The position numbers and the translations under genes were made by a program. Shown here piece by piece: positions 1 to 64,000 of a DNA stretch of 64,000 bases. The DNA lies in the NCBI RefSeq assembly GCF_030065885.1, contig NZ_JASJCS010000007.1:46625-110624 (forward strand), given 5' to 3'. The first letter of the stretch is position 1, and each line of letters opens with the position of its first letter. The notes under the pieces are model-generated. The model did no database searches. It saw only the letters and a program-made list of their open reading frames with translations, and was not told the origin of the DNA. The stretch is from Ilumatobacter sp. Lineage in GTDB: Bacteria; Actinomycetota; Acidimicrobiia; Acidimicrobiales; Ilumatobacteraceae.

Positions 1-742
1 CGACGGCGTCGTACGAACCTGCGGCGAGGTCGAGGCCGTCGTCGAACGTCCAGAGGCCGTCGGACCAGAACCGCCACCGGGCGCCGCAGCCGTCGTTCGG
101 ACACAGACCGCCGACGTCGGACACCCCGGCAACCAGCTGTGGCGTATCGGCGCGGCCGTCCCGCTCGGCCTCGACGCGGGCGCGCTCGGCCTCGAAGAAG
201 TCGATCAGCGGGTCGTCGGGGCGGACCTCGACGAAGCAGAGATCGATCTCGGTGTCGCCGACGAGAACGATCGGTGCGTTGCCGTCGACTTCGCGGCCGC
301 AGTCGGTCGTGCCGGTCGCGAACTCCGCCAGGTCGAACTGGCCGACGAGCGCCTGCAGCACATCGAGCTCGTAGTCCGCGACGACGTCGCCGCGTGACGA
401 GCGCAGCACCACGGTCGCATCGGATCGGAACCCAAGATCGAAGTCGCAGCGGTCGCATTCGCCGCCGGGCATGCGGTACCGCGCGAGGAGCTTGCCCGAC
501 GCCGCCACGGCAGCGGGTGCCTGGGCCGTCGGCGGGGGCCGCGTGTCGGTCGGCTCGGTGCTGGGGTTGGGGACGGAGCCGGTCGTCGTCGTGGTGGCCG
601 CCGGTGACGACGCGGTCACCGACTCGGTGGGAGGCGTGCGTGCGTCGAGCGAAGCGGGGTCGATGGCGGCCTCGGGGTCGCCGCAGGCGACGGCGCCGAG
701 TGCGAGGAGGAGCAGGGGCGGCACGATGAGGCGCTGGCGCAT
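1..742 (-). CDS. Putative secreted lipoprotein, C-terminus off the window edge
   Basis: The ATG at 742 opens a frame that stays open to the window edge, so about 247 residues are visible and the end is missing; the ORF track omits it because it has no stop. It begins with a short basic and hydrophobic signal ending in an Ala-Val-Ala-Cys lipobox near residue 20. A Thr/Pro-rich low-complexity linker to about residue 75 follows. The folded part contains Cys pairs (ECDRCDFDLG, then CPNDGCGARW further on), suggesting a disulphide-stabilised extracellular domain. I do not recognise a family. It lies upstream of and reads away from the trans-sulfuration gene cluster. Lipid anchoring is inferred from the lipobox. 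Confidence 0.7.
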   Translation of the reverse strand, partial: MRQRLIVPPLLLLALGAVACGDPEAAIDPASLDARTPPTESVTASSPAATTTTTGSVPNPSTEPTDTRPPPTAQAPAAVAASGKLLARYRMPGGECDRCDFDLGFRSDATVVLRSSRGDVVADYELDVLQALVGQFDLAEFATGTTDCGREVDGNAPIVLVGDTEIDLCFVEVRPDDPLIDFFEAERARVEAERDGRADTPQLVAGVSDVGGLCPNDGCGARWRFWSDGLWTFDDGLDLAAGSYDAV

Positions 743-776
743 GGTGCTAGGACGTCGCTCGTCGACCGCGGGTTCC

Positions 777-1946
777 TCAGCCGAGCGCGGTCGTGAGGTC
801 GGCGATGAGGTCGGCTGGGTCCTCGAGGCCGACGCTGACCCGAACGAGGCCGTCGGTCACGCCGGTCAGCTCTTGCTCGGCGGGCGTCAGGCTGGCGTGG
901 GTCGTCGTCTTGGGGTGGCAGACGAGCGTCTCGGGCCCGCCGAGCGATGTCGCGCAGCGAGCGACCTGCAACCGGTCGATCAGTGCGCGGGCCGACTCGG
1001 TGCCGCCTGCCAGTTCGAAGGCGAGCACGGTGCCGTGCTGGCGCATCTGGCGCTTGGCGAGATCGTGCTGCGGGTGCGACGCCAAACCCGGGTAGTGGAC
1101 GGTGGTCACCGCCGGGTGCTGCTCGACCCACTCGGCGAGGTGCAACGCGGTCTCACACTGGTGTGCGGTCCGCACGGCCATCGTGCGGACGCCGCGCAGG
1201 GCGTTCAGGGCGTCGAACGGCGACGCCATGGCGCCGTGCAGCACGCCGTACCCCCAGATCGCGTCGATCAGGTCCTTCTCGCCCGCGATCACCCCGATCG
1301 TGGCGTCGTTGTGGCCGGCGATGCCCTTCGTGGCCGAGTGCACGACGAGGTCGACGCCGTGGGCGAGCGGTTGCTGACCGAGCGGCGTCGCGAACGTCGA
1401 GTCGACGACCGTGAACGGGCCCATGATCGAACCGAGCTCGTGGAGGTCGCACAGCTCGAGGCGCGGGTTGGACGGCGTCTCGGCCAGGACCATCGTGGTC
1501 TGCCCGGGGCGAACGGCGGCAGTGAAGGCGCTCGGGTCGGTGCCGTCGACGAGTGTCACCTCGATCCCGAGCCGTGCGCACGGGCCCTGCACGAACGCCA
1601 GTGTGCCGGCGTACAGCTGGCGGGCGGCGACGATGTGGTCACCGGCCGAGCACAGCGCGAACACGACCGATGCGATGGCGCCCATCCCCGAGGCGAACGC
1701 CATGGCGTCCTCGGCATCCTCGAGCTCGGCGACGGCTTCCTCGAACGACCGCACGGTCGGGTTGGCGTACCTGCCGTAGAACTCGTCGGCACGGAGCGCC
1801 GTCGCGCGCCGGTGGGCGTCGTCCATGCTGCCGGACTCCCAGACGCTCGACGCCCACAGCGCCGGCGCGAGCGACGAGGCGCTGGCGCGGCGGCCGGCAC
1901 GGATGGCGGCCGTGCTGGGCTTCACCGGGCGTTCGTCACGCGACAC
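777..1946 (-). CDS. PLP-dependent trans-sulfuration enzyme (cystathionine gamma-synthase/lyase family)
   Basis: The 389-aa product has the usual length of the Cys/Met metabolism PLP family. Visible hallmarks are the YANPTVRSFEEAVAELE segment near residue 60, the cofactor-binding SGMGAIASV stretch, and the Schiff-base lysine in SATKGIAGHNDAT. Members interconvert cystathionine, homocysteine and cysteine or degrade methionine; the exact reaction (MetB, MetC or methionine gamma-lyase) cannot be fixed from sequence alone. Its start overlaps the end of the upstream VOC gene by 11 bp, so the two are probably co-transcribed and translationally coupled. Cytosolic; the family is confident, the substrate is not. 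Confidence 0.88.
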   Translation of the reverse strand: MSRDERPVKPSTAAIRAGRRASASSLAPALWASSVWESGSMDDAHRRATALRADEFYGRYANPTVRSFEEAVAELEDAEDAMAFASGMGAIASVVFALCSAGDHIVAARQLYAGTLAFVQGPCARLGIEVTLVDGTDPSAFTAAVRPGQTTMVLAETPSNPRLELCDLHELGSIMGPFTVVDSTFATPLGQQPLAHGVDLVVHSATKGIAGHNDATIGVIAGEKDLIDAIWGYGVLHGAMASPFDALNALRGVRTMAVRTAHQCETALHLAEWVEQHPAVTTVHYPGLASHPQHDLAKRQMRQHGTVLAFELAGGTESARALIDRLQVARCATSLGGPETLVCHPKTTTHASLTPAEQELTGVTDGLVRVSVGLEDPADLIADLTTALG

Positions 1947-2346
1947 AGAACTCGTTGCCCTCGGGGTCGGCCATCACCATCCACCACTCGCCGTTCTCGT
2001 CGACGCGGCGGATCTCGGTGGCGCCGGCCTCGCGGAGCTCGGTGATCTTCGTCATCCTGGCGTCGTCGGTGCGACCAGCGCGGACGTCGAGGTGGACCCG
2101 GTTCTTGACGGTCTTCTTCTCGGGCACCCGCAGGAACAGGATCCGCGGGCCGACCTTGTCGGGGTCGACGATCGCCCCGATCGAGCCCGCCGGAGGGACC
2201 GGTACCCCGTTCGACCGGAGGAAGTCCTCCCACGACAGGTAGCCGGCCGGCGGTGGTTCCTCGACGTAGCCGAGCGCGGTCGACCAGAAGGCGCACATGA
2301 CGTGCGCGTCCTGACAGTCGATCGTGATCTGGAACGGCGTCCCCAT
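1936..2346 (-). CDS. VOC family protein (glyoxalase-like domain)
   Basis: A 136-aa single-domain protein of the glyoxalase-like VOC superfamily. It starts with the beta strand FQITIDCQDAHVMCAFWSTALGY and ends in the typical DPEGNEFCVA motif. Such proteins bind a divalent metal or act as resistance or epimerase modules; the ligand is unknown here. The start ATG is 18 bp from the divergent VOC gene at 2365. A TACCGT box lies 7 nt upstream of the ATG, consistent with a leaderless transcript. The downstream trans-sulfuration gene overlaps it by 11 bp. Confidence 0.85.
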   Translation of the reverse strand: MGTPFQITIDCQDAHVMCAFWSTALGYVEEPPPAGYLSWEDFLRSNGVPVPPAGSIGAIVDPDKVGPRILFLRVPEKKTVKNRVHLDVRAGRTDDARMTKITELREAGATEIRRVDENGEWWMVMADPEGNEFCVA

Positions 2347-2352
2347 CGGTCG

Positions 2353-2359
2353 TACGGTA
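2353..2359. promoter_or_regulatory. Overlapping divergent -10 hexamers
   Basis: The 18-bp space between two divergent VOC genes holds TACGGT on the plus strand (6 nt before the 2365 ATG) and TACCGT on the minus strand (7 nt before the 2346 ATG). The two hexamers overlap by five bases. Both fit the TANNNT leaderless -10 pattern repeated throughout this window, so initiation in one direction should exclude the other. Confidence 0.6.
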
Positions 2360-2364
2360 CAGCC

Positions 2365-2715
2365 ATGGCCATCGGCAGCCTGAACGAGATCGTGTTCGAC
2401 TCCTCAAACCCCGAGGCCCTCGCCCGTTTCTGGCAGGCGCTGATCGGTGGCGAGGTCGAGGTCGAGGGCGACGACTGGGCCGCGCTCGACGGCGATGCCG
2501 ACGGGTTCTACATCGTGTTCCAGCGCGTTTCCGAGCGGAAGTCGGCCAAGAACCGCCTGCGCCTGAACGTCGACGTCGACGATCTCGAGTCGGCCACCGA
2601 CGACGCCGAGCTGCTCGGCGCCCGCAAGATCGGTGGCACCGACGACCACGGGAACGGCACGTTCCAGGTCATGGCCGACCCGGATGGCAACGAGTTCTGC
2701 CTGCTCGCCACCTGA
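2365..2715 (+). CDS. VOC family protein (glyoxalase-like domain)
   Basis: A 116-aa VOC/glyoxalase-like protein. The track ORF begins at 1825, but everything before residue 181 is antisense to the upstream genes. The ATG at 2365 starts a clean domain (SLNEIVFDSSNPEALARFW) that closes with ADPDGNEFCLLAT, the typical end of this subfamily. A TACGGT box sits 6 nt upstream, suggesting a leaderless mRNA. It is divergently arranged with a paralogous VOC gene 18 bp away, and the two probably arose by duplication of one domain type. Function unknown; ligand binding or small-molecule detoxification is the family expectation. Confidence 0.85.
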   Translation: MAIGSLNEIVFDSSNPEALARFWQALIGGEVEVEGDDWAALDGDADGFYIVFQRVSERKSAKNRLRLNVDVDDLESATDDAELLGARKIGGTDDHGNGTFQVMADPDGNEFCLLAT

Positions 2716-2748
2716 CGCCGCGCCCGGCAACCCGGCCCGGGGCGGGTC

Positions 2749-3546
2749 TCAGCCCCGCAGCCGCTCGACGATCTCGTCGTGGAGGTGGCCGTTCGAGCTG
2801 ATCGCCGCCGGGCCGAGGTGGGTCCCGTCCCCGAGTCGGTTGGTCAGGCGACCGCCGGCCTCCTCGACGACGACCTTGACGGCCGCGATGTCGTACGGCG
2901 CGACGCCGACCGCGTCGATCGCGACGTCGAGGCCGCCTTCCGCGACGAGGCAGTGTTGCCAGAAGTCGCCGAACCCGCGGGCTCGCCGCGCCTGCTGGGC
3001 GATCGCCGCGAGCTCGCCCGTGAGGCCCAGCTCGTCCCAGCCGGCGCTGAACGTCACGCTGACCTGCGCGAGGGCGAGCTCGGCGACGTCGGAGACCCCG
3101 ATGCGCCGACCGTCGACGTGAGCGCCGTGCCCGCTGGCACCCCACCACCGCCGGCCGAGCGCCGGCGCCGAGACGACGCCGACGACCGGCGCGTCGTCGT
3201 GGGTCAGCGCGATCAACGTCGCCCACACCGGCAATCCGCGCACGAATCCCGACGTGCCGTCGATCGGATCGACGATCCACCGCCACGGCGATCGGGCGTC
3301 GCCTTGCAGACCGTGCTCTTCGCCGAGGAATCCGTGTGCCGGGCGTTCGGCGAGTACGCGGTTCGCGAGCAGTGCCTCGGCCTGCCGGTCGACCTCGGTG
3401 ACCTCGGTGCGGTCGTCCTTCCAGCCGAGCGTGAAGTCGGCGCTCTCGAACCGCGGCAACGTGAACCCGTCGGCGGCGTCCGCCAGCGACAGCGCGAAGG
3501 CCAGCTCGCCGTCGAGGTCGTGCGCCATCGGCGTGCCGTCAGCCAT
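2749..3546 (-). CDS. hisN: Inositol monophosphatase-family phosphatase, HisN-like histidinol-phosphatase
   Basis: The 265-aa product carries the metal-binding signatures of the inositol monophosphatase superfamily: a GEEHG acidic site, the DPIDGTSGFVRG motif and the C-terminal PYDIAAVKVVVEEAGG. The N-terminal ADAADGFTLPRF resembles histidinol-phosphatases of actinobacteria (HisN), which dephosphorylate L-histidinol phosphate in histidine synthesis; activity on inositol phosphate cannot be excluded. The track ORF runs to 3843, but the upstream part overlaps dxs. The ATG at 3546 lies 17 bp after the dxs stop on the same strand, suggesting an operon; a second ATG six codons downstream is an alternative start. 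Confidence 0.82.
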   Translation of the reverse strand: MADGTPMAHDLDGELAFALSLADAADGFTLPRFESADFTLGWKDDRTEVTEVDRQAEALLANRVLAERPAHGFLGEEHGLQGDARSPWRWIVDPIDGTSGFVRGLPVWATLIALTHDDAPVVGVVSAPALGRRWWGASGHGAHVDGRRIGVSDVAELALAQVSVTFSAGWDELGLTGELAAIAQQARRARGFGDFWQHCLVAEGGLDVAIDAVGVAPYDIAAVKVVVEEAGGRLTNRLGDGTHLGPAAISSNGHLHDEIVERLRG

Positions 3547-3563
3547 CGAGCATCGGCAGCCGG

Positions 3564-5507
3564 CTAGCGGGCGTCGAGCTGCGCCCGGACGCTGGCGGCG
3601 ATGCCGGTCGCGTCGAGACCGAGGCGGGCGAGGATCTGGCGTGGGTCTCCGTGCGGGACGAACCGCGTCGGGATGCCGAGGGGGTCGATCATGACGTCGG
3701 GCGAGAGCGCCGCGATCTGGTCGGCGATGGTCATGCCGATGCCACCGTCCCGGATGCCGTCCTCGACCGTGACCACGACCCTGCACGACGCGGCCGCCTC
3801 GATCATCGCGGGGTCGATCGGAGCGCACGACCGGGCGTCCCACACCTCGACGTCGATGCCCTCGGCCGCCAGGGTGTCGGCGGCCTTGAGGGCGTGCTCG
3901 AGCATCCGCCCGATCGCCAGGATCACGGCGGCGCCGTCACCCGGTCGAGCCAGCCGGGCCGCGAGACCGGATCCCACCTCGGATTCGGCGACCTGACGCG
4001 CCGAGCCGCGTGGGTAGCGGATGACGACCGGACCGTCGTCGGCGAGGTCGACGGCGTCGTCGAGCATCTGGTGGAGCTCTTGGGCGCTCGATGGCGCGAG
4101 CACGCGCATGCCCGGCACCTTGGCGAGCAGCGCCATGTCGTACACGCCGTGATGGCTGGCGCCGTCGGGTCCGGTGATGCCGGCGCGGTCGAGGCAGAAG
4201 ACGACTGGCAGACGGTGCATCGCCACGTCGTAGACGACCTGGTCCCAGGCCCGGTTGAGGAACGTCGAGTAGATCGCCACCACCGGCCGTAGACCCCACA
4301 TCGCCATGCCGGCGGCGCCGGCGACGGCGTGTTGCTCGGCGATGCCGACGTCGAAGCAGCGGTCGGGGAACCGCTCCTCGAACGGGAGCAGACCGGTCGG
4401 GCCCGGCATCGCGGCGGTGACCGCGACGATCCGCTCGTCGCGCTCGGCGACCTTGATGACCCCCTCCGCGAACGCCTGCGTGTAGCCGGTGGGCACCGCC
4501 TTGGGCGGACCGTGCAACGGGTCGAAGACGGGCGCGTCGTGGAGGTGCTTCTCGTCGTCGTCCTCGGCGGGGGAGTAGCCGCGACCCTTCTGGGTGAGCA
4601 CGTGGACGATGATCGGTCCCTCGACCGAGAGCTCCTCGGCGTTGCGGAACGCAGCCTCCATCTCCTCGATGTTGTGGCCGTCGACCGGGCCGACGTAGCG
4701 CACCCCCAGCGCCTCGAAGAACGACGGCGGCTGGAGGAACTCGCGGACGCCGGCCTTGAACGCCTCCATCGCCTTCTCGGCCTGCGGGCCGACACCGGGC
4801 AGGTTGTGCAGGAAGTCCTCGAGCCGGCGCTGCCGCCGCACGTACACCGGGTTCAGCCGGATGTCGGTGAGCGCGTGGGCGAGACGGTCGGTGAGCTTGT
4901 CGGGGATGCTCGGGTGGTGGGCCCGCTCGTCGACGCCCTGAGCGTTGGCCGACAGGTTCGAGACCGTAGGCGCGTAGCTGCGTCCGTTGTCGTTGAGGAC
5001 GATGATGACCTGGCGCTTGCTGTGACCCAGGTTGTTGAGCGCCTCGTAGGCCATGCCGCCGGTCATCGCACCGTCGCCGATGACGGCGACGATGTGGCGG
5101 TGATCGTCGACGCCGGCGTCGCGGGCGATCGCCATGCCGTACGCGTAGCTGAGCACCGTCGACGCGTGGCTGTTCTCGATGTGGTCGTGGCGGCTCTCTT
5201 CGCGGCTCGGGTAGCCGGACAGACCGCCCTCTTGGCGGAGCTGTTCGAACTGGTTGCGCCGGCCGGTGACGATCTTGTGCACATAGGCCTGGTGGCCGGT
5301 GTCCCACAGGATCGCGTCGGTCGGCGACTCGAAGACGCGGTGCAGCGCGAGCGACAACTCGACGGCGCCGAGGTTCGAGCCGAGGTGACCGCCGGTCTCG
5401 CTGACGGCGGCGACGATGAAGTCTCGGATCTCGCCGCCGAGCGCGTCGAGCTCGGCGTACGACAGGCCGCGGAGGTCGGCGGGTTCGTTCACGCGCTCGA
5501 GGAACAT
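3564..5507 (-). CDS. dxs: 1-deoxy-D-xylulose-5-phosphate synthase
   Basis: The 647-aa protein has the full length of Dxs, the thiamine-diphosphate enzyme that condenses pyruvate with glyceraldehyde-3-phosphate as the first step of the MEP isoprenoid pathway. The N-terminal ThDP-binding motif GDGAMTGGMAYEALNN (about residue 145), the transketolase-like middle domain with DRAGITGPDGASHHG, and the C-terminal transketolase domain are all present and uninterrupted. The ATG at 5507 has a TAGCGT box 9 nt upstream. The downstream HisN-like gene follows after 17 bp on the same strand. Cytosolic enzyme. Confidence 0.97.
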   Translation of the reverse strand: MFLERVNEPADLRGLSYAELDALGGEIRDFIVAAVSETGGHLGSNLGAVELSLALHRVFESPTDAILWDTGHQAYVHKIVTGRRNQFEQLRQEGGLSGYPSREESRHDHIENSHASTVLSYAYGMAIARDAGVDDHRHIVAVIGDGAMTGGMAYEALNNLGHSKRQVIIVLNDNGRSYAPTVSNLSANAQGVDERAHHPSIPDKLTDRLAHALTDIRLNPVYVRRQRRLEDFLHNLPGVGPQAEKAMEAFKAGVREFLQPPSFFEALGVRYVGPVDGHNIEEMEAAFRNAEELSVEGPIIVHVLTQKGRGYSPAEDDDEKHLHDAPVFDPLHGPPKAVPTGYTQAFAEGVIKVAERDERIVAVTAAMPGPTGLLPFEERFPDRCFDVGIAEQHAVAGAAGMAMWGLRPVVAIYSTFLNRAWDQVVYDVAMHRLPVVFCLDRAGITGPDGASHHGVYDMALLAKVPGMRVLAPSSAQELHQMLDDAVDLADDGPVVIRYPRGSARQVAESEVGSGLAARLARPGDGAAVILAIGRMLEHALKAADTLAAEGIDVEVWDARSCAPIDPAMIEAAASCRVVVTVEDGIRDGGIGMTIADQIAALSPDVMIDPLGIPTRFVPHGDPRQILARLGLDATGIAASVRAQLDAR

Positions 5508-5734
5508 GTGTCGGTCACGCTACCGGTGACCCAGAGGGCCTGCGCATTCAGCTCGCCGTTCCCGACGCCTCGGGCCGTCCCGGGGGAGAGCGCGGGCACA
5601 GAGGCGAGCGGGGCCCCGGATGCGCGGCGTCGACGGCGAGGTCTCGAGGCGCCGACCCCGAGGGCCTCGCGCACTTCCGGTCCGGCCCGTCGGCGGAGCC
5701 CGTCCCGAACGGTCACCGGACGTACGCTGCGACC

Positions 5735-7348
5735 ATGACGCGGATCGAAGGACATGCCGGGCAGCAGACGGTCGCAGCACTCCAGCAGTTCGGCACCGAC
5801 GTGATGTTCACGCTCAACGGCGGTCACATCTGGCCGTTCTACGAGGCGGCGCGCGATCGCGGCATGCGCGTCGTCGACACCCGCCACGAGCAGTCGGCCG
5901 CGTTCGCGGCCGAGGCCTACGCCAAGCTGACCCGACAACCGGGTGTCGCTGCGCTCACCGCAGGGCCCGGCGTCACCAACGGCGTGTCCGCCGTGACCTC
6001 CGCGATGTTCAACGGCTCACCGGTGGTGGTGCTCGGCGGGCGGGCGCCGTCGGCTCGGTGGGGCGCCGGCTCGCTGCAGGAGTTCGATCACGTGCCCGTC
6101 ATGGCGCCGATCACGAAGTACGCCGCCACGGTCGGCGACGCCGGTGTCGCCGGCCAGCAGGTGCACGAAGCCACCCGCACCGCTACCGAACCGCATCGCG
6201 GACCGGTCTTCCTCGACTTCCCGCTCGACGTCTTCGGACCGTCCTCGGGTGAGATCCCCTCGGGTGGCGCGGCGAGCGGCCAGGCGCCCGATCACGAGCT
6301 CGTCGAACGACTCGCCCGTGCCGTCGCCGGCGCGGAACGTCCGGCGTTCCTGGTGGGCAGCGACGCCTACTGGGACGGCGCATGGGTCGAGCTCGAGGCC
6401 GCCGCCACCGCGCTCGGGGTGCCGTGCTTCTTCAACGGGCTCGGACGGGGGATGCTGCCGGCCGACCACCCGCACGCCTTCCTGCGCACCAGGGGCATGC
6501 TCAAGCAACGCGCCGACCTCGTCGTCGTGATCGGGACGCCGCTCGACTTCCGGGTGGGCTTCGGCACGTTCGGTGACGCCACGGTTGCCCACGTCGTCGA
6601 CGCCGCCTCGCAGGTCGCCGACCACGCCGAGGTGCTGACCGTCGTCGGCGACATCAGCACCGTGCTGGCAGAGATGGCGAACTTCGCCGGCCATCGACGC
6701 GACCACGGGCCGTGGATGAGCGAGTTGCGCGATGCCGAGTTGGCCGCGGTCGCTGCCGAGGTCCCCCTGCTCGAGGCCGAGACCGAGCTCATCAAGCCGA
6801 CGCGTGTCTACGGCGAGCTGCGCAAGCGGCTCGAGCGCGACGCGGTCGTGATCTGCGACGGCGGTGACTTCGTCTCGTACGCGGGGAAGTACGTCGAGGT
6901 GCACCAGCCGGGCGGCTGGCTCGACACCGGCCCGTTCGGCTGCCTCGGGAGCGGTCTCGGCTCGGCGATCGCGGCCCGCGTCGTCCGGCCGGACGCACAG
7001 ATCGTGCTGATGCTCGGCGACGGCGCCGCCGGCTTCTCGCTGATGGACGTCGACACGCTCGTGCGCCACCAGCTGCCCGTCGTGATGGTGGTCGGCAACA
7101 ACGGCATCTGGGGCCTGGAGAAGCACCCGATGCAGGCGATCTACGGCTGGGACATGGCGTGCGACCTGCAGCCCGACACGCGCTACGACGACGTCGTGAA
7201 GGCGCTCGGCGGCGACGGCGAGACCGTCACCGAACCCGGGCAGGTCGGCGCGGCGCTCGACCGGGCGTTCGCGAGCGGCGTGCCGTACCTCGTGAACGTG
7301 ATGACCGACCCGGGCGACGTCTACCCCAGAACGAGCAACCTCGCCTGA
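5735..7348 (+). CDS. Thiamine-diphosphate-dependent enzyme, acetolactate synthase/2-hydroxyacyl-CoA lyase-like
   Basis: The 537-aa protein has the three-domain POX/ALS fold. The N-terminal domain carries the activating glutamate in DTRHEQSAAFAAEAYA, followed by a central domain and a C-terminal ThDP motif GDGAAGFSLMDVDTLV that ends in VVGNNGIW. It resembles acetolactate synthase-like proteins and 2-hydroxyacyl-CoA lyase or oxalyl-CoA decarboxylase more than biosynthetic IlvB, and no small regulatory subunit is adjacent. The substrate is undetermined. The start is supported by a TACGCT box 6 nt upstream of the ATG, suggesting leaderless expression. The preceding 227 bp hold no gene. Confidence 0.88.
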   Translation: MTRIEGHAGQQTVAALQQFGTDVMFTLNGGHIWPFYEAARDRGMRVVDTRHEQSAAFAAEAYAKLTRQPGVAALTAGPGVTNGVSAVTSAMFNGSPVVVLGGRAPSARWGAGSLQEFDHVPVMAPITKYAATVGDAGVAGQQVHEATRTATEPHRGPVFLDFPLDVFGPSSGEIPSGGAASGQAPDHELVERLARAVAGAERPAFLVGSDAYWDGAWVELEAAATALGVPCFFNGLGRGMLPADHPHAFLRTRGMLKQRADLVVVIGTPLDFRVGFGTFGDATVAHVVDAASQVADHAEVLTVVGDISTVLAEMANFAGHRRDHGPWMSELRDAELAAVAAEVPLLEAETELIKPTRVYGELRKRLERDAVVICDGGDFVSYAGKYVEVHQPGGWLDTGPFGCLGSGLGSAIAARVVRPDAQIVLMLGDGAAGFSLMDVDTLVRHQLPVVMVVGNNGIWGLEKHPMQAIYGWDMACDLQPDTRYDDVVKALGGDGETVTEPGQVGAALDRAFASGVPYLVNVMTDPGDVYPRTSNLA

Positions 7349-7410
7349 GCGCCGCGGCGTCGGCGTCGCACACGCGGCCTCACCGTCGACCCGCGGGACG
7401 GGCCGCCGCT

Positions 7411-7428
7411 GGGTCGACGCGTCGACCC
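7411..7428. repeat. Perfect 18-bp palindrome between convergent genes
   Basis: GGGTCGACG is followed directly by its reverse complement CGTCGACCC, giving an 18-bp perfect palindrome without a spacer. It lies 62 bp after the ThDP enzyme stop and just before the end of the convergent lipoprotein gene. It may be a protein-binding site or part of a bidirectional terminator; without a loop or T-tract the role is uncertain. Confidence 0.4.
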
Positions 7429-7433
7429 GCTCG

Positions 7434-8492
7434 TCACCACATGCCGTCGCAGATCGAGCCGGGAGCGGGGATCACCGACCCGTCGGCGGTGATGTCGACG
7501 AGCTCGAGCTCGGCGCGGAGGAAGCCGATCAGATCGGCTTCGGTCGCCGGCAGCGCGCCGTCGTGCTCGATCAGGTACGCCTCGATCGCCACCTCCATCG
7601 TGCGGCGCGACCGGGTGCACTCCTCCTCGATCGCCACCGAATCGCCGTCGGTGTCGCGCGGCGGCGTCAGGTCGATGCCGGCGCACTCGCTGCCGGCGAC
7701 GGCGGCCGGGGCGCCGTCGACGAGGTCGAGCCGTTCGTCGAGCTTGCCCAGCAGCCCGGCGTCGACGAGATCCTGCTCGGTCGGCTCGGCGGCGCCGGGG
7801 AACTTCGCAATGTACGCCTCGCGTGCGACCACGAGTGTCCGTGCCGAAGCCCGGCAGGCGCTCGTGAACTCGGCGACGGTCGGGTCGACGCATCCCGAGC
7901 CGGCGACCGGCACGAGGCGATCGTCGGCCGTCTGCCAGCGGCCAACGGGTTGGTCGAGGAACCCGTCGAGCTCCTCGAGCGCGCCGGGGCCCTCGCCGCG
8001 TTCGGCGGCGAAGCGCTCGACGCCGGCGTAGATGACCGCCAGCTCCCTCGCGCAGTCGGGCCCGCCGACGAGGTCGACGTCGGCAGCGCTGAACTCGGCG
8101 TAGATCTCGTCGGCATTCTGCAGCGGCTCGGTCGACGTGACGATCTCGGCCTCCGGGATGTCGGCGGGCACGACGCCGCAGCCGGGGTCGGCTGGGACGA
8201 GTGCGCCGTCGCGGACGTCCCACAACGTCGATTCGTCGCGGAGGTACTCCTCGGCGACGAGCGCCGCCTCGTCGGGCGCCGGTTCGCCCTGCATCACCTC
8301 GTAGACGTCGAGGGCGGTGCGCAGGGCCGACGCATCCGCGTTGCACGCGGCCGGGTCGGCCTGCTCGATCGCTTCGAGACCCGGCTCGACGACGGCGTCG
8401 CGGAGGGCGCCCGATTCCGTGCCGTCGACGGACGCGCACGACGCGACCGCAAGCGCTGCGGCGGCGGTGCGTGTCAGTCGGCGCGGCAGCAC
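7434..8492 (-). CDS. Lipoprotein with four Cys-bracketed repeat modules
   Basis: Read from the GTG at 8492, the 352-aa product starts with a basic and hydrophobic signal and a Val-Ala-Ser-Cys lipobox at about residue 19, so it should be an exported lipoprotein. The mature part is four tandem modules of roughly 60-80 residues. Each opens with a Cys, has a helix containing an aromatic (EAYLIEHDGALP, EAYIAKFPG, ERFAAERGE, DVYEVMQGE), then a D/E-L stretch, a dG-x-vP turn and a closing Cys in a GSxC-like context. The pattern resembles the conserved region of type IV pilin-like proteins (Y, G, P, dL) but no pilin leader is present. The longer track ORF extends into the upstream thioesterase. The gene overlaps that thioesterase's end by 19 bp. 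Confidence 0.72.
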   Translation of the reverse strand: MLPRRLTRTAAAALAVASCASVDGTESGALRDAVVEPGLEAIEQADPAACNADASALRTALDVYEVMQGEPAPDEAALVAEEYLRDESTLWDVRDGALVPADPGCGVVPADIPEAEIVTSTEPLQNADEIYAEFSAADVDLVGGPDCARELAVIYAGVERFAAERGEGPGALEELDGFLDQPVGRWQTADDRLVPVAGSGCVDPTVAEFTSACRASARTLVVAREAYIAKFPGAAEPTEQDLVDAGLLGKLDERLDLVDGAPAAVAGSECAGIDLTPPRDTDGDSVAIEEECTRSRRTMEVAIEAYLIEHDGALPATEADLIGFLRAELELVDITADGSVIPAPGSICDGMW

Positions 8493-8860
8493 TTGGACAT
8501 GAACTTCTCGACGTCGATCATCACCCGGGTGACCTTGCCGGCCGCGATGAGGCCACCGGCATCCGACGCCGTGACGGTGAACGTGATGCGGCGGCCCTCG
8601 ATCTTCTCGAGCTGGGCCTCGACGGTGACCTCGGCGCCGACGGGCGTCGGCTGGAGGTGGTCGATCTGCACGCGCATGCCCACCGACGACTGGCCCTCTT
8701 CGAGCACGCCGGTGAGCGCATCGACGGTCGCTTGTTCGAAGAGGGCGACGAGGCGCGGGGTGCCGAGCACGTCGACATCGCCCGAACCGAGCGCCACCGC
8801 CGTGTCGTCTGCACTGACGATGAGCTTCGCCTCGCCCTTGAGACCCACCGCTACGTTCAC
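8474..8860 (-). CDS. Hotdog thioesterase, fluoroacetyl-CoA thioesterase (FlK)-like
   Basis: The 128-aa protein matches the FlK-like hotdog family: GTPRLVALFEQATVDAL, GQSSVGMRVQIDHLQPTPVG and a C-terminal ASDAGGLIAAGKVTRVMID are all characteristic. Such enzymes hydrolyse small acyl-CoA thioesters; real FlK acts on fluoroacetyl-CoA, but most homologues have unknown substrates. The 640-aa track ORF is mostly antisense to tldD. The GTG at 8860 is chosen because the family's N-terminus starts there and a TAGCGT box lies 8 nt upstream. The 3' end overlaps the downstream lipoprotein gene. Confidence 0.82.
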   Translation of the reverse strand: MNVAVGLKGEAKLIVSADDTAVALGSGDVDVLGTPRLVALFEQATVDALTGVLEEGQSSVGMRVQIDHLQPTPVGAEVTVEAQLEKIEGRRITFTVTASDAGGLIAAGKVTRVMIDVEKFMSKCCRAD

Positions 8861-8945
8861 CGCGCGACACGCTAACGCCGCGCGCGCCCCCTTTGTCGAA
8901 CACTCCGTGTGACGGTTGCGTGACGGTGGGAAGTACCGGAGGAGG

Positions 8946-8970
8946 GTGTCTCGAACGCCCCACGAGACAC
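8946..8970. promoter_or_regulatory. Inverted repeat upstream of tldD
   Basis: Perfect 8-bp arms GTGTCTCG and CGAGACAC are separated by 9 nt and end two bases before the TAGCCT -10 box of tldD. The position across the expected -35 region fits an operator for a dimeric regulator; an RNA hairpin role is unlikely if transcription starts at the ATG. Confidence 0.4.
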
Positions 8971-8983
8971 GTAGCCTGAGCCG

Positions 8984-10390
8984 ATGATCGCGCAGGATGT
9001 CATCGAGCGGACGCTGGGCCGGGCACTCACCACGGGGGCCGAGTTCGCCGAGGTCTACGCCGAGGACAAACGCAACACGTCGGTGGCACTCGACGACGGC
9101 AAGATCGAACAGGTCACGTCGGGACGTGATCGCGGCGCGGGCATCCGGGTGATCAACGGCGAGACGACGGGGTTCGCCCACACCAGCGATCTCACCGAGC
9201 GCGGCCTCGCGGCGGCCGCCGAAGCAGCGGCGGCCGCGGCCAGCCGCGGCGACGGCGGCACCCGCACCGTGGCACTCGAGGCGGCGGCGACCCGCCGGGT
9301 CAACGCCGTGGCCGAGTTCCCCGAGGTCATCCCGAAGGCCACCAAGGTCGAGCTCCTGCAGCGCGTCGACGACGCGGCTCGGTCCGCCGGCCCTGCGATC
9401 GTGCAGGTCTCCGCCGGCTACGCCGACAGCCGGAAGCGGGTGCTCGTCGCCAACACCGACGGCGTGCACGTCGAGGACGACGTCGTTCGCATCCTCGCCC
9501 GCATCAGTGCCGTGGCCGACGGTGACACCGGCATGCAGACCGGCTTCCAGTCGATGGGTCACACGGTCGGCTGGGAGGTCTTCGACCCGAGCTTCGAGGG
9601 CTACGTCGACCTCGACGAGCTCGCTCGCGACGCAGCCCGGCAGGCGATCGTCAAGCTCAATGCCCGGCCCGCTCCGTCCGGCGAGATGCCGGTGGTCATC
9701 AAGAACGGGACCGGCGGCGTGCTGTTCCACGAGGCGTGTGGGCATGGCCTCGAGGCCGACCACATCCAGAAGGGCGCCAGCGTCTACGCGGGCAAGGTCG
9801 GCGAGCTCGTCGCCAGCCCGCTCGTCACGCTCGTCGATGACGGCACGATGGCGGGCGAGTGGGGCACGCTCGCCTACGACGACGAGGGCCACGCGACGCG
9901 ACGCAACGTCCTGATCGAGGACGGCGTGCTCACCGACTACATGTGGGACTACCTGCGCTCGCGCAAGGACGGCCGAGCGCCCTCCGGCAACGGTCGTCGC
10001 CAGAGCTACATGCACCTGCCGATGGTGCGGATGACCAACACGTTCGTGCTCGACGGGGCCGACGACCCTGACGAGATCGTCGCCTCGACGCCCCAGGGGG
10101 TGTATGTCAGTCACCTCGGCGGCGGCAGCGTCAACACCGCCACCGGCGACTTCGTCTTCGGCATGCGCGAGGCCTACCTGATCGAGGACGGGCAGATCAC
10201 CGAGCCCCTCCGCGAAGGCAACCTGATCGGCAACGGGCCGCAGGTGCTGCGCGACATCGATCTGCTCGGCAACGACTTCGCGATGGGCAATCCCGGTACG
10301 TGCGGCAAGGACGGTCAGGGCGTACCGGTCGGCGACGGCCAGCCGACCCTCCGGGTGAAGTCGCTGACGATCGGCGGGACCGCGGCGTGA
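8984..10390 (+). CDS. tldD: Metalloprotease TldD
   Basis: The 468-aa protein is a TldD/PmbA-family zinc protease. The N-terminal domain is typical of the family, and the HExxxH zinc motif HEACGHGLEADH sits near residue 249, which identifies the catalytic TldD subunit. TldD-TldE heterodimers degrade unfolded peptides and process microcin precursors or other modified peptides. The ATG is preceded by TAGCCT at a 6-nt distance (leaderless signature) and by an inverted repeat. Its stop codon overlaps the GTG of the partner gene (GTGA), giving tight translational coupling. Confidence 0.95.
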   Translation: MIAQDVIERTLGRALTTGAEFAEVYAEDKRNTSVALDDGKIEQVTSGRDRGAGIRVINGETTGFAHTSDLTERGLAAAAEAAAAAASRGDGGTRTVALEAAATRRVNAVAEFPEVIPKATKVELLQRVDDAARSAGPAIVQVSAGYADSRKRVLVANTDGVHVEDDVVRILARISAVADGDTGMQTGFQSMGHTVGWEVFDPSFEGYVDLDELARDAARQAIVKLNARPAPSGEMPVVIKNGTGGVLFHEACGHGLEADHIQKGASVYAGKVGELVASPLVTLVDDGTMAGEWGTLAYDDEGHATRRNVLIEDGVLTDYMWDYLRSRKDGRAPSGNGRRQSYMHLPMVRMTNTFVLDGADDPDEIVASTPQGVYVSHLGGGSVNTATGDFVFGMREAYLIEDGQITEPLREGNLIGNGPQVLRDIDLLGNDFAMGNPGTCGKDGQGVPVGDGQPTLRVKSLTIGGTAA

Positions 10391-11754
10391 GCCCATCGAC
10401 CTCCGACTCGGGCGCGGAGCTGTTGGCGCTCGCCGACCGAGTCGTCGAGCGGGCTGTGCCGGGCGAGCAGGTCGAGGCCTTCGTCGCCCGCGGCGGTGAC
10501 ACCGAGATCCGCGTCTACGAGGGCGAGGTCGAGCACTTCGTCGCCGCCCAGTCCGAAGGTGTCGGCATCCGCGTGCTGCGCGACGGCCGCACCGGCTTCG
10601 CGTACGCCGGCACGCTGTCGAGCGAGTCGATCGAGGAGGTGCTCGCCGAGGCGCGCGACAACGTCCAGTTCGGCACCATCGACGAATGGGCCGGCCTCGC
10701 CGAGCCCGACGGCGTGCCGGTCACCGACCAGGCACTCTGGAACGACGAGCTCGCCGACTTCGACACCGACGCCAAGATCGAGCTGGCGAAGGAGCTCGAG
10801 CGGCTGACGGCCGCACACGACTCGCGGATCCGGATCGACGACTCCAACTACGCCGATGCGTACGGCGAGGCGGCGGTGGCGAGCACGACCGGCATCCGGC
10901 AGTGGGGTCGTGAGAACGGGTGCTACGTCAGCATCTCGACGTTGGCCGACGACGGCGACGAGACCCAGACCGGCTTCGGCTTCAGCGTCGGCCGCACGCC
11001 GACGGCGCTCGACATCGAACGGGCGGCCAAGGACGGCGCCGAACGCGCGACCCGGCTGCTGGGTGCCACGAAGCCGCCGTCCGCGCGCACGACGGTGGTG
11101 CTCGACCCGTTCGTCACCGCGCAGTTCCTCGGCATCATCTCCTCGACGCTCAACGGCGAGGCCGTCGTCAAGGGGCGGAGCCTGTTCCGCGACCGCCTCG
11201 ACGACGAGGTCGCTCCCGCGTTCGTCAACCTGATCGACGACCCGACCAACCCGCTCGCCTACACGGCCACCGACGTCGACGGCGAAGGGCTCGCAGCGCG
11301 CCGGAACGCACTGATCGAGGGTGGCGTGCTGCGCCGGTTCACGCACAACTCGTACTCGGCGCGCCGGGCCGGCACCGTCTCGACCGGCAACGCGACCCGC
11401 GGTGGCTATGCCGGCACGCCGGGGGTCGGGGCGCTCGCGCTGTCGCTCGAACCCGGTTCTCGATCGCAGGAGGAGATCATCGCCGACATCGACGACGGCC
11501 TCCTCGTGCAGAGCGTCACCGGCATCCACTCGGGGGTCAACCCCGTCAGCGGCGACTTCTCGACAGGCGCCGCCGGCCTGATGATCCGCAACGGCGAGGT
11601 GGGCGAGCCAGTGCGCGAGTTCACGATCGCGTCGACGTTGCAGCGGATGCTGCTCGACATCGTCGAGATCGGCAACGACGTCGACTGGTTGCCGATGCGT
11701 GCAGCCGGCGTGAGCCTCGTGATCCGTGACGTGACGATGTCCGGCGCGAGCTGA
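10387..11754 (+). CDS. tldE: TldE/PmbA-family subunit of the TldD/E protease
   Basis: The 455-aa paralogue of TldD lacks the HExxxH motif, as expected for the TldE/PmbA subunit of the heterodimeric protease. The domain order matches: an N-terminal segment with EIRVYEGEVEHFVAAQSEGVGIRVL and a C-terminal barrel-like region with the family's FTHNSYSARRAG and STGNATRGGY stretches. The track ORF starts at 10300, but the GTG at 10387 overlaps the tldD TGA and preserves the family N-terminus. No biosynthetic peptide cluster is visible nearby, so a housekeeping proteolytic role is most likely. Confidence 0.92.
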   Translation: MSPSTSDSGAELLALADRVVERAVPGEQVEAFVARGGDTEIRVYEGEVEHFVAAQSEGVGIRVLRDGRTGFAYAGTLSSESIEEVLAEARDNVQFGTIDEWAGLAEPDGVPVTDQALWNDELADFDTDAKIELAKELERLTAAHDSRIRIDDSNYADAYGEAAVASTTGIRQWGRENGCYVSISTLADDGDETQTGFGFSVGRTPTALDIERAAKDGAERATRLLGATKPPSARTTVVLDPFVTAQFLGIISSTLNGEAVVKGRSLFRDRLDDEVAPAFVNLIDDPTNPLAYTATDVDGEGLAARRNALIEGGVLRRFTHNSYSARRAGTVSTGNATRGGYAGTPGVGALALSLEPGSRSQEEIIADIDDGLLVQSVTGIHSGVNPVSGDFSTGAAGLMIRNGEVGEPVREFTIASTLQRMLLDIVEIGNDVDWLPMRAAGVSLVIRDVTMSGAS

Positions 11755-12013
11755 ACGGGCTTCGCACGGGCTGGGGCTAGCAGCCCTCGCCTCCCGGAGC
11801 TCGGCTGCTCGCTTGGCTGGGCTCCTCACCTCCCTGCCCGCGCGGGTGCGGTCGACTCCAGTGAAATGACTGGCTTCGCCTGACCGAGCTCGCTGTCTTC
11901 GCTGCGCTTCGACGCTGCGAGCCCTGCGGGCTCGGCCCACCTCGGTATTTCGACGCGGTCGGGCGGTGAGATGGGCGTCGGTGGGTGGCTCTGGCCCGCG
12001 GAATCGTCGTTCG
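11755..12013. other. Intergenic region without a gene
   Basis: About 260 bp between tldE and the convergent reductase gene contain no credible ORF. The main content is a copy of a dispersed repeat (annotated separately). Confidence 0.5.
11821..11920 (+). repeat. Dispersed intergenic repeat, copy 1
   Basis: This segment is clearly related to the reverse complement of about 59985-60085. The core ATGACTGGCTTCGCCTGACC and its flanks (CTCCTC-CCTCCC at the left, TCT-CGCT-CGCT-CGACGCT at the right) line up over roughly 100 bp, with about four of five bases matching by eye. It lies in a non-coding gap, as does the other copy. It may be a REP-like or non-autonomous mobile element, or a conserved RNA. 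Confidence 0.6.
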
Positions 12014-12808
12014 TTACCAGCTGGCGGGGCCGCGGACCTCGAGGCCGTGGCCGGCGGCGAGGGTCGAGTCGAGGACGACGTGGCCCGGTCGGGTCATGCC
12101 CGACTCCTCGATGGTGGAGAAGCGGAGTCTGCTCGCGTCCCAGCCGTGCCGTCGCGCCGTCATCGTGGCGAGCTCGGCGCGGCTCAGCGGGTCGGGGCCG
12201 GTGAGGTTGAGCACGCCGCTCGGCTCGGAGCGGTCGGCCAGTGCGACCAACGCGACGGCCAGATCATCGACCAGCAGCGCTGAGCGGACCTCGTCGGTGA
12301 AGAACGTCATCGACGACGTGCCCGAGACGGCGTCGCGCACGGCTCGTTCGTGCCCGGACAGCTCGTGGACGCCGTAGAGCAGCGACGTCCTGACGATGAC
12401 GGCCGAGGGGCACGCCGCGGCCACCTCGCGTTCGGCGTCGGCCTTGTCCCGTCCGTAGTCGTGCACAGCCGTGGGCTCGTCGGCCTCGGTGTACGGCGCG
12501 AGGCGACCGGCGAACAGCGCATCGGTCGAGACGTGCACGAGGCGGGCGCCGCACCGTGCCGCTGCCGACGCGACGTGACGGCTGGCGTCGACGATCGAGG
12601 TGCGATCGTCCTTGCGATACGCGGTGTGGATGATCGCTGCCGGCTGCCGGCCGGCGATCATCTCGTGGACCGATACGGCGTCGCGCAGGTCCAGCGACCG
12701 CGACGTCGGCGCGATCACCTCCCACCCCTCGGACGCCGGGCCGTCGACGATGTGGCGCCCGAGGAACCCCGAGCCACCCGTCACGAACAACCGGCGCGGA
12801 TGCCTCAT
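12014..12808 (-). CDS. NAD-dependent epimerase/dehydratase-like reductase (RmlD-like SDR)
   Basis: The 264-aa protein has an N-terminal Rossmann motif FVTGGSGFLGRHIV, a DYGRDKADAE segment matching the YxxxK catalytic pair of extended SDRs, and HVSTDALFAGRLAPYTEADE, characteristic of dTDP-4-dehydrorhamnose reductase-type enzymes. It probably reduces a sugar nucleotide or related carbonyl; no other rhamnose genes are adjacent. The 529-aa track ORF is mostly antisense to uppP. Two consecutive ATGs (12811 and 12808) are possible; a TACCAT box lies 7 nt before the second, so I favour 12808. It is divergent from uppP. Confidence 0.8.
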   Translation of the reverse strand: MRHPRRLFVTGGSGFLGRHIVDGPASEGWEVIAPTSRSLDLRDAVSVHEMIAGRQPAAIIHTAYRKDDRTSIVDASRHVASAAARCGARLVHVSTDALFAGRLAPYTEADEPTAVHDYGRDKADAEREVAAACPSAVIVRTSLLYGVHELSGHERAVRDAVSGTSSMTFFTDEVRSALLVDDLAVALVALADRSEPSGVLNLTGPDPLSRAELATMTARRHGWDASRLRFSTIEESGMTRPGHVVLDSTLAAGHGLEVRGPASW

Positions 12809-12842
12809 CATCACGATGGTACGGCGGTACCGTCCGGGGGTC

Positions 12843-13673
12843 ATGCCGATCCTCCATGCGATCGTCCTCGGCCTCGTGCAAGGTCTGTCGGAGTTCCTGC
12901 CGATCTCGTCGAGCGGCCATCTGCTGCTCGTGCCGTGGTTGCTCGACTGGAACGACCTCGACGATCCATCGGTGAAGAAATCGTTCGACGTCGCGCTGCA
13001 CCTCGGCACGTTCGTCGCCGTCGTCGCGTACTTCAGGCGCGAGCTCGTCGTGTACGTCAGGGAGGGCGTCCGGCTGCTGTACCGGCGCGAGCGACCCGTC
13101 ACCGCGGAAGGCCGCATCGCCTGGCTGCTCGTGGTGGCGACGCTGCCGGCAGCGGCGGTCGGTGCGTTGTTCGAGGAATGGATCGACGAGCAACTCGGCA
13201 CGCCGACGATCATCGCGATCTCGCTGATCGGCTTCGGTGTGTTGCTGTGGTGGGCGGACCGCCTGCTCGGCCGCCGCACCGTCGACGAGTTCAACACCCG
13301 CGACGCGCTGCTCGTCGGCGCGGCGCAGGCGCTGGCGCTCAACCCCGGCACGTCGCGATCGGGCATCACGATCACCGCGGCTCGGCAGATCGGCTTCGAT
13401 CGTGACTCGGCCGCCCGGCTCAGCTTCCTGATGAGCATCCCGGTCATCGCCGGCGCCGTCGTGCTCAAGGTCGGCGGGATGCTCGCCGATGGCGTGCCCG
13501 ACGATCTCGTGGTGCCGATGATCGTCGGGATCGTCACCAGCGGCATCTCGGGCTGGGTGGCGGTGTGGGGCACGCTCCGCCTGGTCAGGACCCGGACGTT
13601 CACCCCCTTCGTCGTGTACCGGATCGCGCTCGGCGCGCTGGTGCTGGTGGTGGTCGCAGCCGGCTGGCGCTGA
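12843..13673 (+). CDS. uppP: Undecaprenyl-diphosphatase
   Basis: The 276-aa integral membrane protein is BacA/UppP, which dephosphorylates undecaprenyl diphosphate to recycle the cell-wall lipid carrier and can confer bacitracin tolerance. The signature ALVLG-QGLSEFLPISSSGHL at the N-terminus and the second conserved motif ALNPGTSRSGITI with its essential Ser/Arg near residue 170 are present. The track ORF begins 81 codons earlier in sequence antisense to the reductase gene. The ATG at 12843 has a TACCGT box 9 nt upstream. The 3' end forms a hairpin shared with the convergent SAF gene. Confidence 0.96.
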   Translation: MPILHAIVLGLVQGLSEFLPISSSGHLLLVPWLLDWNDLDDPSVKKSFDVALHLGTFVAVVAYFRRELVVYVREGVRLLYRRERPVTAEGRIAWLLVVATLPAAAVGALFEEWIDEQLGTPTIIAISLIGFGVLLWWADRLLGRRTVDEFNTRDALLVGAAQALALNPGTSRSGITITAARQIGFDRDSAARLSFLMSIPVIAGAVVLKVGGMLADGVPDDLVVPMIVGIVTSGISGWVAVWGTLRLVRTRTFTPFVVYRIALGALVLVVVAAGWR

Positions 13674-13690
13674 CGCCGCGCCTGCGTCAG
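13670..13690. terminator. Hairpin covering both stop codons of convergent genes
   Basis: Perfect 7-bp arms CTGACGC and GCGTCAG flank a 7-nt loop. The left arm contains the uppP TGA and the right arm the TGA of the opposite-strand SAF gene. It probably acts as a compact bidirectional terminator or a barrier to antisense transcription. There is no T-tract. Confidence 0.45.
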
Positions 13691-14295
13691 GGCCGGAGGA
13701 GCAACGTCAACGAACCCGCCTCGGCGGCGGCCGGGAGCAGTGGGGCCGCGTCGGCCGGTACGGCGACCAGCGTCACGTCGTCGACGCGGGCGGTGACGAC
13801 GATGTCGTCGGCGATCACGAACCCGTCGCTGACCGCGACGACCCGGTCACCGACGCCGGCACTCGACGGCGGCGACTCGACCACGGGGACGGCGAGCCAA
13901 CCCGGCGGCACGAGCGCGGTGGGACCGTCGCCGACGGCGACGTCGTGCGTCATGACGATCTCGCCCGCTGCGATGTGCTGGCGCGCGATCGTGCCTGCGA
14001 CGTCGAAGTCGCCGTCGATGACGGCGCCCTCGGGGACGACGGCGTCGGGCAACTCGACGAGCTCGGCCGCGACCGGCTCGCCGTGGCCGACGGCCCGCGT
14101 GGCCATCCAGACCGACGAGGTCGACCCCCACGACGCCGCGGCGGCATCGACTCGATCGAGTCGTTCGAGCACCGACGCCGACAGCGCGGCGGCGACGACG
14201 AGCACTGCGAGCCAGTGGAGCCACGGGTACCTGGCGACCACCCTCCGTACGGCGACAGCTCGACGCGCCGCGGCGAGGCTGCGAACAACGGACAT
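13687..14295 (-). CDS. Membrane-anchored SAF-domain protein (CpaB-like)
   Basis: The 202-aa protein has a basic N-terminus, one transmembrane helix (about residues 25-45, HWLAVLVVAAALSASVL) and an extracellular SAF/CpaB-like domain. The segment GTIARQHIAAGEIVMTHDVA is typical of the SAF fold seen in Flp pilus protein CpaB. No pilus genes are adjacent; in many actinobacteria such a lone SAF gene lies near fmdB and galU, as here. A GGGAGGG ribosome-binding site precedes the ATG, so this gene is not leaderless. Function unknown, likely cell-envelope. Confidence 0.75.
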   Translation of the reverse strand: MSVVRSLAAARRAVAVRRVVARYPWLHWLAVLVVAAALSASVLERLDRVDAAAASWGSTSSVWMATRAVGHGEPVAAELVELPDAVVPEGAVIDGDFDVAGTIARQHIAAGEIVMTHDVAVGDGPTALVPPGWLAVPVVESPPSSAGVGDRVVAVSDGFVIADDIVVTARVDDVTLVAVPADAAPLLPAAAEAGSLTLLLRP

Positions 14296-14340
14296 CTCAA
14301 CCCTCCCTGACAGACAGGACGAGGGGAAGTCGGCTGCGGG

Positions 14341-15141
14341 TCAGGTTATCGCCGGGACGGCCAGGGCGAGCACGCCGCGGAGGCGCGCGACGTTCTGGCG
14401 CATCACCTCGAGCACGGCCTCCATCGTGACCGGCTCGTGACCGTCGACGCCGGCGTCGTAGTCGGTGACCAGGCCGACGGTAGCGTACGGGAGGCCCGCC
14501 TCGGCGGCGAGCGCGGCCTCGGGATAGCCCGTCATGTTGACCACCGACCAGCCCATCTGCCGGAACCAGGCGCTCTCGGCGCGGGTCGAGAACCGTGGCC
14601 CGTTGATGACCACCATCGTGCCGCCGTCGTGGACCGTGACGTCGGCTGCTCGTGCGGCGTCGACGAGCACCCGTCGCAGGTCGGCGTCGTACGGGTCGGC
14701 GAACGCCTGATGGTGCACCGAACCCTCGTGACCCGGCGTCTCGTCGGAGGCGCCGACGTCGTGGTACGTATCGGGTCGCCCCCACGTGCGATCGACGAGC
14801 TGGTCGACGACGACGAAGTCGCCGGGGTGGAGGTCGGGCTGCAGGGAGCCGCAGCTGCACGGCCCGACGACGGCCCGGACGCCGAGCGAGGCGAGCGCCC
14901 ACACGTTGGCGCGGAACGGGACGCGATGCGGAGCGTACTCGTGGTGACGGCCGTGCCGGGGGAGGAACGCCACCCGACGTCCGGCGAGCTCGCCGACGGT
15001 GATCGCTCCCGCCGGCTCACCGAACGGCGTCGGCATCGACACCTCGACGGCGTCGTCGAGCAGCTCGTAGAAGCCCGAGCCGCCGATGACGCCCACCTCA
15101 GCGCCCAGGTCGGATGCCCGGTCGCTGAGCGGGATCAGCAT
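14341..15141 (-). CDS. mtnP: S-methyl-5'-thioadenosine phosphorylase
   Basis: The 266-aa protein belongs to the purine nucleoside phosphorylase family 2. VGVIGGSGFYELLD at the N-terminus, the phosphate-binding FLPRHGRHHEYAPH and NMTGYPEAALAAEAGLPYA are diagnostic for MtnP, which splits methylthioadenosine into adenine and methylthioribose-1-phosphate in the methionine salvage pathway. The ATG overlaps the stop of fmdB (TGATG, one shared base), so the two are translationally coupled. MtnP and closely related enzymes with inosine preference cannot be fully separated by eye. Confidence 0.93.
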   Translation of the reverse strand: MLIPLSDRASDLGAEVGVIGGSGFYELLDDAVEVSMPTPFGEPAGAITVGELAGRRVAFLPRHGRHHEYAPHRVPFRANVWALASLGVRAVVGPCSCGSLQPDLHPGDFVVVDQLVDRTWGRPDTYHDVGASDETPGHEGSVHHQAFADPYDADLRRVLVDAARAADVTVHDGGTMVVINGPRFSTRAESAWFRQMGWSVVNMTGYPEAALAAEAGLPYATVGLVTDYDAGVDGHEPVTMEAVLEVMRQNVARLRGVLALAVPAIT

Positions 15142-15458
15142 CAGTCGGAGGACGAGGACGAGGAGGCGCCCGAGCCCACCGAGCTCGAGCTCGACGACGA
15201 GTCGCCCGAGGAGGACGAGTCGCTCGACGACGACGAATCCTTGGAGGAATCCTTGGACGAGCCGTTGCTCGAGCGGCTGTCGTTCTTGTAGAAGCCGTCA
15301 CCCTTGAAGGTGACGCCGACCGGCAAGAAGACCTTCTTGACCGCCATCGTCTCGCCACTGTCGGGGTGGACGGCCTCGGTCAGCGTGTCGTCGGCGAACG
15401 ACTGCTGGACCTCGATGGTCTCGCCCGTCTCGATGAACTTGTACACGTACGTCGGCAT
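15141..15458 (-). CDS. FmdB-family protein lacking zinc-ribbon cysteines, with Ser-rich tail
   Basis: The 105-aa protein aligns with the FmdB/CxxC regulatory family (MPTYVYKFIETGE, PVGVTFKGDGFYKNDSR), but every cysteine of the usual zinc ribbon is absent and is replaced by residues such as EAVHPDSGETM. The C-terminal 45 residues are an almost pure Ser/Asp low-complexity tail. It is therefore unlikely to bind zinc. The start is at 15458, with a TATCTT box 9 nt upstream, and the stop overlaps the mtnP start. The fmdB-galU neighbourhood is conserved in actinobacteria; the function is unknown. Confidence 0.8.
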   Translation of the reverse strand: MPTYVYKFIETGETIEVQQSFADDTLTEAVHPDSGETMAVKKVFLPVGVTFKGDGFYKNDSRSSNGSSKDSSKDSSSSSDSSSSGDSSSSSSSVGSGASSSSSSD

Positions 15459-15596
15459 GACACCAGCAAGATATCGGCGTTCGCGGGCGACGAAGCGGGT
15501 CGGACGCCTGGTTCCGCGGTCGGCCCACGGGACCGGCCGGCAGCGACCGCAGGGTGTTCGTGGTCACCGCCGTGCCGGTGTCCTATGGTTCGCGCC

Positions 15597-16463
15597 ATGC
15601 TCGTGCGTAGCGCCGTCATCCCCGCCGCGGGTCTGGGCACCCGCTTCCTCCCGGCGACCAAGGCGGTCCCCAAGGAACTGATGCCGATCGGCGACACGCC
15701 GGCGATCCAGATCATCATCGACGAGGCGCTCGGTGCGGGCATCGAACACATCGTGGTGGTCAGCAGCCGAACCAAGCCGGCGATCGAGCAGTACTTCGCG
15801 CCCGACGACGCCCTCGTCGCGACGCTTCGCGAGAAGGGCAAGGACGATGTCGCCGATCGGCTCGCGGCGATCGGTCGCGACTGGCGCGTCACGATCGCGT
15901 ACCAGGACAACCCGCGCGGCCTCGGTCACGCGGTCGGCTGCGGGCGTGAGGCCGTCGGTGACGAGCCCTTCGCCGTGCTGCTGCCCGACGAGCTGATGGG
16001 TGACTCGTCGCTGCTGGCCCAGATGAACGGCGTGTGCTCGAGCAGCGGCGGCAGCGTGGTCGGCGTGAAGGAGGTGCCACGCGACCAGGTCAGCTCGTAC
16101 GGCGTGCTCGCACCGTCGGCGCCGATCGACGAGGCCGGCGTGATCCCCGTCGCCGACCTGGTCGAGAAGCCGCCGGTCGCCGAGGCGCCGAGCGACTACA
16201 TCATCATCGGTCGCTACGTCCTGACGCCCGATGTCTTCGACGAGATCGCGAACCTCGAGCCGGGGAGCGGCGGCGAGCTGCAGCTCACCGACGCGCTGCG
16301 GGCGCAGGCCGCGCGTTCTCCGTTCCACGGGGTGCTCGCGCGGACGTCGCGCCACGACACCGGCAACCCGCTGGGGTTCCTCGAGGCGTCGATCGCGTTC
16401 GGGCTTCGCGACCGGTCGATGGGTGACGAGCTGCGAGCCCACCTCGCGTCACTCGTCGTCTGA
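15597..16463 (+). CDS. galU: UTP--glucose-1-phosphate uridylyltransferase
   Basis: The 288-aa enzyme makes UDP-glucose for cell-envelope glycans and trehalose synthesis. The nucleotide-binding AAGLGTRFLPATKAVPKELMP motif, DEALGAGIEHIVVV and the VEKP segment mark GalU. The track ORF starts upstream in non-coding sequence; the ATG at 15597 gives the family N-terminus and follows a TATGGT box by 7 nt. A second in-frame ATG four codons upstream is possible. It is divergent from fmdB and precedes the moeA/moaA/moaC genes, a common actinobacterial order. Confidence 0.96.
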   Translation: MLVRSAVIPAAGLGTRFLPATKAVPKELMPIGDTPAIQIIIDEALGAGIEHIVVVSSRTKPAIEQYFAPDDALVATLREKGKDDVADRLAAIGRDWRVTIAYQDNPRGLGHAVGCGREAVGDEPFAVLLPDELMGDSSLLAQMNGVCSSSGGSVVGVKEVPRDQVSSYGVLAPSAPIDEAGVIPVADLVEKPPVAEAPSDYIIIGRYVLTPDVFDEIANLEPGSGGELQLTDALRAQAARSPFHGVLARTSRHDTGNPLGFLEASIAFGLRDRSMGDELRAHLASLVV

Positions 16464-16500
16464 GCGAGCCCGCGATCGGGTCGCCCGCGTCGCCGGCGAC

Positions 16501-17052
16501 TCAGTGCAACCGTCTGCCGACGCCGTCGACGTCGTGGGGCAGCCCGTACGCGTCGACGTCGAACTCGACCCGCTCGTCGCCCAGCGAGACCGCCCATCGG
16601 TGCTCGGCGAGACGTTGGTAGCCGTGGTGGGCGCGCACGACCCCCAGGTTCTCGACGTCGATGTCGAGCGCGGTGACGTCGCTGGCGTGGCCGACCTGGA
16701 GCGGGAGTCGCCGGATCGGGAGCGCGAGCGCGAAGACGCTGCCCCCGACGAACACGTCGTGGGCGCCGTCGAGGTCGGGGCGGTGCGCGCCGTTCACCTC
16801 CCCCCACCTGCCGCGCCCGTCGGTGCCCAACCAGAGATCCGGCTCGTCGAGGTCGCGGAACAGCAGGAGTTGTCGGACCTGCCACAGCGGGGACAGCCGA
16901 ACGACGTAGTCGACATCCTCCCGGTCGAGGTGGACGACGGCCGTCCACGCCTCGTTTTCCCACCGCAGTGCGAGCGACTCGGTGTCGCCGCCGTCCCACC
17001 GGGTCCATCGCGCCTCGAAGCCGTCGGCGGGAAAGGCGAGCAGGTCGGTCAC
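16501..17052 (-). CDS. Putative glycolipid-binding family protein
   Basis: The 183-aa protein resembles the putative glycolipid-binding family (PF06475 type): an N-terminal FEARWTRWDGGDTESLALRW, a DYVVRLSPLWQVRQLLLFRD strand pair and a C-terminal VDAYGLPHDVDGVGRRL segment. Function is not established in the family. The longer track ORFs run through moeA on the other strand. The GTG at 17052 is selected because homology appears to start there; a CACACT box 6 nt upstream is a poor -10. It is convergent with galU and divergent from moeA. Confidence 0.65.
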   Translation of the reverse strand: MTDLLAFPADGFEARWTRWDGGDTESLALRWENEAWTAVVHLDREDVDYVVRLSPLWQVRQLLLFRDLDEPDLWLGTDGRGRWGEVNGAHRPDLDGAHDVFVGGSVFALALPIRRLPLQVGHASDVTALDIDVENLGVVRAHHGYQRLAEHRWAVSLGDERVEFDVDAYGLPHDVDGVGRRLH

Positions 17053-17159
17053 GGGGACAGTGTGCCGGGTCGCGCCCGATCCTCCTGCGCTGACGTCGAG
17101 GTGGGTTCGCGACGGCACGGTTGGGGCGGCCCCGAGCGCCCGGCGGTACCGTTCGGCGG

Positions 17160-18362
17160 GTGAAGCCGCTCGAGGAAGCCCAGACCTTCGTGATCGGGTC
17201 GTGCCCGCCGATGGCGGCGACCGACGTGGAGTTCGCCGACGCCGAGGGCCTGGTGCTGGCCGCCGACGTGTCGGCGACCGAGCAGGTGCCGCCCTTCGAC
17301 AACACGGCCGTCGACGGGTACGCCGTCGTCGCCGCCGACACGGCGACCGGCGAGGTCGAGCTCCCCGTCGTGGACGAGGTGGCGGCCGGAGCCGCAAGTG
17401 ATCACGTCCTGCAGCCGGGTGAGGCGATCCGGATCATGACGGGTGCGCCGATGCCGGCGGGCGCCGACGCAGTCGTCATGGTCGAGGACACCGAGCGCGT
17501 GGGCGACGACCGCGTGCGTGTGCGCGCCACCGTCGAGCCGGGCGCGGCCGTGCGGCGGGCGGGCGACGACGTGCAACCCGGCGACCTGCTGTTCCCCGCC
17601 GGCACGGTGGTGACGCCGGCGATCGTGGGTGTGCTGGCCAGCATCAACGCCCGCACGGTCAGCGCACATCCGCGGGCCAGGGTCGCGGTGTTGTCGACGG
17701 GCGACGAGCTGGTCGAGGACGGCCGCCCGCTGGCGCCCGGCGAGATCCGCGAGAGCAACCGGCGGATGCTCGCCGGGATGCTCCGCGAGACGGGTTGCGA
17801 CGTCGTCGACCACGGCACGGTGCGCGACGACGAGGCCGAGCTCGAAGGGGTGCTCCGATCTGCGGCAGCGGAGTGCGACGCGATCGTCACCAGCGGTGGT
17901 GTCAGCATGGGCGACTACGACGTCGTCAAGGCGGTGCTCGGCCGCATCGCCGACATGACGTGGATGCAGATCGCGATCAAGCCCGCCAAGCCGTTCGCGT
18001 TCGGCACCATCGGGGGCACGCCGATCTTCGGTCTGCCGGGCAACCCGGTCAGCTCGATCGTGAGCTTCGAGATGTTGGCCCGCCCCGCGTTGCGGAGGAT
18101 GATGGGGCACCGCAAGCTCGCCCGTCAGAGCCTCGTCGCGATCGCCGACGACGACCTCAGCCGACGCCCCGACGGCAAGGTGCACCTGATGCGGGTGCTC
18201 GCCGGCTTCGAGGACGACGGCCGCTGCCACGTGCGGTCGGCCAGGGCGCAGGGCAGCCATCAGCTCGCTGCGACCGCCCTCGCCAACGCGATCGCGGTCG
18301 TGCCCGACGGCGACGGCCTGCCCGCCGGCGCCGAGGTCGCGATCGTCATGATGCAGGGCTGA
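17160..18362 (+). CDS. moeA: Molybdopterin molybdotransferase MoeA / gephyrin-like Glp
   Basis: The 400-aa protein inserts molybdate into adenylated molybdopterin. Clear MoeA motifs are the ATEQVPPFDNTAVDGYA segment, GAPMPAGADAVVMVED, GGVSMGDYDVVKAVL and GLPGNPVSSIVSFE. The start is the GTG at 17160, 7 nt after a TACCGT box; the track's 413-aa form adds 13 upstream codons. In Corynebacterium the homologous Glp also binds FtsZ, with the membrane protein GlpR as partner. A GlpR-like gene lies 2.8 kb downstream here, so a dual role is possible. Confidence 0.94.
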   Translation: MKPLEEAQTFVIGSCPPMAATDVEFADAEGLVLAADVSATEQVPPFDNTAVDGYAVVAADTATGEVELPVVDEVAAGAASDHVLQPGEAIRIMTGAPMPAGADAVVMVEDTERVGDDRVRVRATVEPGAAVRRAGDDVQPGDLLFPAGTVVTPAIVGVLASINARTVSAHPRARVAVLSTGDELVEDGRPLAPGEIRESNRRMLAGMLRETGCDVVDHGTVRDDEAELEGVLRSAAAECDAIVTSGGVSMGDYDVVKAVLGRIADMTWMQIAIKPAKPFAFGTIGGTPIFGLPGNPVSSIVSFEMLARPALRRMMGHRKLARQSLVAIADDDLSRRPDGKVHLMRVLAGFEDDGRCHVRSARAQGSHQLAATALANAIAVVPDGDGLPAGAEVAIVMMQG

Positions 18363-18437
18363 CCACGGCCCGCCCTGCTGTCGGCGGGCCGGCCGCCCGA
18401 GCAGACGGATGGCGGCCGACCACCGTAGGCTGGGCCG

Positions 18438-19439
18438 ATGTCCTCGGGGGCCCATGCGCGTGACCTGGTCGATCCGTTCGATCGCGTCGTGCGCGACCTG
18501 CGGATCTCGGTCACCGACCGCTGCAACTTCCGGTGCACCTACTGCATGCCGTCCGAGGGCATGCAGTGGATGCCGCGGTCCGAGATCCTGACGTTCGAGG
18601 AGATCGAGCGCATCGCCCGCATCTGCGTCGAGCGGTACGGCTTCGACGGCATCCGGCTCACCGGCGGCGAGCCGACCATCCGGGCGCACGTCACGACGCT
18701 GGTGGCGAAGCTCGCCGCGCTCGGCGTCGATCTCGCGCTCACCACCAACGGTGCCACGCTGCGCAACAGCGCGTTCGACCTGCGCGAGGCCGGCCTGAGC
18801 CGCATCAACATCAGCCTCGACACGCTCGACCGCGAGAAGTTCGCGCAGATGACGCGTCGCGACGAGCTCGACAACGTGCTGGCCGGCATCCAGGCCGCCA
18901 AGTCCGCCGGGTTCGACCCGGTGAAGATCAACGCGGTGGTCGAGCGCGGCGTCAACGACGACGAGGTCGTCGACCTGGCGCGGTTCGGCCGCGACGAGGG
19001 CCTCGAGATGCGGTTCATCGAGTTCATGCCGCTCGACGCCTCCGACGAGTGGCAGCGGGCGAAGGTGGTCGGCCAGGCGGAGATCGTCGACATGATCGCG
19101 GCGGAGTGGGCGGTCGAGCAGCTGCCGGCGCGCGGCGCGGCGCCGGCCAACATGTGGCGATACGCCGACGGCGCCGGCAAGGTCGGGGTGATCCCGACGG
19201 TCACCAACCCGTTCTGCGGCGATTGCGACCGGGTCCGACTGACGGCCGACGGACAGTTCCGCACATGCCTGTTCGCCACCGACGAGTTCGACCTGCGCGA
19301 CGCCATGCGCAGCGGCGAGACCGACGACCAGCTCGCCGCACGCATCGAGGCGGCGGTCGGCACCAAGTGGGCGGGGCACCAGATCAACCAGGTCAACTTC
19401 ATCCGTCCGCAACGCTCGATGAGCCAGATCGGCGGCTGA
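18438..19439 (+). CDS. moaA: GTP 3',8-cyclase MoaA
   Basis: The 333-aa radical SAM enzyme starts molybdenum cofactor synthesis by converting GTP to 3',8-cyclo-7,8-dihydro-GTP. The radical SAM cluster motif CNFRCTYCMPSEGMQ lies near residue 34, the second iron-sulfur cluster is bound by NPFCGDCDRVRL plus a later Cys in FRTCLFA, and the C-terminus ends in the essential Gly-Gly. A TAGGCT box 6 nt before the ATG suggests a leaderless transcript. The next gene's GTG follows the stop after two bases, so an operon with the secreted protein is likely. Confidence 0.97.
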   Translation: MSSGAHARDLVDPFDRVVRDLRISVTDRCNFRCTYCMPSEGMQWMPRSEILTFEEIERIARICVERYGFDGIRLTGGEPTIRAHVTTLVAKLAALGVDLALTTNGATLRNSAFDLREAGLSRINISLDTLDREKFAQMTRRDELDNVLAGIQAAKSAGFDPVKINAVVERGVNDDEVVDLARFGRDEGLEMRFIEFMPLDASDEWQRAKVVGQAEIVDMIAAEWAVEQLPARGAAPANMWRYADGAGKVGVIPTVTNPFCGDCDRVRLTADGQFRTCLFATDEFDLRDAMRSGETDDQLAARIEAAVGTKWAGHQINQVNFIRPQRSMSQIGG

Positions 19440-19441
19440 GC

Positions 19442-20422
19442 GTGCGCCGCACGGCAGCGGTCGCAGTGTCCGCCGCCGTGCTCGGCATCGGCGCAGTCGT
19501 CGTCGCCGCGATCTCGGCGATCGACGAGCCCGCCACCGTCGGCGAGCAGGCCGACCGCGTCCTCCCGCCCGGGCCGAGAGTCGGCGGCTGCCCGGTGTTC
19601 CCGGGTGACAACGCGTGGAACCAGGAGATCGCCGACACGCCGCTCCACCCGGACTCCGACGCGATCATCGCCCGCATCAACTCGTCGGGCGGCACCCGAC
19701 TGCACCCCGACTTCGGCGAGAACCCGGACTTCGGCATCCCCTTCGTGGTCGTGCCGGCCGACCAGCCCGAGGTGGCGATCGAGTACCGGGCCTTCGGCGA
19801 CGAGAGCGATCCCGGGCCCTTCCCGATCCCGCTCGACGCCCCCGTCGAGGGTGGCGCGGGTGCCGGCGGTGATCGTCACGTGCTGGTGCTGCGGTCGGGC
19901 ACCTGCGAGCTCTTCGAGCTGTACCGGGCGTTCCGGTCGGGCGGTGGCTGGGCCGCCGACAGCGGCGCCCGGTTCGACCTCACCTCGAACGACCTGCGCC
20001 CGCTCGGTTGGACGAGCGCCGACGCGGCCGGGTTGCCGATCCTGCCCGGGCTGGTCCGCTACGACGAGGTGGCCGCAGGGGAGATCCGCCACGCGATCCG
20101 CATCACCTTCTCACGGACCCGTCGCGGTTACGTGTTGCCGGCGACGCACTTCGCCTCCGATCGCACCGACGCCGACCTGCCGCCGATGGGTCTGCGGCTG
20201 CGACTGACGTCGTCGTACGACACGTCGGGCCTGACCGGCCAGGCCCGGGTGATCGCGGTGGCGATGCAGCGCTACGGGGTGATCGTCGCCGACAACGGCT
20301 CGAACTGGTTCTTCCAGGGTGCTCCCAGCCCCGGCTGGGACGACGACGATCTCGGCCAGCTCAAGGGGATCCCCGGCTCGGCGTTCGAGGTGGTCGACAC
20401 CGGTCCCGTCCTCGGCACGTGA
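19442..20422 (+). CDS. Secreted or membrane-anchored protein of unknown function
   Basis: The 326-aa product begins with a basic, hydrophobic segment (AVAVSAAVLGIGAVVVAAISAI) consistent with a signal peptide or anchor. A globular domain follows, with CPVFPGDNAWNQEIADTPLHPDS, a Gly/Asp-rich middle and a well-conserved-looking end (MQRYGVIVADNGSNWFFQG). I do not recognise a characterised family. The GTG at 19442 follows the moaA stop by 2 nt, and moaC is 62 bp downstream. An export-fold protein between two cofactor genes is unexpected. The start upstream in the track ORF lies inside moaA in another frame and is rejected. Confidence 0.8.
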   Translation: MRRTAAVAVSAAVLGIGAVVVAAISAIDEPATVGEQADRVLPPGPRVGGCPVFPGDNAWNQEIADTPLHPDSDAIIARINSSGGTRLHPDFGENPDFGIPFVVVPADQPEVAIEYRAFGDESDPGPFPIPLDAPVEGGAGAGGDRHVLVLRSGTCELFELYRAFRSGGGWAADSGARFDLTSNDLRPLGWTSADAAGLPILPGLVRYDEVAAGEIRHAIRITFSRTRRGYVLPATHFASDRTDADLPPMGLRLRLTSSYDTSGLTGQARVIAVAMQRYGVIVADNGSNWFFQGAPSPGWDDDDLGQLKGIPGSAFEVVDTGPVLGT

Positions 20423-20484
20423 GCGTGTCCGGCGGGGCGGATCGCCCGGGTCGGGTGTGCGCCGCGCACTAGCCTCGGCCGTGC

Positions 20485-20970
20485 ATGAACGACGACCTCG
20501 AGTTCACCCATCTCGATCCGCTCGGCCACGCCCGCATGGTCGACGTCACCCCGAAGGAACCCTCGCACCGGCGTGCCGTGGCGCGCTGCAAGGTGTTCAT
20601 GAAGCCCGAGACCACAGCAGCGATCGCCAACCGCGAGGTCAAGAAGGGCGACGTGCTCGCCGTCGCCAGGGTGGCCGGCATCCAGGCCGCCAAGCGCACC
20701 GCCGACATCATCCCGCTGTGCCACCCGCTGCTGGTCGGGGCGGTCTCGGTCAGCTTCGACATCGGCGACGACCACGTGGCCGTCGAGGTGTTCGTCGACA
20801 CGGTCGATCGCACCGGGGTCGAGATGGAGGCGCTGCACGCCTGCTCGACCGCGGCGCTGACGATCTACGACATGTGCAAGTCGGCCGATCGGGGCATGAC
20901 GATCGGCGAGCTCGCGCTCTGGGAGAAGACCGGCGGGCGGTCCGGCACGTACCGCCGGGCGGAGGACTGA
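20485..20970 (+). CDS. moaC: Cyclic pyranopterin monophosphate synthase MoaC
   Basis: The 161-aa enzyme converts the MoaA product to cyclic pyranopterin monophosphate. The motifs MVDVTPKEPSHRRAVA, KRTADIIPLCHPL and the VEMEALHACSTAALTIYDMCK active-site region are diagnostic. A TAGCCT box lies 9 nt upstream of the ATG, so moaC may also have its own promoter. It belongs with moeA and moaA to a molybdenum cofactor block that could supply the molybdenum hydroxylase implied by the Cox/Xdh accessory genes at 57-63 kb. Confidence 0.96.
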   Translation: MNDDLEFTHLDPLGHARMVDVTPKEPSHRRAVARCKVFMKPETTAAIANREVKKGDVLAVARVAGIQAAKRTADIIPLCHPLLVGAVSVSFDIGDDHVAVEVFVDTVDRTGVEMEALHACSTAALTIYDMCKSADRGMTIGELALWEKTGGRSGTYRRAED

Positions 20971-21045
20971 CCGTTGCGTGCGCCGGCGGCGTGGTCGCCC
21001 CGTGAACACCGGGTGACGCGGGTGTGACGATTGCCACGTTTCGCG

Positions 21046-21075
21046 TTGCCAGATCTGTTACGAATGTCGTAGAAT
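21046..21075 (+). promoter_or_regulatory. Candidate promoter of the GlpR-like gene
   Basis: TTGCCA and TAGAAT are separated by 18 bp in an AT-richer patch about 100 bp upstream of the ATG at 21179. This resembles a housekeeping sigma promoter giving a leadered transcript; an AAGGA ribosome-binding site precedes the start codon. Confidence 0.45.
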
Positions 21076-21178
21076 CGTAATGAAACGTTGTTCTCCGACT
21101 CCGCCGCGGTGTTGCCGCCGCCGTCACGTCGAGACGACGCCGCTCGCGTCCCTGCACCCAATCGAAGGATTCTGAAAC

Positions 21179-21817
21179 ATGGGCGAACTCGTCCTGCTGG
21201 TCATCGGAGCTGCCTGGGCAGCCGTGCTGATCCCGCCGCTCCTCCGCAGTCGCATCGAGAACCGGCCCAACTCGTCGGTCACCGACTTCCGCCGTCAGCT
21301 CAACAAGCTCGAGAGCACGGTGCCGAGTCGCGCCGGTGCGCCGATGCGCGGCATGGCCCGCCCGCTCGCGCAGACGCCGCTGCAGCGCCCGGCGGCCGGT
21401 GGACGCCCCGGCATGCAGCCGGCCCAGATCCGTCGCAGCGCCGGGCGCAGCCACGGTGGCCGCACCGCGACGCTCGCGCCGCCGCACCAGCCGACCCAGC
21501 GCCGCCGCACGCACGGCGACCCGACCGGCGGGCACCCTCGCCCGCACCACGAGCAGGGTCAGCAGCACCGCCAGACCCACGTCGCGCGTCACGGCATGTC
21601 AGCGGCCGAGCAACTGCGCCGCCGGCGGTCGAACGTGCTGTTCATGCTCGTGCTCGTCGCCGGCAGCACCCTCTTCCTCGCCGCCACCACCCAGGCCGCG
21701 GCGATGCTGTACCTGTTCGCACTCGCCTTCCTGGCGCTGTGCGGGTACGCCTACCTGCTCTCGCAGGCCCGCCAGCGGGAGGCCCAGAGTTGGCCGACCG
21801 ACTGGATGCACTCCTGA
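21179..21817 (+). CDS. GlpR-like membrane protein (gephyrin-like molybdotransferase receptor)
   Basis: The 212-aa protein has an N-terminal transmembrane helix (LVLLVIGAAWAAVLIPPLL), a long Arg/Pro-rich cytosolic segment (about residues 25-140) and two C-terminal helices (VLFMLVLVAGSTLFLAATT, MLYLFALAFLALCGYAYLL) ending in QARQREAQSW. This arrangement and the N-terminal sequence resemble GlpR of corynebacteria, the membrane receptor that links the MoeA homologue Glp to FtsZ. Its placement after moeA-moaA-moaC supports this. The assignment is an inference from topology and context, not from a catalytic motif. Confidence 0.6.
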   Translation: MGELVLLVIGAAWAAVLIPPLLRSRIENRPNSSVTDFRRQLNKLESTVPSRAGAPMRGMARPLAQTPLQRPAAGGRPGMQPAQIRRSAGRSHGGRTATLAPPHQPTQRRRTHGDPTGGHPRPHHEQGQQHRQTHVARHGMSAAEQLRRRRSNVLFMLVLVAGSTLFLAATTQAAAMLYLFALAFLALCGYAYLLSQARQREAQSWPTDWMHS

Positions 21818-21858
21818 CGATCCCGACTCGGCGCCGGTAGACTCACCGGCCGACACAC

Positions 21859-21931
<73 letters not shown>

Positions 21932-22401
21932 CTCTTCGGGATTCGGGCGAGTGACCGCTGGGCCGGATCGCCCCCGAATCGCTCCCTGACCCAGGACGTC
22001 CGACAGGGTGCGTCGACGTCCGCCGACGTCGATGGAGCGTTGCTCCGAGCTCGAGGATGACTCGGCCACGCGCACGCGTATCCGGTTCCGTGGGGACGAC
22101 GACTCCCGCATCGAGGTGCGGGGGAGCCGACGGCAAGGTCGAACACGCCATCAGCTGACGAGACTCGCGACAGGCCGACGCGACGGTGGCCGACGGGTGG
22201 AGGGACGGCATCGGCGATGAACGCGTCGGGCATGGGCCCAACAACACGCGACCGGGTCAGACGCCCCCCGGTCGATGACCATCGACACACGCGTCACGCC
22301 AGGTCAGGGACTTTGGTCCCAACGCAAAGTGACCTACCTCTCACCGACCGTGACGTTGTCCCCTGAACATTTGCGCACGCAAGGGAACATACTCGGATCA
22401 G
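21932..22401. other. Non-coding stretch downstream of the tRNA
   Basis: About 470 bp hold only small ORFs with Arg-rich, shadow-like translations and no start signal, so I call no gene. The right end (about 22320-22400) is less GC-rich and contains a small TTGCG-CA-CGCAA repeat; it probably carries the promoter of the downstream membrane protein gene. Confidence 0.5.
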
Positions 22402-22427
22402 CACTTCGTGAACGGTTTCACGAAGTG
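22402..22427. promoter_or_regulatory. 26-bp inverted repeat upstream of a membrane protein gene
   Basis: Perfect 11-bp arms CACTTCGTGAA and TTCACGAAGTG are separated by CGGT and end 25 bp before the ATG at 22453. The length and symmetry suit a TetR- or GntR-type operator; as RNA it would form a stable hairpin just upstream of the ribosome-binding site (AAAGG). Confidence 0.5.
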
Positions 22428-22452
22428 ACCCCGATCAGAAAGGGTTGCCAAC

Positions 22453-23244
22453 ATGCTCAGGAAGCCGCTCGGGCTCCTAGGAGTCTTCATGATCATCGTC
22501 GGGATCGGCTACTTCGTCGGTGCCGGCTGGGCGTGGACCAAGGTCGACGCCGGCTACAACTCGCTCGAGGCGTTCAGCGCCGCCCAGAACGTCGAGCTCA
22601 ACTACAACGACGACGGCGAGCTCGTCGATCGCGGCACCACCGAAGGTGCGCAGGCGATCATGCAACTCCTCGAAGACGACTGGAACTTCCCGGTCGTGAT
22701 GGGCGCCGGCGGCCTCGACCCCAACGACCCCGTCGTCAACAACCAGAGCGAGTACATGTACCAGATGGCGACGATCGTCTACCACGTGCTGCACGGCGAG
22801 CAGACGGTCATGCTCGACCAGGCGGGCATCGACGCCGCGATCGAGTCCGGCCAGCTCGGGGCCGACGGCACCTACAACGGCGTCGTCAGCGCCTACCAGG
22901 GCCAGGTGCTCGAGCCCGGCGCCTACACCGTCCCGGTCGACGGTCGCTACTGGACCGGCTTCAACCGCATGGACCTGCTCGACGGCCCCGCCCGTAGCCA
23001 GGCCTGGAGCGGCACCGCCCACGCACTCGTCGGCGAGCTCGGCGTCGGCGCCGTCACCCACAGCACCCTCCAGCTCTCGCTCGGCGTCGTGTTCCTCCTC
23101 CTCGGTCTCGGTGCGATCTGCACCGTGATGGGCGCCGCCTTCGTCTGGCACGTCCGGCGCGAAGACGGCAAGCAGATCCCCGACACCGTGCCCGAGGCCT
23201 TCCTCACCGAGACCATCGAGGGCAAGGAGTCCGCCACGGCCTGA
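22453..23244 (+). CDS. Membrane protein of unknown function, two transmembrane helices
   Basis: The 263-aa protein has an N-terminal helix (LLGVFMIIVGIGYFVGAGWAW), an extracytoplasmic domain of about 170 residues rich in Asp/Asn/Gly, and a second helix (LSLGVVFLLLGLGAICTVMG) followed by a charged cytoplasmic tail. No family is recognised. The start is the ATG at 22453, preceded by AAAGG and by a strong 26-bp inverted repeat. A 15-bp-stem terminator follows. The gene is the only one in a segment bounded by tRNA-Ala and a repeat of its 3' end, so lateral acquisition is possible. Confidence 0.75.
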   Translation: MLRKPLGLLGVFMIIVGIGYFVGAGWAWTKVDAGYNSLEAFSAAQNVELNYNDDGELVDRGTTEGAQAIMQLLEDDWNFPVVMGAGGLDPNDPVVNNQSEYMYQMATIVYHVLHGEQTVMLDQAGIDAAIESGQLGADGTYNGVVSAYQGQVLEPGAYTVPVDGRYWTGFNRMDLLDGPARSQAWSGTAHALVGELGVGAVTHSTLQLSLGVVFLLLGLGAICTVMGAAFVWHVRREDGKQIPDTVPEAFLTETIEGKESATA

Positions 23245-23310
23245 CGGCCTCCGAAGTCGACCACACGTCCCATCAGCGTCGGTCGGTCCGCCACGACCGA
23301 CACCGAGCAA

Positions 23311-23347
23311 CCCGGGTGGGCCCCTCTTCTGCAGGGGCCCACTCGGG
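23311..23347 (+). terminator. Strong hairpin terminator
   Basis: CCCGGGTGGGCCCCT pairs with AGGGGCCCACTCGGG over 15 bp (one G-U) around a CTTCTGC loop, 66 bp after the membrane protein stop. The stem is very stable; only a weak T-bias follows, typical of GC-rich actinobacterial terminators. Confidence 0.7.
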
Positions 23348-23412
23348 TGTCTTCGCGTCGGGAGCGCGAACAGGACACGACCGACGCGTCGCATCGAAGC
23401 GGCTTCGCGGTT

Positions 23413-23427
23413 CCCTCAGCTCCACTC
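23413..23427 (+). repeat. tRNA-Ala 3'-end repeat, right copy
   Basis: This is an exact 15-bp direct copy of the tRNA-Ala 3' end (CCCTCAGCTCCACTC) in otherwise unrelated intergenic DNA, following the hairpin terminator. It could be the distal attachment site of a small or decayed integrated element spanning 21935-23412. No integrase is present between the copies. The remaining intergenic DNA to 23564 shows no gene. Confidence 0.5.
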
Positions 23428-23564
23428 CGCAGTCGAGTTCCTCGTGCGTCGGCCGATGGCGCACGCTCACAACGTGAGCTCCTGCGAGTCGGTGAATTGG
23501 GCCCGGGCAGTCGGTGGGCCGATGGCGCTTGCGGGAAGCGACGCCGTGTGCGCATGTGGGTGGT

Positions 23565-24422
23565 GTGAGGACGAACCCCCGACGCTTCGCGATCGGGGCC
23601 GCGCTGCTCGCAGCAGTCGGTGCCTGCGGCGGCTCCGCCGACGAGACGCTGCCGCGTCCGGCGGCAGCACCGGACGAGTCGACGACGTCGACGACGGACG
23701 CTGCGACCACCACGACGGCGGCATCGACCACGACGGTCGCCGTCGAATCGGCGGGCCCGGCGCCCACGACGACGTCGACGACCACGACGACGACCTTGCC
23801 CGGCGAGCCGGTCGACGTCGCCATCGCCGGGACCGTGGCCCACGTGCCGGGCGTCGCCTTCGACGAGACGTTCGTGGTCAGGACCCTCCCGGGCGACGAG
23901 CAGCCGGAGGCCGCATCGCTGCCGGCGCTGACGCCGCTCGTGTTCACCGGCCGCGCCCAGGAGATCGACAGCGGTCGGACGCAGGTGCCCTGGGTGGAGG
24001 TCACCGCCGGTGACGTGACCGGGTGGATCTCCCAGTGGTCGCTCGTCTACCTCGGCGCACCGAGGGACATCACCGACGAGGTCGTGTCGGCGATCGGGAT
24101 GCAGCCGACCGCTCCGACGATGCTCGAGCTCGGCCAGATGGTCCTCGACGCCGACCCCGAGACGCCGCCCCCGGATGTGGTGCTCGCGGCCGCGCCGGGC
24201 GACGGACCGACCGCCGAGGTCGTGTACGACGTGTTCCCCGACGAGGCGTTCGGTGACGACGCCGCTCGTGGTGCTCGGCTACGGGTCACAGGTCGCCAGG
24301 TGCCCGCCGACGACCTCCCGGAGACCGCGTTCGCCGCCTCGGTCGAGTACGAGCTGGTGTCGGTCGAGGCATCCAGCCTCTGCACCCGTGGCGTCGATGC
24401 CGCGACCGGGGCCTGCATCTGA
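23565..24422 (+). CDS. Lipoprotein with Thr-rich linker and SH3-like domain
   Basis: From the GTG at 23565 the 285-aa product has a lipoprotein signal (FAIGAALLAAVGACGG, lipobox Val-Gly-Ala-Cys near residue 21). A linker dominated by Thr/Ser runs to about residue 90. A beta-rich domain follows, whose TGRAQEIDSGRTQVPWVEV and DVTGWISQWSLVYLG resemble bacterial SH3 domains. The C-terminal 110 residues are unrecognised and end in a Cys pair (LCTRGVDAATGACI). It is probably exported and wall-associated. The track start 17 codons upstream would precede the signal peptide and is rejected. Confidence 0.75.
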   Translation: MRTNPRRFAIGAALLAAVGACGGSADETLPRPAAAPDESTTSTTDAATTTTAASTTTVAVESAGPAPTTTSTTTTTTLPGEPVDVAIAGTVAHVPGVAFDETFVVRTLPGDEQPEAASLPALTPLVFTGRAQEIDSGRTQVPWVEVTAGDVTGWISQWSLVYLGAPRDITDEVVSAIGMQPTAPTMLELGQMVLDADPETPPPDVVLAAAPGDGPTAEVVYDVFPDEAFGDDAARGARLRVTGRQVPADDLPETAFAASVEYELVSVEASSLCTRGVDAATGACI

Positions 24423-24445
24423 CGACGGCCTGCGGAACGCCGTCG
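24423..24445. terminator. Small hairpin after the lipoprotein gene
   Basis: The 7-bp arms CGACGGC and GCCGTCG flank a 9-nt loop immediately after the lipoprotein stop codon, between convergent genes. It is a plausible but weak terminator. Confidence 0.35.
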
Positions 24446-24479
24446 GCGCGCCGCCGAGCCGGTACTGCGGCCGCGTCGA

Positions 24480-25823
24480 TCAACCGGCCGACCCGGACGG
24501 CCCGCCGCCGACTCGCGCGAGTGCGCCGTCGAGCTTCTCGAGGGCCTCGTCGCAGTAGGCGTCGTCGACCAGGAGGCCGAGCTTGAACTGGAGGACGCTG
24601 CGGTCGAATCCGGCCGGCATCGCCCACAGCCCGGCGCGGTAGAGCTCGGCGGCCATGACGAGCGCGCCGTGGTCGCCCGCGAACCGGAGTGCGAAGATCA
24701 CACCGAGCTGCCGGATCTCGACGAGGTGGGCATGCCGCTCGGCCAGCTCGTCGAGGCCGGCGCGCAGGCGGGCTGCGTTCCGCTCGACGAGCTGCGTCGT
24801 TGCCGGACGGGTGGCGATCTCGAGTGCCGTGAGGGCGATGCGGCAGCCGAGCTCCGAGCCGCCGAAGGTGGAGACGTACCCCCAGCCGTCCTCGTGCAGC
24901 CAACCGGCGGCATCGGGGGAGAGGACCAGCACGCCGATCGGGTAGAGGCCGCCGCCGAGCCCCTTGCCGGTCACGAGCATGTCGGGCTCGGCATCGAAGT
25001 GCTCGATCGCCCACAGCCTGCCGGACCGTCCGAGGCCGGTCTGGACCTCGTCGACGAGGAGCAGGGTGCCGTGCTCGTCGCAGAGCCGACGCGCCTCGGC
25101 GTAGAAGCCGGGTTCGGGGATCGGGAAGCCGGCTGTGGCCGGGAGTGGCTCGGCCATGAAGAGGGCGACGTCGTCATCGCAGAGGGTGTCGGCGAGCGCG
25201 TCGGCGTCGCTGAAGGGGACCCGCACGAAGTCGTCGTCGAACGCGCTGTCGAAGAAGCGGGCGTGGTCGTCGTTGCCCGCTGCGCCCGAGAGGCCGGAGC
25301 GGCCGTGGTAGCCGCGCTCGAACGAGACGACCTTGCGGCGGCCGGTGGCGCGGCGAGCGGACTTGATCGCCATGTCGATGGCCTCGCTGCCGCTGGGTGC
25401 GAGCACGCTGTACTGGAGGTCGCCGGGCGTGAGCTCGGCGAGGCGCTCCGCGAGCAGGGCGCGTGCCTCGCTGGGGAAGTGGTGGTTCCCGACGTCGAGC
25501 GTCCGCACGGCGTCCACGAGCTCGGCGACCAGCTCGGGGTTGCGGTGGCCGAAGTTGAACGTGCCGCCGTTGAGGTGCAGATCCTGCAGCTCGTGGCCGT
25601 CGACGTCCCAGATGCGGTACCCCTCGCGGCGACCGATCACGAGCGGTACGCCCGCCCCGAGCCACGTCGCCACGCGATGGGGCATCAGGTAGTCGTGCGA
25701 GCGGCGGAGGATGTCCTGCTTGTGCTCGGACATCCCGGCGAGGTGCCGCTCGAGGTCCGGTGGCATCGGGGTGGCTCCCATGGGTGTCGGGCCCTTCCGT
25801 GACTCGGACGAGATCTGTTCCAT
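24480..25823 (-). CDS. Class III PLP-dependent aminotransferase
   Basis: The 447-aa protein (ATG 25823; an in-frame GTG at 25832 is the track start) is a class III aminotransferase. It has the N-terminal YRIWDVDGHELQDLHLNGGTFNFGH, LAPSGSEAIDMAIKSAR, the cofactor-contacting LLLVDEVQTGLGRSG and the PLP lysine in VTGKGLGGG. Members act on acetylornithine, GABA, diamines or other omega-amines; the donor is not predictable here. It lies 21 bp downstream of an unknown kinase-like gene on the same strand, probably in one transcript, suggesting a shared small-molecule pathway. Confidence 0.9.
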   Translation of the reverse strand: MEQISSESRKGPTPMGATPMPPDLERHLAGMSEHKQDILRRSHDYLMPHRVATWLGAGVPLVIGRREGYRIWDVDGHELQDLHLNGGTFNFGHRNPELVAELVDAVRTLDVGNHHFPSEARALLAERLAELTPGDLQYSVLAPSGSEAIDMAIKSARRATGRRKVVSFERGYHGRSGLSGAAGNDDHARFFDSAFDDDFVRVPFSDADALADTLCDDDVALFMAEPLPATAGFPIPEPGFYAEARRLCDEHGTLLLVDEVQTGLGRSGRLWAIEHFDAEPDMLVTGKGLGGGLYPIGVLVLSPDAAGWLHEDGWGYVSTFGGSELGCRIALTALEIATRPATTQLVERNAARLRAGLDELAERHAHLVEIRQLGVIFALRFAGDHGALVMAAELYRAGLWAMPAGFDRSVLQFKLGLLVDDAYCDEALEKLDGALARVGGGPSGSAG

Positions 25824-25844
25824 GTGTACCACTCGCGGTCCGGT

Positions 25845-26744
25845 TCAGGCGCCCGACTCGATGTCGTACAGGGTCCAGATGAACCACTCGTAAGGGCGTC
25901 GACGCACGGTCTCCTGCCACCACCGTTCGACGGCCTGCAGGCGCTTCAGGCGCGGGAACGTCGCGACGTCGTCCTCGTAATGCCGCTGCGCCTCGCGGGC
26001 CGTGATCGGCCGGTCGAGGTCGATGCGGCGGTTCAGCGCGGTCAGCATCGGGTCGACCCACGCCGTCAGGCCCTCCCGGATCAGGTTGGCCACGATGTCG
26101 ACCGCCACACCCCGCGGCTGCGACCACCGGTCGATGGTCGCGGTGAGCTCCCGCATCGCCGACCGGCGGGCGGGGGCCGGGATCATCTTGGCGAAGGGCC
26201 GCATGTCGAAGCGGAGGCGTCCGTCGGGGGTCCACAGGAACGGTGTGCCGACATCGACGAGCGTCGCCGTCGCCCCGTCCCACGAGAAGTTGGTGACCTG
26301 GGCGTCGATGCTGAACGTCGGGTCGACGACGCCGAGAGCGTCGGCCACTGCGGCCAGGAACGGGTGATCGGGGTCAGGTTCTGCCGCCGCGAGCACCTGG
26401 TTGCCGAACGAGGACGGCTCGAGCATCGGTTGCACGACGTAGCCGACGACACCGCGCGGATGCTCGGTCGCCATCACCGTGGTGTCGGGGATCGCCAGAC
26501 CGCACGCCCGCACCCGGTCGACGTACTCGTCGACGAGCGATGCATACCGCCGGAACTCATCGTCGGTGAACGGCGTGATCCGCTTGCAGGCGAACCGGGG
26601 TTCGTCGAACGGCCAGCCGAGCGCGATGGTGATCTCGCCGCGGCCGACGACATGCAACGTCGAGTCGTCCCGGGCCCGCAGCGCGTCGGCGACGGCGGCC
26701 TCGAGCGCCGCGAGCTCGGCCTGGCTCATCTCGATCTCGTGCAT
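25845..26744 (-). CDS. Unknown protein with kinase-like catalytic-loop pattern
   Basis: The 299-aa protein is not one I recognise with certainty. The central FSIDAQVTNFSWDG...TLVDVGTPF resembles the HxDxxxxN and D-x-G loops of aminoglycoside-phosphotransferase or choline-kinase-like enzymes. The N-terminal GRGEITIALGWP...FACKRITPF could correspond to a nucleotide-binding beta hairpin with a lysine. The C-terminal half is helical. A GAGAGGGG ribosome-binding site precedes the ATG at 26744. It sits directly upstream of the class III aminotransferase and is probably co-transcribed. Kinase activity is an inference only. Confidence 0.65.
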   Translation of the reverse strand: MHEIEMSQAELAALEAAVADALRARDDSTLHVVGRGEITIALGWPFDEPRFACKRITPFTDDEFRRYASLVDEYVDRVRACGLAIPDTTVMATEHPRGVVGYVVQPMLEPSSFGNQVLAAAEPDPDHPFLAAVADALGVVDPTFSIDAQVTNFSWDGATATLVDVGTPFLWTPDGRLRFDMRPFAKMIPAPARRSAMRELTATIDRWSQPRGVAVDIVANLIREGLTAWVDPMLTALNRRIDLDRPITAREAQRHYEDDVATFPRLKRLQAVERWWQETVRRRPYEWFIWTLYDIESGA

Positions 26745-26965
26745 TGGCCGTCACCCCTCTCGGCCGTCGAACCGGACGCTAATACGGGCGCACTCGGCCG
26801 AGCGTTCCCAGGTCGGCGGCTCGGTCGTCGAGGGGCCCGGTGACGTAGGCCCCTACCGCGTTCGGGGGCGTCGGAGGAGGATCGAGACAGGGTCTCCGAG
26901 CCGAACGTGTCGCTGCTGCCGGCCGGGGACTCGACCGTGGCCCCCGTGCCGTGAAGGAGGCAGTC

Positions 26966-27760
26966 ATGGCCATCTCAACCCCGCCCGAGGCGCGTCAGAC
27001 GCAGGCAGGTCCGAGACAGCGCGCGGAGCCGTCGCGATCGGAGTGGGTCGCGGACCGCGAGTTGCTCCGGTGGGGCGGGGTCTCGGGACTGGCAGGTGTG
27101 GTCAGCATGATCGGCGCGATCGTCGTCGTGGTCGCGCTCGGGCTGCCGGACGCGTCCGACTCCGAGACGCTCACCGACTTCGCCGACATCGAGTCGGGCC
27201 GCATCGCCGAGCACTTCTTCTACCTCGGCGCGCTGGTGGCGTTCGCCCTCCACGTGTTCGTCCTGCATCGCGTACTCAGGGCGACCCACCAGGCCGCCGC
27301 CCTGTTCGGCACGGTCACGGCTGCGTTCGGGTTCGTGATCCTGGCGGCCAGCTCGGTGCTGCACATGTCGACGTCGCCGCTGTCGGACCTGTACACCGAT
27401 CCGGACACGCCCGCCGAGGACCTGCCGGCGATCGAGTACGCCTGGCACGGCGCCCAGAGCGTGTTCGACACGATGCTGGCGACGGGCCTGCTGCTCGTCC
27501 CGATCGGAATCGTCCTGCTCGGCGTCGCGATGTGGCGAGCACCGGCGTTCGGCTCCGGCGTCGCCACGTTCGCCCTCGTGGTCGGCGCGGTGGGCACCCT
27601 CGGAGCGGCGATCGAGATCGTCGTTCCCGGATCGGACGTCTCCGCCGCCAGCGTGTTCGCGATCGTGCTGTTCCATCTCGTCACGGGCTGGTGGACGTTC
27701 AGGCTCGGCGACCAGGAGCGCGTCCAAGTCGCCAGCGACGAGCCGACCCCGGTCGGTTGA
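26966..27760 (+). CDS. Integral membrane protein with about six helices
   Basis: The 264-aa protein has a polar N-terminal 35 residues followed by about six hydrophobic segments (GLAGVVSMIGAIVVVVALG, YLGALVAFALHVFVLH, FGTVTAAFGFVILAASSV, MLATGLLLVPIGIVLLGVA, FALVVGAVGTLGAAIEIVV, VFAIVLFHLVTGWW). No transporter signature is visible; it resembles uncharacterised DUF4386-type proteins. The start is taken at the ATG at 26966, which has GAAGGAGG six bases upstream; the track GTG at 26951 lies inside that ribosome-binding site. The preceding 220 bp contain no gene. Confidence 0.75.
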   Translation: MAISTPPEARQTQAGPRQRAEPSRSEWVADRELLRWGGVSGLAGVVSMIGAIVVVVALGLPDASDSETLTDFADIESGRIAEHFFYLGALVAFALHVFVLHRVLRATHQAAALFGTVTAAFGFVILAASSVLHMSTSPLSDLYTDPDTPAEDLPAIEYAWHGAQSVFDTMLATGLLLVPIGIVLLGVAMWRAPAFGSGVATFALVVGAVGTLGAAIEIVVPGSDVSAASVFAIVLFHLVTGWWTFRLGDQERVQVASDEPTPVG

Positions 27761-27883
27761 CGACACGGACGCCGTGGTCCGACGGGGCCGAGCGATGGCC
27801 GCTCGCCCGCCGGCGGGCGACCGGGCCCTCCCGCCGAGACGGGCGGACGATGGAGGTGGATCGAGACGGAGACGCCATGGGTG

Positions 27884-28108
27884 ATGGCGGACGGAGCGGG
27901 CGTGCGGGCGTGGAGGCGTGTCGGAGCGGCCGCCGTGGCGATCGCCGGGACCGCGCTCACCGCGTCGTGTGTGGTGTCGTGGCTGGTCAAGGCCGAGGTC
28001 GTCGACATCGAGAGCTTCACCGATCCCGGTTGACTGCTCCTGATCTTCCTGACGTTCGGCGGCGTGGCCCTGCTCGCGACGGGTGTGAGGGACTTCCTGC
28101 GGCACTGA
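27884..28108 (+). pseudogene. Small two-helix membrane protein interrupted by an in-frame TGA
   Basis: From the ATG at 27884 the frame reads a basic start, a hydrophobic helix (VGAAAVAIAGTALTASCVVSW) and VDIESFTDPG, then TGA at 28031-28033. It continues in the same frame with a second good helix (LLLIFLTFGGVALLATG) and a RDFLRH tail to a TGA at 28106. A single G-to-A change of a TGG (Trp) codon would explain the stop, giving an intact 74-residue protein before mutation. The rest of the 27761-28137 gap shows nothing else. Two separate short peptides are an alternative. Confidence 0.45.
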
Positions 28109-28137
28109 CCCGCTGACCTGCCGGAGACGACCGGTCG

Positions 28138-28743
28138 TCAGTCGGTGGACCAGGTGTCGACGGTGGCGTGCATGGCGTCGACGATGCGGTCGATCTCGGC
28201 TTCGTCGCCGGCGCCCCGGGTGGTGACGTCGAGCCCCAGCATCCAGGTGACCAGGAGCTCGGTGCGCTGGGCGATGAGCTCCTCGCTGCCTCCGGCACGC
28301 TCGACGAGGCGCCGCGTGAAGCGTCGAACCGCGTCGCGGTACGCGGGACCGAAGTCCTCGAAGCCGGGGGTCGTGCCGCCGAGCTCGGTGGAGGAGGCGA
28401 CGAGCAGGCAGCCGTGGCGGCTGGTGCCGGACACGACGTCGTCGCGGAGCAACGAGAGGAACGTGTGGATGCCCTCGATGCCGGGGCCGACGCCGTCGAC
28501 GAGCTGCCCGAACATCTCGATCCGGGTGTTCATGTAGCGGCGGAGGACCGTCGCGAACAGCTCCTCCTTGGAGCCGAAGATCCGGTACAGGCTGGGCTTG
28601 TGCACGCCGCTCGACTCGACGAGGTCAGCGACTGAGGTCTGCGAGTAGCCCTTGCGCCAGAAGAGCGCGGTCAGCTCGTCGAGCGCGGTTTCCTCGTCGA
28701 AGGTGCGGGGTCGACCGCGGGGTCGGGCGGGTGCGTCGCTCAT
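28138..28743 (-). CDS. TetR-family transcriptional regulator
   Basis: The 201-aa protein has an N-terminal TetR DNA-binding domain (RPRTFDEETALDELTALFWRKGYSQTSVADLVESSGVHKPSLYRIFGSKEELF is shown here only as its landmarks RKGYSQTS and HKPSLYRIFGSKEEL) and a C-terminal ligand domain (from about residue 70). It is divergent from the gene at 28853. The intergenic region holds a promoter with a GAACCGTTCGGTTC palindrome, the form of many TetR operators, so it probably represses that neighbour and possibly itself. The ligand is unknown. Confidence 0.92.
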   Translation of the reverse strand: MSDAPARPRGRPRTFDEETALDELTALFWRKGYSQTSVADLVESSGVHKPSLYRIFGSKEELFATVLRRYMNTRIEMFGQLVDGVGPGIEGIHTFLSLLRDDVVSGTSRHGCLLVASSTELGGTTPGFEDFGPAYRDAVRRFTRRLVERAGGSEELIAQRTELLVTWMLGLDVTTRGAGDEAEIDRIVDAMHATVDTWSTD

Positions 28744-28791
28744 GTCTTCATCAGGGCGCAGGGATTATCGAACCTCATGGTAACAAATCTC

Positions 28792-28820
28792 TTGACACTT
28801 TGGAACCGTTCGGTTCTAAT
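28792..28820 (+). promoter_or_regulatory. Promoter with embedded TetR-type operator
   Basis: TTGACA (28792-28797) and TCTAAT (28815-28820) are separated by 17 bp, a near-consensus housekeeping promoter. The palindrome GAACCG-TT-CGGTTC (28803-28816) lies within the spacer and runs into the -10. A repressor bound here would block RNA polymerase. The divergent TetR gene starts 49 bp to the left. Confidence 0.75.
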
Positions 28821-28852
28821 GAGCGTCACGAACGCACGGAGGAGGCCGACCG

Positions 28853-29722
28853 ATGACCCAGACCCGCGAACCACTCGCCCCGTTCCTCACCGAGCCGTCA
28901 CGGATCGGCACCGAGATCAGCGTGACGGGCAAGTGGGTGCCGACGAAGCCCGGAGGGCGGTTCCGGAAGTCGGACGAGACGAAGGAGATGCTCCAGGAGT
29001 GGGAGGACATCCACGCCGGCGCCCGCGCCGACGAGGGTGTGCTGGCGACCGAGATCAACCATGCGGTCGGCGAGGACGCCGTGCTCGTGCACCACGTGTT
29101 CCGCGACGCCGATGCGATGGTGCACTACTTCGCGACGACGGCGACCGCCCACATGGGCGCCCTCACGAAGGTGGCGAAGCCGGAGCTGCATCTCGTGCGG
29201 GGCGTCGAGGTGCCGGCGGCGGCGCGGGAGGCAATCTCCGCGAAGGGTGTGCCGGTCGCGTTGGGCGAGCTGATCTACGGGTTCGTGAAGCACGACTACC
29301 GGCGACCCGATCCCGAGACGGCGATCCAGGTGACCGCGAAGTGGACCTGCACGCCCGACGACGGCTCGCGGCTGGACGAGCTCGAGCACTGGTGGCAGCA
29401 AGTCGCCACCGATGCCCACTCGATGGAAGAGGGGATGGTGCGGTTCGAGGCCTACCGGGTGGCGGGCGAGGACGCGCTGATCATCCACGAGACGTTCGAG
29501 GACACGAGCGAGCTGAAGTTCCACCTCACGAAGGGCACGGCCGACAAGTACAAGAAGGACATCGACCGGATCGCATCGCCCGAGGTGTACTTCTTCCGGG
29601 GGCCGGTCTCGTGGACGATCCGGACCTACTCGAAGTTCATGCACCTGCCGGCCACGTACTCCAGCCTCGGGAGCAACCACACGCGGGCCGGTGGCACGAT
29701 GAGCGAGGGAACGACCGCATAG
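28853..29722 (+). CDS. Two-repeat ABM-like protein under TetR control
   Basis: The 289-aa protein contains two similar halves (about residues 18-110 and 150-245). Each begins with a V-T-x-K-W strand and contains a GEDA(V/L)(L/I)xH-x-x-F motif, the pattern of dimeric alpha-beta barrel (antibiotic biosynthesis monooxygenase-like) domains. The protein thus looks like a fused dimer; no catalytic residues can be assigned. GGAGGAGG precedes the ATG. The adjacent TetR gene and the operator-bearing promoter suggest induction by a small molecule. The function is unknown; monooxygenase or degradation of the inducer is a guess. Confidence 0.78.
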   Translation: MTQTREPLAPFLTEPSRIGTEISVTGKWVPTKPGGRFRKSDETKEMLQEWEDIHAGARADEGVLATEINHAVGEDAVLVHHVFRDADAMVHYFATTATAHMGALTKVAKPELHLVRGVEVPAAAREAISAKGVPVALGELIYGFVKHDYRRPDPETAIQVTAKWTCTPDDGSRLDELEHWWQQVATDAHSMEEGMVRFEAYRVAGEDALIIHETFEDTSELKFHLTKGTADKYKKDIDRIASPEVYFFRGPVSWTIRTYSKFMHLPATYSSLGSNHTRAGGTMSEGTTA

Positions 29723-29729
29723 CCCGAGA

Positions 29730-29747
29730 CCGACCGTCAGCGGTCGG
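29730..29747. terminator. Hairpin at convergent gene ends
   Basis: The 7-bp arms CCGACCG and CGGTCGG flank a TCAG loop that contains the stop codon of the minus-strand HDOD gene, 8 bp after the end of the plus-strand gene. It is a probable bidirectional terminator. Confidence 0.45.
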
Positions 29748-30969
29748 CGTCGTGGCGGAGCTCGTCGATCGCATCGTCGAGATCGTGCCTGGAGCCGGCG
29801 CGGCTCGCCAGGTCGTGGGGGTCGAACCCCTGTTCCACGACGAGTCGCCGTGACGCAGCGACGTACCACGGGAGCCCCCCGGCTCGTGGGGTCTCATCGC
29901 TGGAGAGCTGTCGAACCGCATCGACGACGGGTTGTTCGAAGCCCCACAGCGTGAGCAGGTGGGCGCCGACCTCGAACCGGTCACCGCCGAAGATCGCTCG
30001 CTCGGCACCGAGGTAGGTCGAGACGTTGACTGGTTGGGCGATGCTCGGGGCGATGTCGGGGACGCGGCCCAGGACGAGCAGACCGATCTCCGACACCACG
30101 CCGGTGAGGTACGCCACGGCCGAGGTCTCCGACGAGGCGCGATCGCGGATCGCCAGCGCACGCGCGCCGAGCGCCACCGCTCTCGACCGGCCGGCGAGTC
30201 GGTCCAGATCGACCCACGTGTCGACGTCTTCGTCGGGCTGGAACAGCCGGTTGCCGAGCACGACGAAGCGAATCAGGTCGAGGCCCACCAAGGTGATCGC
30301 TCGGCTCACCGACGTGACCCGTTCGGCCATCCCGTACAGCGAGGAGTTGACGAGCCGCAGGACCTCGCCGGTCAGCGCCACGTCCTGAGCGATCTCGTTG
30401 GCGAGGAGGTCGGCGGAGCAATCCTCCGCCAGGATCATCTCGCCGAGCCGCACGAACATCGCCGGTGGACTCGGCAGGTGATCGACTCGTCCGACCAACG
30501 TCCTGACCGGATCGCGCAGGGTGGTGCTGGCCGCGCTCCGGACGTGGTCGATCAGATCGACGAGGACCTCGATGTCCACGGGCACCGACACGAACTGATG
30601 GGCGACGCCGATCAGACCGAGCACCACACCACGATCGGATCGGCCCGACAGGACGACCCGAGCGGTGTGCGGGGAGATCCGACGCACCTCGTCGAGGAGA
30701 TCGGCCACCGGGAGCGCGGACACGTCCACGTGCGTGGCCACGACGTCGACGCGCGGGAGTTCGTCGAACAGCGCGAGCGCCGCCTGTCCGGTCTCGACGA
30801 CGTGCACGTCCCACACGTCCTGCCGACGGGTCATGGCGGCACGCATCGGCTCGACGACTGCGGGGTCGCTGCCGACGAACACGACCGTTGCCGTACCGTT
30901 GGCAGCTGTCTCGTCCACGCCGGGATCGTCGACCACGGCCTGGAACGCCCCGGACTTCACCGAACTCAT
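29737..30969 (-). CDS. HDOD-domain protein with degenerate receiver domain
   Basis: The 410-aa protein starts at the ATG at 30969, with a GGAGGG ribosome-binding site 3-8 nt upstream; the 557-aa track ORF extends antisense through a VOC gene. Residues about 25-150 look like a response-regulator receiver (VVFVGSDPAVVEPMRAAM, ARVVLSGRSDRG), but the acidic pair, the phosphoacceptor Asp (DVVATH) and the conserved Lys (FVSVPVD) are missing. Residues about 160-370 form an HDOD domain (GEVLRLVNSSLYGM, SRAITLVGLDLIRFVVLG). HDOD proteins act in signalling; this one probably senses by protein contact rather than phosphorylation. Confidence 0.85.
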   Translation of the reverse strand: MSSVKSGAFQAVVDDPGVDETAANGTATVVFVGSDPAVVEPMRAAMTRRQDVWDVHVVETGQAALALFDELPRVDVVATHVDVSALPVADLLDEVRRISPHTARVVLSGRSDRGVVLGLIGVAHQFVSVPVDIEVLVDLIDHVRSAASTTLRDPVRTLVGRVDHLPSPPAMFVRLGEMILAEDCSADLLANEIAQDVALTGEVLRLVNSSLYGMAERVTSVSRAITLVGLDLIRFVVLGNRLFQPDEDVDTWVDLDRLAGRSRAVALGARALAIRDRASSETSAVAYLTGVVSEIGLLVLGRVPDIAPSIAQPVNVSTYLGAERAIFGGDRFEVGAHLLTLWGFEQPVVDAVRQLSSDETPRAGGLPWYVAASRRLVVEQGFDPHDLASRAGSRHDLDDAIDELRHDADR

Positions 30970-31170
30970 CGACCCTCCGTCAGGGCTCGGCCCGCGTCGG
31001 GCAGATCTCCGACCACGTGGCCGACCTGCACACGTTCGGGTTTCCAGATGCTCGGCACGGTCGCCCATTCCTCCTCGATGCGTGCGACCCTGGCACCGAC
31101 GCACACCTTCCAACGGTCCGGACGTCGTCGCCGCAGGCCCGCAGGCGCGGGTCGCTCGTAGCATGCTCGA

Positions 31171-31533
31171 ATGGCCCTGGAGTTGGAGCAGGTCGTGATC
31201 GATGCTCGCGATCCTGTGGCGCTCGGCCGGTGGTGGGCCGACGCGCTCGGCTGGGTGATCGTGAGCGACGACGCTCACGAGTTCGAGATCCGGGCGACGC
31301 CCGACCGGTTGCCCGGGATCCTCTTCGAACCGGTCGACGCGAGGAAGCCGACGGAGAAGAACCGACTCCACCTGGACTTCCGACCAGGGGACCAGGACGC
31401 GGAGGTGCACCGACTCCTCGCGCTCGGGGCCTCACGCGTCGACGTGGGACAGGGCGACGTGACGTGGATCGTCTTGGCCGACCCCGAAGGCAACGAGTTC
31501 TGCGTGCTGAGGGCTCGGCAAGCGTCCTCGTAG
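31171..31533 (+). CDS. VOC family protein (glyoxalase-like domain)
   Basis: A 120-aa glyoxalase-like protein (MALELEQVVIDARDPVALGRW at the start, LADPEGNEFCVLRA at the end), the third of this type in the window. The sequence suggests the same subfamily as the genes at 1936 and 2365. The start ATG follows a TAGCAT box by 6 nt. It precedes the LLM oxidoreductase gene by 83 bp. The ligand is unknown; metal-binding residues are not obvious. Confidence 0.86.
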   Translation: MALELEQVVIDARDPVALGRWWADALGWVIVSDDAHEFEIRATPDRLPGILFEPVDARKPTEKNRLHLDFRPGDQDAEVHRLLALGASRVDVGQGDVTWIVLADPEGNEFCVLRARQASS

Positions 31534-31616
31534 CCCGCCCGCCGCTCGTCGCAGGAACCCTCGACCGACACGCACGGCTTGACGTCAACCGTGGTCGAAG
31601 TCGTACGGTCGCTGGC

Positions 31617-32426
31617 ATGTCCGCACCGCACCGTCCCGTCCGCATCGGCGTCCAACTGCATCCCCAGCACGCCGACTACGCCGCCATCCGTGATGCCGTC
31701 GCCCGGGCCGAGGACCTGGGCGCCGACGTCGTCTACAACTGGGACCACTTCTTCCCCCTGTACGGCGACGCCGACGGCAAGCACTTCGAGGCCTGGACGA
31801 TGTTGGCGGCGTGGGCGGAACAGACGTCGCGGATCGAGATCGGCTGTCTCGTCACGTGCAACTCGTACCGCAACCCGAACCTGCTCGCCGACATGGCTCG
31901 CTCGATCGACCACATCAGCGGCGGCCGGCTGATCCTCGGCATGGGATCCGGATGGTTCGAGCGCGACTACGACGAGTACGGCTACGAGTTCGGGACGGTC
32001 GGGAGCCGCCTCGACCGGCTCGGGGAGAACCTGCCGGTGATCAAGGACCGGTGGTCGAAGCTCAATCCGGCACCCAGCCGCGACATCCCGATCCTGATCG
32101 GCGGTGTCGGCCCGAGGAAGACGCTCCGCTTCGTCGCCGAGCATGCGCAGATCTGGCATGCCTTGTTCCCCGGGTCACCCGGCGACGTCAGCGGCTCGGT
32201 CGACACCCTGCGGAACTGGTGCGCCGAGTACGGCCGGGACCCTGCGGAGATCGAGGCCGGCATCGGGCTCCAGCCCGGCGACGCACCGCGGGTGCTCGCC
32301 GAGCACGCCGACGAGTACCTGTCGCTGGGGTTCACCCAGTTCACGTTCGGGACGAACGGACCCGACTACTCGTACGCGGGTCTCGAGGACTGGCTCGCCT
32401 GGCGCGACGACGTCAACGCTCGCTGA
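31617..32426 (+). CDS. LLM-class F420-dependent oxidoreductase
   Basis: The 269-aa protein is a luciferase-like (beta/alpha) barrel enzyme of the F420-using subfamily: RIGVQLHPQHADYAAIRDAVARAEDLGAD, a YNWDHFFPLYGD segment, SGGRLILGMGSGWFERDYDEYG and IPILIGGVGPRKTLR. These enzymes transfer hydride between reduced F420 and varied substrates. The 512-aa track ORF begins in an unrelated upstream frame; the ATG at 31617 is preceded by TACGGT at 7 nt. A nested hairpin follows the gene. The substrate is unknown. Confidence 0.9.
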   Translation: MSAPHRPVRIGVQLHPQHADYAAIRDAVARAEDLGADVVYNWDHFFPLYGDADGKHFEAWTMLAAWAEQTSRIEIGCLVTCNSYRNPNLLADMARSIDHISGGRLILGMGSGWFERDYDEYGYEFGTVGSRLDRLGENLPVIKDRWSKLNPAPSRDIPILIGGVGPRKTLRFVAEHAQIWHALFPGSPGDVSGSVDTLRNWCAEYGRDPAEIEAGIGLQPGDAPRVLAEHADEYLSLGFTQFTFGTNGPDYSYAGLEDWLAWRDDVNAR

Positions 32427-32435
32427 GCGGGCGAT

Positions 32436-32471
32436 CGCGTGAGGTTCCTGCGCACGATTGGCGCAACAGCC

Positions 32472-32478
<7 letters not shown>
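32436..32478. terminator. Nested hairpin between convergent genes
   Basis: Outer 9-bp arms CGCGTGAGG and CCTCACGCG enclose an inner pair TGCGC and GCGCA with symmetric 4-nt internal loops (ttcc and acag) and a 7-nt apical loop. The right arm overlaps the stop codon of the opposite-strand esterase. It is a good candidate for a bidirectional terminator. Confidence 0.6.
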
Positions 32479-34124
<1,646 letters not shown>

Positions 34125-34353
34125 CGTGCCCTCCCGATCTGTGACTGGGCGCTCGTCACCCGGCCGCGAGCGTACCGTCGGCCCGCTGGCTGGGTCCGTG
34201 CCAGGGCACGATCCCGTCGCCGCTCGCCGAGGCGCCTCGGATCCTGGGATGCCCGCCGATCCCGGCCTTCTTCGAATCCGAACCGTCGTTGCTCGGCCTC
34301 ACGACCCACTCCATGCCGGCCGGGGTGTGGGAAGCTGGTGCGGGCGATCGGTG

Positions 34354-34599
34354 ATGAGCGTGCGGACCTGGATCGAACGAGTGCTCGGCGGCGGGGCCGA
34401 GGACGCCGACCCGGACGAGTTCGTCGAGTTCGCCGTCGTGCGCATCACCGAGGGTCCGATGCTCGTCGCCCGCCTGCAGCAGGCCGGCATCGACGCGATC
34501 GGCGACGAGGCCTTCAGCTACGTCACCGACAGCACGAGCCAGTATCGAGTGATGGTGCGACGCCGGGATGTCGACACAGCCGCCCGCGTGCGGGCCTGA
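34354..34599 (+). CDS. Small conserved-looking protein
   Basis: The 81-aa protein from the ATG at 34354 has acidic and hydrophobic alternation, with FVEFAVVRITEGPMLVARLQQAGIDAIGDE and a C-terminal VMVRRRDVDTAARV. The pattern (effective access to one ligand strand, then a helix) recalls the small DUF2007 putative signal-transducing family, but the match is tentative. The 256-aa track ORF starts antisense to the esterase and is rejected. The preceding 229 bp are non-coding. Confidence 0.55.
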   Translation: MSVRTWIERVLGGGAEDADPDEFVEFAVVRITEGPMLVARLQQAGIDAIGDEAFSYVTDSTSQYRVMVRRRDVDTAARVRA

Positions 34600-34640
34600 C
34601 GCACCTCACGTTCGGGTCGGGCGTCGACGACTCATCGGCC

Positions 34641-35267
34641 TCAGCGCTCGCGGACGTCGGCGAGCACGACCGGGTCGGTGTGCCCCTCCCATGTGGCCGT
34701 GAGGCCGATGGCGGGGCGCGGTCCGGGGACGAGGCGCCGGAACACGGTCATCTCGAACCGGTCGTTGTGGAACACGATCTCCGTCGGGTCGCTGGCGGGT
34801 TGTGCTTCGAAGCCGTCGACCGCGACTCGTTCCTGCGTCCAACCCCCACCCTGGATGCGCACGCCGGCCGGCGCGACGAGCCAGCGACCGTCGACCTCGA
34901 CCATGCCGATCGCCTCGCCCTGCCCGGTCATGGCGACGGCGGCGAGCATCACGACGAACTGCGGGTCCGCCAGCCCGTCGTACACCCAGCGCGTGCCGAG
35001 CGCTGAGTGCTCGGTCTGGCCGACGAGGGAGGCGTCGGCCCCCTCGACCGGTGCCTCCCGGTAGGTCAGCGGCACCTGGAGCAGCATTCCGCCCGCGCTG
35101 ACGACGTGGGTCTCCATGCCGACCCGCCCCTCGGGGTCGTCGAAGCGGAAGGCGCCGATGACCTCCAGGGGGGCGTCGGCCGGCGGACCCCACGGCTGGG
35201 TCGGCGCCCATTCGGCGATGAGCTCGGCCTTGGTCGGCGTCAGGGTCGCACGATGGAAGAGAGCCAT
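34641..35267 (-). CDS. Maltokinase N-terminal cap-like domain protein
   Basis: The 208-aa protein begins [24 protein letters not shown], a form typical of the N-terminal cap domain found on actinobacterial maltokinases, here as a stand-alone protein without the kinase domain. The remainder is beta-rich ([26 protein letters not shown]). Stand-alone cap proteins are known in corynebacteria (Cg0192-like), but their role is not settled. The ATG at 35267 follows a TAGTCT box by 6 nt, pointing to a leaderless mRNA. The divergent neighbour is the split UxaA pair. Confidence 0.68.
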
Positions 35268-35316
35268 GGGTCGAGACTATGGCAGGTTGCCCCGGGTCGC
35301 CGGCCGGATCGAGCGC

Positions 35317-35344
35317 CCGGAGGCTCTGTGCGGCGAGCCTCCGG
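35317..35344. promoter_or_regulatory. 10-bp inverted repeat in a divergent intergenic region
   Basis: Perfect arms CCGGAGGCTC and GAGCCTCCGG flank an 8-nt spacer, 50 bp upstream of the cap-domain gene and 159 bp upstream of the uxaA-like gene. It may be an operator or a hairpin. Nothing else is recognised in 35268-35502. Confidence 0.35.
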
Positions 35345-35502
35345 CCGGAGGGGTGCACGCGACGTACATCGCGCGTGTCCGGTCGAACAAGGGACTCCGC
35401 CTCTAGCGGCCCGGGCTGCCGTTCTGCGCACGATGGCGAAGGTGGGTTCCGCCCACTCGCCAACGTCACAGCAGCGCCCGAGCAGCGGAGGTGTGAGCGC
35501 AG

Positions 35503-35787
35503 ATGAAACCGGACATCGTCATCCACGACCCGACCGATTCGGTCGGCGTGGCCGTGGTCGAGGGGATCGAGGCGGACCAGGAGTTGGCCGTCTGGATCAT
35601 GGACACGAACGAGTCGGCGTCGGTGGTGTCGAAGGAACCGATCCCGCTCGGGCACAAGATCGCCATGGTGAACCTCACCGACGGCGACACCCTCGTCAAG
35701 TACGGCCACGACATCGGGCGGATGATCGCCAGCTGTCCGATCGGCGGCCACGTCCACGTCCACAACGCCAAGACCAAGCGGTGGTGA
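35503..35787 (+). CDS. UxaA-family dehydratase, small SAF-domain subunit
   Basis: The 94-aa protein is an SAF domain like the N-terminus of altronate/galactarate dehydratases ([26 protein letters not shown], ending [14 protein letters not shown]). In single-chain UxaA this part is fused to the large domain; here it is separate, as in sulfolactate sulfo-lyase (SuyA). A GGAGGTG ribosome-binding site precedes the ATG. The next gene begins within a few bases of its stop, so the two form an obligate-looking pair. Confidence 0.85.
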
Positions 35788-35792
35788 GCACG

Positions 35793-36971
35793 ATGACCGA
35801 CGGAACCAGCGCCAGGACCATCCACGCCTTCCGCCGCGACGACGGGCGGGTCGGCATCCGCAACCACGTCATCGTCCTCCCGGTGGATGACATCTCGAAC
35901 GCCTGCGCCGAGAAGGTCGCCGCCAACGTCGAGGGCACGCTCGCGCTCCCGCACGCGTACGGCCGCCTCCAGTTCGGCCCCGACCTCGAGCTGACGTTCG
36001 ACACGCTGATCGGTACCGGCGCCAATCCCAACGTCGCTGCGGCGATCGTGATCGGCATCGAACCGAAGTGGACCCAGCGCGTCGTCGACGGCATCGCCAA
36101 GACCGGCAAGCCGGTGGCCGGCTTCTCGATCGAGGAGCACGGCGATCTCGAGATCGCGGCCGTCGCCGGCCGCAAGGCGCAGGAGTTCGTGCAGTACGCC
36201 ACCGAGCTGCAACGCGAGGAGGTGCCGCTCAGCGCACTGTGGATCGCCGCCAAGTGTGGCGAGTCAGACACGACCTCCGGCCTCGCCAGCAACCCCACGG
36301 TCGGCAACCTGATGGACAAGCTCGAACCGCAGGGCAACTACCTGTGCTTCGGCGAGACGTCCGAGCTGACCGGCGCCGAGATGGTGTGCGCCGAGCGCGC
36401 GGCCACGCCCGAGGTGCGCGAGAAGTTCCTCGAGACGTGGAACGCGTACAACGACATGATCAACCGTCACAAGACGAGCGACCTGTCCGAGAGCCAGCCG
36501 ACCGCCGGCAACATCGCCGGCGGCCTCACCACGATCGAGGAGAAGGCGTTCGGCAACCTCCAGAAGATCGGCAAGACGTCGCAGTTCATCGACGTGCTCA
36601 CGCCCGCCCAGCCGCCGACCAAGGGCCCCGGGCTGTACTTCATGGACACGTCGTCAGCGGCTGCCGAGTGCAACACGCTGCAGGCCGCCGCCGGCTTCGC
36701 GCTCCACATCTTCACCACCGGCCAGGGCAACATCATCGGTCACCCGATCATGCCGGTCGTCAAGGTCACCGCCAATCCCCGAACCGCGCGGCTGATGGCC
36801 GATCACATCGACGTCGACGTGTCCGGCCTGCTGCGCGGCGAGCTGACCCTCGACGAGGCCGGCGACAACCTGATCGACGTGGTCGTGCGCACCGCCAACG
36901 GCCGCATGACGTGCGCCGAGACGCTCGGCCACCGCGAGTTCATCTTCACCAAGCTCTACCAGAGCGCCTAA
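35793..36971 (+). CDS. UxaA-family dehydratase, large subunit
   Basis: The 392-aa protein is the catalytic domain of the altronate/galactarate dehydratase family: [18 protein letters not shown] at the N-terminus, [21 protein letters not shown], and a C-terminal [12 protein letters not shown]. It would lyse or dehydrate a sugar acid or sulfolactate-like acid; the substrate is unknown. The track ORF (654 aa) begins in antisense sequence. The ATG at 35793 is listed; an in-frame GTG at 35784 overlapping the upstream stop (GTGA) is equally possible. A hairpin follows the gene. Confidence 0.88.
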
Positions 36972-36973
36972 CC

Positions 36974-37004
36974 GTTACAGAGGGTGTCAGACACCTTCTG
37001 TAAC
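36974..37004. terminator. 31-nt near-perfect palindrome between convergent genes
   Basis: GTTACAGAGGGTGTC and GACACCTTCTGTAAC form 15-bp arms (one G-U when transcribed) around a single A. The stop codon of the minus-strand Ddn-like gene lies inside it and the uxaA stop is 2 bp to the left. It is likely a bidirectional terminator. Its GGTGTCAGACACC centre could also make it a REP-type element. Confidence 0.6.
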
Positions 37005-37463
37005 ACGTTCCAGTACTGCGACCGGGAGGCGGCGGTCGGTGAGCTCTTGGTAGCTGGCGAAGTCGGGGTAGCCCGCGGTCAGGAGGCTCCAGCACTCGTC
37101 TCGCTCGTCGCCCTCCGGCAGCTCCCGCGCCGCGACCCACCACCGGTCGGCGCCGACCTGCACCTGGGTGCGCTCGGCCGCCATCAGGTTGCGATACCAG
37201 TTCGGCGTCTGGGGGTTGCCGCCGTTGGAGCCGCAGACGAGGAGGTCGTCGCCGCGGCGCACCAGCATCAGCATCACCGGTCGCGGCTCGCCGCTGGTCC
37301 GTCCGACGACGTCGAGCAGGAACACCGGCTTGCCGAGGAACTTCGGGAACCGCTTGCCGTCGCTCTTGCGGTAGCGCGCAACGTGTTGACGGGCCGACGC
37401 CTTCGCCAACCCTCCCATGCGGGTACTCAGGAAGTTGGCGATCCGGCCGGTGAACGACGGCAT
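36987..37463 (-). CDS. Deazaflavin (F420)-dependent nitroreductase family protein
   Basis: The 158-aa protein belongs to the Ddn-like split beta-barrel family: an amphipathic N-terminus, FLLDVVGRTSGEPRPVMLML, VCGSNGGNPQTPNWYRNLMA and ERTQVQVGADRWWVAARELP. Ddn-type proteins bind F420H2 and reduce quinones or nitro compounds at the membrane. This agrees with another F420 enzyme (LLM class) 4.5 kb away. The ATG at 37463 is preceded by TAGAGT at 7 nt. The 3' end lies within the hairpin shared with uxaA. Confidence 0.88.
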   Translation of the reverse strand: MPSFTGRIANFLSTRMGGLAKASARQHVARYRKSDGKRFPKFLGKPVFLLDVVGRTSGEPRPVMLMLVRRGDDLLVCGSNGGNPQTPNWYRNLMAAERTQVQVGADRWWVAARELPEGDERDECWSLLTAGYPDFASYQELTDRRLPVAVLERVTEGV

Positions 37464-37633
37464 GCAAGGGACTCTAGAGCCGCATCGTTACGAGTTGTGC
37501 CTGGGGCTTCAGCGGAGAGGTACGCCTTGCGCGGCGAACGGCTTGCTCGTCGCCTTGCTTCGCAGGCGACTCCGTGCACGGCAACGGTTGGGTCGCCCCG
37601 CCTCTCGGCTGGGCTCCCTTGCACAACCCGTGA

Positions 37634-38464
37634 CTATGCGACGGGGACGGCGTAGACGACGATGTTCTGGCGGTAGCGGCGGATGTCGGGATTGAAGTCG
37701 CCGCCGCAGGTGATCAGCACCAGCGTCTCGGGGCCCGTGTTGCGCCAGATCCGCTCACGGGGGAGTGCGTCCTTGTCGTACATCGTGCGCTCGGTGACCT
37801 CGTACGTGCGAGTGGTGCCGTCCTCGAGCGCCACGTCGACGCGGGCGCCGGGCTCGAGCTCGCCGAGCTTGAGGAACGGACCGAGATCGCCGTTCCAGGT
37901 GACGTGGGCCGCCAGCACGGTGGCGCCCTCGTGGCCCGGTGCGGCACCGTAGCGATACCAACCGATCTCGGTGGCGCCGGGCACTTCCAGCGCCCCGTCG
38001 TCGCGGAGCCCGACGTCGCGGACCGCGCCGTCGAGGCCGAGCTCGTCGATGACCAACCCGTTCGGGCGAACGCGCGGTTCGATGTCCTCGGGGATCGCCG
38101 TGCCGCGCTCGCCGACGAGCGCGGCGAGCGGCGAGAGCGGCACGGTCGACGTCGTGGTGGTCGGATCGGTGGCGGGGGTGGTCGGGTTCGTGTCCAGGGA
38201 CTCGGCCGGCGCAGCCGGCGCCGACCGCTCGTCCGACCCGTCCGACTCATCCGACTCGGCCGACGACGTCACCAGCGGGGCGATCGTCGACGGGGGCGCC
38301 AGGGCGACGGCGTCCTCGACCACCAGGACGGCCGAGTCGTCGTCACCGCCGGCAACTGCGTAGACGCCGAGGCCCGCGCCCAGCACGGCCGCCCCGACGC
38401 CGAGCGCGAGCAACGCCCGACCCGCGGCCGTTGCACGGCGGTGGGGTCGGGCGTTGCTCGTCAC
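37634..38464 (-). CDS. Class F sortase
   Basis: The 276-aa membrane-anchored transpeptidase has an N-terminal helix (LLALGVGAAVLGAGLGVYAV), a Ser/Thr/Pro-rich stalk (about residues 45-110) and a sortase domain with the catalytic His in VLAAHVTWNG, the Cys in LVLITCGGDF and an Arg in NPDIRRYRQN. Class F sortases of actinobacteria attach proteins to the cell wall. The GTG start lies 8 bp after the stop of the DUF4397 gene, which carries a sorting-like tail, so it is its probable substrate. Confidence 0.9.
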   Translation of the reverse strand: MTSNARPHRRATAAGRALLALGVGAAVLGAGLGVYAVAGGDDDSAVLVVEDAVALAPPSTIAPLVTSSAESDESDGSDERSAPAAPAESLDTNPTTPATDPTTTTSTVPLSPLAALVGERGTAIPEDIEPRVRPNGLVIDELGLDGAVRDVGLRDDGALEVPGATEIGWYRYGAAPGHEGATVLAAHVTWNGDLGPFLKLGELEPGARVDVALEDGTTRTYEVTERTMYDKDALPRERIWRNTGPETLVLITCGGDFNPDIRRYRQNIVVYAVPVA

Positions 38465-38472
38465 GGGTGGGT

Positions 38473-39285
38473 TCAGCTCTCGACGGTGCGGCGGCGGAGC
38501 ACGAACGCACCACCGGCCAGCACCATCATGCCCGCCGCTGCAGCCAGCAGCGCGGCATTCACCGAGTCACCCACCGGCTCACCGGTGTCGACCGCGGTCG
38601 GAGCGGGCGTCGCATCGCCGTCACCGGCCGACTCGAGCTCGACCGTCTGGGTCAGGAAGGTGAACGAACCGTCGTCGAGCGAGCCGACGGCGTAGACGAT
38701 CAGGTTCACACCGGCCGACACGTTCACCGTCGGGACGTCGGCGATCGGGTCGCCGCCGGCCGGGGCGATCTGCGCACCGGCGATCTCGCCGGCCGGCACG
38801 TCGAGCTCGGCGCTGTCGCCGTTGGCGGCGCCCTCGATCGGGCGGGCGTCACCGAGCACCACGTCGACCGCAGGCGCTGCGGCGGTGTGGCGAACCGTCA
38901 GGCGTCCGTTGCCGTCACCGGCGTCGGCCTCGTTGTTCTCGAACGGCGTCACCGTCGGGTTGCCGTCGGCGTCGAGGTGTGCGATGACGGTCCAGTTGCC
39001 CGCGTCGGGCACGGCGAACTCGGCGACGGGGCCGATCACCACGTCTTCGGTGCCGGCGGCGCGGACCTCGAGGTTGACGAGCGTCTGACCGGCGAACGCC
39101 GTGAGGTCCGCGGTGTCACCGGGCTCGAACCCGGGGACGACGACGTCGCCGTCGACCGCGACGTCGACGGTCGCACCGGGGATGCCGTGGAGGAGCGTGA
39201 CCGCGACGCCATCTTGTGCGTTGGCCACGCCGGGAGCGATGGCAACCGCAGCGAGCGCTGCGATGCCTGCGAGAATTCGCTTCAT
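38473..39285 (-). CDS. DUF4397 surface protein with sortase-type tail
   Basis: The 270-aa protein starts at the ATG at 39285 with a signal peptide (ILAGIAALAAVAIAPGVANA). Two DUF4397-type halves (VAVTLLHGIPGATVDVAVDG, then LTVRHTAAAPAVDVVLGD) follow. The end is a sorting-signal layout: VDTGEP motif, a hydrophobic helix (LLAAAAGMMVLAGGAFVL) and an RRR tail. The motif V-D-T-G resembles a relaxed LPxTG site. It is immediately upstream of and co-oriented with a class F sortase gene. The track ORF adds 19 codons without a plausible signal. Confidence 0.85.
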   Translation of the reverse strand: MKRILAGIAALAAVAIAPGVANAQDGVAVTLLHGIPGATVDVAVDGDVVVPGFEPGDTADLTAFAGQTLVNLEVRAAGTEDVVIGPVAEFAVPDAGNWTVIAHLDADGNPTVTPFENNEADAGDGNGRLTVRHTAAAPAVDVVLGDARPIEGAANGDSAELDVPAGEIAGAQIAPAGGDPIADVPTVNVSAGVNLIVYAVGSLDDGSFTFLTQTVELESAGDGDATPAPTAVDTGEPVGDSVNAALLAAAAGMMVLAGGAFVLRRRTVES

Positions 39286-39416
39286 GGGAAGTGTCTGCCT
39301 TTCGGTTTGAGGTCGCCCGGGCACGACCGTCCCCAGACTCACCCGCTGCTACGGACCGACCGCCGGATCTGGATGCAGCGAGGACGAAGTTTCTCTCGCT
39401 CATGTCCGGTCAGGCC

Positions 39417-41951
39417 TCAGTCGGCGGCGAGCGCCTCCTGCAGCGGCGCCGCGTTGCGCTCGCGCACGCCGGCGTTGACCCGCTGCCGCTCGAGCAGCTG
39501 CTCGAGCGTCTTGGTGGCCTGCTCGATCGGGTGCTCGGCGAAGAAGCCCTGCACGTCGACCACCTGTTCGGGCCGGTCGAGCAGCTTGATCGTCTCGATC
39601 ATGCGCGCGATCGTGTTGCGCGGGAACGCCTCGTTGGCGTCCGCCCAGTGCCGGCGGACGAACTGCCAGGCCTGCTCGCCGTGGCGACGATTGCCGATGC
39701 AAGCGCGCAGCAGGAACGGCGCGTTCTGCGTCTTCACCTCGTCGCTCATCGCGAGCTCGCACGTGCGTTCCATCAGCGTCGCGTCGTCGTACTCGGCCAG
39801 GACGTACAGGTGGCGGAGCTGCTCTTGGGGCGTTGCGCCGCTCCGCGACCGTTCGAGCATCCGTTCGTAGTCGGCCTCGTCGCCGATCGCCGCGACGACG
39901 GCGGTGGCTGCGGCCACCAGCTCGGCGTCGACCGAATCGGGGTCCGCTTCCCATGCGTCGTAGTACGCCCGCGCCCGCTGCTGCGCCGTCTCGTCACCGC
40001 CCTGGATCGCGATGACCGCGAGCAGCAGGCCGCGCAGCTTCCCGGTCAGGTCGGGCTCGCCGTCGACGGGCTCGCCGAGTGCCTCGAAGGCCGGCTGGGC
40101 GAGCTCGAGCACGCGCCGGCGGAAGCCTGCGACCGCTGCCTCGTTCTCGTCGAGCAGTCGCCGGACCCCGCGCAGCCCGATCGCGAGGGCCTGCCACACG
40201 CCGTAGTGGCGTTCGGCGCCGAAGCGCCCGACGAGCTCGACGAAGCCGGTGGCGTCGAGCGAGCCGGCGACGACCGCATTCCACGCGTCGTCGACGAGGT
40301 TGTACCGCTCGAGCGTCGTCAGGCCGGCGACGACCTCGGCGGTCAGCAGGTCGCGGAGCTCGTCCGAGTACGCCACGCGCACGAAGCCGTGGCCGCCGGC
40401 GTTGACGACGACCGGCCCGTCGCGGAGCGGCAGGCGCGCCTCGTCGCCGTCGAGCAGCACCGACTCGACGTGGTCGCCCTGCCGAACGCGCAGCGGCACC
40501 GCCCACAGCGCCGTCGACGCCTCCTCCTGATCGAACGAGAAGCGGCGTTGCGACAGCACCAGATCGCTGCCGTCGACCGACGCCGACACGAGCGGGTAGC
40601 CCGGCTGCCAGATCCAGGAGTCCATGATCCGGCGGACCGGCTGGCCCGAGGTGAACTCGATCGCGTCCCACAGGTCGTTGGTCTCGGTGTTCTTGTACGA
40701 GTGGGTGCGCAGGTAGTGGCCGACGCCTTCGCGGAAGACGTCCTCGCCGAGGTACTGCTCGAGCATGCGCAGGAGTGCGCCGCCCTTCTGGTACGTCAGC
40801 ACGTCGAACATGCCCTCACAATCGGCCGGCGACTTCACCTCGTACTCGACCGGGCGGGTCGCGGCGAGCGAGTCGGTCTCGAACGCCACACTGCGCTCGA
40901 GACCGAACGTGGTCCAGCGGTCCCACTCGGGCCGGAACGCGTCGCAGGCCGCGACCTCCATGAACGTCGCGAACGCCTCGTTCAGCCAGATGCCGTTCCA
41001 CCACCCCATCGTGACGAGGTCGCCGAACCACATGTGGGCGAGCTCGTGTGCGACGACGTCGGCGACCAGCTGGCGTTCGTTCTGGGTCGCGTTCGTGGGG
41101 TGGACCAGCAGGAGGTTCTCGCGGAAGGTGATGCAGCCCAGGTTCTCCATCGCGCCGGCCGCGAAGTCGGGCAGCGCGATCAGGTCGACCTTGTCGCTCG
41201 GGTAGGGGATCGCGTAGTAGTCCTGGAACCAGCGCAGGCAGAACGCAGCCACCTCGAGCCCGAACTCGGTCAGGTCGCCCTTGCCGGGCACGTGCACGAC
41301 GCGGATCGGCACGCCGTCGACGTCGAGCCAGTCGGTCGCCTCGAGCGGCCCGACCACGAACGCCACCAGGTACGAGCTCATCGGCATCGTGTCGGCGAAC
41401 CGCACGGCGACCTTGCCGTCGGGGCGTTCGGTGCGCTCGACCTCCTCGCCGTTGGAGACCGCGAGGTGGCCCGGTTCGACGACCAGCGTCACCCCGAACA
41501 CCGCCTTGAAGTCCGGCTCGTCCCACGACGGGAACGCGCGGCGGCAGTCGGTCGACTGCATCTGGGTCGTGGCGATGACCTGCTCGTGGCCGTCCTCGTC
41601 GCGGTAGGTGCTCCGGTACCAACCACGCAGCTGGTCGTTGAGCACGCCCCGGAACGACAACGACAGCACATGCTCGCCTGCCGCGAGACCAGGCGTCGCC
41701 ACGATGAGCCGCTCGGACGCCTCGTCGAGATCGAACGACGCCGGCTCGCCGTCGACCGCGCACGTGTCGATGCCGAGCTCGATCGCGTTCAACACCAGCA
41801 CGTCGGTCGCCTCGGACGTGAGCGAGATCTCGACCGAACCCGCGAACCCGGCCGCCTCGAGATCGGGTTCGAGCACCAGGTCGTAGCGGCTCGGCGTCGC
41901 ATGCCGGGGGAGCCGATGCGGGTCGAGTTCTCCAGCGAGCTGTTTGGTCAC
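39417..41951 (-). CDS. pepN: Aminopeptidase N (M1 family)
   Basis: The 844-aa zinc metallopeptidase has the M1 exopeptidase motif GAMEN (AAGAMENLGCITF), the zinc site HELAHMWFGD followed by the downstream Glu in NEAFATFME, and a long C-terminal helical ERAP1-like domain. It releases N-terminal residues from peptides in the cytosol. The start is the GTG at 41951, confirmed by a TACCAT box 7 nt upstream. It is divergent from the adenosine kinase gene. The 946-aa plus-strand ORF over this region is a shadow. Confidence 0.96.
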   Translation of the reverse strand: MTKQLAGELDPHRLPRHATPSRYDLVLEPDLEAAGFAGSVEISLTSEATDVLVLNAIELGIDTCAVDGEPASFDLDEASERLIVATPGLAAGEHVLSLSFRGVLNDQLRGWYRSTYRDEDGHEQVIATTQMQSTDCRRAFPSWDEPDFKAVFGVTLVVEPGHLAVSNGEEVERTERPDGKVAVRFADTMPMSSYLVAFVVGPLEATDWLDVDGVPIRVVHVPGKGDLTEFGLEVAAFCLRWFQDYYAIPYPSDKVDLIALPDFAAGAMENLGCITFRENLLLVHPTNATQNERQLVADVVAHELAHMWFGDLVTMGWWNGIWLNEAFATFMEVAACDAFRPEWDRWTTFGLERSVAFETDSLAATRPVEYEVKSPADCEGMFDVLTYQKGGALLRMLEQYLGEDVFREGVGHYLRTHSYKNTETNDLWDAIEFTSGQPVRRIMDSWIWQPGYPLVSASVDGSDLVLSQRRFSFDQEEASTALWAVPLRVRQGDHVESVLLDGDEARLPLRDGPVVVNAGGHGFVRVAYSDELRDLLTAEVVAGLTTLERYNLVDDAWNAVVAGSLDATGFVELVGRFGAERHYGVWQALAIGLRGVRRLLDENEAAVAGFRRRVLELAQPAFEALGEPVDGEPDLTGKLRGLLLAVIAIQGGDETAQQRARAYYDAWEADPDSVDAELVAAATAVVAAIGDEADYERMLERSRSGATPQEQLRHLYVLAEYDDATLMERTCELAMSDEVKTQNAPFLLRACIGNRRHGEQAWQFVRRHWADANEAFPRNTIARMIETIKLLDRPEQVVDVQGFFAEHPIEQATKTLEQLLERQRVNAGVRERNAAPLQEALAAD

Positions 41952-42067
41952 CCGGCGGATGGTACCGGCCCTCGGGGCCGCCGGCCTGCGGTCACCCGGG
42001 CTCGACTGCGCACCGTGGTCGTGGCGGGTCGCCGGTCGACGCTGCGCGCACGGTAGCGTGCCCGGCC

Positions 42068-43075
42068 GTGGATGCGTATCCCGCCCCCACGCTCTCCGAC
42101 GGCGCGCGTTTCGATGTCACCGGCATCGGCAATGCGCTCGTCGACGTGATCGCACACGCCTCCGACGAGTTCCTCGACGAACACGGGCTGACCAAGGGCT
42201 GGATGGACCTGATCGACACCGAGCGCGCCGTGTCGCTCTACAAGGCGCTCGGATCGGCGGTCGAGATGAGCGGCGGTTCGGCCGCCAACACCATGTGCGG
42301 GGTGGCGAGCTTCGGTGGGTCCGCCGCGTACGTCGGCAAGGTCACCGACGATGAGCTCGGAGCCGCTTTCGGCCACGACCTGCTCGCCGTCGGCGTGCAG
42401 TTCCGGCCCGGCGACGATCAGAACGACGTGCCCACCGGACGCAGCATCATCGTCGTCACGCCCGATGCCGAGCGGACGATGAACACGTTCCTCGGGGCGT
42501 CGAGCCTGCTCGGTATCAGCGACTGTGACGACGAGACCATCGCCGACTCGAAGGTGCTCTACATGGAGGGGTACCTGTACGACCGTGACGAGGCCAAGGC
42601 GGCGTTCCGCCATGCGTCCAAGGTGGCGCACGAGGCCGGACGGATGGTCTCGCTCACCCTCTCGGACTCGTTCTGCGTCGATCGTCATCGCGACGACTTC
42701 CGTTCGCTCGTCACCGACGAGGTCGACCTGCTCTTCGGGAACGATGCCGAGTTGATCGCGCTCTACGAGACCGAGACGTTCGACGACGCGGTCGCCGAGC
42801 TCCGCCAGCACTGCGAGTTCGCGGCCATCACGGTCGGCGCGAACGGCTCGATCATCATCACCGATCACGATCTCATCGAGATCCCCGCCGTTCCGGTCCG
42901 CAGGGTGATCGACACGACGGGGGCCGGCGACCTCTACGCCGCCGGGTTCCTGCACGGCCTGACCACCGGGCGGCCGCTCGACGAGTGCGGTCGGCTCGGA
43001 TCGATCGCTGCTGCCGAGGTGATCTCGCACGTCGGGCCGCGTCCGCTGGTCGAGCTGCGTACGCTGGTCGGGTGA
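42068..43075 (+). CDS. PfkB-family sugar kinase, adenosine kinase-like
   Basis: The 335-aa ribokinase-fold enzyme has DVTGIGNALVDVIAHASDEF, the substrate-site GGSAANTMCGVASFGG, and the catalytic DTTGAGDLYAAGFLHG anion hole near residue 285. The length and N-terminus resemble adenosine kinases. It could phosphorylate adenosine or another nucleoside. The start is the GTG at 42068, 8 nt after TAGCGT. Its last about 80 bp are repeated twice more downstream (tandem duplication), pushing the following mutase gene away. It lies in a nucleoside salvage region. Confidence 0.88.
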   Translation: MDAYPAPTLSDGARFDVTGIGNALVDVIAHASDEFLDEHGLTKGWMDLIDTERAVSLYKALGSAVEMSGGSAANTMCGVASFGGSAAYVGKVTDDELGAAFGHDLLAVGVQFRPGDDQNDVPTGRSIIVVTPDAERTMNTFLGASSLLGISDCDDETIADSKVLYMEGYLYDRDEAKAAFRHASKVAHEAGRMVSLTLSDSFCVDRHRDDFRSLVTDEVDLLFGNDAELIALYETETFDDAVAELRQHCEFAAITVGANGSIIITDHDLIEIPAVPVRRVIDTTGAGDLYAAGFLHGLTTGRPLDECGRLGSIAAAEVISHVGPRPLVELRTLVG

Positions 43076-43308
43076 GCAGCGGCCGCGGCCGCGGGTGATC
43101 GGCTCGGGATCGATATCGCTACTGCCGCAGTGGCGTCGCACGTCGGCAGCGGCGTCCGCTGGTCGAGCTGCGTACGCTGGTCGCGTGAACAGCGGCGGCC
43201 GTTCGACCGGTCCGGTCGGCTCGGATCGATCGCTCCTGCCGCGGTGATCTCGCACGTCGGCAGCGGCGTCCGCTGGTCGAGCTGCGTACGCTGGTCGCGT
43301 GAACAGCG
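42991..43308 (+). repeat. Tandem triplication of the pfkB 3' end/pgm start junction
   Basis: Three related units begin at 42991, 43099 and 43216 (TCGGCTCGG...) and each ends in TACGCTGGTCG(G/C)GTGA(G/A)CAGC, with the GTGs at 43072, 43185 and 43299, a period of 113-114 bp. Unit 1 is the coding end of pfkB, unit 3 ends at the real start of the mutase gene, and unit 2 lies between. Each unit carries a -10-like box and a GTG, so each could initiate. Confidence 0.85.
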
Positions 43309-44894
43309 ACGACCTCCGCTCCACCGCTGGACGCTGGCTGGCGGCCGAACCCGACGACGACATCCGAACCGAGCTGCAGGCGCTCATCGACGGCGACGCC
43401 GACGAGCTCGCTGCGCGCTTCGCGGACCGGCTCCAATTCGGCACCGCCGGCCTGCGGGCCGCCGTTGGCGCCGGGCCGCTGCGCATGAACCGGCTGGTCG
43501 TACGGCAAGCCGCCGCCGGGCTCGCGCAGTACCTGCTCGACACCGACCCGCTGGCTCGCGAGCGTGGCGTCGTCGTCGGCTACGACGCCCGGCGCAAGAG
43601 CGACGTGTTCGCCGCCGACACGGCGCGGGTCATGGCCGCGGTCGGCATCCCGGCCCGCCTGTTCGACCAGCAGGTGCCGACGCCGGTGCTGGCGTGGTCG
43701 ATCACCCACCTCGGCTGCGCGGCGGGCGTCGTGGTCACCGCCTCGCACAACCCACCCGCCGACAACGGCTACAAGGTCTACCTCGGCGACGGCGCCCAGA
43801 TCGTCCCGCCGCACGACGTCGGCATCTCGGCGTGCATCGGCCGCGTCGACGCCACCTCGGTGCCGCTCGCTCCCGACGACGATCCGTTGATCAGCACCGT
43901 CGGCGACGAGCTGGTCGACGCCTACATCGCCTCGGTGCCCGCCGTGCGGCGTCGACCCGACGTCGCCGGCGTGCCCGTGGCATACACCGCCATGCACGGG
44001 GTCGGCGGCGAGACCGTGCTCCGGGCGTTCGAGGCGGCCGGCCTGCCGGCACCCGCCGTCGTCGCCGAGCAGTTCGAGCCCGACGGCTCGTTCCCGACGG
44101 TGTCGTTCCCGAACCCCGAGGAACCGGGTGCGATGGACCTGCTGATGAGCGTGGCGCAGTCGTCCGGTGCACATGCCGCACTCGCCAACGACCCCGACGC
44201 CGACCGGCTCGGCGTGGCCATCCCCCAGGCGGACGGGTCGTGGCGACGGCTCGGGGGTGACGAGATCGGCTGGCTGTTCGCCGACTACCTGCTCGGCAGC
44301 GACACCGGCGCCGATCGACTGGTCGTCACCACGCTCGTGTCGTCCTCGTTGCTCGGCAAGATGGCGGCCGCCCACGGTGTCCACGCCGCCGAGACGTTCA
44401 CGGGCTTCAAGTGGATCGCGCGGGCGGTGCACGAGCATCCCGACCTGCGGTTCGTCATGGGCTACGAACAAGCGCTCGGCTACCTCGTGGCCGCTGCGCC
44501 GCTCGACAAGGACGGCATCACCGCCGCCGTGCTCTTCGCCGAGATGGCCGCCGTCGCGGCTGCCGAGGGGAGGACGATGCAGGACTGGCTCGACGACCTC
44601 GCTTCCCGCTTCGGCCGTCACGTGCTCGCTGACGCCGCGGTCCGCATGCAGCCGGCCGACGCGGCGGCCAAGGTGGCCGCGCTGCGGGCGGCGCCGCCGG
44701 CGGCGATCGGCGGTCGTGCCGTGGTGGCGACCGACGAGTACCCCGAGGCCGACCTCGTCCGCTTCGAGCTCGAGGGCGGCGTCCGGGTGCAGATCCGACC
44801 GAGCGGTACCGAGCCCAAGGTGAAGCTCTACGGAGAGGCGGTCGACGAGGACCCGAAACCGTTCGTCGACGCCCTCGCTGCGCTGCTCGCGTGA
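43299..44894 (+). CDS. Phospho-sugar mutase (PmmB/phosphoglucomutase family)
   Basis: The 531-aa alpha-D-phosphohexomutase carries the phosphoserine loop TASHNPPADNGYK, the metal loop DPDADRLG, the sugar loop GYEQALGYL and the phosphate-binding RPSGTEPKVKLYGE. In mycobacteria the homologous pmmB lies beside deoD, upp and add, so a role in pentose-1-phosphate or hexose-phosphate interconversion during nucleoside salvage is plausible; the substrate is not proven. The start is the GTG at 43299, 6 nt after TACGCT, within the third unit of the tandem repeat. Confidence 0.88.
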   Translation: MNSDDLRSTAGRWLAAEPDDDIRTELQALIDGDADELAARFADRLQFGTAGLRAAVGAGPLRMNRLVVRQAAAGLAQYLLDTDPLARERGVVVGYDARRKSDVFAADTARVMAAVGIPARLFDQQVPTPVLAWSITHLGCAAGVVVTASHNPPADNGYKVYLGDGAQIVPPHDVGISACIGRVDATSVPLAPDDDPLISTVGDELVDAYIASVPAVRRRPDVAGVPVAYTAMHGVGGETVLRAFEAAGLPAPAVVAEQFEPDGSFPTVSFPNPEEPGAMDLLMSVAQSSGAHAALANDPDADRLGVAIPQADGSWRRLGGDEIGWLFADYLLGSDTGADRLVVTTLVSSSLLGKMAAAHGVHAAETFTGFKWIARAVHEHPDLRFVMGYEQALGYLVAAAPLDKDGITAAVLFAEMAAVAAAEGRTMQDWLDDLASRFGRHVLADAAVRMQPADAAAKVAALRAAPPAAIGGRAVVATDEYPEADLVRFELEGGVRVQIRPSGTEPKVKLYGEAVDEDPKPFVDALAALLA

Positions 44895-44900
44895 TCCGGG

Positions 44901-46508
44901 TCAGGTCGCTGCGCGCGGCCGGAACAGAGCGAAGCTCGCGTTCTCCCAGACCAGTCGGTAGCGATCGGGTTCGGCCATCAGCTCCTCGTTGAGGTCGGTG
45001 CCCCACTCGGTGACGATCAGCGCCACCGGGACGTCGCGCGGTAGCGGCCGGTAGTCGTCGACCTGGATCGAGAGCCGATCGGTCTCGAGCGTCATCGCCC
45101 TCGCCTTGGGCGCAGCGACGACCTCGTCGGGCCCCGTCAGCTGCTCGACGGCGCCGAACATCGCCTGCGCCTCGGGGTGCGTCGGGCCCCACTCGACCGC
45201 GCCGAGGTCGGCGAACTCGCTCGCCCGGTCGACACGGACGTTCGCGTTCGCGATGTTCCCGGCGGCGATCGCCGCGAGCAGCAGCGCGGTCGCGAGGGGA
45301 GGCATCCATGACCGGCCGCGCCACGCGACCAGCGTCGAGACGGCCACCAGCCCGAGGAGCAGCAGGATCGGCGCAACCGTGGCGACGTAGCGGTTGAGTG
45401 CGCCGCGGAAGCTCGCGCCGATGACGAACGCGCCGAGGGCATACGCGACCAGGTGGACATCGCGGGCGCGGAACTTCGTGACCGCCAGCACCATGCCGGC
45501 CAGTGCGGCAGCCAGGTAGACACCGATGACGAACCAGCCGAGCCACTCGACTCCGAACACGTCGGGGCTCGCCTCCCACTGGCGCTTGAGACCCGAGACC
45601 TCGGCGAGATGCTCGACGTGGTGGCGGCGGAACTTCCACACGTTGCCCACGCCGGTGCCGCTGTACTGCGGGATCAGGGTGCTCGGCAGGATCGCCTGGA
45701 GCAGGCCGACCGACGCCAGCGCCGCGAGATGGGGCGTCAGCAGGCGGAGGCCGAGTGCGGTCCAGTCGGCCTGCTCCCGCAGTTCGCGCCGGTGTGCGAC
45801 CAGGGCGGCGAGCTGGGCGGCCGCGATGCCGGCGATCATCGCCAGACCCTCACGGCGGACCGAGAACGCGGCGGCGGCGCCGATACCGAGCAGGACGAGC
45901 GGAGCGAGCGCGGCCGCTGTGTTCGTGTACAGGTCCCGCTCGGCCACCCGGTCGAGGGCGACCAGCATCACGCCTGTGATCGCGAGGAACGGCCACTCGG
46001 ACTGGATCAGCTCGGTCCAACTCAGGAGCAGCGGCGTCAGGGTCACGGCGACGACGCCGACGAGAGCCGGTGTGGTGCCGAGCCGTGGACGGGCGAGTGC
46101 GAACCAGCAGCAGGCGAAGACGACCGAGCAGAGCACCGGCACGATCGTCAGCTGGTCGACGTCGGGTCCGACGATGGCGACGACCGGTGCCAGCAGCATC
46201 GGGAAGCCCCACGGGTAGAGCGGGGGGCTGAACGGCGCACCGGACGACGAATCGACGGTGAAGCGGTTCTCGTCGGTCACCCGGCCGGGGTCGCCGTCGA
46301 GCAGGCTCTCGGCCTGCCGGATGTAGAGCGCCCAGTCGTCGCCCCACCAGTGGCCCGAGCGATGAGACGAGTACATGATGGCCACCATCGCCCCGACGAC
46401 GACGGCGAGCAGGGCGCCCCGCCACGGGAAGCGGCGAGCCGCGTGCGGCGGAGGCGCCGGGGCGACGCCGAGATCAGACGCCGCTACCGAACTGTCGATC
46501 GCCTGCAT
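44901..46508 (-). CDS. Multi-pass membrane glycosyltransferase (GT-C/ArnT-like)
   Basis: The 535-aa membrane protein has about eleven hydrophobic segments. After the first helix lies an extracytoplasmic loop with HRSGHWWGDDWALYIRQAES, whose acidic pair matches the catalytic loop of GT-C enzymes that use polyprenyl-phosphate sugars. A soluble C-terminal segment ends the protein. It probably glycosylates envelope lipids or proteins. The ATG at 46508 overlaps the end of upp by 35 bp (an adjacent GTG at 46511 is possible). It is convergent with the mutase gene. Confidence 0.75.
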   Translation of the reverse strand: MQAIDSSVAASDLGVAPAPPPHAARRFPWRGALLAVVVGAMVAIMYSSHRSGHWWGDDWALYIRQAESLLDGDPGRVTDENRFTVDSSSGAPFSPPLYPWGFPMLLAPVVAIVGPDVDQLTIVPVLCSVVFACCWFALARPRLGTTPALVGVVAVTLTPLLLSWTELIQSEWPFLAITGVMLVALDRVAERDLYTNTAAALAPLVLLGIGAAAAFSVRREGLAMIAGIAAAQLAALVAHRRELREQADWTALGLRLLTPHLAALASVGLLQAILPSTLIPQYSGTGVGNVWKFRRHHVEHLAEVSGLKRQWEASPDVFGVEWLGWFVIGVYLAAALAGMVLAVTKFRARDVHLVAYALGAFVIGASFRGALNRYVATVAPILLLLGLVAVSTLVAWRGRSWMPPLATALLLAAIAAGNIANANVRVDRASEFADLGAVEWGPTHPEAQAMFGAVEQLTGPDEVVAAPKARAMTLETDRLSIQVDDYRPLPRDVPVALIVTEWGTDLNEELMAEPDRYRLVWENASFALFRPRAAT

Positions 46509-47109
46509 CACCCAACCCGGGCACGATGAATGCGGTGTCGTTCAGGTGGTCGTCGACGGCGGCCGTGTACACGTGCAGCTCGAGGCCTTCGTCGCGGAGC
46601 CGCTGGATGCCCTCGGGCGCGGCGAGAGCACAGACGACGGTGATCGGTGTCGGCGCGTCGCGGGCCACCAACAGCTCGACGGTGTGGACCAGCGAGCCCC
46701 CGGTGGCCAGCATCGGGTCGATCACGATGACGGGTCGACCGGCCAGCGTCTCGGGCAGCTTGTTGACGTACGGGTGCGGCTGGAACGTGGCCTCGTCGCG
46801 GGAGATCCCGATGAAGCCGACGTCGGCGATGGGCATCAGTTCCTGCGCGGGGTGCACGAAGCCGAGGCCGGCACGCAACACCGGCACGATCACGGGCTGT
46901 ACCGCCAGCCGCCGCGCCGGGGCCGTGGTCAGCGGCGTCTCGACCGTGCCGTCGATCGTTGGCAACGACTTGGTCGCCTCGGCGAGGAGCAGCGTGCCGA
47001 TGCGCTCGAGGTTGTTGCGGAACAGCGGGTTCGGCGTGTCCCGGTCCCTGATCCTCGCGAGGGAGTCAGCGACGAGCGGGTGGTCGACGAGGGTGACGGT
47101 GACGGACAT
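46474..47109 (-). CDS. upp: Uracil phosphoribosyltransferase
   Basis: The 211-aa enzyme makes UMP from uracil and PRPP. The PRPP loop VIVIDPMLATGGS and the uracil-binding C-terminus GDAGDRQFGSG are intact. The ATG at 47109 has GGAG 8 nt upstream. A near-identical copy of its first 14 codons and leader lies 140 bp upstream, forming a mini-ORF that stops 14 nt before this start. It sits between the glycosyltransferase and adenosine deaminase genes in the nucleoside salvage island. Confidence 0.96.
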   Translation of the reverse strand: MSVTVTLVDHPLVADSLARIRDRDTPNPLFRNNLERIGTLLLAEATKSLPTIDGTVETPLTTAPARRLAVQPVIVPVLRAGLGFVHPAQELMPIADVGFIGISRDEATFQPHPYVNKLPETLAGRPVIVIDPMLATGGSLVHTVELLVARDAPTPITVVCALAAPEGIQRLRDEGLELHVYTAAVDDHLNDTAFIVPGLGDAGDRQFGSGV

Positions 47110-47143
47110 GTGTGCTCCGGCGTTCAGGTGGGTGGCTCGGCGC
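47069..47143 (-). repeat. upp 5'-end repeat, proximal copy
   Basis: A 75-bp unit covering the first 14 codons of upp, its ribosome-binding site and part of the leader. It matches 47209-47283 at 73 of 75 positions, with an exact spacing of 140 bp. Confidence 0.9.
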
Positions 47144-47249
47144 CCGGTCGTGCGACTGCCAGGGAGCCGGCCGGTGATGGGGTTCGGGGGCGCAGCTCCC
47201 GGGGTGGGGCGACGAGCGGGTGGTCGACGGGGGTGACGGTGACGGACAT
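47124..47249 (-). CDS. 41-codon upstream ORF made from a duplicated upp start
   Basis: Starting at the ATG at 47249, the frame reads MSVTVTPVDHPLVA, the first 14 residues of Upp with one change, then a Pro/Arg-rich non-homologous tail to a TGA at 47124, 14 nt before the upp ATG. It keeps the same GGAG ribosome-binding site as upp. It is too short for the track. Translation could influence upp through coupling, or it may be a neutral by-product of the 140-bp duplication. Expression is unproven. Confidence 0.45.
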   Translation of the reverse strand: MSVTVTPVDHPLVAPPRELRPRTPSPAGSLAVARPGAEPPT

Positions 47250-47283
47250 GTGTGCTCCGGCGTTCAGGTGGGCGGCTCGGCGC
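47209..47283 (-). repeat. upp 5'-end repeat, distal copy
   Basis: The second copy of the 75-bp upp start unit, two mismatches from the first. The high identity suggests a recent tandem duplication with a 65-bp unrelated-looking segment between the copies. Confidence 0.9.
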
Positions 47284-47316
47284 GCAGGTGGTCGCCCGCG
47301 GCGGGGTTCGTCTGCA

Positions 47317-48396
47317 TCAACCCGCTCCCATCGAGGCCTCGGCGTTGAGCAGCGCGTAGCGGGGCTTGATGAACCCGTTGATGATCTTCAGCCGCTCGGG
47401 GAACGGCGCGAACGCCGACTTCATGGCGTTGATCGTGAGCCACTCGAGGTCGGCGAGATCCCAGCCGAACGCATCGTGGAGCTGGAGCATCTCCCTGGTC
47501 ATCGACGTGTCGCTCATCAACCGGTTGTCGGTGTTGAGCGTCACTCGGAACCGCAGCCGGCGCAGCAGACCGATGGGATGGTCGGCGATCGAGGCGCAGA
47601 CGCCGGTGTTGACGTTGGACGTCGGGCAGAGCTCGAGACAGATCCTCCGGTCGCGGACGTACGACGCCAGCCTGCCGAGCTGCTCGTCGCCCTCGGGGCC
47701 GGTGATGTCGTCGACGACGCGAACCCCGTGACCGAGGCGGGCTGCGCCGCAGTACTGGAGCGCCTCCCAGATCGACGGCAGCCCGAACGCCTCGCCGGCA
47801 TGGATCGTGGAGTGGAAGTTCTCGCGCATCACGTACTGGAACGCATCGAGGTGCCGCGACGGCGGGTAGCCGGCCTCGGCGCCCGCGATGTCGAAGCCGA
47901 CGACCCCGCGATCGCGGTTGGCGACCGCCAGCTCGGCGATCTCACGGCTGTGGGCGGCGGTCCGCATCGCAGAACAGATCGTGTAGATCGTGAGATCGGT
48001 GCCGTTCGAGCCGCGTTCGAACCCGGCGAGCACCGCATCGAGCACCTCTTGGAGCTCGAGCCCGCCCTCCATGTGCAGCTCGGGAGCGAAGCGCACCTCG
48101 GCGTAGACGACGCCGTCGTTCGCGAGGTCCTCGGCGCATTCGAACGCCACACGCTCGACGGCGTCGCGCTGTTGCATGACCCCGACGGTGTGGGCGAAGG
48201 TCTCGAGGTACAGCACGAGGTCGTTGCGCTTGGCGCCCCGGTTGAACCATGTGCTCAGCTCGCCGATGTCGGTGGTCGGCAGCCTGTCGTACCCGTACTC
48301 GGCCGCCAGCTCGACGACCGAGGACGGTCGCACGCCGCCGTCGAGGTGGTCGTGGAGCAGCACCTTGGGAGCCCGCTCGATCAGGCCGCGGATCAT
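47317..48396 (-). CDS. add: Adenosine deaminase
   Basis: The 359-aa enzyme deaminates adenosine to inosine. The metal-binding [10 protein letters not shown] near the N-terminus, [15 protein letters not shown] with the catalytic Glu, CPTSNVNTG and the LNTDNR metal site are all present. The start ATG at 48396 follows a TACGGT box by 6 nt; the 432-aa track form adds an implausible Arg/Pro-rich stretch. It lies between upp and the PhyH oxygenase on the same strand as the BMP transporter, consistent with salvage of imported nucleosides. Confidence 0.95.
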
Positions 48397-48454
48397 GCGG
48401 ACACCGTACCGAGTCCCGAGCGCCGGAGTCGCTGCCGCGTCGGTGCCGGTGGGG

Positions 48455-49324
48455 TCATGCGGCAACCGTAGCGAGGCGCCGAAGCGGCATGTCGGCGGGG
48501 CGCTGCAGCCAGTTCCACGCGGGGTAGTCGGCGGCGGCGGAGATGCAGTGCACGGTGTACGCGTGCCGGCTGTGCGCCGACCGGTTCGCGCCGCTCCAGT
48601 GCGGGAGCTGCCCATCGAGCACGACCATCGTGCCGGCCGGCACCTCGAGCGGCACGAGGTCGTCCGGCGGCGTGGGGAGGGGTGTCGGGTCGAGGGTCTC
48701 GATGACGGTGCCGTCCTCGTCGGTCATCGCACCGGTGCGCTTGAAGAGCTGGCGCAGTCCGGTCCTGTGCCCGCCGGGCGCCGCCCAGAGGCAGCCGTTC
48801 TCGAGCGTCGCGTCCTCGATGGCGAACCAGAACCCCGTCACGCTGATGGGCTCGGTGTACAGGAACGTCGCATCCTGGTGGCACGTCACCTCGCCGCCGA
48901 TCGACGGTTGCTTGAAGATGTACATGCTCTGCAGCGCCAAGGCGTCCACGAGGCCGATGTCGGCCGCCACCTCGGCCAGCCGGGACGTGTACGTGAATCG
49001 CTCGAACACCGGGTCGAGATCGTGCATCGCGTGGCCGATCTTGTTGATGCTGAGCTCTTTCGGCTGCCGCAGCTGGCCGTCGGGTCCGAAGGCCTCCTCC
49101 TCGAAGAAGCACCAGACGATGCCCCCGCTCGCGAGGAACTCGGCGTTGCGCGGTGACTCGTCCTCGATCGTGGTGAACGCGGTTCGGGTCTCGCTCGGCT
49201 GCCAGTCGTCGACGATCTCGATCGCGCGTGCCCGCAGCGCCGCGCAAGCGTCGCTTTCGACGAATTCCTCCAGCACGAGGAACCCGTCGCGACGGAAGCT
49301 CTCGATCTGCTCGGGGCTCAGCAC
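48455..49324 (-). CDS. Phytanoyl-CoA dioxygenase family oxygenase (PhyH-like)
   Basis: The 289-aa protein matches the Fe(II)/2-oxoglutarate PhyH family, near the PHYHD1 branch: an N-terminal [13 protein letters not shown], the iron-binding HxD in [13 protein letters not shown], and a distal His in [12 protein letters not shown] followed by Arg residues for 2-oxoglutarate. The substrate is unknown; a nucleoside-linked role is only suggested by position. The GTG at 49324 is confirmed by a TACGCT box 6 nt upstream; the track ORF's 18 extra codons have no start signal. Confidence 0.88.
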
Positions 49325-49453
49325 CGCGCCAGCGTAGGCCGTACGACCCGGCCCGGACTCAGCCGCCGATTGCGGCACGCGGCCGGGTGTCGCCGGCGAC
49401 GCGGCCGGCGTTCGCGGTCGGAACCGCCAGGCACCTGACGCGGCGCGGCCGCG

Positions 49454-50701
49454 TCAGGTCTCACCCTTGCGGTAGATCTGGCCGTCGGCGGCCGGCATGC
49501 GCAACCGCTGGCTGGCGAAGACGAGCACGATGATGACGAGTGCGAACGGCATCGTGTTGGGGAGCCAGCTCGGTGCGGTGTCCGACGCCAGGTACCAGAT
49601 GATCATGCCGACGCTGAGCGCGGCGGCCATGACGGAGTCGCGCTGGCGGCCCCTGGTCCACGTGAAGGCGGCGAAGGCGCCGAGCGCGAGGGCCACGAAC
49701 AGCAGGAGCGCGTGGGTGGACTGGCCGTCCAGGTCGCGCAACGAGGTGCCGAACGGGTAGCCGAACAGCAACGCGGCGACGAGCACGCCCTGCGGTCGCC
49801 AGTTGCCGAAGATCAGCGCGGCCAGGCCGATGAAGCCGCGACCGGTGGTCTGGCCCTCCTGGAAGAAGCCGGCGAGCTCCATCGAGATGAACGCGCCGCC
49901 CATCCCGGCCAGCGCGCCGGAGATGACGACGCCGATGTACTTCTGGCGGATGATGTCGACGCCGAGTGACTCGCCGGCCTGCGGGTTCTCGCCGGCGATG
50001 CGGAGCCGGAGCCCGAAGCGGGTCTTCCAGACCACCCACGCCGTGATCGGCACGAGGACGAGCGCCATCAGAGTGAACAGGGAGAGCTCGCTCATCAGGC
50101 CGCGCAGGAAGCCGGTGATGTCGGAGACGAAGAAGATGTCCTCGTCGTCGATGTCGCCGAGGATGTCGGGCGTGCCGATGCCGAAGAAGTCTCCGCCTGC
50201 GAGCACCGGCATGTTGAACTTCTCGAGGCCGCCGACGTCGGGGGACTGGGTCGGGTTGTCGAAGACCTCCTGGCTGAGGAAGCGTGCGACCCCGGGCGCG
50301 AGGATGTTGATCGCGACCCCCGAGATGATGTGGTCGACGCCGAAGCTGACGGTGGCGATCGCGTGCAGCAGACCGCCGAACGCGCCGCCGAGCAGGCCGA
50401 TGAGGACTCCGGCCCACGGGCCGTACTCGAGTGCGCCCCACGCGCCGCACCACGTACCGAGGATCATCATGCCCTCGAGCCCGATGTTGACGACGCCGGC
50501 GCGCTCGGAGTACAGACCGCCGAGGCCGGCGAGGAGGATCGGCACGCTCCAGCGGAGCATCGCCTGCGAGACGGGCACCGACGTGAGGCGGCCGGGATCG
50601 CCGCTCTCGAACGACTCGACGAGGGCCAGCATCAAGATGCCGATCGCCGCATAGATCATGTAACGGGCCCAGGCGGGCAGGGCGTTGAATCGCTCGAGCA
50701 T
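49454..50701 (-). CDS. ABC transporter permease (BMP/nucleoside type), subunit 2
   Basis: The 415-aa membrane protein belongs to the branched-chain/sugar-type permease family used by BMP-dependent nucleoside importers (YufQ/PnrE-like): GGLYSERAGVVNIGLEGMMI is the typical first motif, followed by about ten helices. A non-hydrophobic insert of about 60 residues (around 150-215) is longer than usual. Its ATG overlaps the stop of the first permease by one base (TGATG), showing tight coupling. Confidence 0.9.
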   Translation of the reverse strand: MLERFNALPAWARYMIYAAIGILMLALVESFESGDPGRLTSVPVSQAMLRWSVPILLAGLGGLYSERAGVVNIGLEGMMILGTWCGAWGALEYGPWAGVLIGLLGGAFGGLLHAIATVSFGVDHIISGVAINILAPGVARFLSQEVFDNPTQSPDVGGLEKFNMPVLAGGDFFGIGTPDILGDIDDEDIFFVSDITGFLRGLMSELSLFTLMALVLVPITAWVVWKTRFGLRLRIAGENPQAGESLGVDIIRQKYIGVVISGALAGMGGAFISMELAGFFQEGQTTGRGFIGLAALIFGNWRPQGVLVAALLFGYPFGTSLRDLDGQSTHALLLFVALALGAFAAFTWTRGRQRDSVMAAALSVGMIIWYLASDTAPSWLPNTMPFALVIIVLVFASQRLRMPAADGQIYRKGET

Positions 50702-51810
50702 CAGGCTTCGGCTCCTGCGATCGCGAGTGAGGCGAGTCTGACCTCTTCTCGTTCACGGATGCGGCGGACGAACTCGTACGAGATCACCGCCGCGAGCAGG
50801 ATGACGCCCTGCATGATGGTGACGATCTCCTTCGACGCCGAACCGGTGATCTGCAAGATGCTCGACGAGGCGTCGAGGAACGCGAACAGCAGCGCGCCGA
50901 CCGCGATGCCGACCGGGTGGTTGCGGCCGAGCAGCGCCACGGCGATCCCTGCGAAGCCGAGACCTGGCGTGAAGTTCTGGTCGAAACGGTGGTTGCGGCT
51001 CAGGATGTCGACCAGGCCGACGAGACCGGCGGCGGCCCCCGACAGCAACATCGCGAGGACGACCATGCGCTTGGGCGGCACGCCGCTCGCGCGTGCCGCG
51101 AGCGGGTTGTAGCCGCTCGCCCGCAGGTCGAAGCCGAGCCGTGACCGGCTGACGAAGAGGTGGTACGCGACCCCGGCGAGGATCGCGATCAGCAGCACGC
51201 CGCTGAGCTCGCGGCCGCGCAGGATCTCGCGGGTGAAGATCTCGACCAGCCAGTTGAGGTCGAAGATCCAGCCGGACTCCTCGATCAGCTTGGTGCCCGA
51301 GTTGGTCGACAGCTCGCCGTCGCGCCACGCGACCGTGAGCCAGGCGAGCACGCCGGCCAGCGCGATGTTGTTGAGCATGATCGTCGAGATCACCTCGTTG
51401 ACCCCCCGGCTCACCTTGAGCACACCGGCGAGCCCGGCCCACAGCGAGCCGACGATCATGGCGACGACGACGATGAAGATCACGTGCAGGAAGCCGGGGA
51501 ACACGATCGCACCGCCGGCCGCGGCGGCGAAGAAGGCGCCCATCTGGTACTGGCCCTCGACGCCGATGTTGAACAGGTTCATCCGGAACCCGATCGCTGC
51601 GGCGACGCCCGAGACGTAGAGCGGCGTGGCCTTGTTGAGCATGTCGATGACCGTCTCGAGCGTCGTGCCGTGCTGGACCATGTCCTTGTACGCCGTGAAC
51701 GGGTTGCTCCCGGCGATCAGCAGGACGATCGACGACAGCAGGAACGCGAACAGGATCGACGTGACCGGGGCTGCGACGAGCAGCGCGAACGACCGGAATC
51801 TGGACTGCAT
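50701..51810 (-). CDS. ABC transporter permease (BMP/nucleoside type), subunit 1
   Basis: The 369-aa permease (YufP/PnrD-like) has about eight to ten helices and the motif GFRMNLFNIGVEGQYQMGAF. The region RASGYNPLAARASGVPPKRM matches the cytoplasmic coupling loop that contacts the ATPase. The 507-aa track ORF extends into the ATPase gene; the ATG at 51810 overlaps the ATPase stop (TGATG). With the partner permease it forms the membrane channel. Confidence 0.91.
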   Translation of the reverse strand: MQSRFRSFALLVAAPVTSILFAFLLSSIVLLIAGSNPFTAYKDMVQHGTTLETVIDMLNKATPLYVSGVAAAIGFRMNLFNIGVEGQYQMGAFFAAAAGGAIVFPGFLHVIFIVVVAMIVGSLWAGLAGVLKVSRGVNEVISTIMLNNIALAGVLAWLTVAWRDGELSTNSGTKLIEESGWIFDLNWLVEIFTREILRGRELSGVLLIAILAGVAYHLFVSRSRLGFDLRASGYNPLAARASGVPPKRMVVLAMLLSGAAAGLVGLVDILSRNHRFDQNFTPGLGFAGIAVALLGRNHPVGIAVGALLFAFLDASSSILQITGSASKEIVTIMQGVILLAAVISYEFVRRIREREEVRLASLAIAGAEA

Positions 51811-53333
51811 CAGTTGACCTCCTCGGCAATGGCCGCGCCGGTCATGTACGAACCGAGGTCGCGGGGCGTGATCTCGGAGGGGTCGAGCTGGGCGACGATC
51901 TTGCCGTGGAACATCACCACGATCGTGTCCGACAGGCCGATCAACTCGTCGAGGTCGGCCGAGATCAGCAGGGTCGCAAGCCCTTCCGAACGGGCGTCGC
52001 GGATCGACTGCCACACCGCGGCCTGGGCGCCGACGTCGATGCCGCGCGTGGGGTGGGCGGCGATCAAGAGCTTGGGGTCGGTGGACATCTCGCGCCCGAT
52101 GATGAACTTCTGCTGGTTGCCGCCCGAGAGTGCGTGCGCTGCCACGTCGATGTTCGGCGACTTGACGTCGTACTCGGACCGGACCAACTCGGTGTGCCGT
52201 CTCGAACCCGGCCGGTCGATCCACACACCCTTCGAGAACGGCGCCTCGGTCTGATGCCCGAGCGCAGCGTTCTCCCAGAGTGGCGAGTTGAGCAGGAGGC
52301 CCTCCTCGTGACGGTCCTGGGGGACGAGGCCGATGCCGGCCTCGCGCCGCGGTCGCACCGCCCAGTGCGTGATGTCGTCTCCCATGAGCGTGATCGAGCC
52401 GGACGCGATGGGTTCGGTGCCGATGATGGCACCGATCAGCTCGCCCTGGCCGTTGCCCTCGACGCCGGCGACGCCGACGATCTCGCCCCGGCGCACATCG
52501 AGCGACACGGCGTCGAGGACCGGGCGCTCGTTCTCGAGCACCGTCACGTCGCGGACCGAGAGAGCGATTTCGTCGGTGACGGTCGACTCGGTCGTGTCGG
52601 GCGTCGGCAGCTCACTGCCGACCATCAGCTCGGCGAGCTCGGCCGCCGTGACGTCGGCCGCGGGCATGCTGGCGACCGTGTGGCCCTGGCGGAGCACGGT
52701 GATGGTGTCGGCGATCTCGAGGACCTCGAGCAGCTTGTGGTTGATGAACAGGATCGTGGCGCCGCTCGCCTTGAGCTCGCGCAGGTTGGCGAACAGCGCC
52801 TCGACCTCTTGCGGCACGAGCACGGCGGTCGGCTCGTCGAGGATCAGGATCTTGGCGCCCCGGTAGAGCACCTTGATGATCTCGATCCGCTGGCGTTCGC
52901 CGACCTCGAGCTCTTCGACGAGGTCGTCGGGGTGGATGTCGAGGCCGTAGGCCTCGCCGACCTCGATCAGGTGCTGGCGGGCCTCGGTGAAGTCGATGCG
53001 GACCGGGTCGCGCATCGGCTCGGATCCGAGGATGACGTTCTCGAGCACCGTCAGGTTGTCGGCGAGCATGAAGTGCTGGTGGACCATGCCGATGCCCAGG
53101 TCGATCGCCTCGCTCGGTGAGTCGAACTCGACCTCGGTGCCGTTGACCAGCATGCGACCCTCGTCCGCACGCTGCATCCCGTACAGGATCTTCATCAGCG
53201 TCGACTTGCCGGCGCCGTTCTCGCCGACGATGGCGTGGATCTCGCCCTCCTCGACCTGCAGGTTGACCCGGTCGTTCGCGACGACACCCGGGAACCGCTT
53301 GGTGATGTCGATCAACTCGATCGCCAGCGCCAC
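51810..53333 (-). CDS. ABC transporter ATP-binding protein with two ATPase domains (nucleoside/sugar type)
   Basis: The 507-aa protein has two fused nucleotide-binding domains, as in ribose/nucleoside importers. The first carries Walker A GENGAGKSTLMK, EVGERQRIEIIK as its signature region and Walker B ILILDEPTAVL. The second is degenerate in Walker A (GVEGNGQGELIG) and has SGGNQQKFIIGRE and LLIAAHPTRGIDVGA. The start is the GTG at 53333, because GGAGGGAGG lies 6 nt upstream; the track ATG at 53354 precedes that site. A terminator-like hairpin separates it from the binding protein gene. Confidence 0.92.
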   Translation of the reverse strand: MALAIELIDITKRFPGVVANDRVNLQVEEGEIHAIVGENGAGKSTLMKILYGMQRADEGRMLVNGTEVEFDSPSEAIDLGIGMVHQHFMLADNLTVLENVILGSEPMRDPVRIDFTEARQHLIEVGEAYGLDIHPDDLVEELEVGERQRIEIIKVLYRGAKILILDEPTAVLVPQEVEALFANLRELKASGATILFINHKLLEVLEIADTITVLRQGHTVASMPAADVTAAELAELMVGSELPTPDTTESTVTDEIALSVRDVTVLENERPVLDAVSLDVRRGEIVGVAGVEGNGQGELIGAIIGTEPIASGSITLMGDDITHWAVRPRREAGIGLVPQDRHEEGLLLNSPLWENAALGHQTEAPFSKGVWIDRPGSRRHTELVRSEYDVKSPNIDVAAHALSGGNQQKFIIGREMSTDPKLLIAAHPTRGIDVGAQAAVWQSIRDARSEGLATLLISADLDELIGLSDTIVVMFHGKIVAQLDPSEITPRDLGSYMTGAAIAEEVN

Positions 53334-53367
53334 GTTGACCCTCCCTCCGCACATGGGCCCGAAAAGC

Positions 53368-53405
53368 CCGAAGCGGGACCGGACGTTAGCCCGGTCCCGC
53401 TTCGG
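53368..53405 (-). terminator. Intercistronic hairpin in the transporter operon
   Basis: Perfect 15-bp arms CCGAAGCGGGACCGG and CCGGTCCCGCTTCGG flank an 8-nt loop. On the transcribed strand the stem is followed by GGCTTTTCGGG, with four T. It lies between the binding-protein gene and the ATPase gene, and would attenuate the latter while protecting the former transcript. Confidence 0.7.
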
Positions 53406-53459
53406 CGGTAAAGCTGCTGACCCTTCGGCAAGGCCGAGGTCAGCGATGACGGTGTCGGA

Positions 53460-54716
53460 TCAGGCGTCGGCGGGATCGTTGGGTACGACCACGTCGCCCG
53501 ACACGATGGCAGCCTTGGCCGCCTCGAGCTGGTCGACGATGTCGTCGACGAAGCCACCCGACGTCGAGTAGCCCACGCCGTCGACGGCGAGGTCGTAGCG
53601 CACCTCACCCGGCTGGAAGTTGCCCTCGACGACCGACTTGGTCACCTCGTACACGGCCACGTCGACACGCTTGAGCATCGACGTCAGGACGAACTCCTGC
53701 ACGGCCGGGTCGACCGTGTTGTACTGGTCGGAGTCGACGCCGATGCCCCAGACCTTGGTGCCGGTGGCTGCAGAGACCTCGGCGGCGGCCTGGAACATGC
53801 CCGAACCGGAGAGCCCGGCGGCGGCGTAGACGATGTCGGCGCCCTCGGAGTACATCGCGTCAGCGATCTCCTTGGCGCGGGCCGGGTCCTCGAAGCCGGC
53901 GAAGTCCGGGAACTCGGTGATGTACGCCGAGGCCACCTCGATGTCGGGATTGATCGACTTCGCGCCGGCGATGAAGCCGGCCTCGAACCGCTCGATCAGG
54001 CCGATGCCGCTGACGCCGCCGATGAACCCCACCTTGCCCGTGGTCGACTTGAGCGCCGCGGCGACGCCCACGAGGTACGAGCCTTGCTCCTCGCTGAACA
54101 CGAGTCCGGCGACGTTCTCGGCGAGAGGTGAGGGCGGGTCGGTGCAGAAGTTGAGCATCGAGTCGTCGACGATCGCAAAGGGGACATCGGGGTTCTCGAG
54201 GGCAACTCCGCTCACCTCGCACTCGTCGTTGGCCGATGCCAGGTCGCTGGCGAACGAGAAGCCGACGCCGATGACGAGGCCGGCGTTCTCGGCCTGGAGC
54301 TGCAGGTCGGTGCCGCGTGCCGACGCGTCGGTCGGCGTGACCTCGTTGACGCTGATGCCGAAGTCGGCGATGGCGCGGTCGATGCCGGCGGCAGCCGAGT
54401 CGTTGAACGACTGGTCGCCGCGTCCGAGCAGGTCGAACGTCAGGCCGACGGTGAGGTCGCTCTCGACCATGTCGTCACCCTCGTCGGGGGCAGCGGTCGT
54501 GGCCGGCGTCTCGTCCTCGGCCATGTCGTCGCCCTCGTCCTCGGCCATGTCATCGCCTTCGGCCTCAGTGGTGGCGGTGGTGTCGTCGGCGGCGTCGGTC
54601 GCCTCGGTCGTGTCTTCGACGGGACCGCTCGCGTCGTCGTCATCGTCGTCGCCGCAGGCCGCCAGGACCAGCGAGACTGCGAGACCTGCTGCAAGCAGGC
54701 GCTTGCTCTTGATCAT
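53460..54716 (-). CDS. BMP-family substrate-binding lipoprotein
   Basis: The 418-aa protein has a lipoprotein signal (LLAAGLAVSLVLAACG) and a long acidic Asp/Glu/Thr linker of about 75 residues with repeated EGDDMAEDE units. A BMP/PnrA-type periplasmic-binding domain follows (VGLTFDLLGRGDQSFNDSA, GKVGFIGGVSGIGLIERFEAGF). BMP proteins bind purine nucleosides or related ligands. The ATG at 54716 has a GGGGGAG ribosome-binding site. It is the first gene of the transporter operon. The nucleoside ligand is inferred from family and neighbours. Confidence 0.9.
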   Translation of the reverse strand: MIKSKRLLAAGLAVSLVLAACGDDDDDDASGPVEDTTEATDAADDTTATTEAEGDDMAEDEGDDMAEDETPATTAAPDEGDDMVESDLTVGLTFDLLGRGDQSFNDSAAAGIDRAIADFGISVNEVTPTDASARGTDLQLQAENAGLVIGVGFSFASDLASANDECEVSGVALENPDVPFAIVDDSMLNFCTDPPSPLAENVAGLVFSEEQGSYLVGVAAALKSTTGKVGFIGGVSGIGLIERFEAGFIAGAKSINPDIEVASAYITEFPDFAGFEDPARAKEIADAMYSEGADIVYAAAGLSGSGMFQAAAEVSAATGTKVWGIGVDSDQYNTVDPAVQEFVLTSMLKRVDVAVYEVTKSVVEGNFQPGEVRYDLAVDGVGYSTSGGFVDDIVDQLEAAKAAIVSGDVVVPNDPADA

Positions 54717-54911
54717 GTCTCCCCCTTCTCGGGACATTCGTGGAACATGCTGCGCAACAGCATGCTGGTGTTACGTGTTCACGTGAACACTTCTCAGGTT
54801 ACCCGCTGGTCACCACGCGCGGAGAACAGCCGTGCGCGGCGGTGGCGCGTGACGACCGCCACGTCCTCCGCCGATCGCGGCAGGTGGGCGCCCTTCCGCG
54901 AGACTGGCGGC

Positions 54912-55670
54912 ATGTCGCTGGTCATCACCGAGATTCGCGAGGGCGTCGCACGCCTCACCCTGAACAACGCCGACGAGCGCAACACGATGACCGAGCCGAT
55001 GGTGCACGAGATCGTGGCGGCGATGGATGCGTTCGAGGCCGACGACTCGGTCGGGGCGGTCGTGGTCACCGGCGCCGGCTCCGCGTTCTGCGCCGGCGCC
55101 AACCTCGGGAACCTGCAGACCGCAACCCGCGAGAGCCTGGCGGTGGTCTACGAGGGCTTCCTGCGGATCGCCCGGAGCCCGCTGCCGACCTTGGCGGCCG
55201 TCAACGGGCCGGCGGTCGGCGCCGGCATGAACCTGGCGCTGGGCTGCGACGTGCGGATCGCCGCCGAGCGGGCCCGGTTCGACACCCGGTTCCTGCAGAT
55301 CGGCCTGCACCCTGGGGGTGGGCACACCTGGATGCAGCGCCGCATCGTCGGGCCGCAGGCGGCGATGGCGGCGGTCGTGTTCAGCCAGGTCCTCGACGGT
55401 CCCGAGGCCGAGCGGGTCGGTCTCGCGTACCGCTGCGTGCCCGACGCCGAGCTGCTCGACGCCGCCCACGAGTTCGCACGCGGCGCCGCGACGGCGCCGC
55501 GTGAACTGGCGATCCTCACGAAGCAGACCCTGCTCGACATGGCCGACATCGACACCCACCCCGATGCCGTGACGCGGGAGTTCGATCCGCAGCTCTGGAC
55601 CGTGCAGCAGCCGTGGTTCGAGGAGCGGATCGCAGCGCTCAAGGCCAAGATCTCGGGCAGATCGCGCTGA
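54912..55670 (+). CDS. Enoyl-CoA hydratase/isomerase family protein
   Basis: The 252-aa crotonase-fold protein has the oxyanion-hole motif AFCAGANLGNLQ, the second GPAVGAGMNLALGCDVRIA, and a typical C-terminal helix (FEERIAALKAKI). The catalytic Glu region reads IGLHPGGGHTWMQRRIV, close to hydratases. It acts on an acyl-CoA, probably in fatty-acid or aromatic degradation; the substrate is unknown. The ATG at 54912 gives the family N-terminus (the track ORF has 55 extra codons); a GAGACT box lies 6 nt upstream. Confidence 0.92.
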   Translation: MSLVITEIREGVARLTLNNADERNTMTEPMVHEIVAAMDAFEADDSVGAVVVTGAGSAFCAGANLGNLQTATRESLAVVYEGFLRIARSPLPTLAAVNGPAVGAGMNLALGCDVRIAAERARFDTRFLQIGLHPGGGHTWMQRRIVGPQAAMAAVVFSQVLDGPEAERVGLAYRCVPDAELLDAAHEFARGAATAPRELAILTKQTLLDMADIDTHPDAVTREFDPQLWTVQQPWFEERIAALKAKISGRSR

Positions 55671-55879
55671 GCGGTGACGGTTCGGCCGGCGGGGGAGTGA
55701 CCGAAGCGGCCGAGATCTCACGCTGCGTGGCAACGCATCGCTGCCATCACAACGTTGTCCGGAAGGTCGGGCAAAATCGCGCAGAACTGTTACCGAAGAC
55801 CCTGGAAACCCGTGATGAACGGTGGCCTAATCTGTGGCCACAGGGAAGTGCTACACCGCAACCACACAGGAGGTAGCCC

Positions 55880-56200
55880 ATGAGCCAGCGTCATCGCACT
55901 GCAGAGGTGCCGTTGCCGCCGAAACAGGAACTGCGAGCCCGAGCGCACAGCGAACGGCAGCGGATCCATGTGGAGCTCAACCAGGTCGCGCAGGACGTGA
56001 GTGCCGGGCTCGAGCCCGAGGACCTCCACGAACCAGGCACCGCCTGGAAGCCTGCCCACCACCACGACGCCGAGGTCGCCAAGACCAAGATCGCCAAGCA
56101 AGGGCGGAGCCGGCGTCACTGGAAGACCAAGATGTGGAAGCGGCGCTCGAAGATGCGCCAGGACAAGGCCGAGGCATTCCGCCTGGCCGGCGACGCCTGA
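55880..56200 (+). CDS. Small basic protein of unknown function
   Basis: The 106-aa protein is strongly basic in its C-terminal half (KTKIAKQGRSRRHWKTKMWKRRSK) with a His-rich patch (AHHHDAEV) in the middle and a charged helical N-terminus. It could bind nucleic acid or membrane, but no family is recognised. A perfect AGGAGGT lies 8 nt before the ATG, the strongest ribosome-binding site in this stretch. The 209 bp upstream hold no gene. Confidence 0.72.
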   Translation: MSQRHRTAEVPLPPKQELRARAHSERQRIHVELNQVAQDVSAGLEPEDLHEPGTAWKPAHHHDAEVAKTKIAKQGRSRRHWKTKMWKRRSKMRQDKAEAFRLAGDA

Positions 56201-56235
56201 CCGACGCCCGCACCAACGGGTCCCGGCTGGCGGCC

Positions 56236-56250
56236 CCGACCACCGGTCGG
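56236..56250. terminator. Small hairpin between convergent genes
   Basis: CCGACC and GGTCGG flank ACC, 36 bp after the small basic protein gene and just before the end of the GNAT gene. It is a weak candidate terminator. Confidence 0.3.
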
Positions 56251-56257
56251 ACGGCCG

Positions 56258-56890
56258 TCAGCCGGCGATCCACGCCGCGACGAGTTCGTCCTCTCGCGCC
56301 CGCCACTCCTCGACGGTGATCGCGTACCGCACGTGGTCCTCCCACGTGCCGTTGATCTCGAGGTAGCGCTCGGCGACGCCCTCGCTCCGGAACGCCAGCT
56401 TGTCCATCACCCGCCGGCTGTTGGTGTTGCGCGGCACGATGCACACCTCGAGCCGATGCAGGTGGAGCTGCTCGAAGGCGAATTGCACGGCGACGATGAC
56501 CGCCTCGGCGATGTAGGCCTGGCCGGCCTTCGCCTGGTCGATCCAGTACCCGATCGTGGCGCTCTGCAGCGCGCCCCGGGTGACGTTGTTGATGTTGACC
56601 TCGCCGGCGAGTTGCTGGTCGACGAACACGCCGAAGGGGTAGGCATGGTCGGCGGCGCGTTCACGGTCGCGCGCCGAGCAGCGGTTCTCGAACGCTGCTC
56701 GATCGCGGGTCGGGTCGGGCATCGACGGCTGGCGGATCGGCTCCCACGGGAGGAGCCACTCCTCGTTGCGCACCCTGACCTCGCGCCACGCCGAGAAGTC
56801 GTGAACCGCCAGCGGTCGCAACATGACGCGCCTGCCGTAGAGGCGCGGACTCGGCTGCCGCCGGAGCAGTGAGGCGGGGTGCCGTGCCAC
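56258..56890 (-). CDS. GNAT-family N-acetyltransferase (RimJ/RimL-like)
   Basis: The 210-aa protein is a GNAT acetyltransferase of the ribosomal-protein acetylase type: RRVMLRPLAVHDFSAW, the acetyl-CoA-binding YWIDQAKAGQAYIAEAV, and LEVCIVPRNTNSRRVMDKLAF. Acetylation of a protein N-terminus or a small amine is the family role. The GTG at 56890 follows the DUF501-Ppx stop after 2 nt; the track's extra 23 codons are low-complexity and overlap that gene. It is the last gene of the CoxG operon. Confidence 0.85.
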   Translation of the reverse strand: MARHPASLLRRQPSPRLYGRRVMLRPLAVHDFSAWREVRVRNEEWLLPWEPIRQPSMPDPTRDRAAFENRCSARDRERAADHAYPFGVFVDQQLAGEVNINNVTRGALQSATIGYWIDQAKAGQAYIAEAVIVAVQFAFEQLHLHRLEVCIVPRNTNSRRVMDKLAFRSEGVAERYLEINGTWEDHVRYAITVEEWRAREDELVAAWIAG

Positions 56891-56892
56891 GG

Positions 56893-57810
56893 TCAGGCGA
56901 CGCCGAGGCGGACGTGGTCGAGGTGGAGGCGCCGCATCAGCGCGAGCACGATGCAGCACGTCGCGACGATCGTCTCCACGTGTCGCGACGGTAGTCCCGG
57001 GTTGTGGGCCCGATCGACCGCCGGCTCGGTGGCGACGATGCGGAAGATCTCCTCGGCGTCGTCGCGGTGCAACTCGATGTCGTCGGGCACGTGATCGGCG
57101 CCGACCTCGAGCCGAGCGAGCGCGGAGATCGACGGGCCGACGAGCGACAGCGTCTCGATCGACGCCGCCTCCGGATGCTCACGGATGATGTCGTCGAGAT
57201 GATCGGTGACGGTGCCGAGTGCGTTCGTCAGCGCCTCGGGCCGAGGGGGATCATCGTCGCGGAGCCACCGGTCCGTCAGGCTCTCGGGTCCCCAGGGGAT
57301 GCTGGCGGTCGTCTTGAGCCCGATGCCGACCGAGGTCTCCTGCTCGGCGACGGCCACCACCATCGTTCGCTCTCGGGCGAGGGCGTCGGCGATCCAGCGC
57401 CCGACCGGATCGTTGCCGCCGGCGAGGTGCCATGCCCAGTGGGCGTGCAGGCACTTGACGCCCTGCCGGGTGCCACCGACGCCTCCGGATGGGCGTGGAC
57501 CCGCGTGGTCGGCCGGGATGGCCGCGTCGCGTTCGGCGGCATAGCGATCGTGTGCTGCGGCGAGCTCGGCCGCGTCGACGGCGGCCTCGGCGGCGTCGAC
57601 GCCACCTTCGGCCTCGAGCCGGCCGATGCGCCTGGTCTCCTCGGGTCCGACGAGCCAGTAGCGGGTCGGCATGGGCGTGCCGTCGCCCAACAGCGGCGCG
57701 TTGCGGAGCACCACGGGGTCGCCGTCGGGGTCGCGGACGACCACGTCGTAGTCGCCGCGCGGTTCACGCCCGAGCAGCTCGCGGACGCGATCGTCGTCGG
57801 AACGAGTCAC
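56893..57810 (-). CDS. DUF501 fused to a degenerate Ppx/GppA-like domain
   Basis: The 305-aa protein has an N-terminal DUF501 domain (about residues 1-145; VVVRDPDGDPVVLRNAPLL and RPSGGVGGTRQGVKCLHAHWAW). A second domain follows whose GIGLKTTASIPWGPESLTDRWL, TLSLVGPSISALARL and LPSRHVETIVATCCIVLALM align with the C-terminal lobe of exopolyphosphatases. The phosphate-loop glycines and acidic catalytic residues of Ppx are missing. In actinobacteria DUF501 and ppx are usually adjacent genes, so this looks like a gene fusion with loss of catalysis. The GTG start overlaps the coxG stop (GTGA). Confidence 0.78.
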   Translation of the reverse strand: MTRSDDDRVRELLGREPRGDYDVVVRDPDGDPVVLRNAPLLGDGTPMPTRYWLVGPEETRRIGRLEAEGGVDAAEAAVDAAELAAAHDRYAAERDAAIPADHAGPRPSGGVGGTRQGVKCLHAHWAWHLAGGNDPVGRWIADALARERTMVVAVAEQETSVGIGLKTTASIPWGPESLTDRWLRDDDPPRPEALTNALGTVTDHLDDIIREHPEAASIETLSLVGPSISALARLEVGADHVPDDIELHRDDAEEIFRIVATEPAVDRAHNPGLPSRHVETIVATCCIVLALMRRLHLDHVRLGVA

Positions 57811-58487
57811 CTGCGGCGGCGGAGCAGCAACAGCACCAGGAGCACGGCGGCGATCACGGGCCCGAGGCGCTTCAGCAGCGCCGGGCCGGCCATGTCGGCC
57901 ATGTCGATCGGCTCGGCGGCCGGACCGTTGATCTTGCGGACGGTGGGCGAGGAAGTCGCAGATGCCTCCGCCGTCGGCTCGGCCGGCGCCTCGCCGGCGT
58001 CACCTGCCGTGTCGGCCTCGATCGACTCGGCCGACTGCTCGTCGAGCATCGAGTTGAGGTTGGCCGAGAACTGGTCCATCAGCTTCTTGCTGACGTCGCC
58101 CATGATGCCGCGACCGAACTGGGCGACCTTGCCGGTGATGTGGAGGTCGGCGGTGACGACGCACTTGGTGCTGGTGGGCGAGAGCGCCTCGGCCTGGGCG
58201 ATGATGTCGGCCTCGGCGTTCCCGCGACCGCCGGTGTCGCGCCCCTTCGCGTGCAACGTCGCATGGTGGCTGTCGTCGTTGCGCTCGACGAACCGGGCCT
58301 CGCCCTTGAACTGCGTCGAGACCGCGCCCAGCTTCACCTTGACCCGCCCTCGGTAGATGTCGCCCTCGATCTCTTCGAGCTGCGCGCCGGGAAGGCACGG
58401 CGCGATCCGCTCGACATCACAGATGATCGGCCACGCCTCCTCGATCGGGCGGTTCACGGTGAATTCGTTGACGATCTGTTCTGCCAT
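57807..58487 (-). CDS. coxG: CoxG-like SRPBCC protein with C-terminal membrane helix
   Basis: The 226-aa protein is a carbon monoxide dehydrogenase subunit G-type lipid-binding (SRPBCC) protein: FTVNRPIEEAWPIICDVERIAPCLPGA and the TADLHITGKVAQFGRGIMGDVSKKL segment are typical. A low-complexity Ala/Glu/Ser linker leads to a C-terminal helix and RRRR tail. CoxG recruits the molybdenum hydroxylase to the membrane in CO oxidisers. GGAGG precedes the ATG at a short distance. Its stop overlaps the next gene, and its start overlaps mocA. Confidence 0.85.
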   Translation of the reverse strand: MAEQIVNEFTVNRPIEEAWPIICDVERIAPCLPGAQLEEIEGDIYRGRVKVKLGAVSTQFKGEARFVERNDDSHHATLHAKGRDTGGRGNAEADIIAQAEALSPTSTKCVVTADLHITGKVAQFGRGIMGDVSKKLMDQFSANLNSMLDEQSAESIEADTAGDAGEAPAEPTAEASATSSPTVRKINGPAAEPIDMADMAGPALLKRLGPVIAAVLLVLLLLRRRR

Positions 58488-59071
58488 CTCTCGAGGTCCT
58501 CCACAGTGTCGATGTCGGCCGGCGACCCCGGGCAGGGTACCCGCTCGACCAGATCCGGTCGCATCCGAGCCACGCCCCTCGCGCCGACGTCGCCCTCGGT
58601 CGGGAGGAGCGGCCAGACCGAGCGGTGCAGCCGGACCGGGTTGCGGGGTTCGTCGTCGTACGTGGCGACCGCGATGGGCGACCGGGAGGCAGCGACCCGA
58701 CGCCAGCTCTCCGCCTCGACGAACGGCTGGTCGGCCAGGCCGACCACGACGGCGTCGGCGCCGAGCTCGTTCGCCGCCCGCACCCCCGCTTGCAGCGACG
58801 TGCTCTGGCCCTCCTGCCAGTCGGGGTTGTGCACGACCCGCACGGCGGCACCGGGCAGCGGGGGCTCGGCAGCGCCTGCGACGACGACGACGGGTCCGAT
58901 CCCGGCTTCGGCGGCCGTCGCAATCGCGATGGCGCCCACCGGCCGCCCGTCGATCACGGCGTGCAGCTTGTGCATGTCGGCCGCGAACCGGCTGCCCGAG
59001 CCCGCCGCCAGCACCACCGCGACGATCACCTCGGGGCGGTCGTGTGCGTCGTCCGCGCGGTCCTCGTGCAC
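58454..59071 (-). CDS. MocA-like molybdenum cofactor nucleotidyltransferase
   Basis: The 205-aa protein is an NTP transferase of the MobA/MocA type: VVLAAGSGSRFAADMHKLHAVIDG is the nucleotide-binding loop, and EGQSTSLQAGV and VGLADQPFVEAESW match MocA, which adds CMP to the cofactor for xanthine/CO dehydrogenase-family enzymes. The GTG at 59071 is chosen because a CATACT box lies 7 nt upstream; the GTG at 59029 is an alternative. It overlaps coxG by 34 bp. Confidence 0.82.
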   Translation of the reverse strand: MHEDRADDAHDRPEVIVAVVLAAGSGSRFAADMHKLHAVIDGRPVGAIAIATAAEAGIGPVVVVAGAAEPPLPGAAVRVVHNPDWQEGQSTSLQAGVRAANELGADAVVVGLADQPFVEAESWRRVAASRSPIAVATYDDEPRNPVRLHRSVWPLLPTEGDVGARGVARMRPDLVERVPCPGSPADIDTVEDLERWQNRSSTNSP

Positions 59072-59151
59072 GGCCCGCAGTATGGCCGGGATCGGCCCGG
59101 CGTGCCGGCGACGAGGTGACGCACGTGTGACGGAGGGGTGAACGACAGCGA

Positions 59152-59163
59152 TGAAATATTTCA
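59152..59163. promoter_or_regulatory. AT-rich palindrome TGAAATATTTCA
   Basis: A perfect 12-bp palindrome in one of the few AT-rich patches, between the divergent mocA and NlpC/P60 genes. It is a plausible operator for either gene. A small GGCGAG/CTCGCC hairpin lies further right in the leader of the peptidase gene. Confidence 0.4.
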
Positions 59164-59262
59164 AAATCATGTCAAGATCACTCAGTTGTTACGGACAGAT
59201 GACGATAACTTCGTGATGGACGGCGAGTGTTGGGCTCGCCCGTCACGAGAAGGAAACAACCG

Positions 59263-59886
59263 ATGCTCACCCCCCGCCGGCGCTTGCTCGCCATCATTTC
59301 GACCTCCCTCGCCCTGACCGCACTGACGCCGGTCACCGTCGCCCATGCCGGGGCGCGGACGTCCTCCGCGCTCGTCGCGGCCGATGCGACCGAGGCCATC
59401 ACGGCCTTCGAACGGTGGGAGACCACCGGCAGCCCCGCCGACTTCACCCGCTACGTGCGGCTCCGAGGCCTGACGGCCGAGCACGCCGCGACCGAGCTGG
59501 CCGTCGATGCGGCCGAGATGCAGAGGGCGTGGGCGAGCACTGACCTCGAGAAGCAGCGCGCCCTCCTCGCCGCCGTGTCGCAGCTGGGGGTCGGCTACCG
59601 GTACGCCACGTCGGAGCCCGGTGTCGCCTTCGACTGCTCCGGCTTGACGCGATTCGCGTACGGCGAGGTCGGCGTCGAGCTGGCCAACATCAGCCGGGAC
59701 CAGATCAGGGAGTCCACCGGTGTCGACGAGGCCGAGCTCGAAGCCGGCGACCTCGTCTACTACCCGGGCCACGTCTCGATCTTCGTCGGCGCCGGTCTCC
59801 ACGTGCATGCCCCGGACTACGGACAGACCGTCGAGATCGCCCCGATGCCCGACCGCTCGTTGTCGTACGGCGACGCGTTGACGTAG
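59263..59886 (+). CDS. Secreted NlpC/P60-family peptidoglycan hydrolase
   Basis: The 207-aa protein has a signal peptide (LLAIISTSLALTALTPVTVAHA), a helical spacer (about residues 30-105) and a C-terminal NlpC/P60 cysteine peptidase domain. The nucleophile is in FDCSGLTRFAY, the catalytic His in YPGHVSIFVG and a third polar residue near VHAPDYG. These enzymes cleave D-Glu-diamino acid peptide bonds in the cell wall. The ATG at 59263 follows GAAGGAAAC; the track ORF has 12 extra upstream codons. It is divergent from mocA. Confidence 0.9.
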   Translation: MLTPRRRLLAIISTSLALTALTPVTVAHAGARTSSALVAADATEAITAFERWETTGSPADFTRYVRLRGLTAEHAATELAVDAAEMQRAWASTDLEKQRALLAAVSQLGVGYRYATSEPGVAFDCSGLTRFAYGEVGVELANISRDQIRESTGVDEAELEAGDLVYYPGHVSIFVGAGLHVHAPDYGQTVEIAPMPDRSLSYGDALT

Positions 59887-59984
59887 CGCGTCCGACGGGA
59901 GCCCTCGCAACTGGCGGAGACGGGTTGCTGCGGCTGAGCGCGCTCATCTCGCAGGTCGACTGCGACGCGGAGTGGAGGGGAGAG

Positions 59985-60085
59985 AGCGTCGGAGCGGAGC
60001 GGAGATGCGAGCTCGGTCAGGCGTAGCCAGTCATCTCGCGGGAGTCAGACCGCGACCTCGAGGGCGGGGAGGCGAGGAGCGCGCC
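59985..60085 (-). repeat. Dispersed intergenic repeat, copy 2
   Basis: In reverse complement this region matches 11821-11920. The core GACTGGCTACGCCTGACCGA differs from copy 1 at one base, and the flanks align over about 100 bp. Both copies sit in gene-free gaps in opposite orientation. Confidence 0.6.
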
Positions 60086-60104
60086 AGTTCTCTGCGAGAA
60101 CTGG
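60084..60104. repeat. Perfect hairpin at the edge of the repeat
   Basis: CCAGTTCTC-TGC-GAGAACTGG has 9-bp perfect arms and a 3-nt loop. It lies just outside the conserved repeat core and has no counterpart in copy 1. It may be a terminator for either convergent gene. Confidence 0.5.
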
Positions 60105-60162
60105 TTCGCCCCGCAGCTCCGGAGGGCGGCCGCTACATCAGCGGCGCCACGTGCGCAGCCCG

Positions 60163-60969
60163 CTACGAGTGAATCGGGCCGGAGCCGTCGCGGAGCGACG
60201 GGGCGGTGCGGCCGGTGTGCCTGGCGCTGATCTCGGCGCAGATCGAGATCGCCGTCTCCTCAGGAGTTCGCGCCCCGATGTCGAGGCCGATCGGTGACAT
60301 CAACCGACCGAGATCGGTTGGGTCGCTGACACCGACGTCGGCCAGGCGCTCGAGCCGCTTGTCGTGGGTCTTCCGGCTGCCCATCACGCCGATGTACCCG
60401 GCTCGGGACGCGAGCGCCCCCTGCACCGCCGGCACGTCGAACTTCGGGTCGTGGGTCAGGATGCACACCGCGTCCCGCGGGCCGAGCTCGGCGCCGCGCT
60501 CCTCGAAGATCGGTCCCGGCCAGGTGACGCGCACCTCGTCGGCCATCGGGAAGCGGCGCGCCGTGGCGAAGATCTCGCGCGCGTCGCACACGAGCACGCG
60601 GTAGCCGAGCACCTTGGCCACCCGAGCGAGCGCGGCGGTGAAGTCGACGGCACCGAAGATCCACATCTGCGGCGGCCGCGCCCAACTCTCGACGAACACC
60701 CGCACGAGCGGCGTGTCGACGAGGTCCTCGGGAGTCGTCTCCCCGGCGGGCCCGTAGTGGCGGACACCGGATCGCCCCGCCTCGAGCTCGGCGAGAGCGT
60801 CGCGTGCCGCGACCCGGTCGAGCTCGTCGTTGCCGAGCGATCCCAGCGGGCCGACATCTTGGCGTACCAGGAGCTTGGCCCCGACGGACGGGCCCTCGAT
60901 CACCGTCGCCAACGCGACCGGGGCCTCGGCGCGGATCGCCGTCGACAGCGCGTCGTAGATCTCGCTCAC
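60163..60969 (-). CDS. XdhC-family protein, Rossmann-domain part
   Basis: The 268-aa protein is the C-terminal portion of the XdhC/CoxI family: a Rossmann-like segment (WIFGAVDFTAALARVAKVLGYRVLVCDAR), IGVMGSRKTHDKRLERL, and PIGLDIGARTPEETAISICAEI. XdhC binds sulfurated molybdenum cofactor for insertion into xanthine-dehydrogenase-like enzymes. The N-terminal XdhC domain is encoded by the upstream gene, whose TGA overlaps this GTG (GTGA). The two together make one full-length XdhC. Confidence 0.88.
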   Translation of the reverse strand: MSEIYDALSTAIRAEAPVALATVIEGPSVGAKLLVRQDVGPLGSLGNDELDRVAARDALAELEAGRSGVRHYGPAGETTPEDLVDTPLVRVFVESWARPPQMWIFGAVDFTAALARVAKVLGYRVLVCDAREIFATARRFPMADEVRVTWPGPIFEERGAELGPRDAVCILTHDPKFDVPAVQGALASRAGYIGVMGSRKTHDKRLERLADVGVSDPTDLGRLMSPIGLDIGARTPEETAISICAEISARHTGRTAPSLRDGSGPIHS

Positions 60970-61283
60970 CAGTCGAGCTCTTCGATGAACAGCCGGATCG
61001 TGCCCCCGCAGGTGAGGCCGACGGCGAAGGCCTCGTCGTCGCTGTAGCCGAACGTGATCACGCCGGCATCGCGGTCGCCCTCGAGGATCGAGAGGGCTTC
61101 GGTGACGACGGCGCCCTCGACGCACCCGCCGCTCACGCTGCCGACGACCTCGCCGACCTCGTTGACCGCCATCGCGGCGCCCGGGTCACGCGGCCCCGAC
61201 CCTTCGATGTCGACCACCCGTGCGACGGCGACGCGCTTGCCCTCGCCGCGCCACCGATCGAGATCGTCCAGCAGCTCCTTCAT
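60966..61283 (-). CDS. XdhC N-terminal domain protein (CoxI type), separate gene
   Basis: The 105-aa protein is the small XdhC_CoxI domain: VARVVDIEGSGPRDPGAAMAV, the GSVSGGCVEGAVV motif with its Cys, and LTCGGTIRLFIEEL. In many bacteria this is fused to the Rossmann domain found in the next gene; here the two are separate ORFs with a 4-bp overlap. The ATG at 61283 gives the family N-terminus; the track ORF extends upstream without support. A CAGACT box lies 6 nt before the ATG. Confidence 0.85.
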   Translation of the reverse strand: MKELLDDLDRWRGEGKRVAVARVVDIEGSGPRDPGAAMAVNEVGEVVGSVSGGCVEGAVVTEALSILEGDRDAGVITFGYSDDEAFAVGLTCGGTIRLFIEELDW

Positions 61284-61332
61284 GGGCCCAGTCTGCCGCA
61301 CCGACGCGGCCCGACCCCAGGTCGGGTGCAGT

Positions 61333-62463
61333 TCAGGGCGCGCTGATGACGTGCGCCAGCTCGTCGATGGCCTCGATCGAGTGGCCCTCGACGAAGGCAT
61401 CGACGTGGGGGAGTGCCGCCGCCATGCCCCGGGCGAGCGGTGCGTAGCCGGGTGTGACCTTCAACGGGTTGACCCAGACCACCTTGTGCGCGACACGGTG
61501 GAGGCGCTGCATCTGCTCGCCGAGCACTTCGGGGTCACCGCGGTCCCAGCCGTCGGACAGGATGACGACGATCGCGCCGCGGGCCATGCCGCGCTGGCCC
61601 CACTCGTCGTTGAAGATGCCGAGGCCGTCGCCGAGTCGCGTGCCGCCGCCGTAGTCGGCCATGCGGTCGCCGGCGCGCCGCAGCGCCTCGTCGGGATCGC
61701 GCGAGGAGAGCTCGCGGGTGAGCCGTGTCAGCCGCGTGCCGAGGGCGAACGCCTCGACCTTCTGACGGCCGGCCACCGCGGCGTGGACGAACCGGATCAG
61801 CGCCCGCGCGTACGGTTCCATCGAACCGCTGACGTCGAGCAGCAGCACCAGCCGCCGGTTCCGTGTGCTCGGCCGCCGGAAGTGGCGGCGCACCGGTTCA
61901 CCGCCGGCCCGCATCGCCTCGCGCACGGTTCGCCGCAGGTCGGGTCGGTCGGTGCGGAAGTCGGCGGCGGTGAGGCGCAACGACCGCCGTGGTGAACCGA
62001 TCAGCCGCAGCCGGCCCATCAGCTGTTGCGCTTCGGCCAACTCCTCGGCGGTGTAGTCCGCGAAGTCCTTCCTCCGCAGCACCTCGGTGGCGCTGAAGCG
62101 CAGCTCGATCACCGGGTCGTCCGACGGCTCGGCCTCGGCGGGCTGATCGTCCTCGTCCGCGCTGTCGTCGTCGACCGCGAGCGTGAGGTGGATCACCTCG
62201 TCCTCCACCGTCTCGCCGGTCGCGCCCGCATCGTGATCCCAGAACACCCGGAACGCGCGGTCGTAGACCTCGTGGTCCTCGGGCTTGCGGACGAGCGTCG
62301 CCCGGCCGGCCCAGTAGGTGACGTCGCGGTCGCCGAGGCCGGTCGCGGTCAACGCCTCGCCGAACGCGATGGTCGAGCTCGTCGGCACCGCGATGCCCGC
62401 CCCGCGGAGTACCCGGCTGAACGCGACGGCGATCTCGCCGGCATCACGCGTCGCGGCCGACAT
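61333..62463 (-). CDS. coxE: VWA-domain protein CoxE
   Basis: The 376-aa protein matches CoxE-type von Willebrand A proteins: an N-terminal helical region, a low-complexity acidic patch (ADEDDQPAEAEPSDD), then a C-terminal VWA domain with the complete MIDAS: LLLDVSGSMEPYAR, GGGTRLGDGL and ILSDGWDRGD. CoxE acts with the AAA+ protein CoxD in maturing the CuSMo active site of CO dehydrogenase or a similar metal centre. It starts 6 bp after the coxD stop. Confidence 0.9.
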   Translation of the reverse strand: MSAATRDAGEIAVAFSRVLRGAGIAVPTSSTIAFGEALTATGLGDRDVTYWAGRATLVRKPEDHEVYDRAFRVFWDHDAGATGETVEDEVIHLTLAVDDDSADEDDQPAEAEPSDDPVIELRFSATEVLRRKDFADYTAEELAEAQQLMGRLRLIGSPRRSLRLTAADFRTDRPDLRRTVREAMRAGGEPVRRHFRRPSTRNRRLVLLLDVSGSMEPYARALIRFVHAAVAGRQKVEAFALGTRLTRLTRELSSRDPDEALRRAGDRMADYGGGTRLGDGLGIFNDEWGQRGMARGAIVVILSDGWDRGDPEVLGEQMQRLHRVAHKVVWVNPLKVTPGYAPLARGMAAALPHVDAFVEGHSIEAIDELAHVISAP

Positions 62464-62469
62464 GGGGGC

Positions 62470-63378
62470 TCAGCCCGTGCGCATGCCGCGCTCGAACGCC
62501 TGCTTGACGATGTCCGCAACACCGTGCTGCTCGACGCGCCGATGGTCCTCGCGGTACTTGAGCACCGTGCCGAGCGTCGTCGCGACGCTGTGCTCGTCCA
62601 GCCGGCTGACGCCCAGACGGCCGAGCGCGGTCGCCCAGTCGATCGTCTCGGCGACGCCCGGCGGCTTGTAGAGGTTCAGGTCGCGCATCGTCTCGACGGC
62701 CGCCGCCACCTGGCGGGCCAGGTCGTCGGAGCAGGCCGGCACGCGGAGCCGCACGATCGACACCTCGCGCTCGAAGCTCGGGTGTTCGACCCAGTGGTAG
62801 AGGCACCGTCGCTTGAGCGCGTCGTGGACATCGCGAGTGCGGTTCGAGGTCAGCACGACGATCGGTGGTGTGTCGGTGTGGTAGACGCCGAGCTCGGGCA
62901 CCGTGATCTGGAAATCGGAGAGGACCTCGAGGAGGTACGCCTCGAACTCGTCGTCGGCGCGGTCGACCTCGTCGATCAGCAGCACGGGTGGTGGCCCGTC
63001 GCCGTGGCCGATCGCACGCAGCAGGGCCCGCTTGACCAGGAACCGCTCTTGGTAGAGATCGGCCTCGATCGCGTCGGACGAACGGCCCTCGGTCTCACCG
63101 GTCGCCTCGGCGGCTCGAAGATGCAGCAACTGACGGGCGTAGTCCCAGTCGTAGACGGCCTGTGCCGCGTCGATGCCCTCGTAGCACTGGAGGCGGATCA
63201 GCTCGCCGCCGGTCCACGAGGCGAGCACCTTGGCGAGCTCGGTCTTGCCCACGCCGGCTTCGCCCTCGAGCAGTAGCGGCCGCTGCAACTCGAGCGCGAG
63301 GAAGACCGCCGTGGACAGCCCGTCGTCGGGCAGGTACCCGTGCGCGGTGAGTGCCGCTGAGACGTCGGCCGGAGTCAC
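62470..63378 (-). CDS. coxD: MoxR-family AAA+ ATPase CoxD
   Basis: The 302-aa AAA+ protein has Walker A GEAGVGKTELAK, Walker B VLLIDEVDRADDEFEAYLLE and a MoxR-type sensor region VVLTSNRTRDVHDALKRRCLYHW. CoxD/MoxR proteins work with VWA partners, here the adjacent coxE. The GTG start at 63378 is confirmed by a TAGCGT box 7 nt upstream. It leads the coxD-coxE-xdhC run and is divergent from the SDR gene. Confidence 0.93.
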   Translation of the reverse strand: MTPADVSAALTAHGYLPDDGLSTAVFLALELQRPLLLEGEAGVGKTELAKVLASWTGGELIRLQCYEGIDAAQAVYDWDYARQLLHLRAAEATGETEGRSSDAIEADLYQERFLVKRALLRAIGHGDGPPPVLLIDEVDRADDEFEAYLLEVLSDFQITVPELGVYHTDTPPIVVLTSNRTRDVHDALKRRCLYHWVEHPSFEREVSIVRLRVPACSDDLARQVAAAVETMRDLNLYKPPGVAETIDWATALGRLGVSRLDEHSVATTLGTVLKYREDHRRVEQHGVADIVKQAFERGMRTG

Positions 63379-63494
63379 AGGTGCGACGCTACCCGCCCCT
63401 GCGCGGTGCGGTGCCTTCGAGCGCGCCGACCCCGACCGCCCGGCCGTCGTTGCGGGGGCTGGCCATCGACGGACTGGTACTACCGTCGGTGGTC

Positions 63495-64000
63495 ATGGAT
63501 CTCGGAATTCGTGGAAGGCGAGCGGCCGTCGCGGCGGCATCGACGGGCCTGGGCTTCGCGAGCGCGAAGGCGCTGGCGGATGAGGGCGCGTCGGTCGCGA
63601 TCTGCGGTCGTGACCGTTCGCGGCTCGACGCTGCCGTCGAGCGAATCGGTTCGGACGCAATCCCCGTCGTCGCCGACGTCGGGACACCCGAGGGCGCGAC
63701 TCACTTCGTGGAAGCCGCGGCCGCCGAGCTCGGCGGGATCGACATCCTCGTGCCCAACGCCGGTGGACCGCCGCACGGCAACTTCGCCACCACGCCGCTC
63801 GGGTCGTACCCGCCCGCGATCGAGCTCAACCTGATGTCGGTGGTCGCGATGTGCATGGCGGCCGTGCCGGCGATGCGGGCACAGCGGTGGGGACGAGTCG
63901 TCGCGATCACGTCGGTGGCCGTCCGGCAACCGATGCCCCAGTTGATCCTGTCGAACACCGCGCGCGCCGGCGCGACCGGCTTCCTCAAGACGCTCGCCCG
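63495..64000 (+). CDS. Atypical SDR-family oxidoreductase, truncated by the window edge
   Basis: At least 168 residues are visible from the ATG at 63495; the track omits it because there is no stop. It is a short-chain dehydrogenase with AAVAAASTGLGFASAKAL, ILVPNAGGPPHG and the serine of VVAITSVAV. The usual TGxxxGxG start lacks its first Gly, and the YxxxK pair is replaced by a SNTAR arrangement in ILSNTARAGATGF, as in a known group of 3-oxoacyl-ACP-reductase-like SDRs. A TACCGT box lies 8 nt upstream of the ATG. The product is unknown. Confidence 0.78.
   Translation, partial: MDLGIRGRRAAVAAASTGLGFASAKALADEGASVAICGRDRSRLDAAVERIGSDAIPVVADVGTPEGATHFVEAAAAELGGIDILVPNAGGPPHGNFATTPLGSYPPAIELNLMSVVAMCMAAVPAMRAQRWGRVVAITSVAVRQPMPQLILSNTARAGATGFLKTLA

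Follow-up and report, generated by a model that had tools for sequence, protein, structure and literature searches.

A dispersed hairpin element flanked by duplicated gene junctions and its probable insertion between add and upp in Ilumatobacter

The window analysed here, a stretch of 64,000 nucleotides from an Ilumatobacter sp. genome, carries add and upp as neighbours on the minus strand, and the upp orthologue likewise adjoins add in most of the relatives viewed. The junction between the two genes holds two copies of a 75-bp sequence, a 65-bp spacer between the copies and two short open reading frames (Table 1). The genome, a short-read MAG, comprises 200 contigs totalling 5.04 Mb, with 90.7% completeness and 5.1% contamination, and the relatives used for comparison are Ilumatobacter and Ilumatobacteraceae MAGs of a GTDB-based collection.

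Table 1. Features at the add/upp junction, in window coordinates
Feature	Position	Strand	Evidence
upp, uracil phosphoribosyltransferase, 211 aa	46474..47109	-	Pfam PF14681, 210 bits
Proximal 75-bp copy of the target duplication, with mini-ORF stop TGA, SD (GGAG), upp ATG and first codons	47069..47143	-	
Relay mini-ORF, 41 codons	47124..47249	-	frame common to other copies in the same orientation
Inserted element, 65 bp, oriented as upp	47144..47208	-	genome matches and model R1
Distal 75-bp copy of the target duplication	47209..47283	-	
Upstream mini-ORF, 17 codons	47264..47317	-	sequence
add, adenosine deaminase, upstream gene of the junction	47317..48399	-	Pfam PF00962, 346 bits

The 75-bp copies are 97% identical with a start-to-start spacing of 140, and by chance a repeat like this would virtually never be expected in 64 kb (about 1e-31). 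They differ at two sites, numbered on the coding strand of the copy: G/A at position 11 and C/T at position 54, the second of which turns Leu7 into Pro. The 41-codon mini-ORF opens with MSVTVTPVDHPLVA, the Upp counterpart being MSVTVTLVDHPLVA; its N-terminus matches 13 of the first 14 Upp residues, 27 residues follow, and its stop codon lies 14 nt upstream of the upp ATG at 47109. Its 14 N-terminal residues come from the distal copy, RELRPRTPSPAGSLAVARP from the spacer and the tail GAEPPT, with the stop codon, from the proximal copy. An earlier sequence-only reading had described the two copies with their two differences and this mini-ORF, and both were found as described. At the other end of the junction, the add stop codon overlaps the ATG of the 17-codon mini-ORF (TGATG), which ends inside the distal copy, 14 nt before the 41-codon mini-ORF. 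The 17-codon ORF is missing from the closest relatives. Its origin as a decayed older element was considered and found unsupported, the match being 8 bp long.

The earlier reading took the cause to be a recent duplication of 140 bp. A search of the window's own genome led to a different account: similar sequences occur elsewhere for the 65-bp spacer but not for the repeat. What was duplicated is a tract of 75 bp, which flanks an inserted hairpin element of a dispersed type, and the remaining 65 bp of the supposed 140-bp unit are single-copy at the upp site. The upp element folds into a hairpin, CGGGAGC-TGC-GCCCCCG, followed by ACCCCATC and a second hairpin, CCGGCTCCCTGGCAGTCGCACGACCGG; it scores 67.9 bits with model R1 (E 2.9e-12) and is the sole significant match in the window. 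Among 121 genomes of the same taxonomic family, 10 contain the pattern GGGGGCNGCGCCCCCNNACCCC, with 73 copies between them, a figure that takes in some related or tandem copies; a reversed control pattern gave about one match, and a slightly longer pattern had no match among 396 further genomes drawn from across the phylum. From 35 copies we built a covariance model, which found four in the window's genome, located at upp, at nuoI/nuoJ, at an rplP/rpmC-like ribosomal protein junction and before a nuoA-like gene, and fewer or none in most genus relatives. No match above the gathering threshold was obtained with Rfam for eight element loci, and assignment to a known structured RNA family was set aside. 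In the literature, we found no repeat element described for Ilumatobacter.

Across the family the element measures about 65-80 bp and occurs in both orientations, and several tandem pairs lie 84-116 bp apart. When copies were stacked, positions from roughly −10 to +57 relative to the hairpin were conserved, with no conservation outside, and no terminal inverted repeats were seen. Paired columns covary in both hairpins (for example C-G 19 and T-A 12), and the most variable pairs lack intermediates changed on one side only; this covariation would fit selection on the folded strand. Two genus members, G003 and G008, share an element at livM/livG. Divergent copies also stand in ribosomal protein operons at G000:C110:9372 (L215) and G003:C77:30935 (L216), where the flanking repeat has decayed to TGAnATG. 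In the closed, single-contig genome G009 the element lies between nuoK and nuoL; nuoK ends in ATGA, and from its ATG a 33-codon relay ORF leads to TGATG at nuoL. Such copies bear on whether the upp arrangement is an assembly artefact. A short-read MAG in 200 contigs with 5.1% contamination invites the suspicion, but the two copies differ at two sites, flank a spacer that is unique at the site and lie inside a 110-kb contig; moreover, the architecture recurs in independent assemblies and a gene-junction copy is present in a single-contig genome. We regard an artefact as extremely unlikely.

The direct repeats stop just before the element and resume just after it, with lengths of 8-75 bp. To place these repeats against a background, control positions were taken from the same loci: border-fixed direct repeats scoring at least 10 were found at 39 of 58 usable copies versus 4 of 216 control positions, and those scoring at least 12 at 29 of 58 versus 0 of 216. 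About a third of the copies have no detectable duplication, and the longest of the simple duplications is that of the upp copy. At nuoI/nuoJ of the window's genome, 52 bp of junction sequence are directly repeated on either side of the hairpin, again with a spacing of 140. Gene frames, chosen by codon-position G+C bias, were decidable for 33 of the 42 duplication-bearing copies; in 27 of these 33 the duplication contains the stop codon of the upstream gene, and in 17 it contains the downstream start as well.

Comparison among strains, which the earlier reading had called for, revealed empty sites: three genus members (L008, L009 and L010) have a plain TGATG overlap between add and upp, and nearly all relatives viewed have an ATGA or GTGA overlap between nuoI and nuoJ. 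In another genus clade (L014, L015 and L016), a mini-ORF of 13-14 codons bridges the two genes without the hairpin element; its start overlaps the add stop and its stop overlaps the upp start, each time as TGATG.

These data speak to a simpler origin, namely that the upp start region was merely duplicated in tandem, by replication slippage or unequal exchange, with an incidental 65-bp spacer. Short-range duplications do occur elsewhere in this genome, at about 7 sites in the 341 kb surveyed, and the junction of pfkB with a mutase gene is tandemly triplicated without an element. The spacer at upp is nevertheless a recognisable family member, the repeats of other copies share the same element borders and relatives have empty sites. 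Tandem duplication alone is thus quite improbable here, and the element family had already largely refuted it. The earlier reading had drawn a parallel with the pfkB/mutase repeat, which turned out to be a separate event and was rejected as a sister case: it is a tandem triplication over a GTGA junction, has no element and occurs at a single place in the genome. In the window, positions 42969-43314 hold the 3' end of pfkB in three tandem copies (spacing 113/114 bp) over this junction with a phosphoglucomutase-like gene. Other short-range tandem repeats of 47-284 bp, at L128, L130 and L132, also lack an element of the upp type.

The spacing of the duplications follows a reading-frame rule. Of 43 cases, 31 have a sum of insert and duplication equal to 2 mod 3 (p=2e-7), and when the cases were divided by classes defined post hoc, after viewing the data (as were several other classes), this spacing was found in 26 of 28 with an overlap motif in the duplication versus 5 of 15 without (Fisher 8e-5). 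For overlapping gene pairs, a relay ORF can reach the second stop only when this sum is 2 mod 3. At 140, the upp spacing also equals 2 mod 3, and the 41-codon ORF there agrees with the rule. Its frame, (R)xLRPRTPSxxGSLAxARP, is the frame used at other sites in the same orientation; at livM/livG the relay reads RGLRPRTPSSSGSLALARP in the frame of the upp relay. Many further sites have open ATGA or GTGA relays with 2 mod 3 spacing. Because 81% of shuffled elements are open as well, openness of the relay frame is weak evidence of coding and was rejected for that purpose.

A translation relay or coupling arrangement is the best reading of the mini-ORFs that the sequences offer, in which the relay would keep ribosome traffic moving from the upstream gene to upp. 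Coupling at upp may be weak, as the relay ends with a 14-nt gap instead of a 4-nt overlap and upp has its own SD. Of the two functions suggested by the earlier reading, coupling or attenuation, the first gained support from spacing and frame conserved across the element family, and the second found none. A dedicated leader peptide or attenuator that regulates upp could be imagined from the mini-ORF directly upstream of the gene and the strong hairpins in the spacer. It is very improbable, however, given that the arrangement is missing at upp from all genus relatives, that the same element precedes unrelated genes (nuo, liv and ribosomal protein operons), that no run of pyrimidine-related codons is present and that the element-bearing loci have no Rfam match.

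We conclude that a mobile hairpin element probably inserted at the add/upp junction and duplicated 75 bp of target. This conclusion builds on the element family, the flanking target duplications, their location at gene junctions, the empty sites and the frame-constrained spacing; from these sequences we infer that the element may move as a mobile element, that the mini-ORFs may be translated and that coupling may be preserved. In the proposed course of events, a short hairpin element of about 65-80 bp would enter the add/upp junction and duplicate a 75-bp target that holds the stop codon preceding upp together with the SD and start codon of that gene. With the junction present twice, the upstream gene would keep a stop and the downstream gene a start, and since the duplicated target includes the SD and start codon, upp would have kept its own initiation region. 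The displaced copy would become the start of a mini-ORF that runs through the element and ends shortly before upp. From add, ribosomes could then pass to the 17-codon ORF, from there to the 41-codon ORF and on to upp, and by virtue of this relay the insertion would be roughly neutral for expression of the operon. Counted against the conclusion are the small number of copies in this genome (four), the relay stop 14 nt before the upp start, the weak evidence from openness, the third or so of copies without a detectable duplication, the failure of candidate mover enzymes to track with the element and the MAG source.

Two kinds of candidate enzyme were considered. The presence of a Y1 transposase does not track the copy number of the element, and the high-copy genomes G044, G062 and G051 gave no Y1_Tnp match; reverse transcriptase families do not track copy number either. 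Both were rejected as the mover. The far end of the element tends to be complementary to the adjoining target: the mean stem is 4.46, as against 3.79 +- 0.15 when permuted (0 of 2000 permutations). This complementarity may have been left by the insertion process. At L146, L160, L180, L202 and other loci, an inverted copy of the target stands where the element faces the upstream gene and forms a hairpin around the stop codon, for example GGCAT-GAGCGAAGCGA-ATGCC; the feature is significant in the permutation test. Break repair would account for several of these features: a staggered break is filled in and captures hairpin sequence from elsewhere, making the element a recurrent repair filler, not a transposon. 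The wide range of duplication lengths (8-75 bp), the lack of terminal inverted repeats, the failure of any transposase to track the element and the inverted target copy at the far end, as snap-back synthesis would give, all agree with this alternative. A recurring unit of about 65-80 bp with conserved ends, covariation and a preference for gene junctions suits a dedicated element better, and we hold break repair to be unlikely. Of a dedicated element it might further be proposed, although we hold this to be rather unlikely, that it belongs to a new class of mobile element whose movement makes target duplications of any length (8-75 bp) with an inverted target copy at one end, is aimed at translation start/stop junctions and persists because its insertions rebuild the signals of both genes and add a frame-matched relay ORF.

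Several known systems share part of this description. REP elements (GTAG/CGTC, RAYT-mobilised; PMC3733652) are also short dispersed palindromes outside genes, but the Ilumatobacteraceae element has target duplications and its consensus has no GTAG tag; together with the Y1_Tnp result for the three high-copy genomes, this led us to reject the GTAG class. A MITE of a DDE insertion sequence was rejected as well, since no TIR is present and the duplication length is not fixed. IS1549/IS1634 produce direct repeats of variable length, 8-514 bp, without a mechanistic model (PMC2266710). Long variable-length direct repeats are all that the element has in common with these full-size insertion sequences, which carry a transposase, whereas the element is 65-80 bp long and has no visible terminal inverted repeats. 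YPAL/RU-2 of Yersinia, a 168-bp palindrome with variable target duplications of 3-26 bp (PMC2229807), is likewise small and mobile, has inverted repeats within it and is not A+T-rich. It is longer, at 168 bp, and start/stop targeting or a relay ORF is not described in PMC2229807; the comparison is one of descriptions.

Mycobacterial interspersed repetitive units (MIRUs; Supply et al. 1997, as given in PMC12548453) are described as mobile repeats whose insertions fall on start codons; an ORF inside the repeat is coupled to the gene at -4 nt, which keeps the effect of the insertion small (PMC12548453). In both cases short, dispersed and apparently mobile units stand at start codons or start/stop junctions within operons and also form tandem arrays, and they have an internal ORF whose coupling to the next gene, putative in the present family, would let the insertion be tolerated. 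The 73 copies are dispersed intergenic operon units within the 40-100 bp range, some of them tandem; their insertion at start/stop junctions is seen in the duplicated stop codons and the empty sites, and the MIRU-type 4-nt overlap of ORF and start is found at many sites, with the 14-nt gap in its place at upp. The Ilumatobacteraceae element may therefore work like a MIRU, a likeness of described features and not of sequence. It differs in having two conserved hairpins, flanking duplications of 8-75 bp and both orientations; what would be new relative to MIRUs is the taxon, the paired hairpins and the long, variable target duplications. To our knowledge, there is still no settled account of the movement of MIRU-like repeats or of their placement at start/stop junctions. 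The present family is unrelated-looking, lies far from mycobacteria in a group of environmental bacteria and has clear target duplications and empty sites, and insertion, target choice and the reading-frame rule can therefore be counted directly. It also suggests a route by which overlapping gene pairs separate and by which short operon ORFs that start like a real protein arise.
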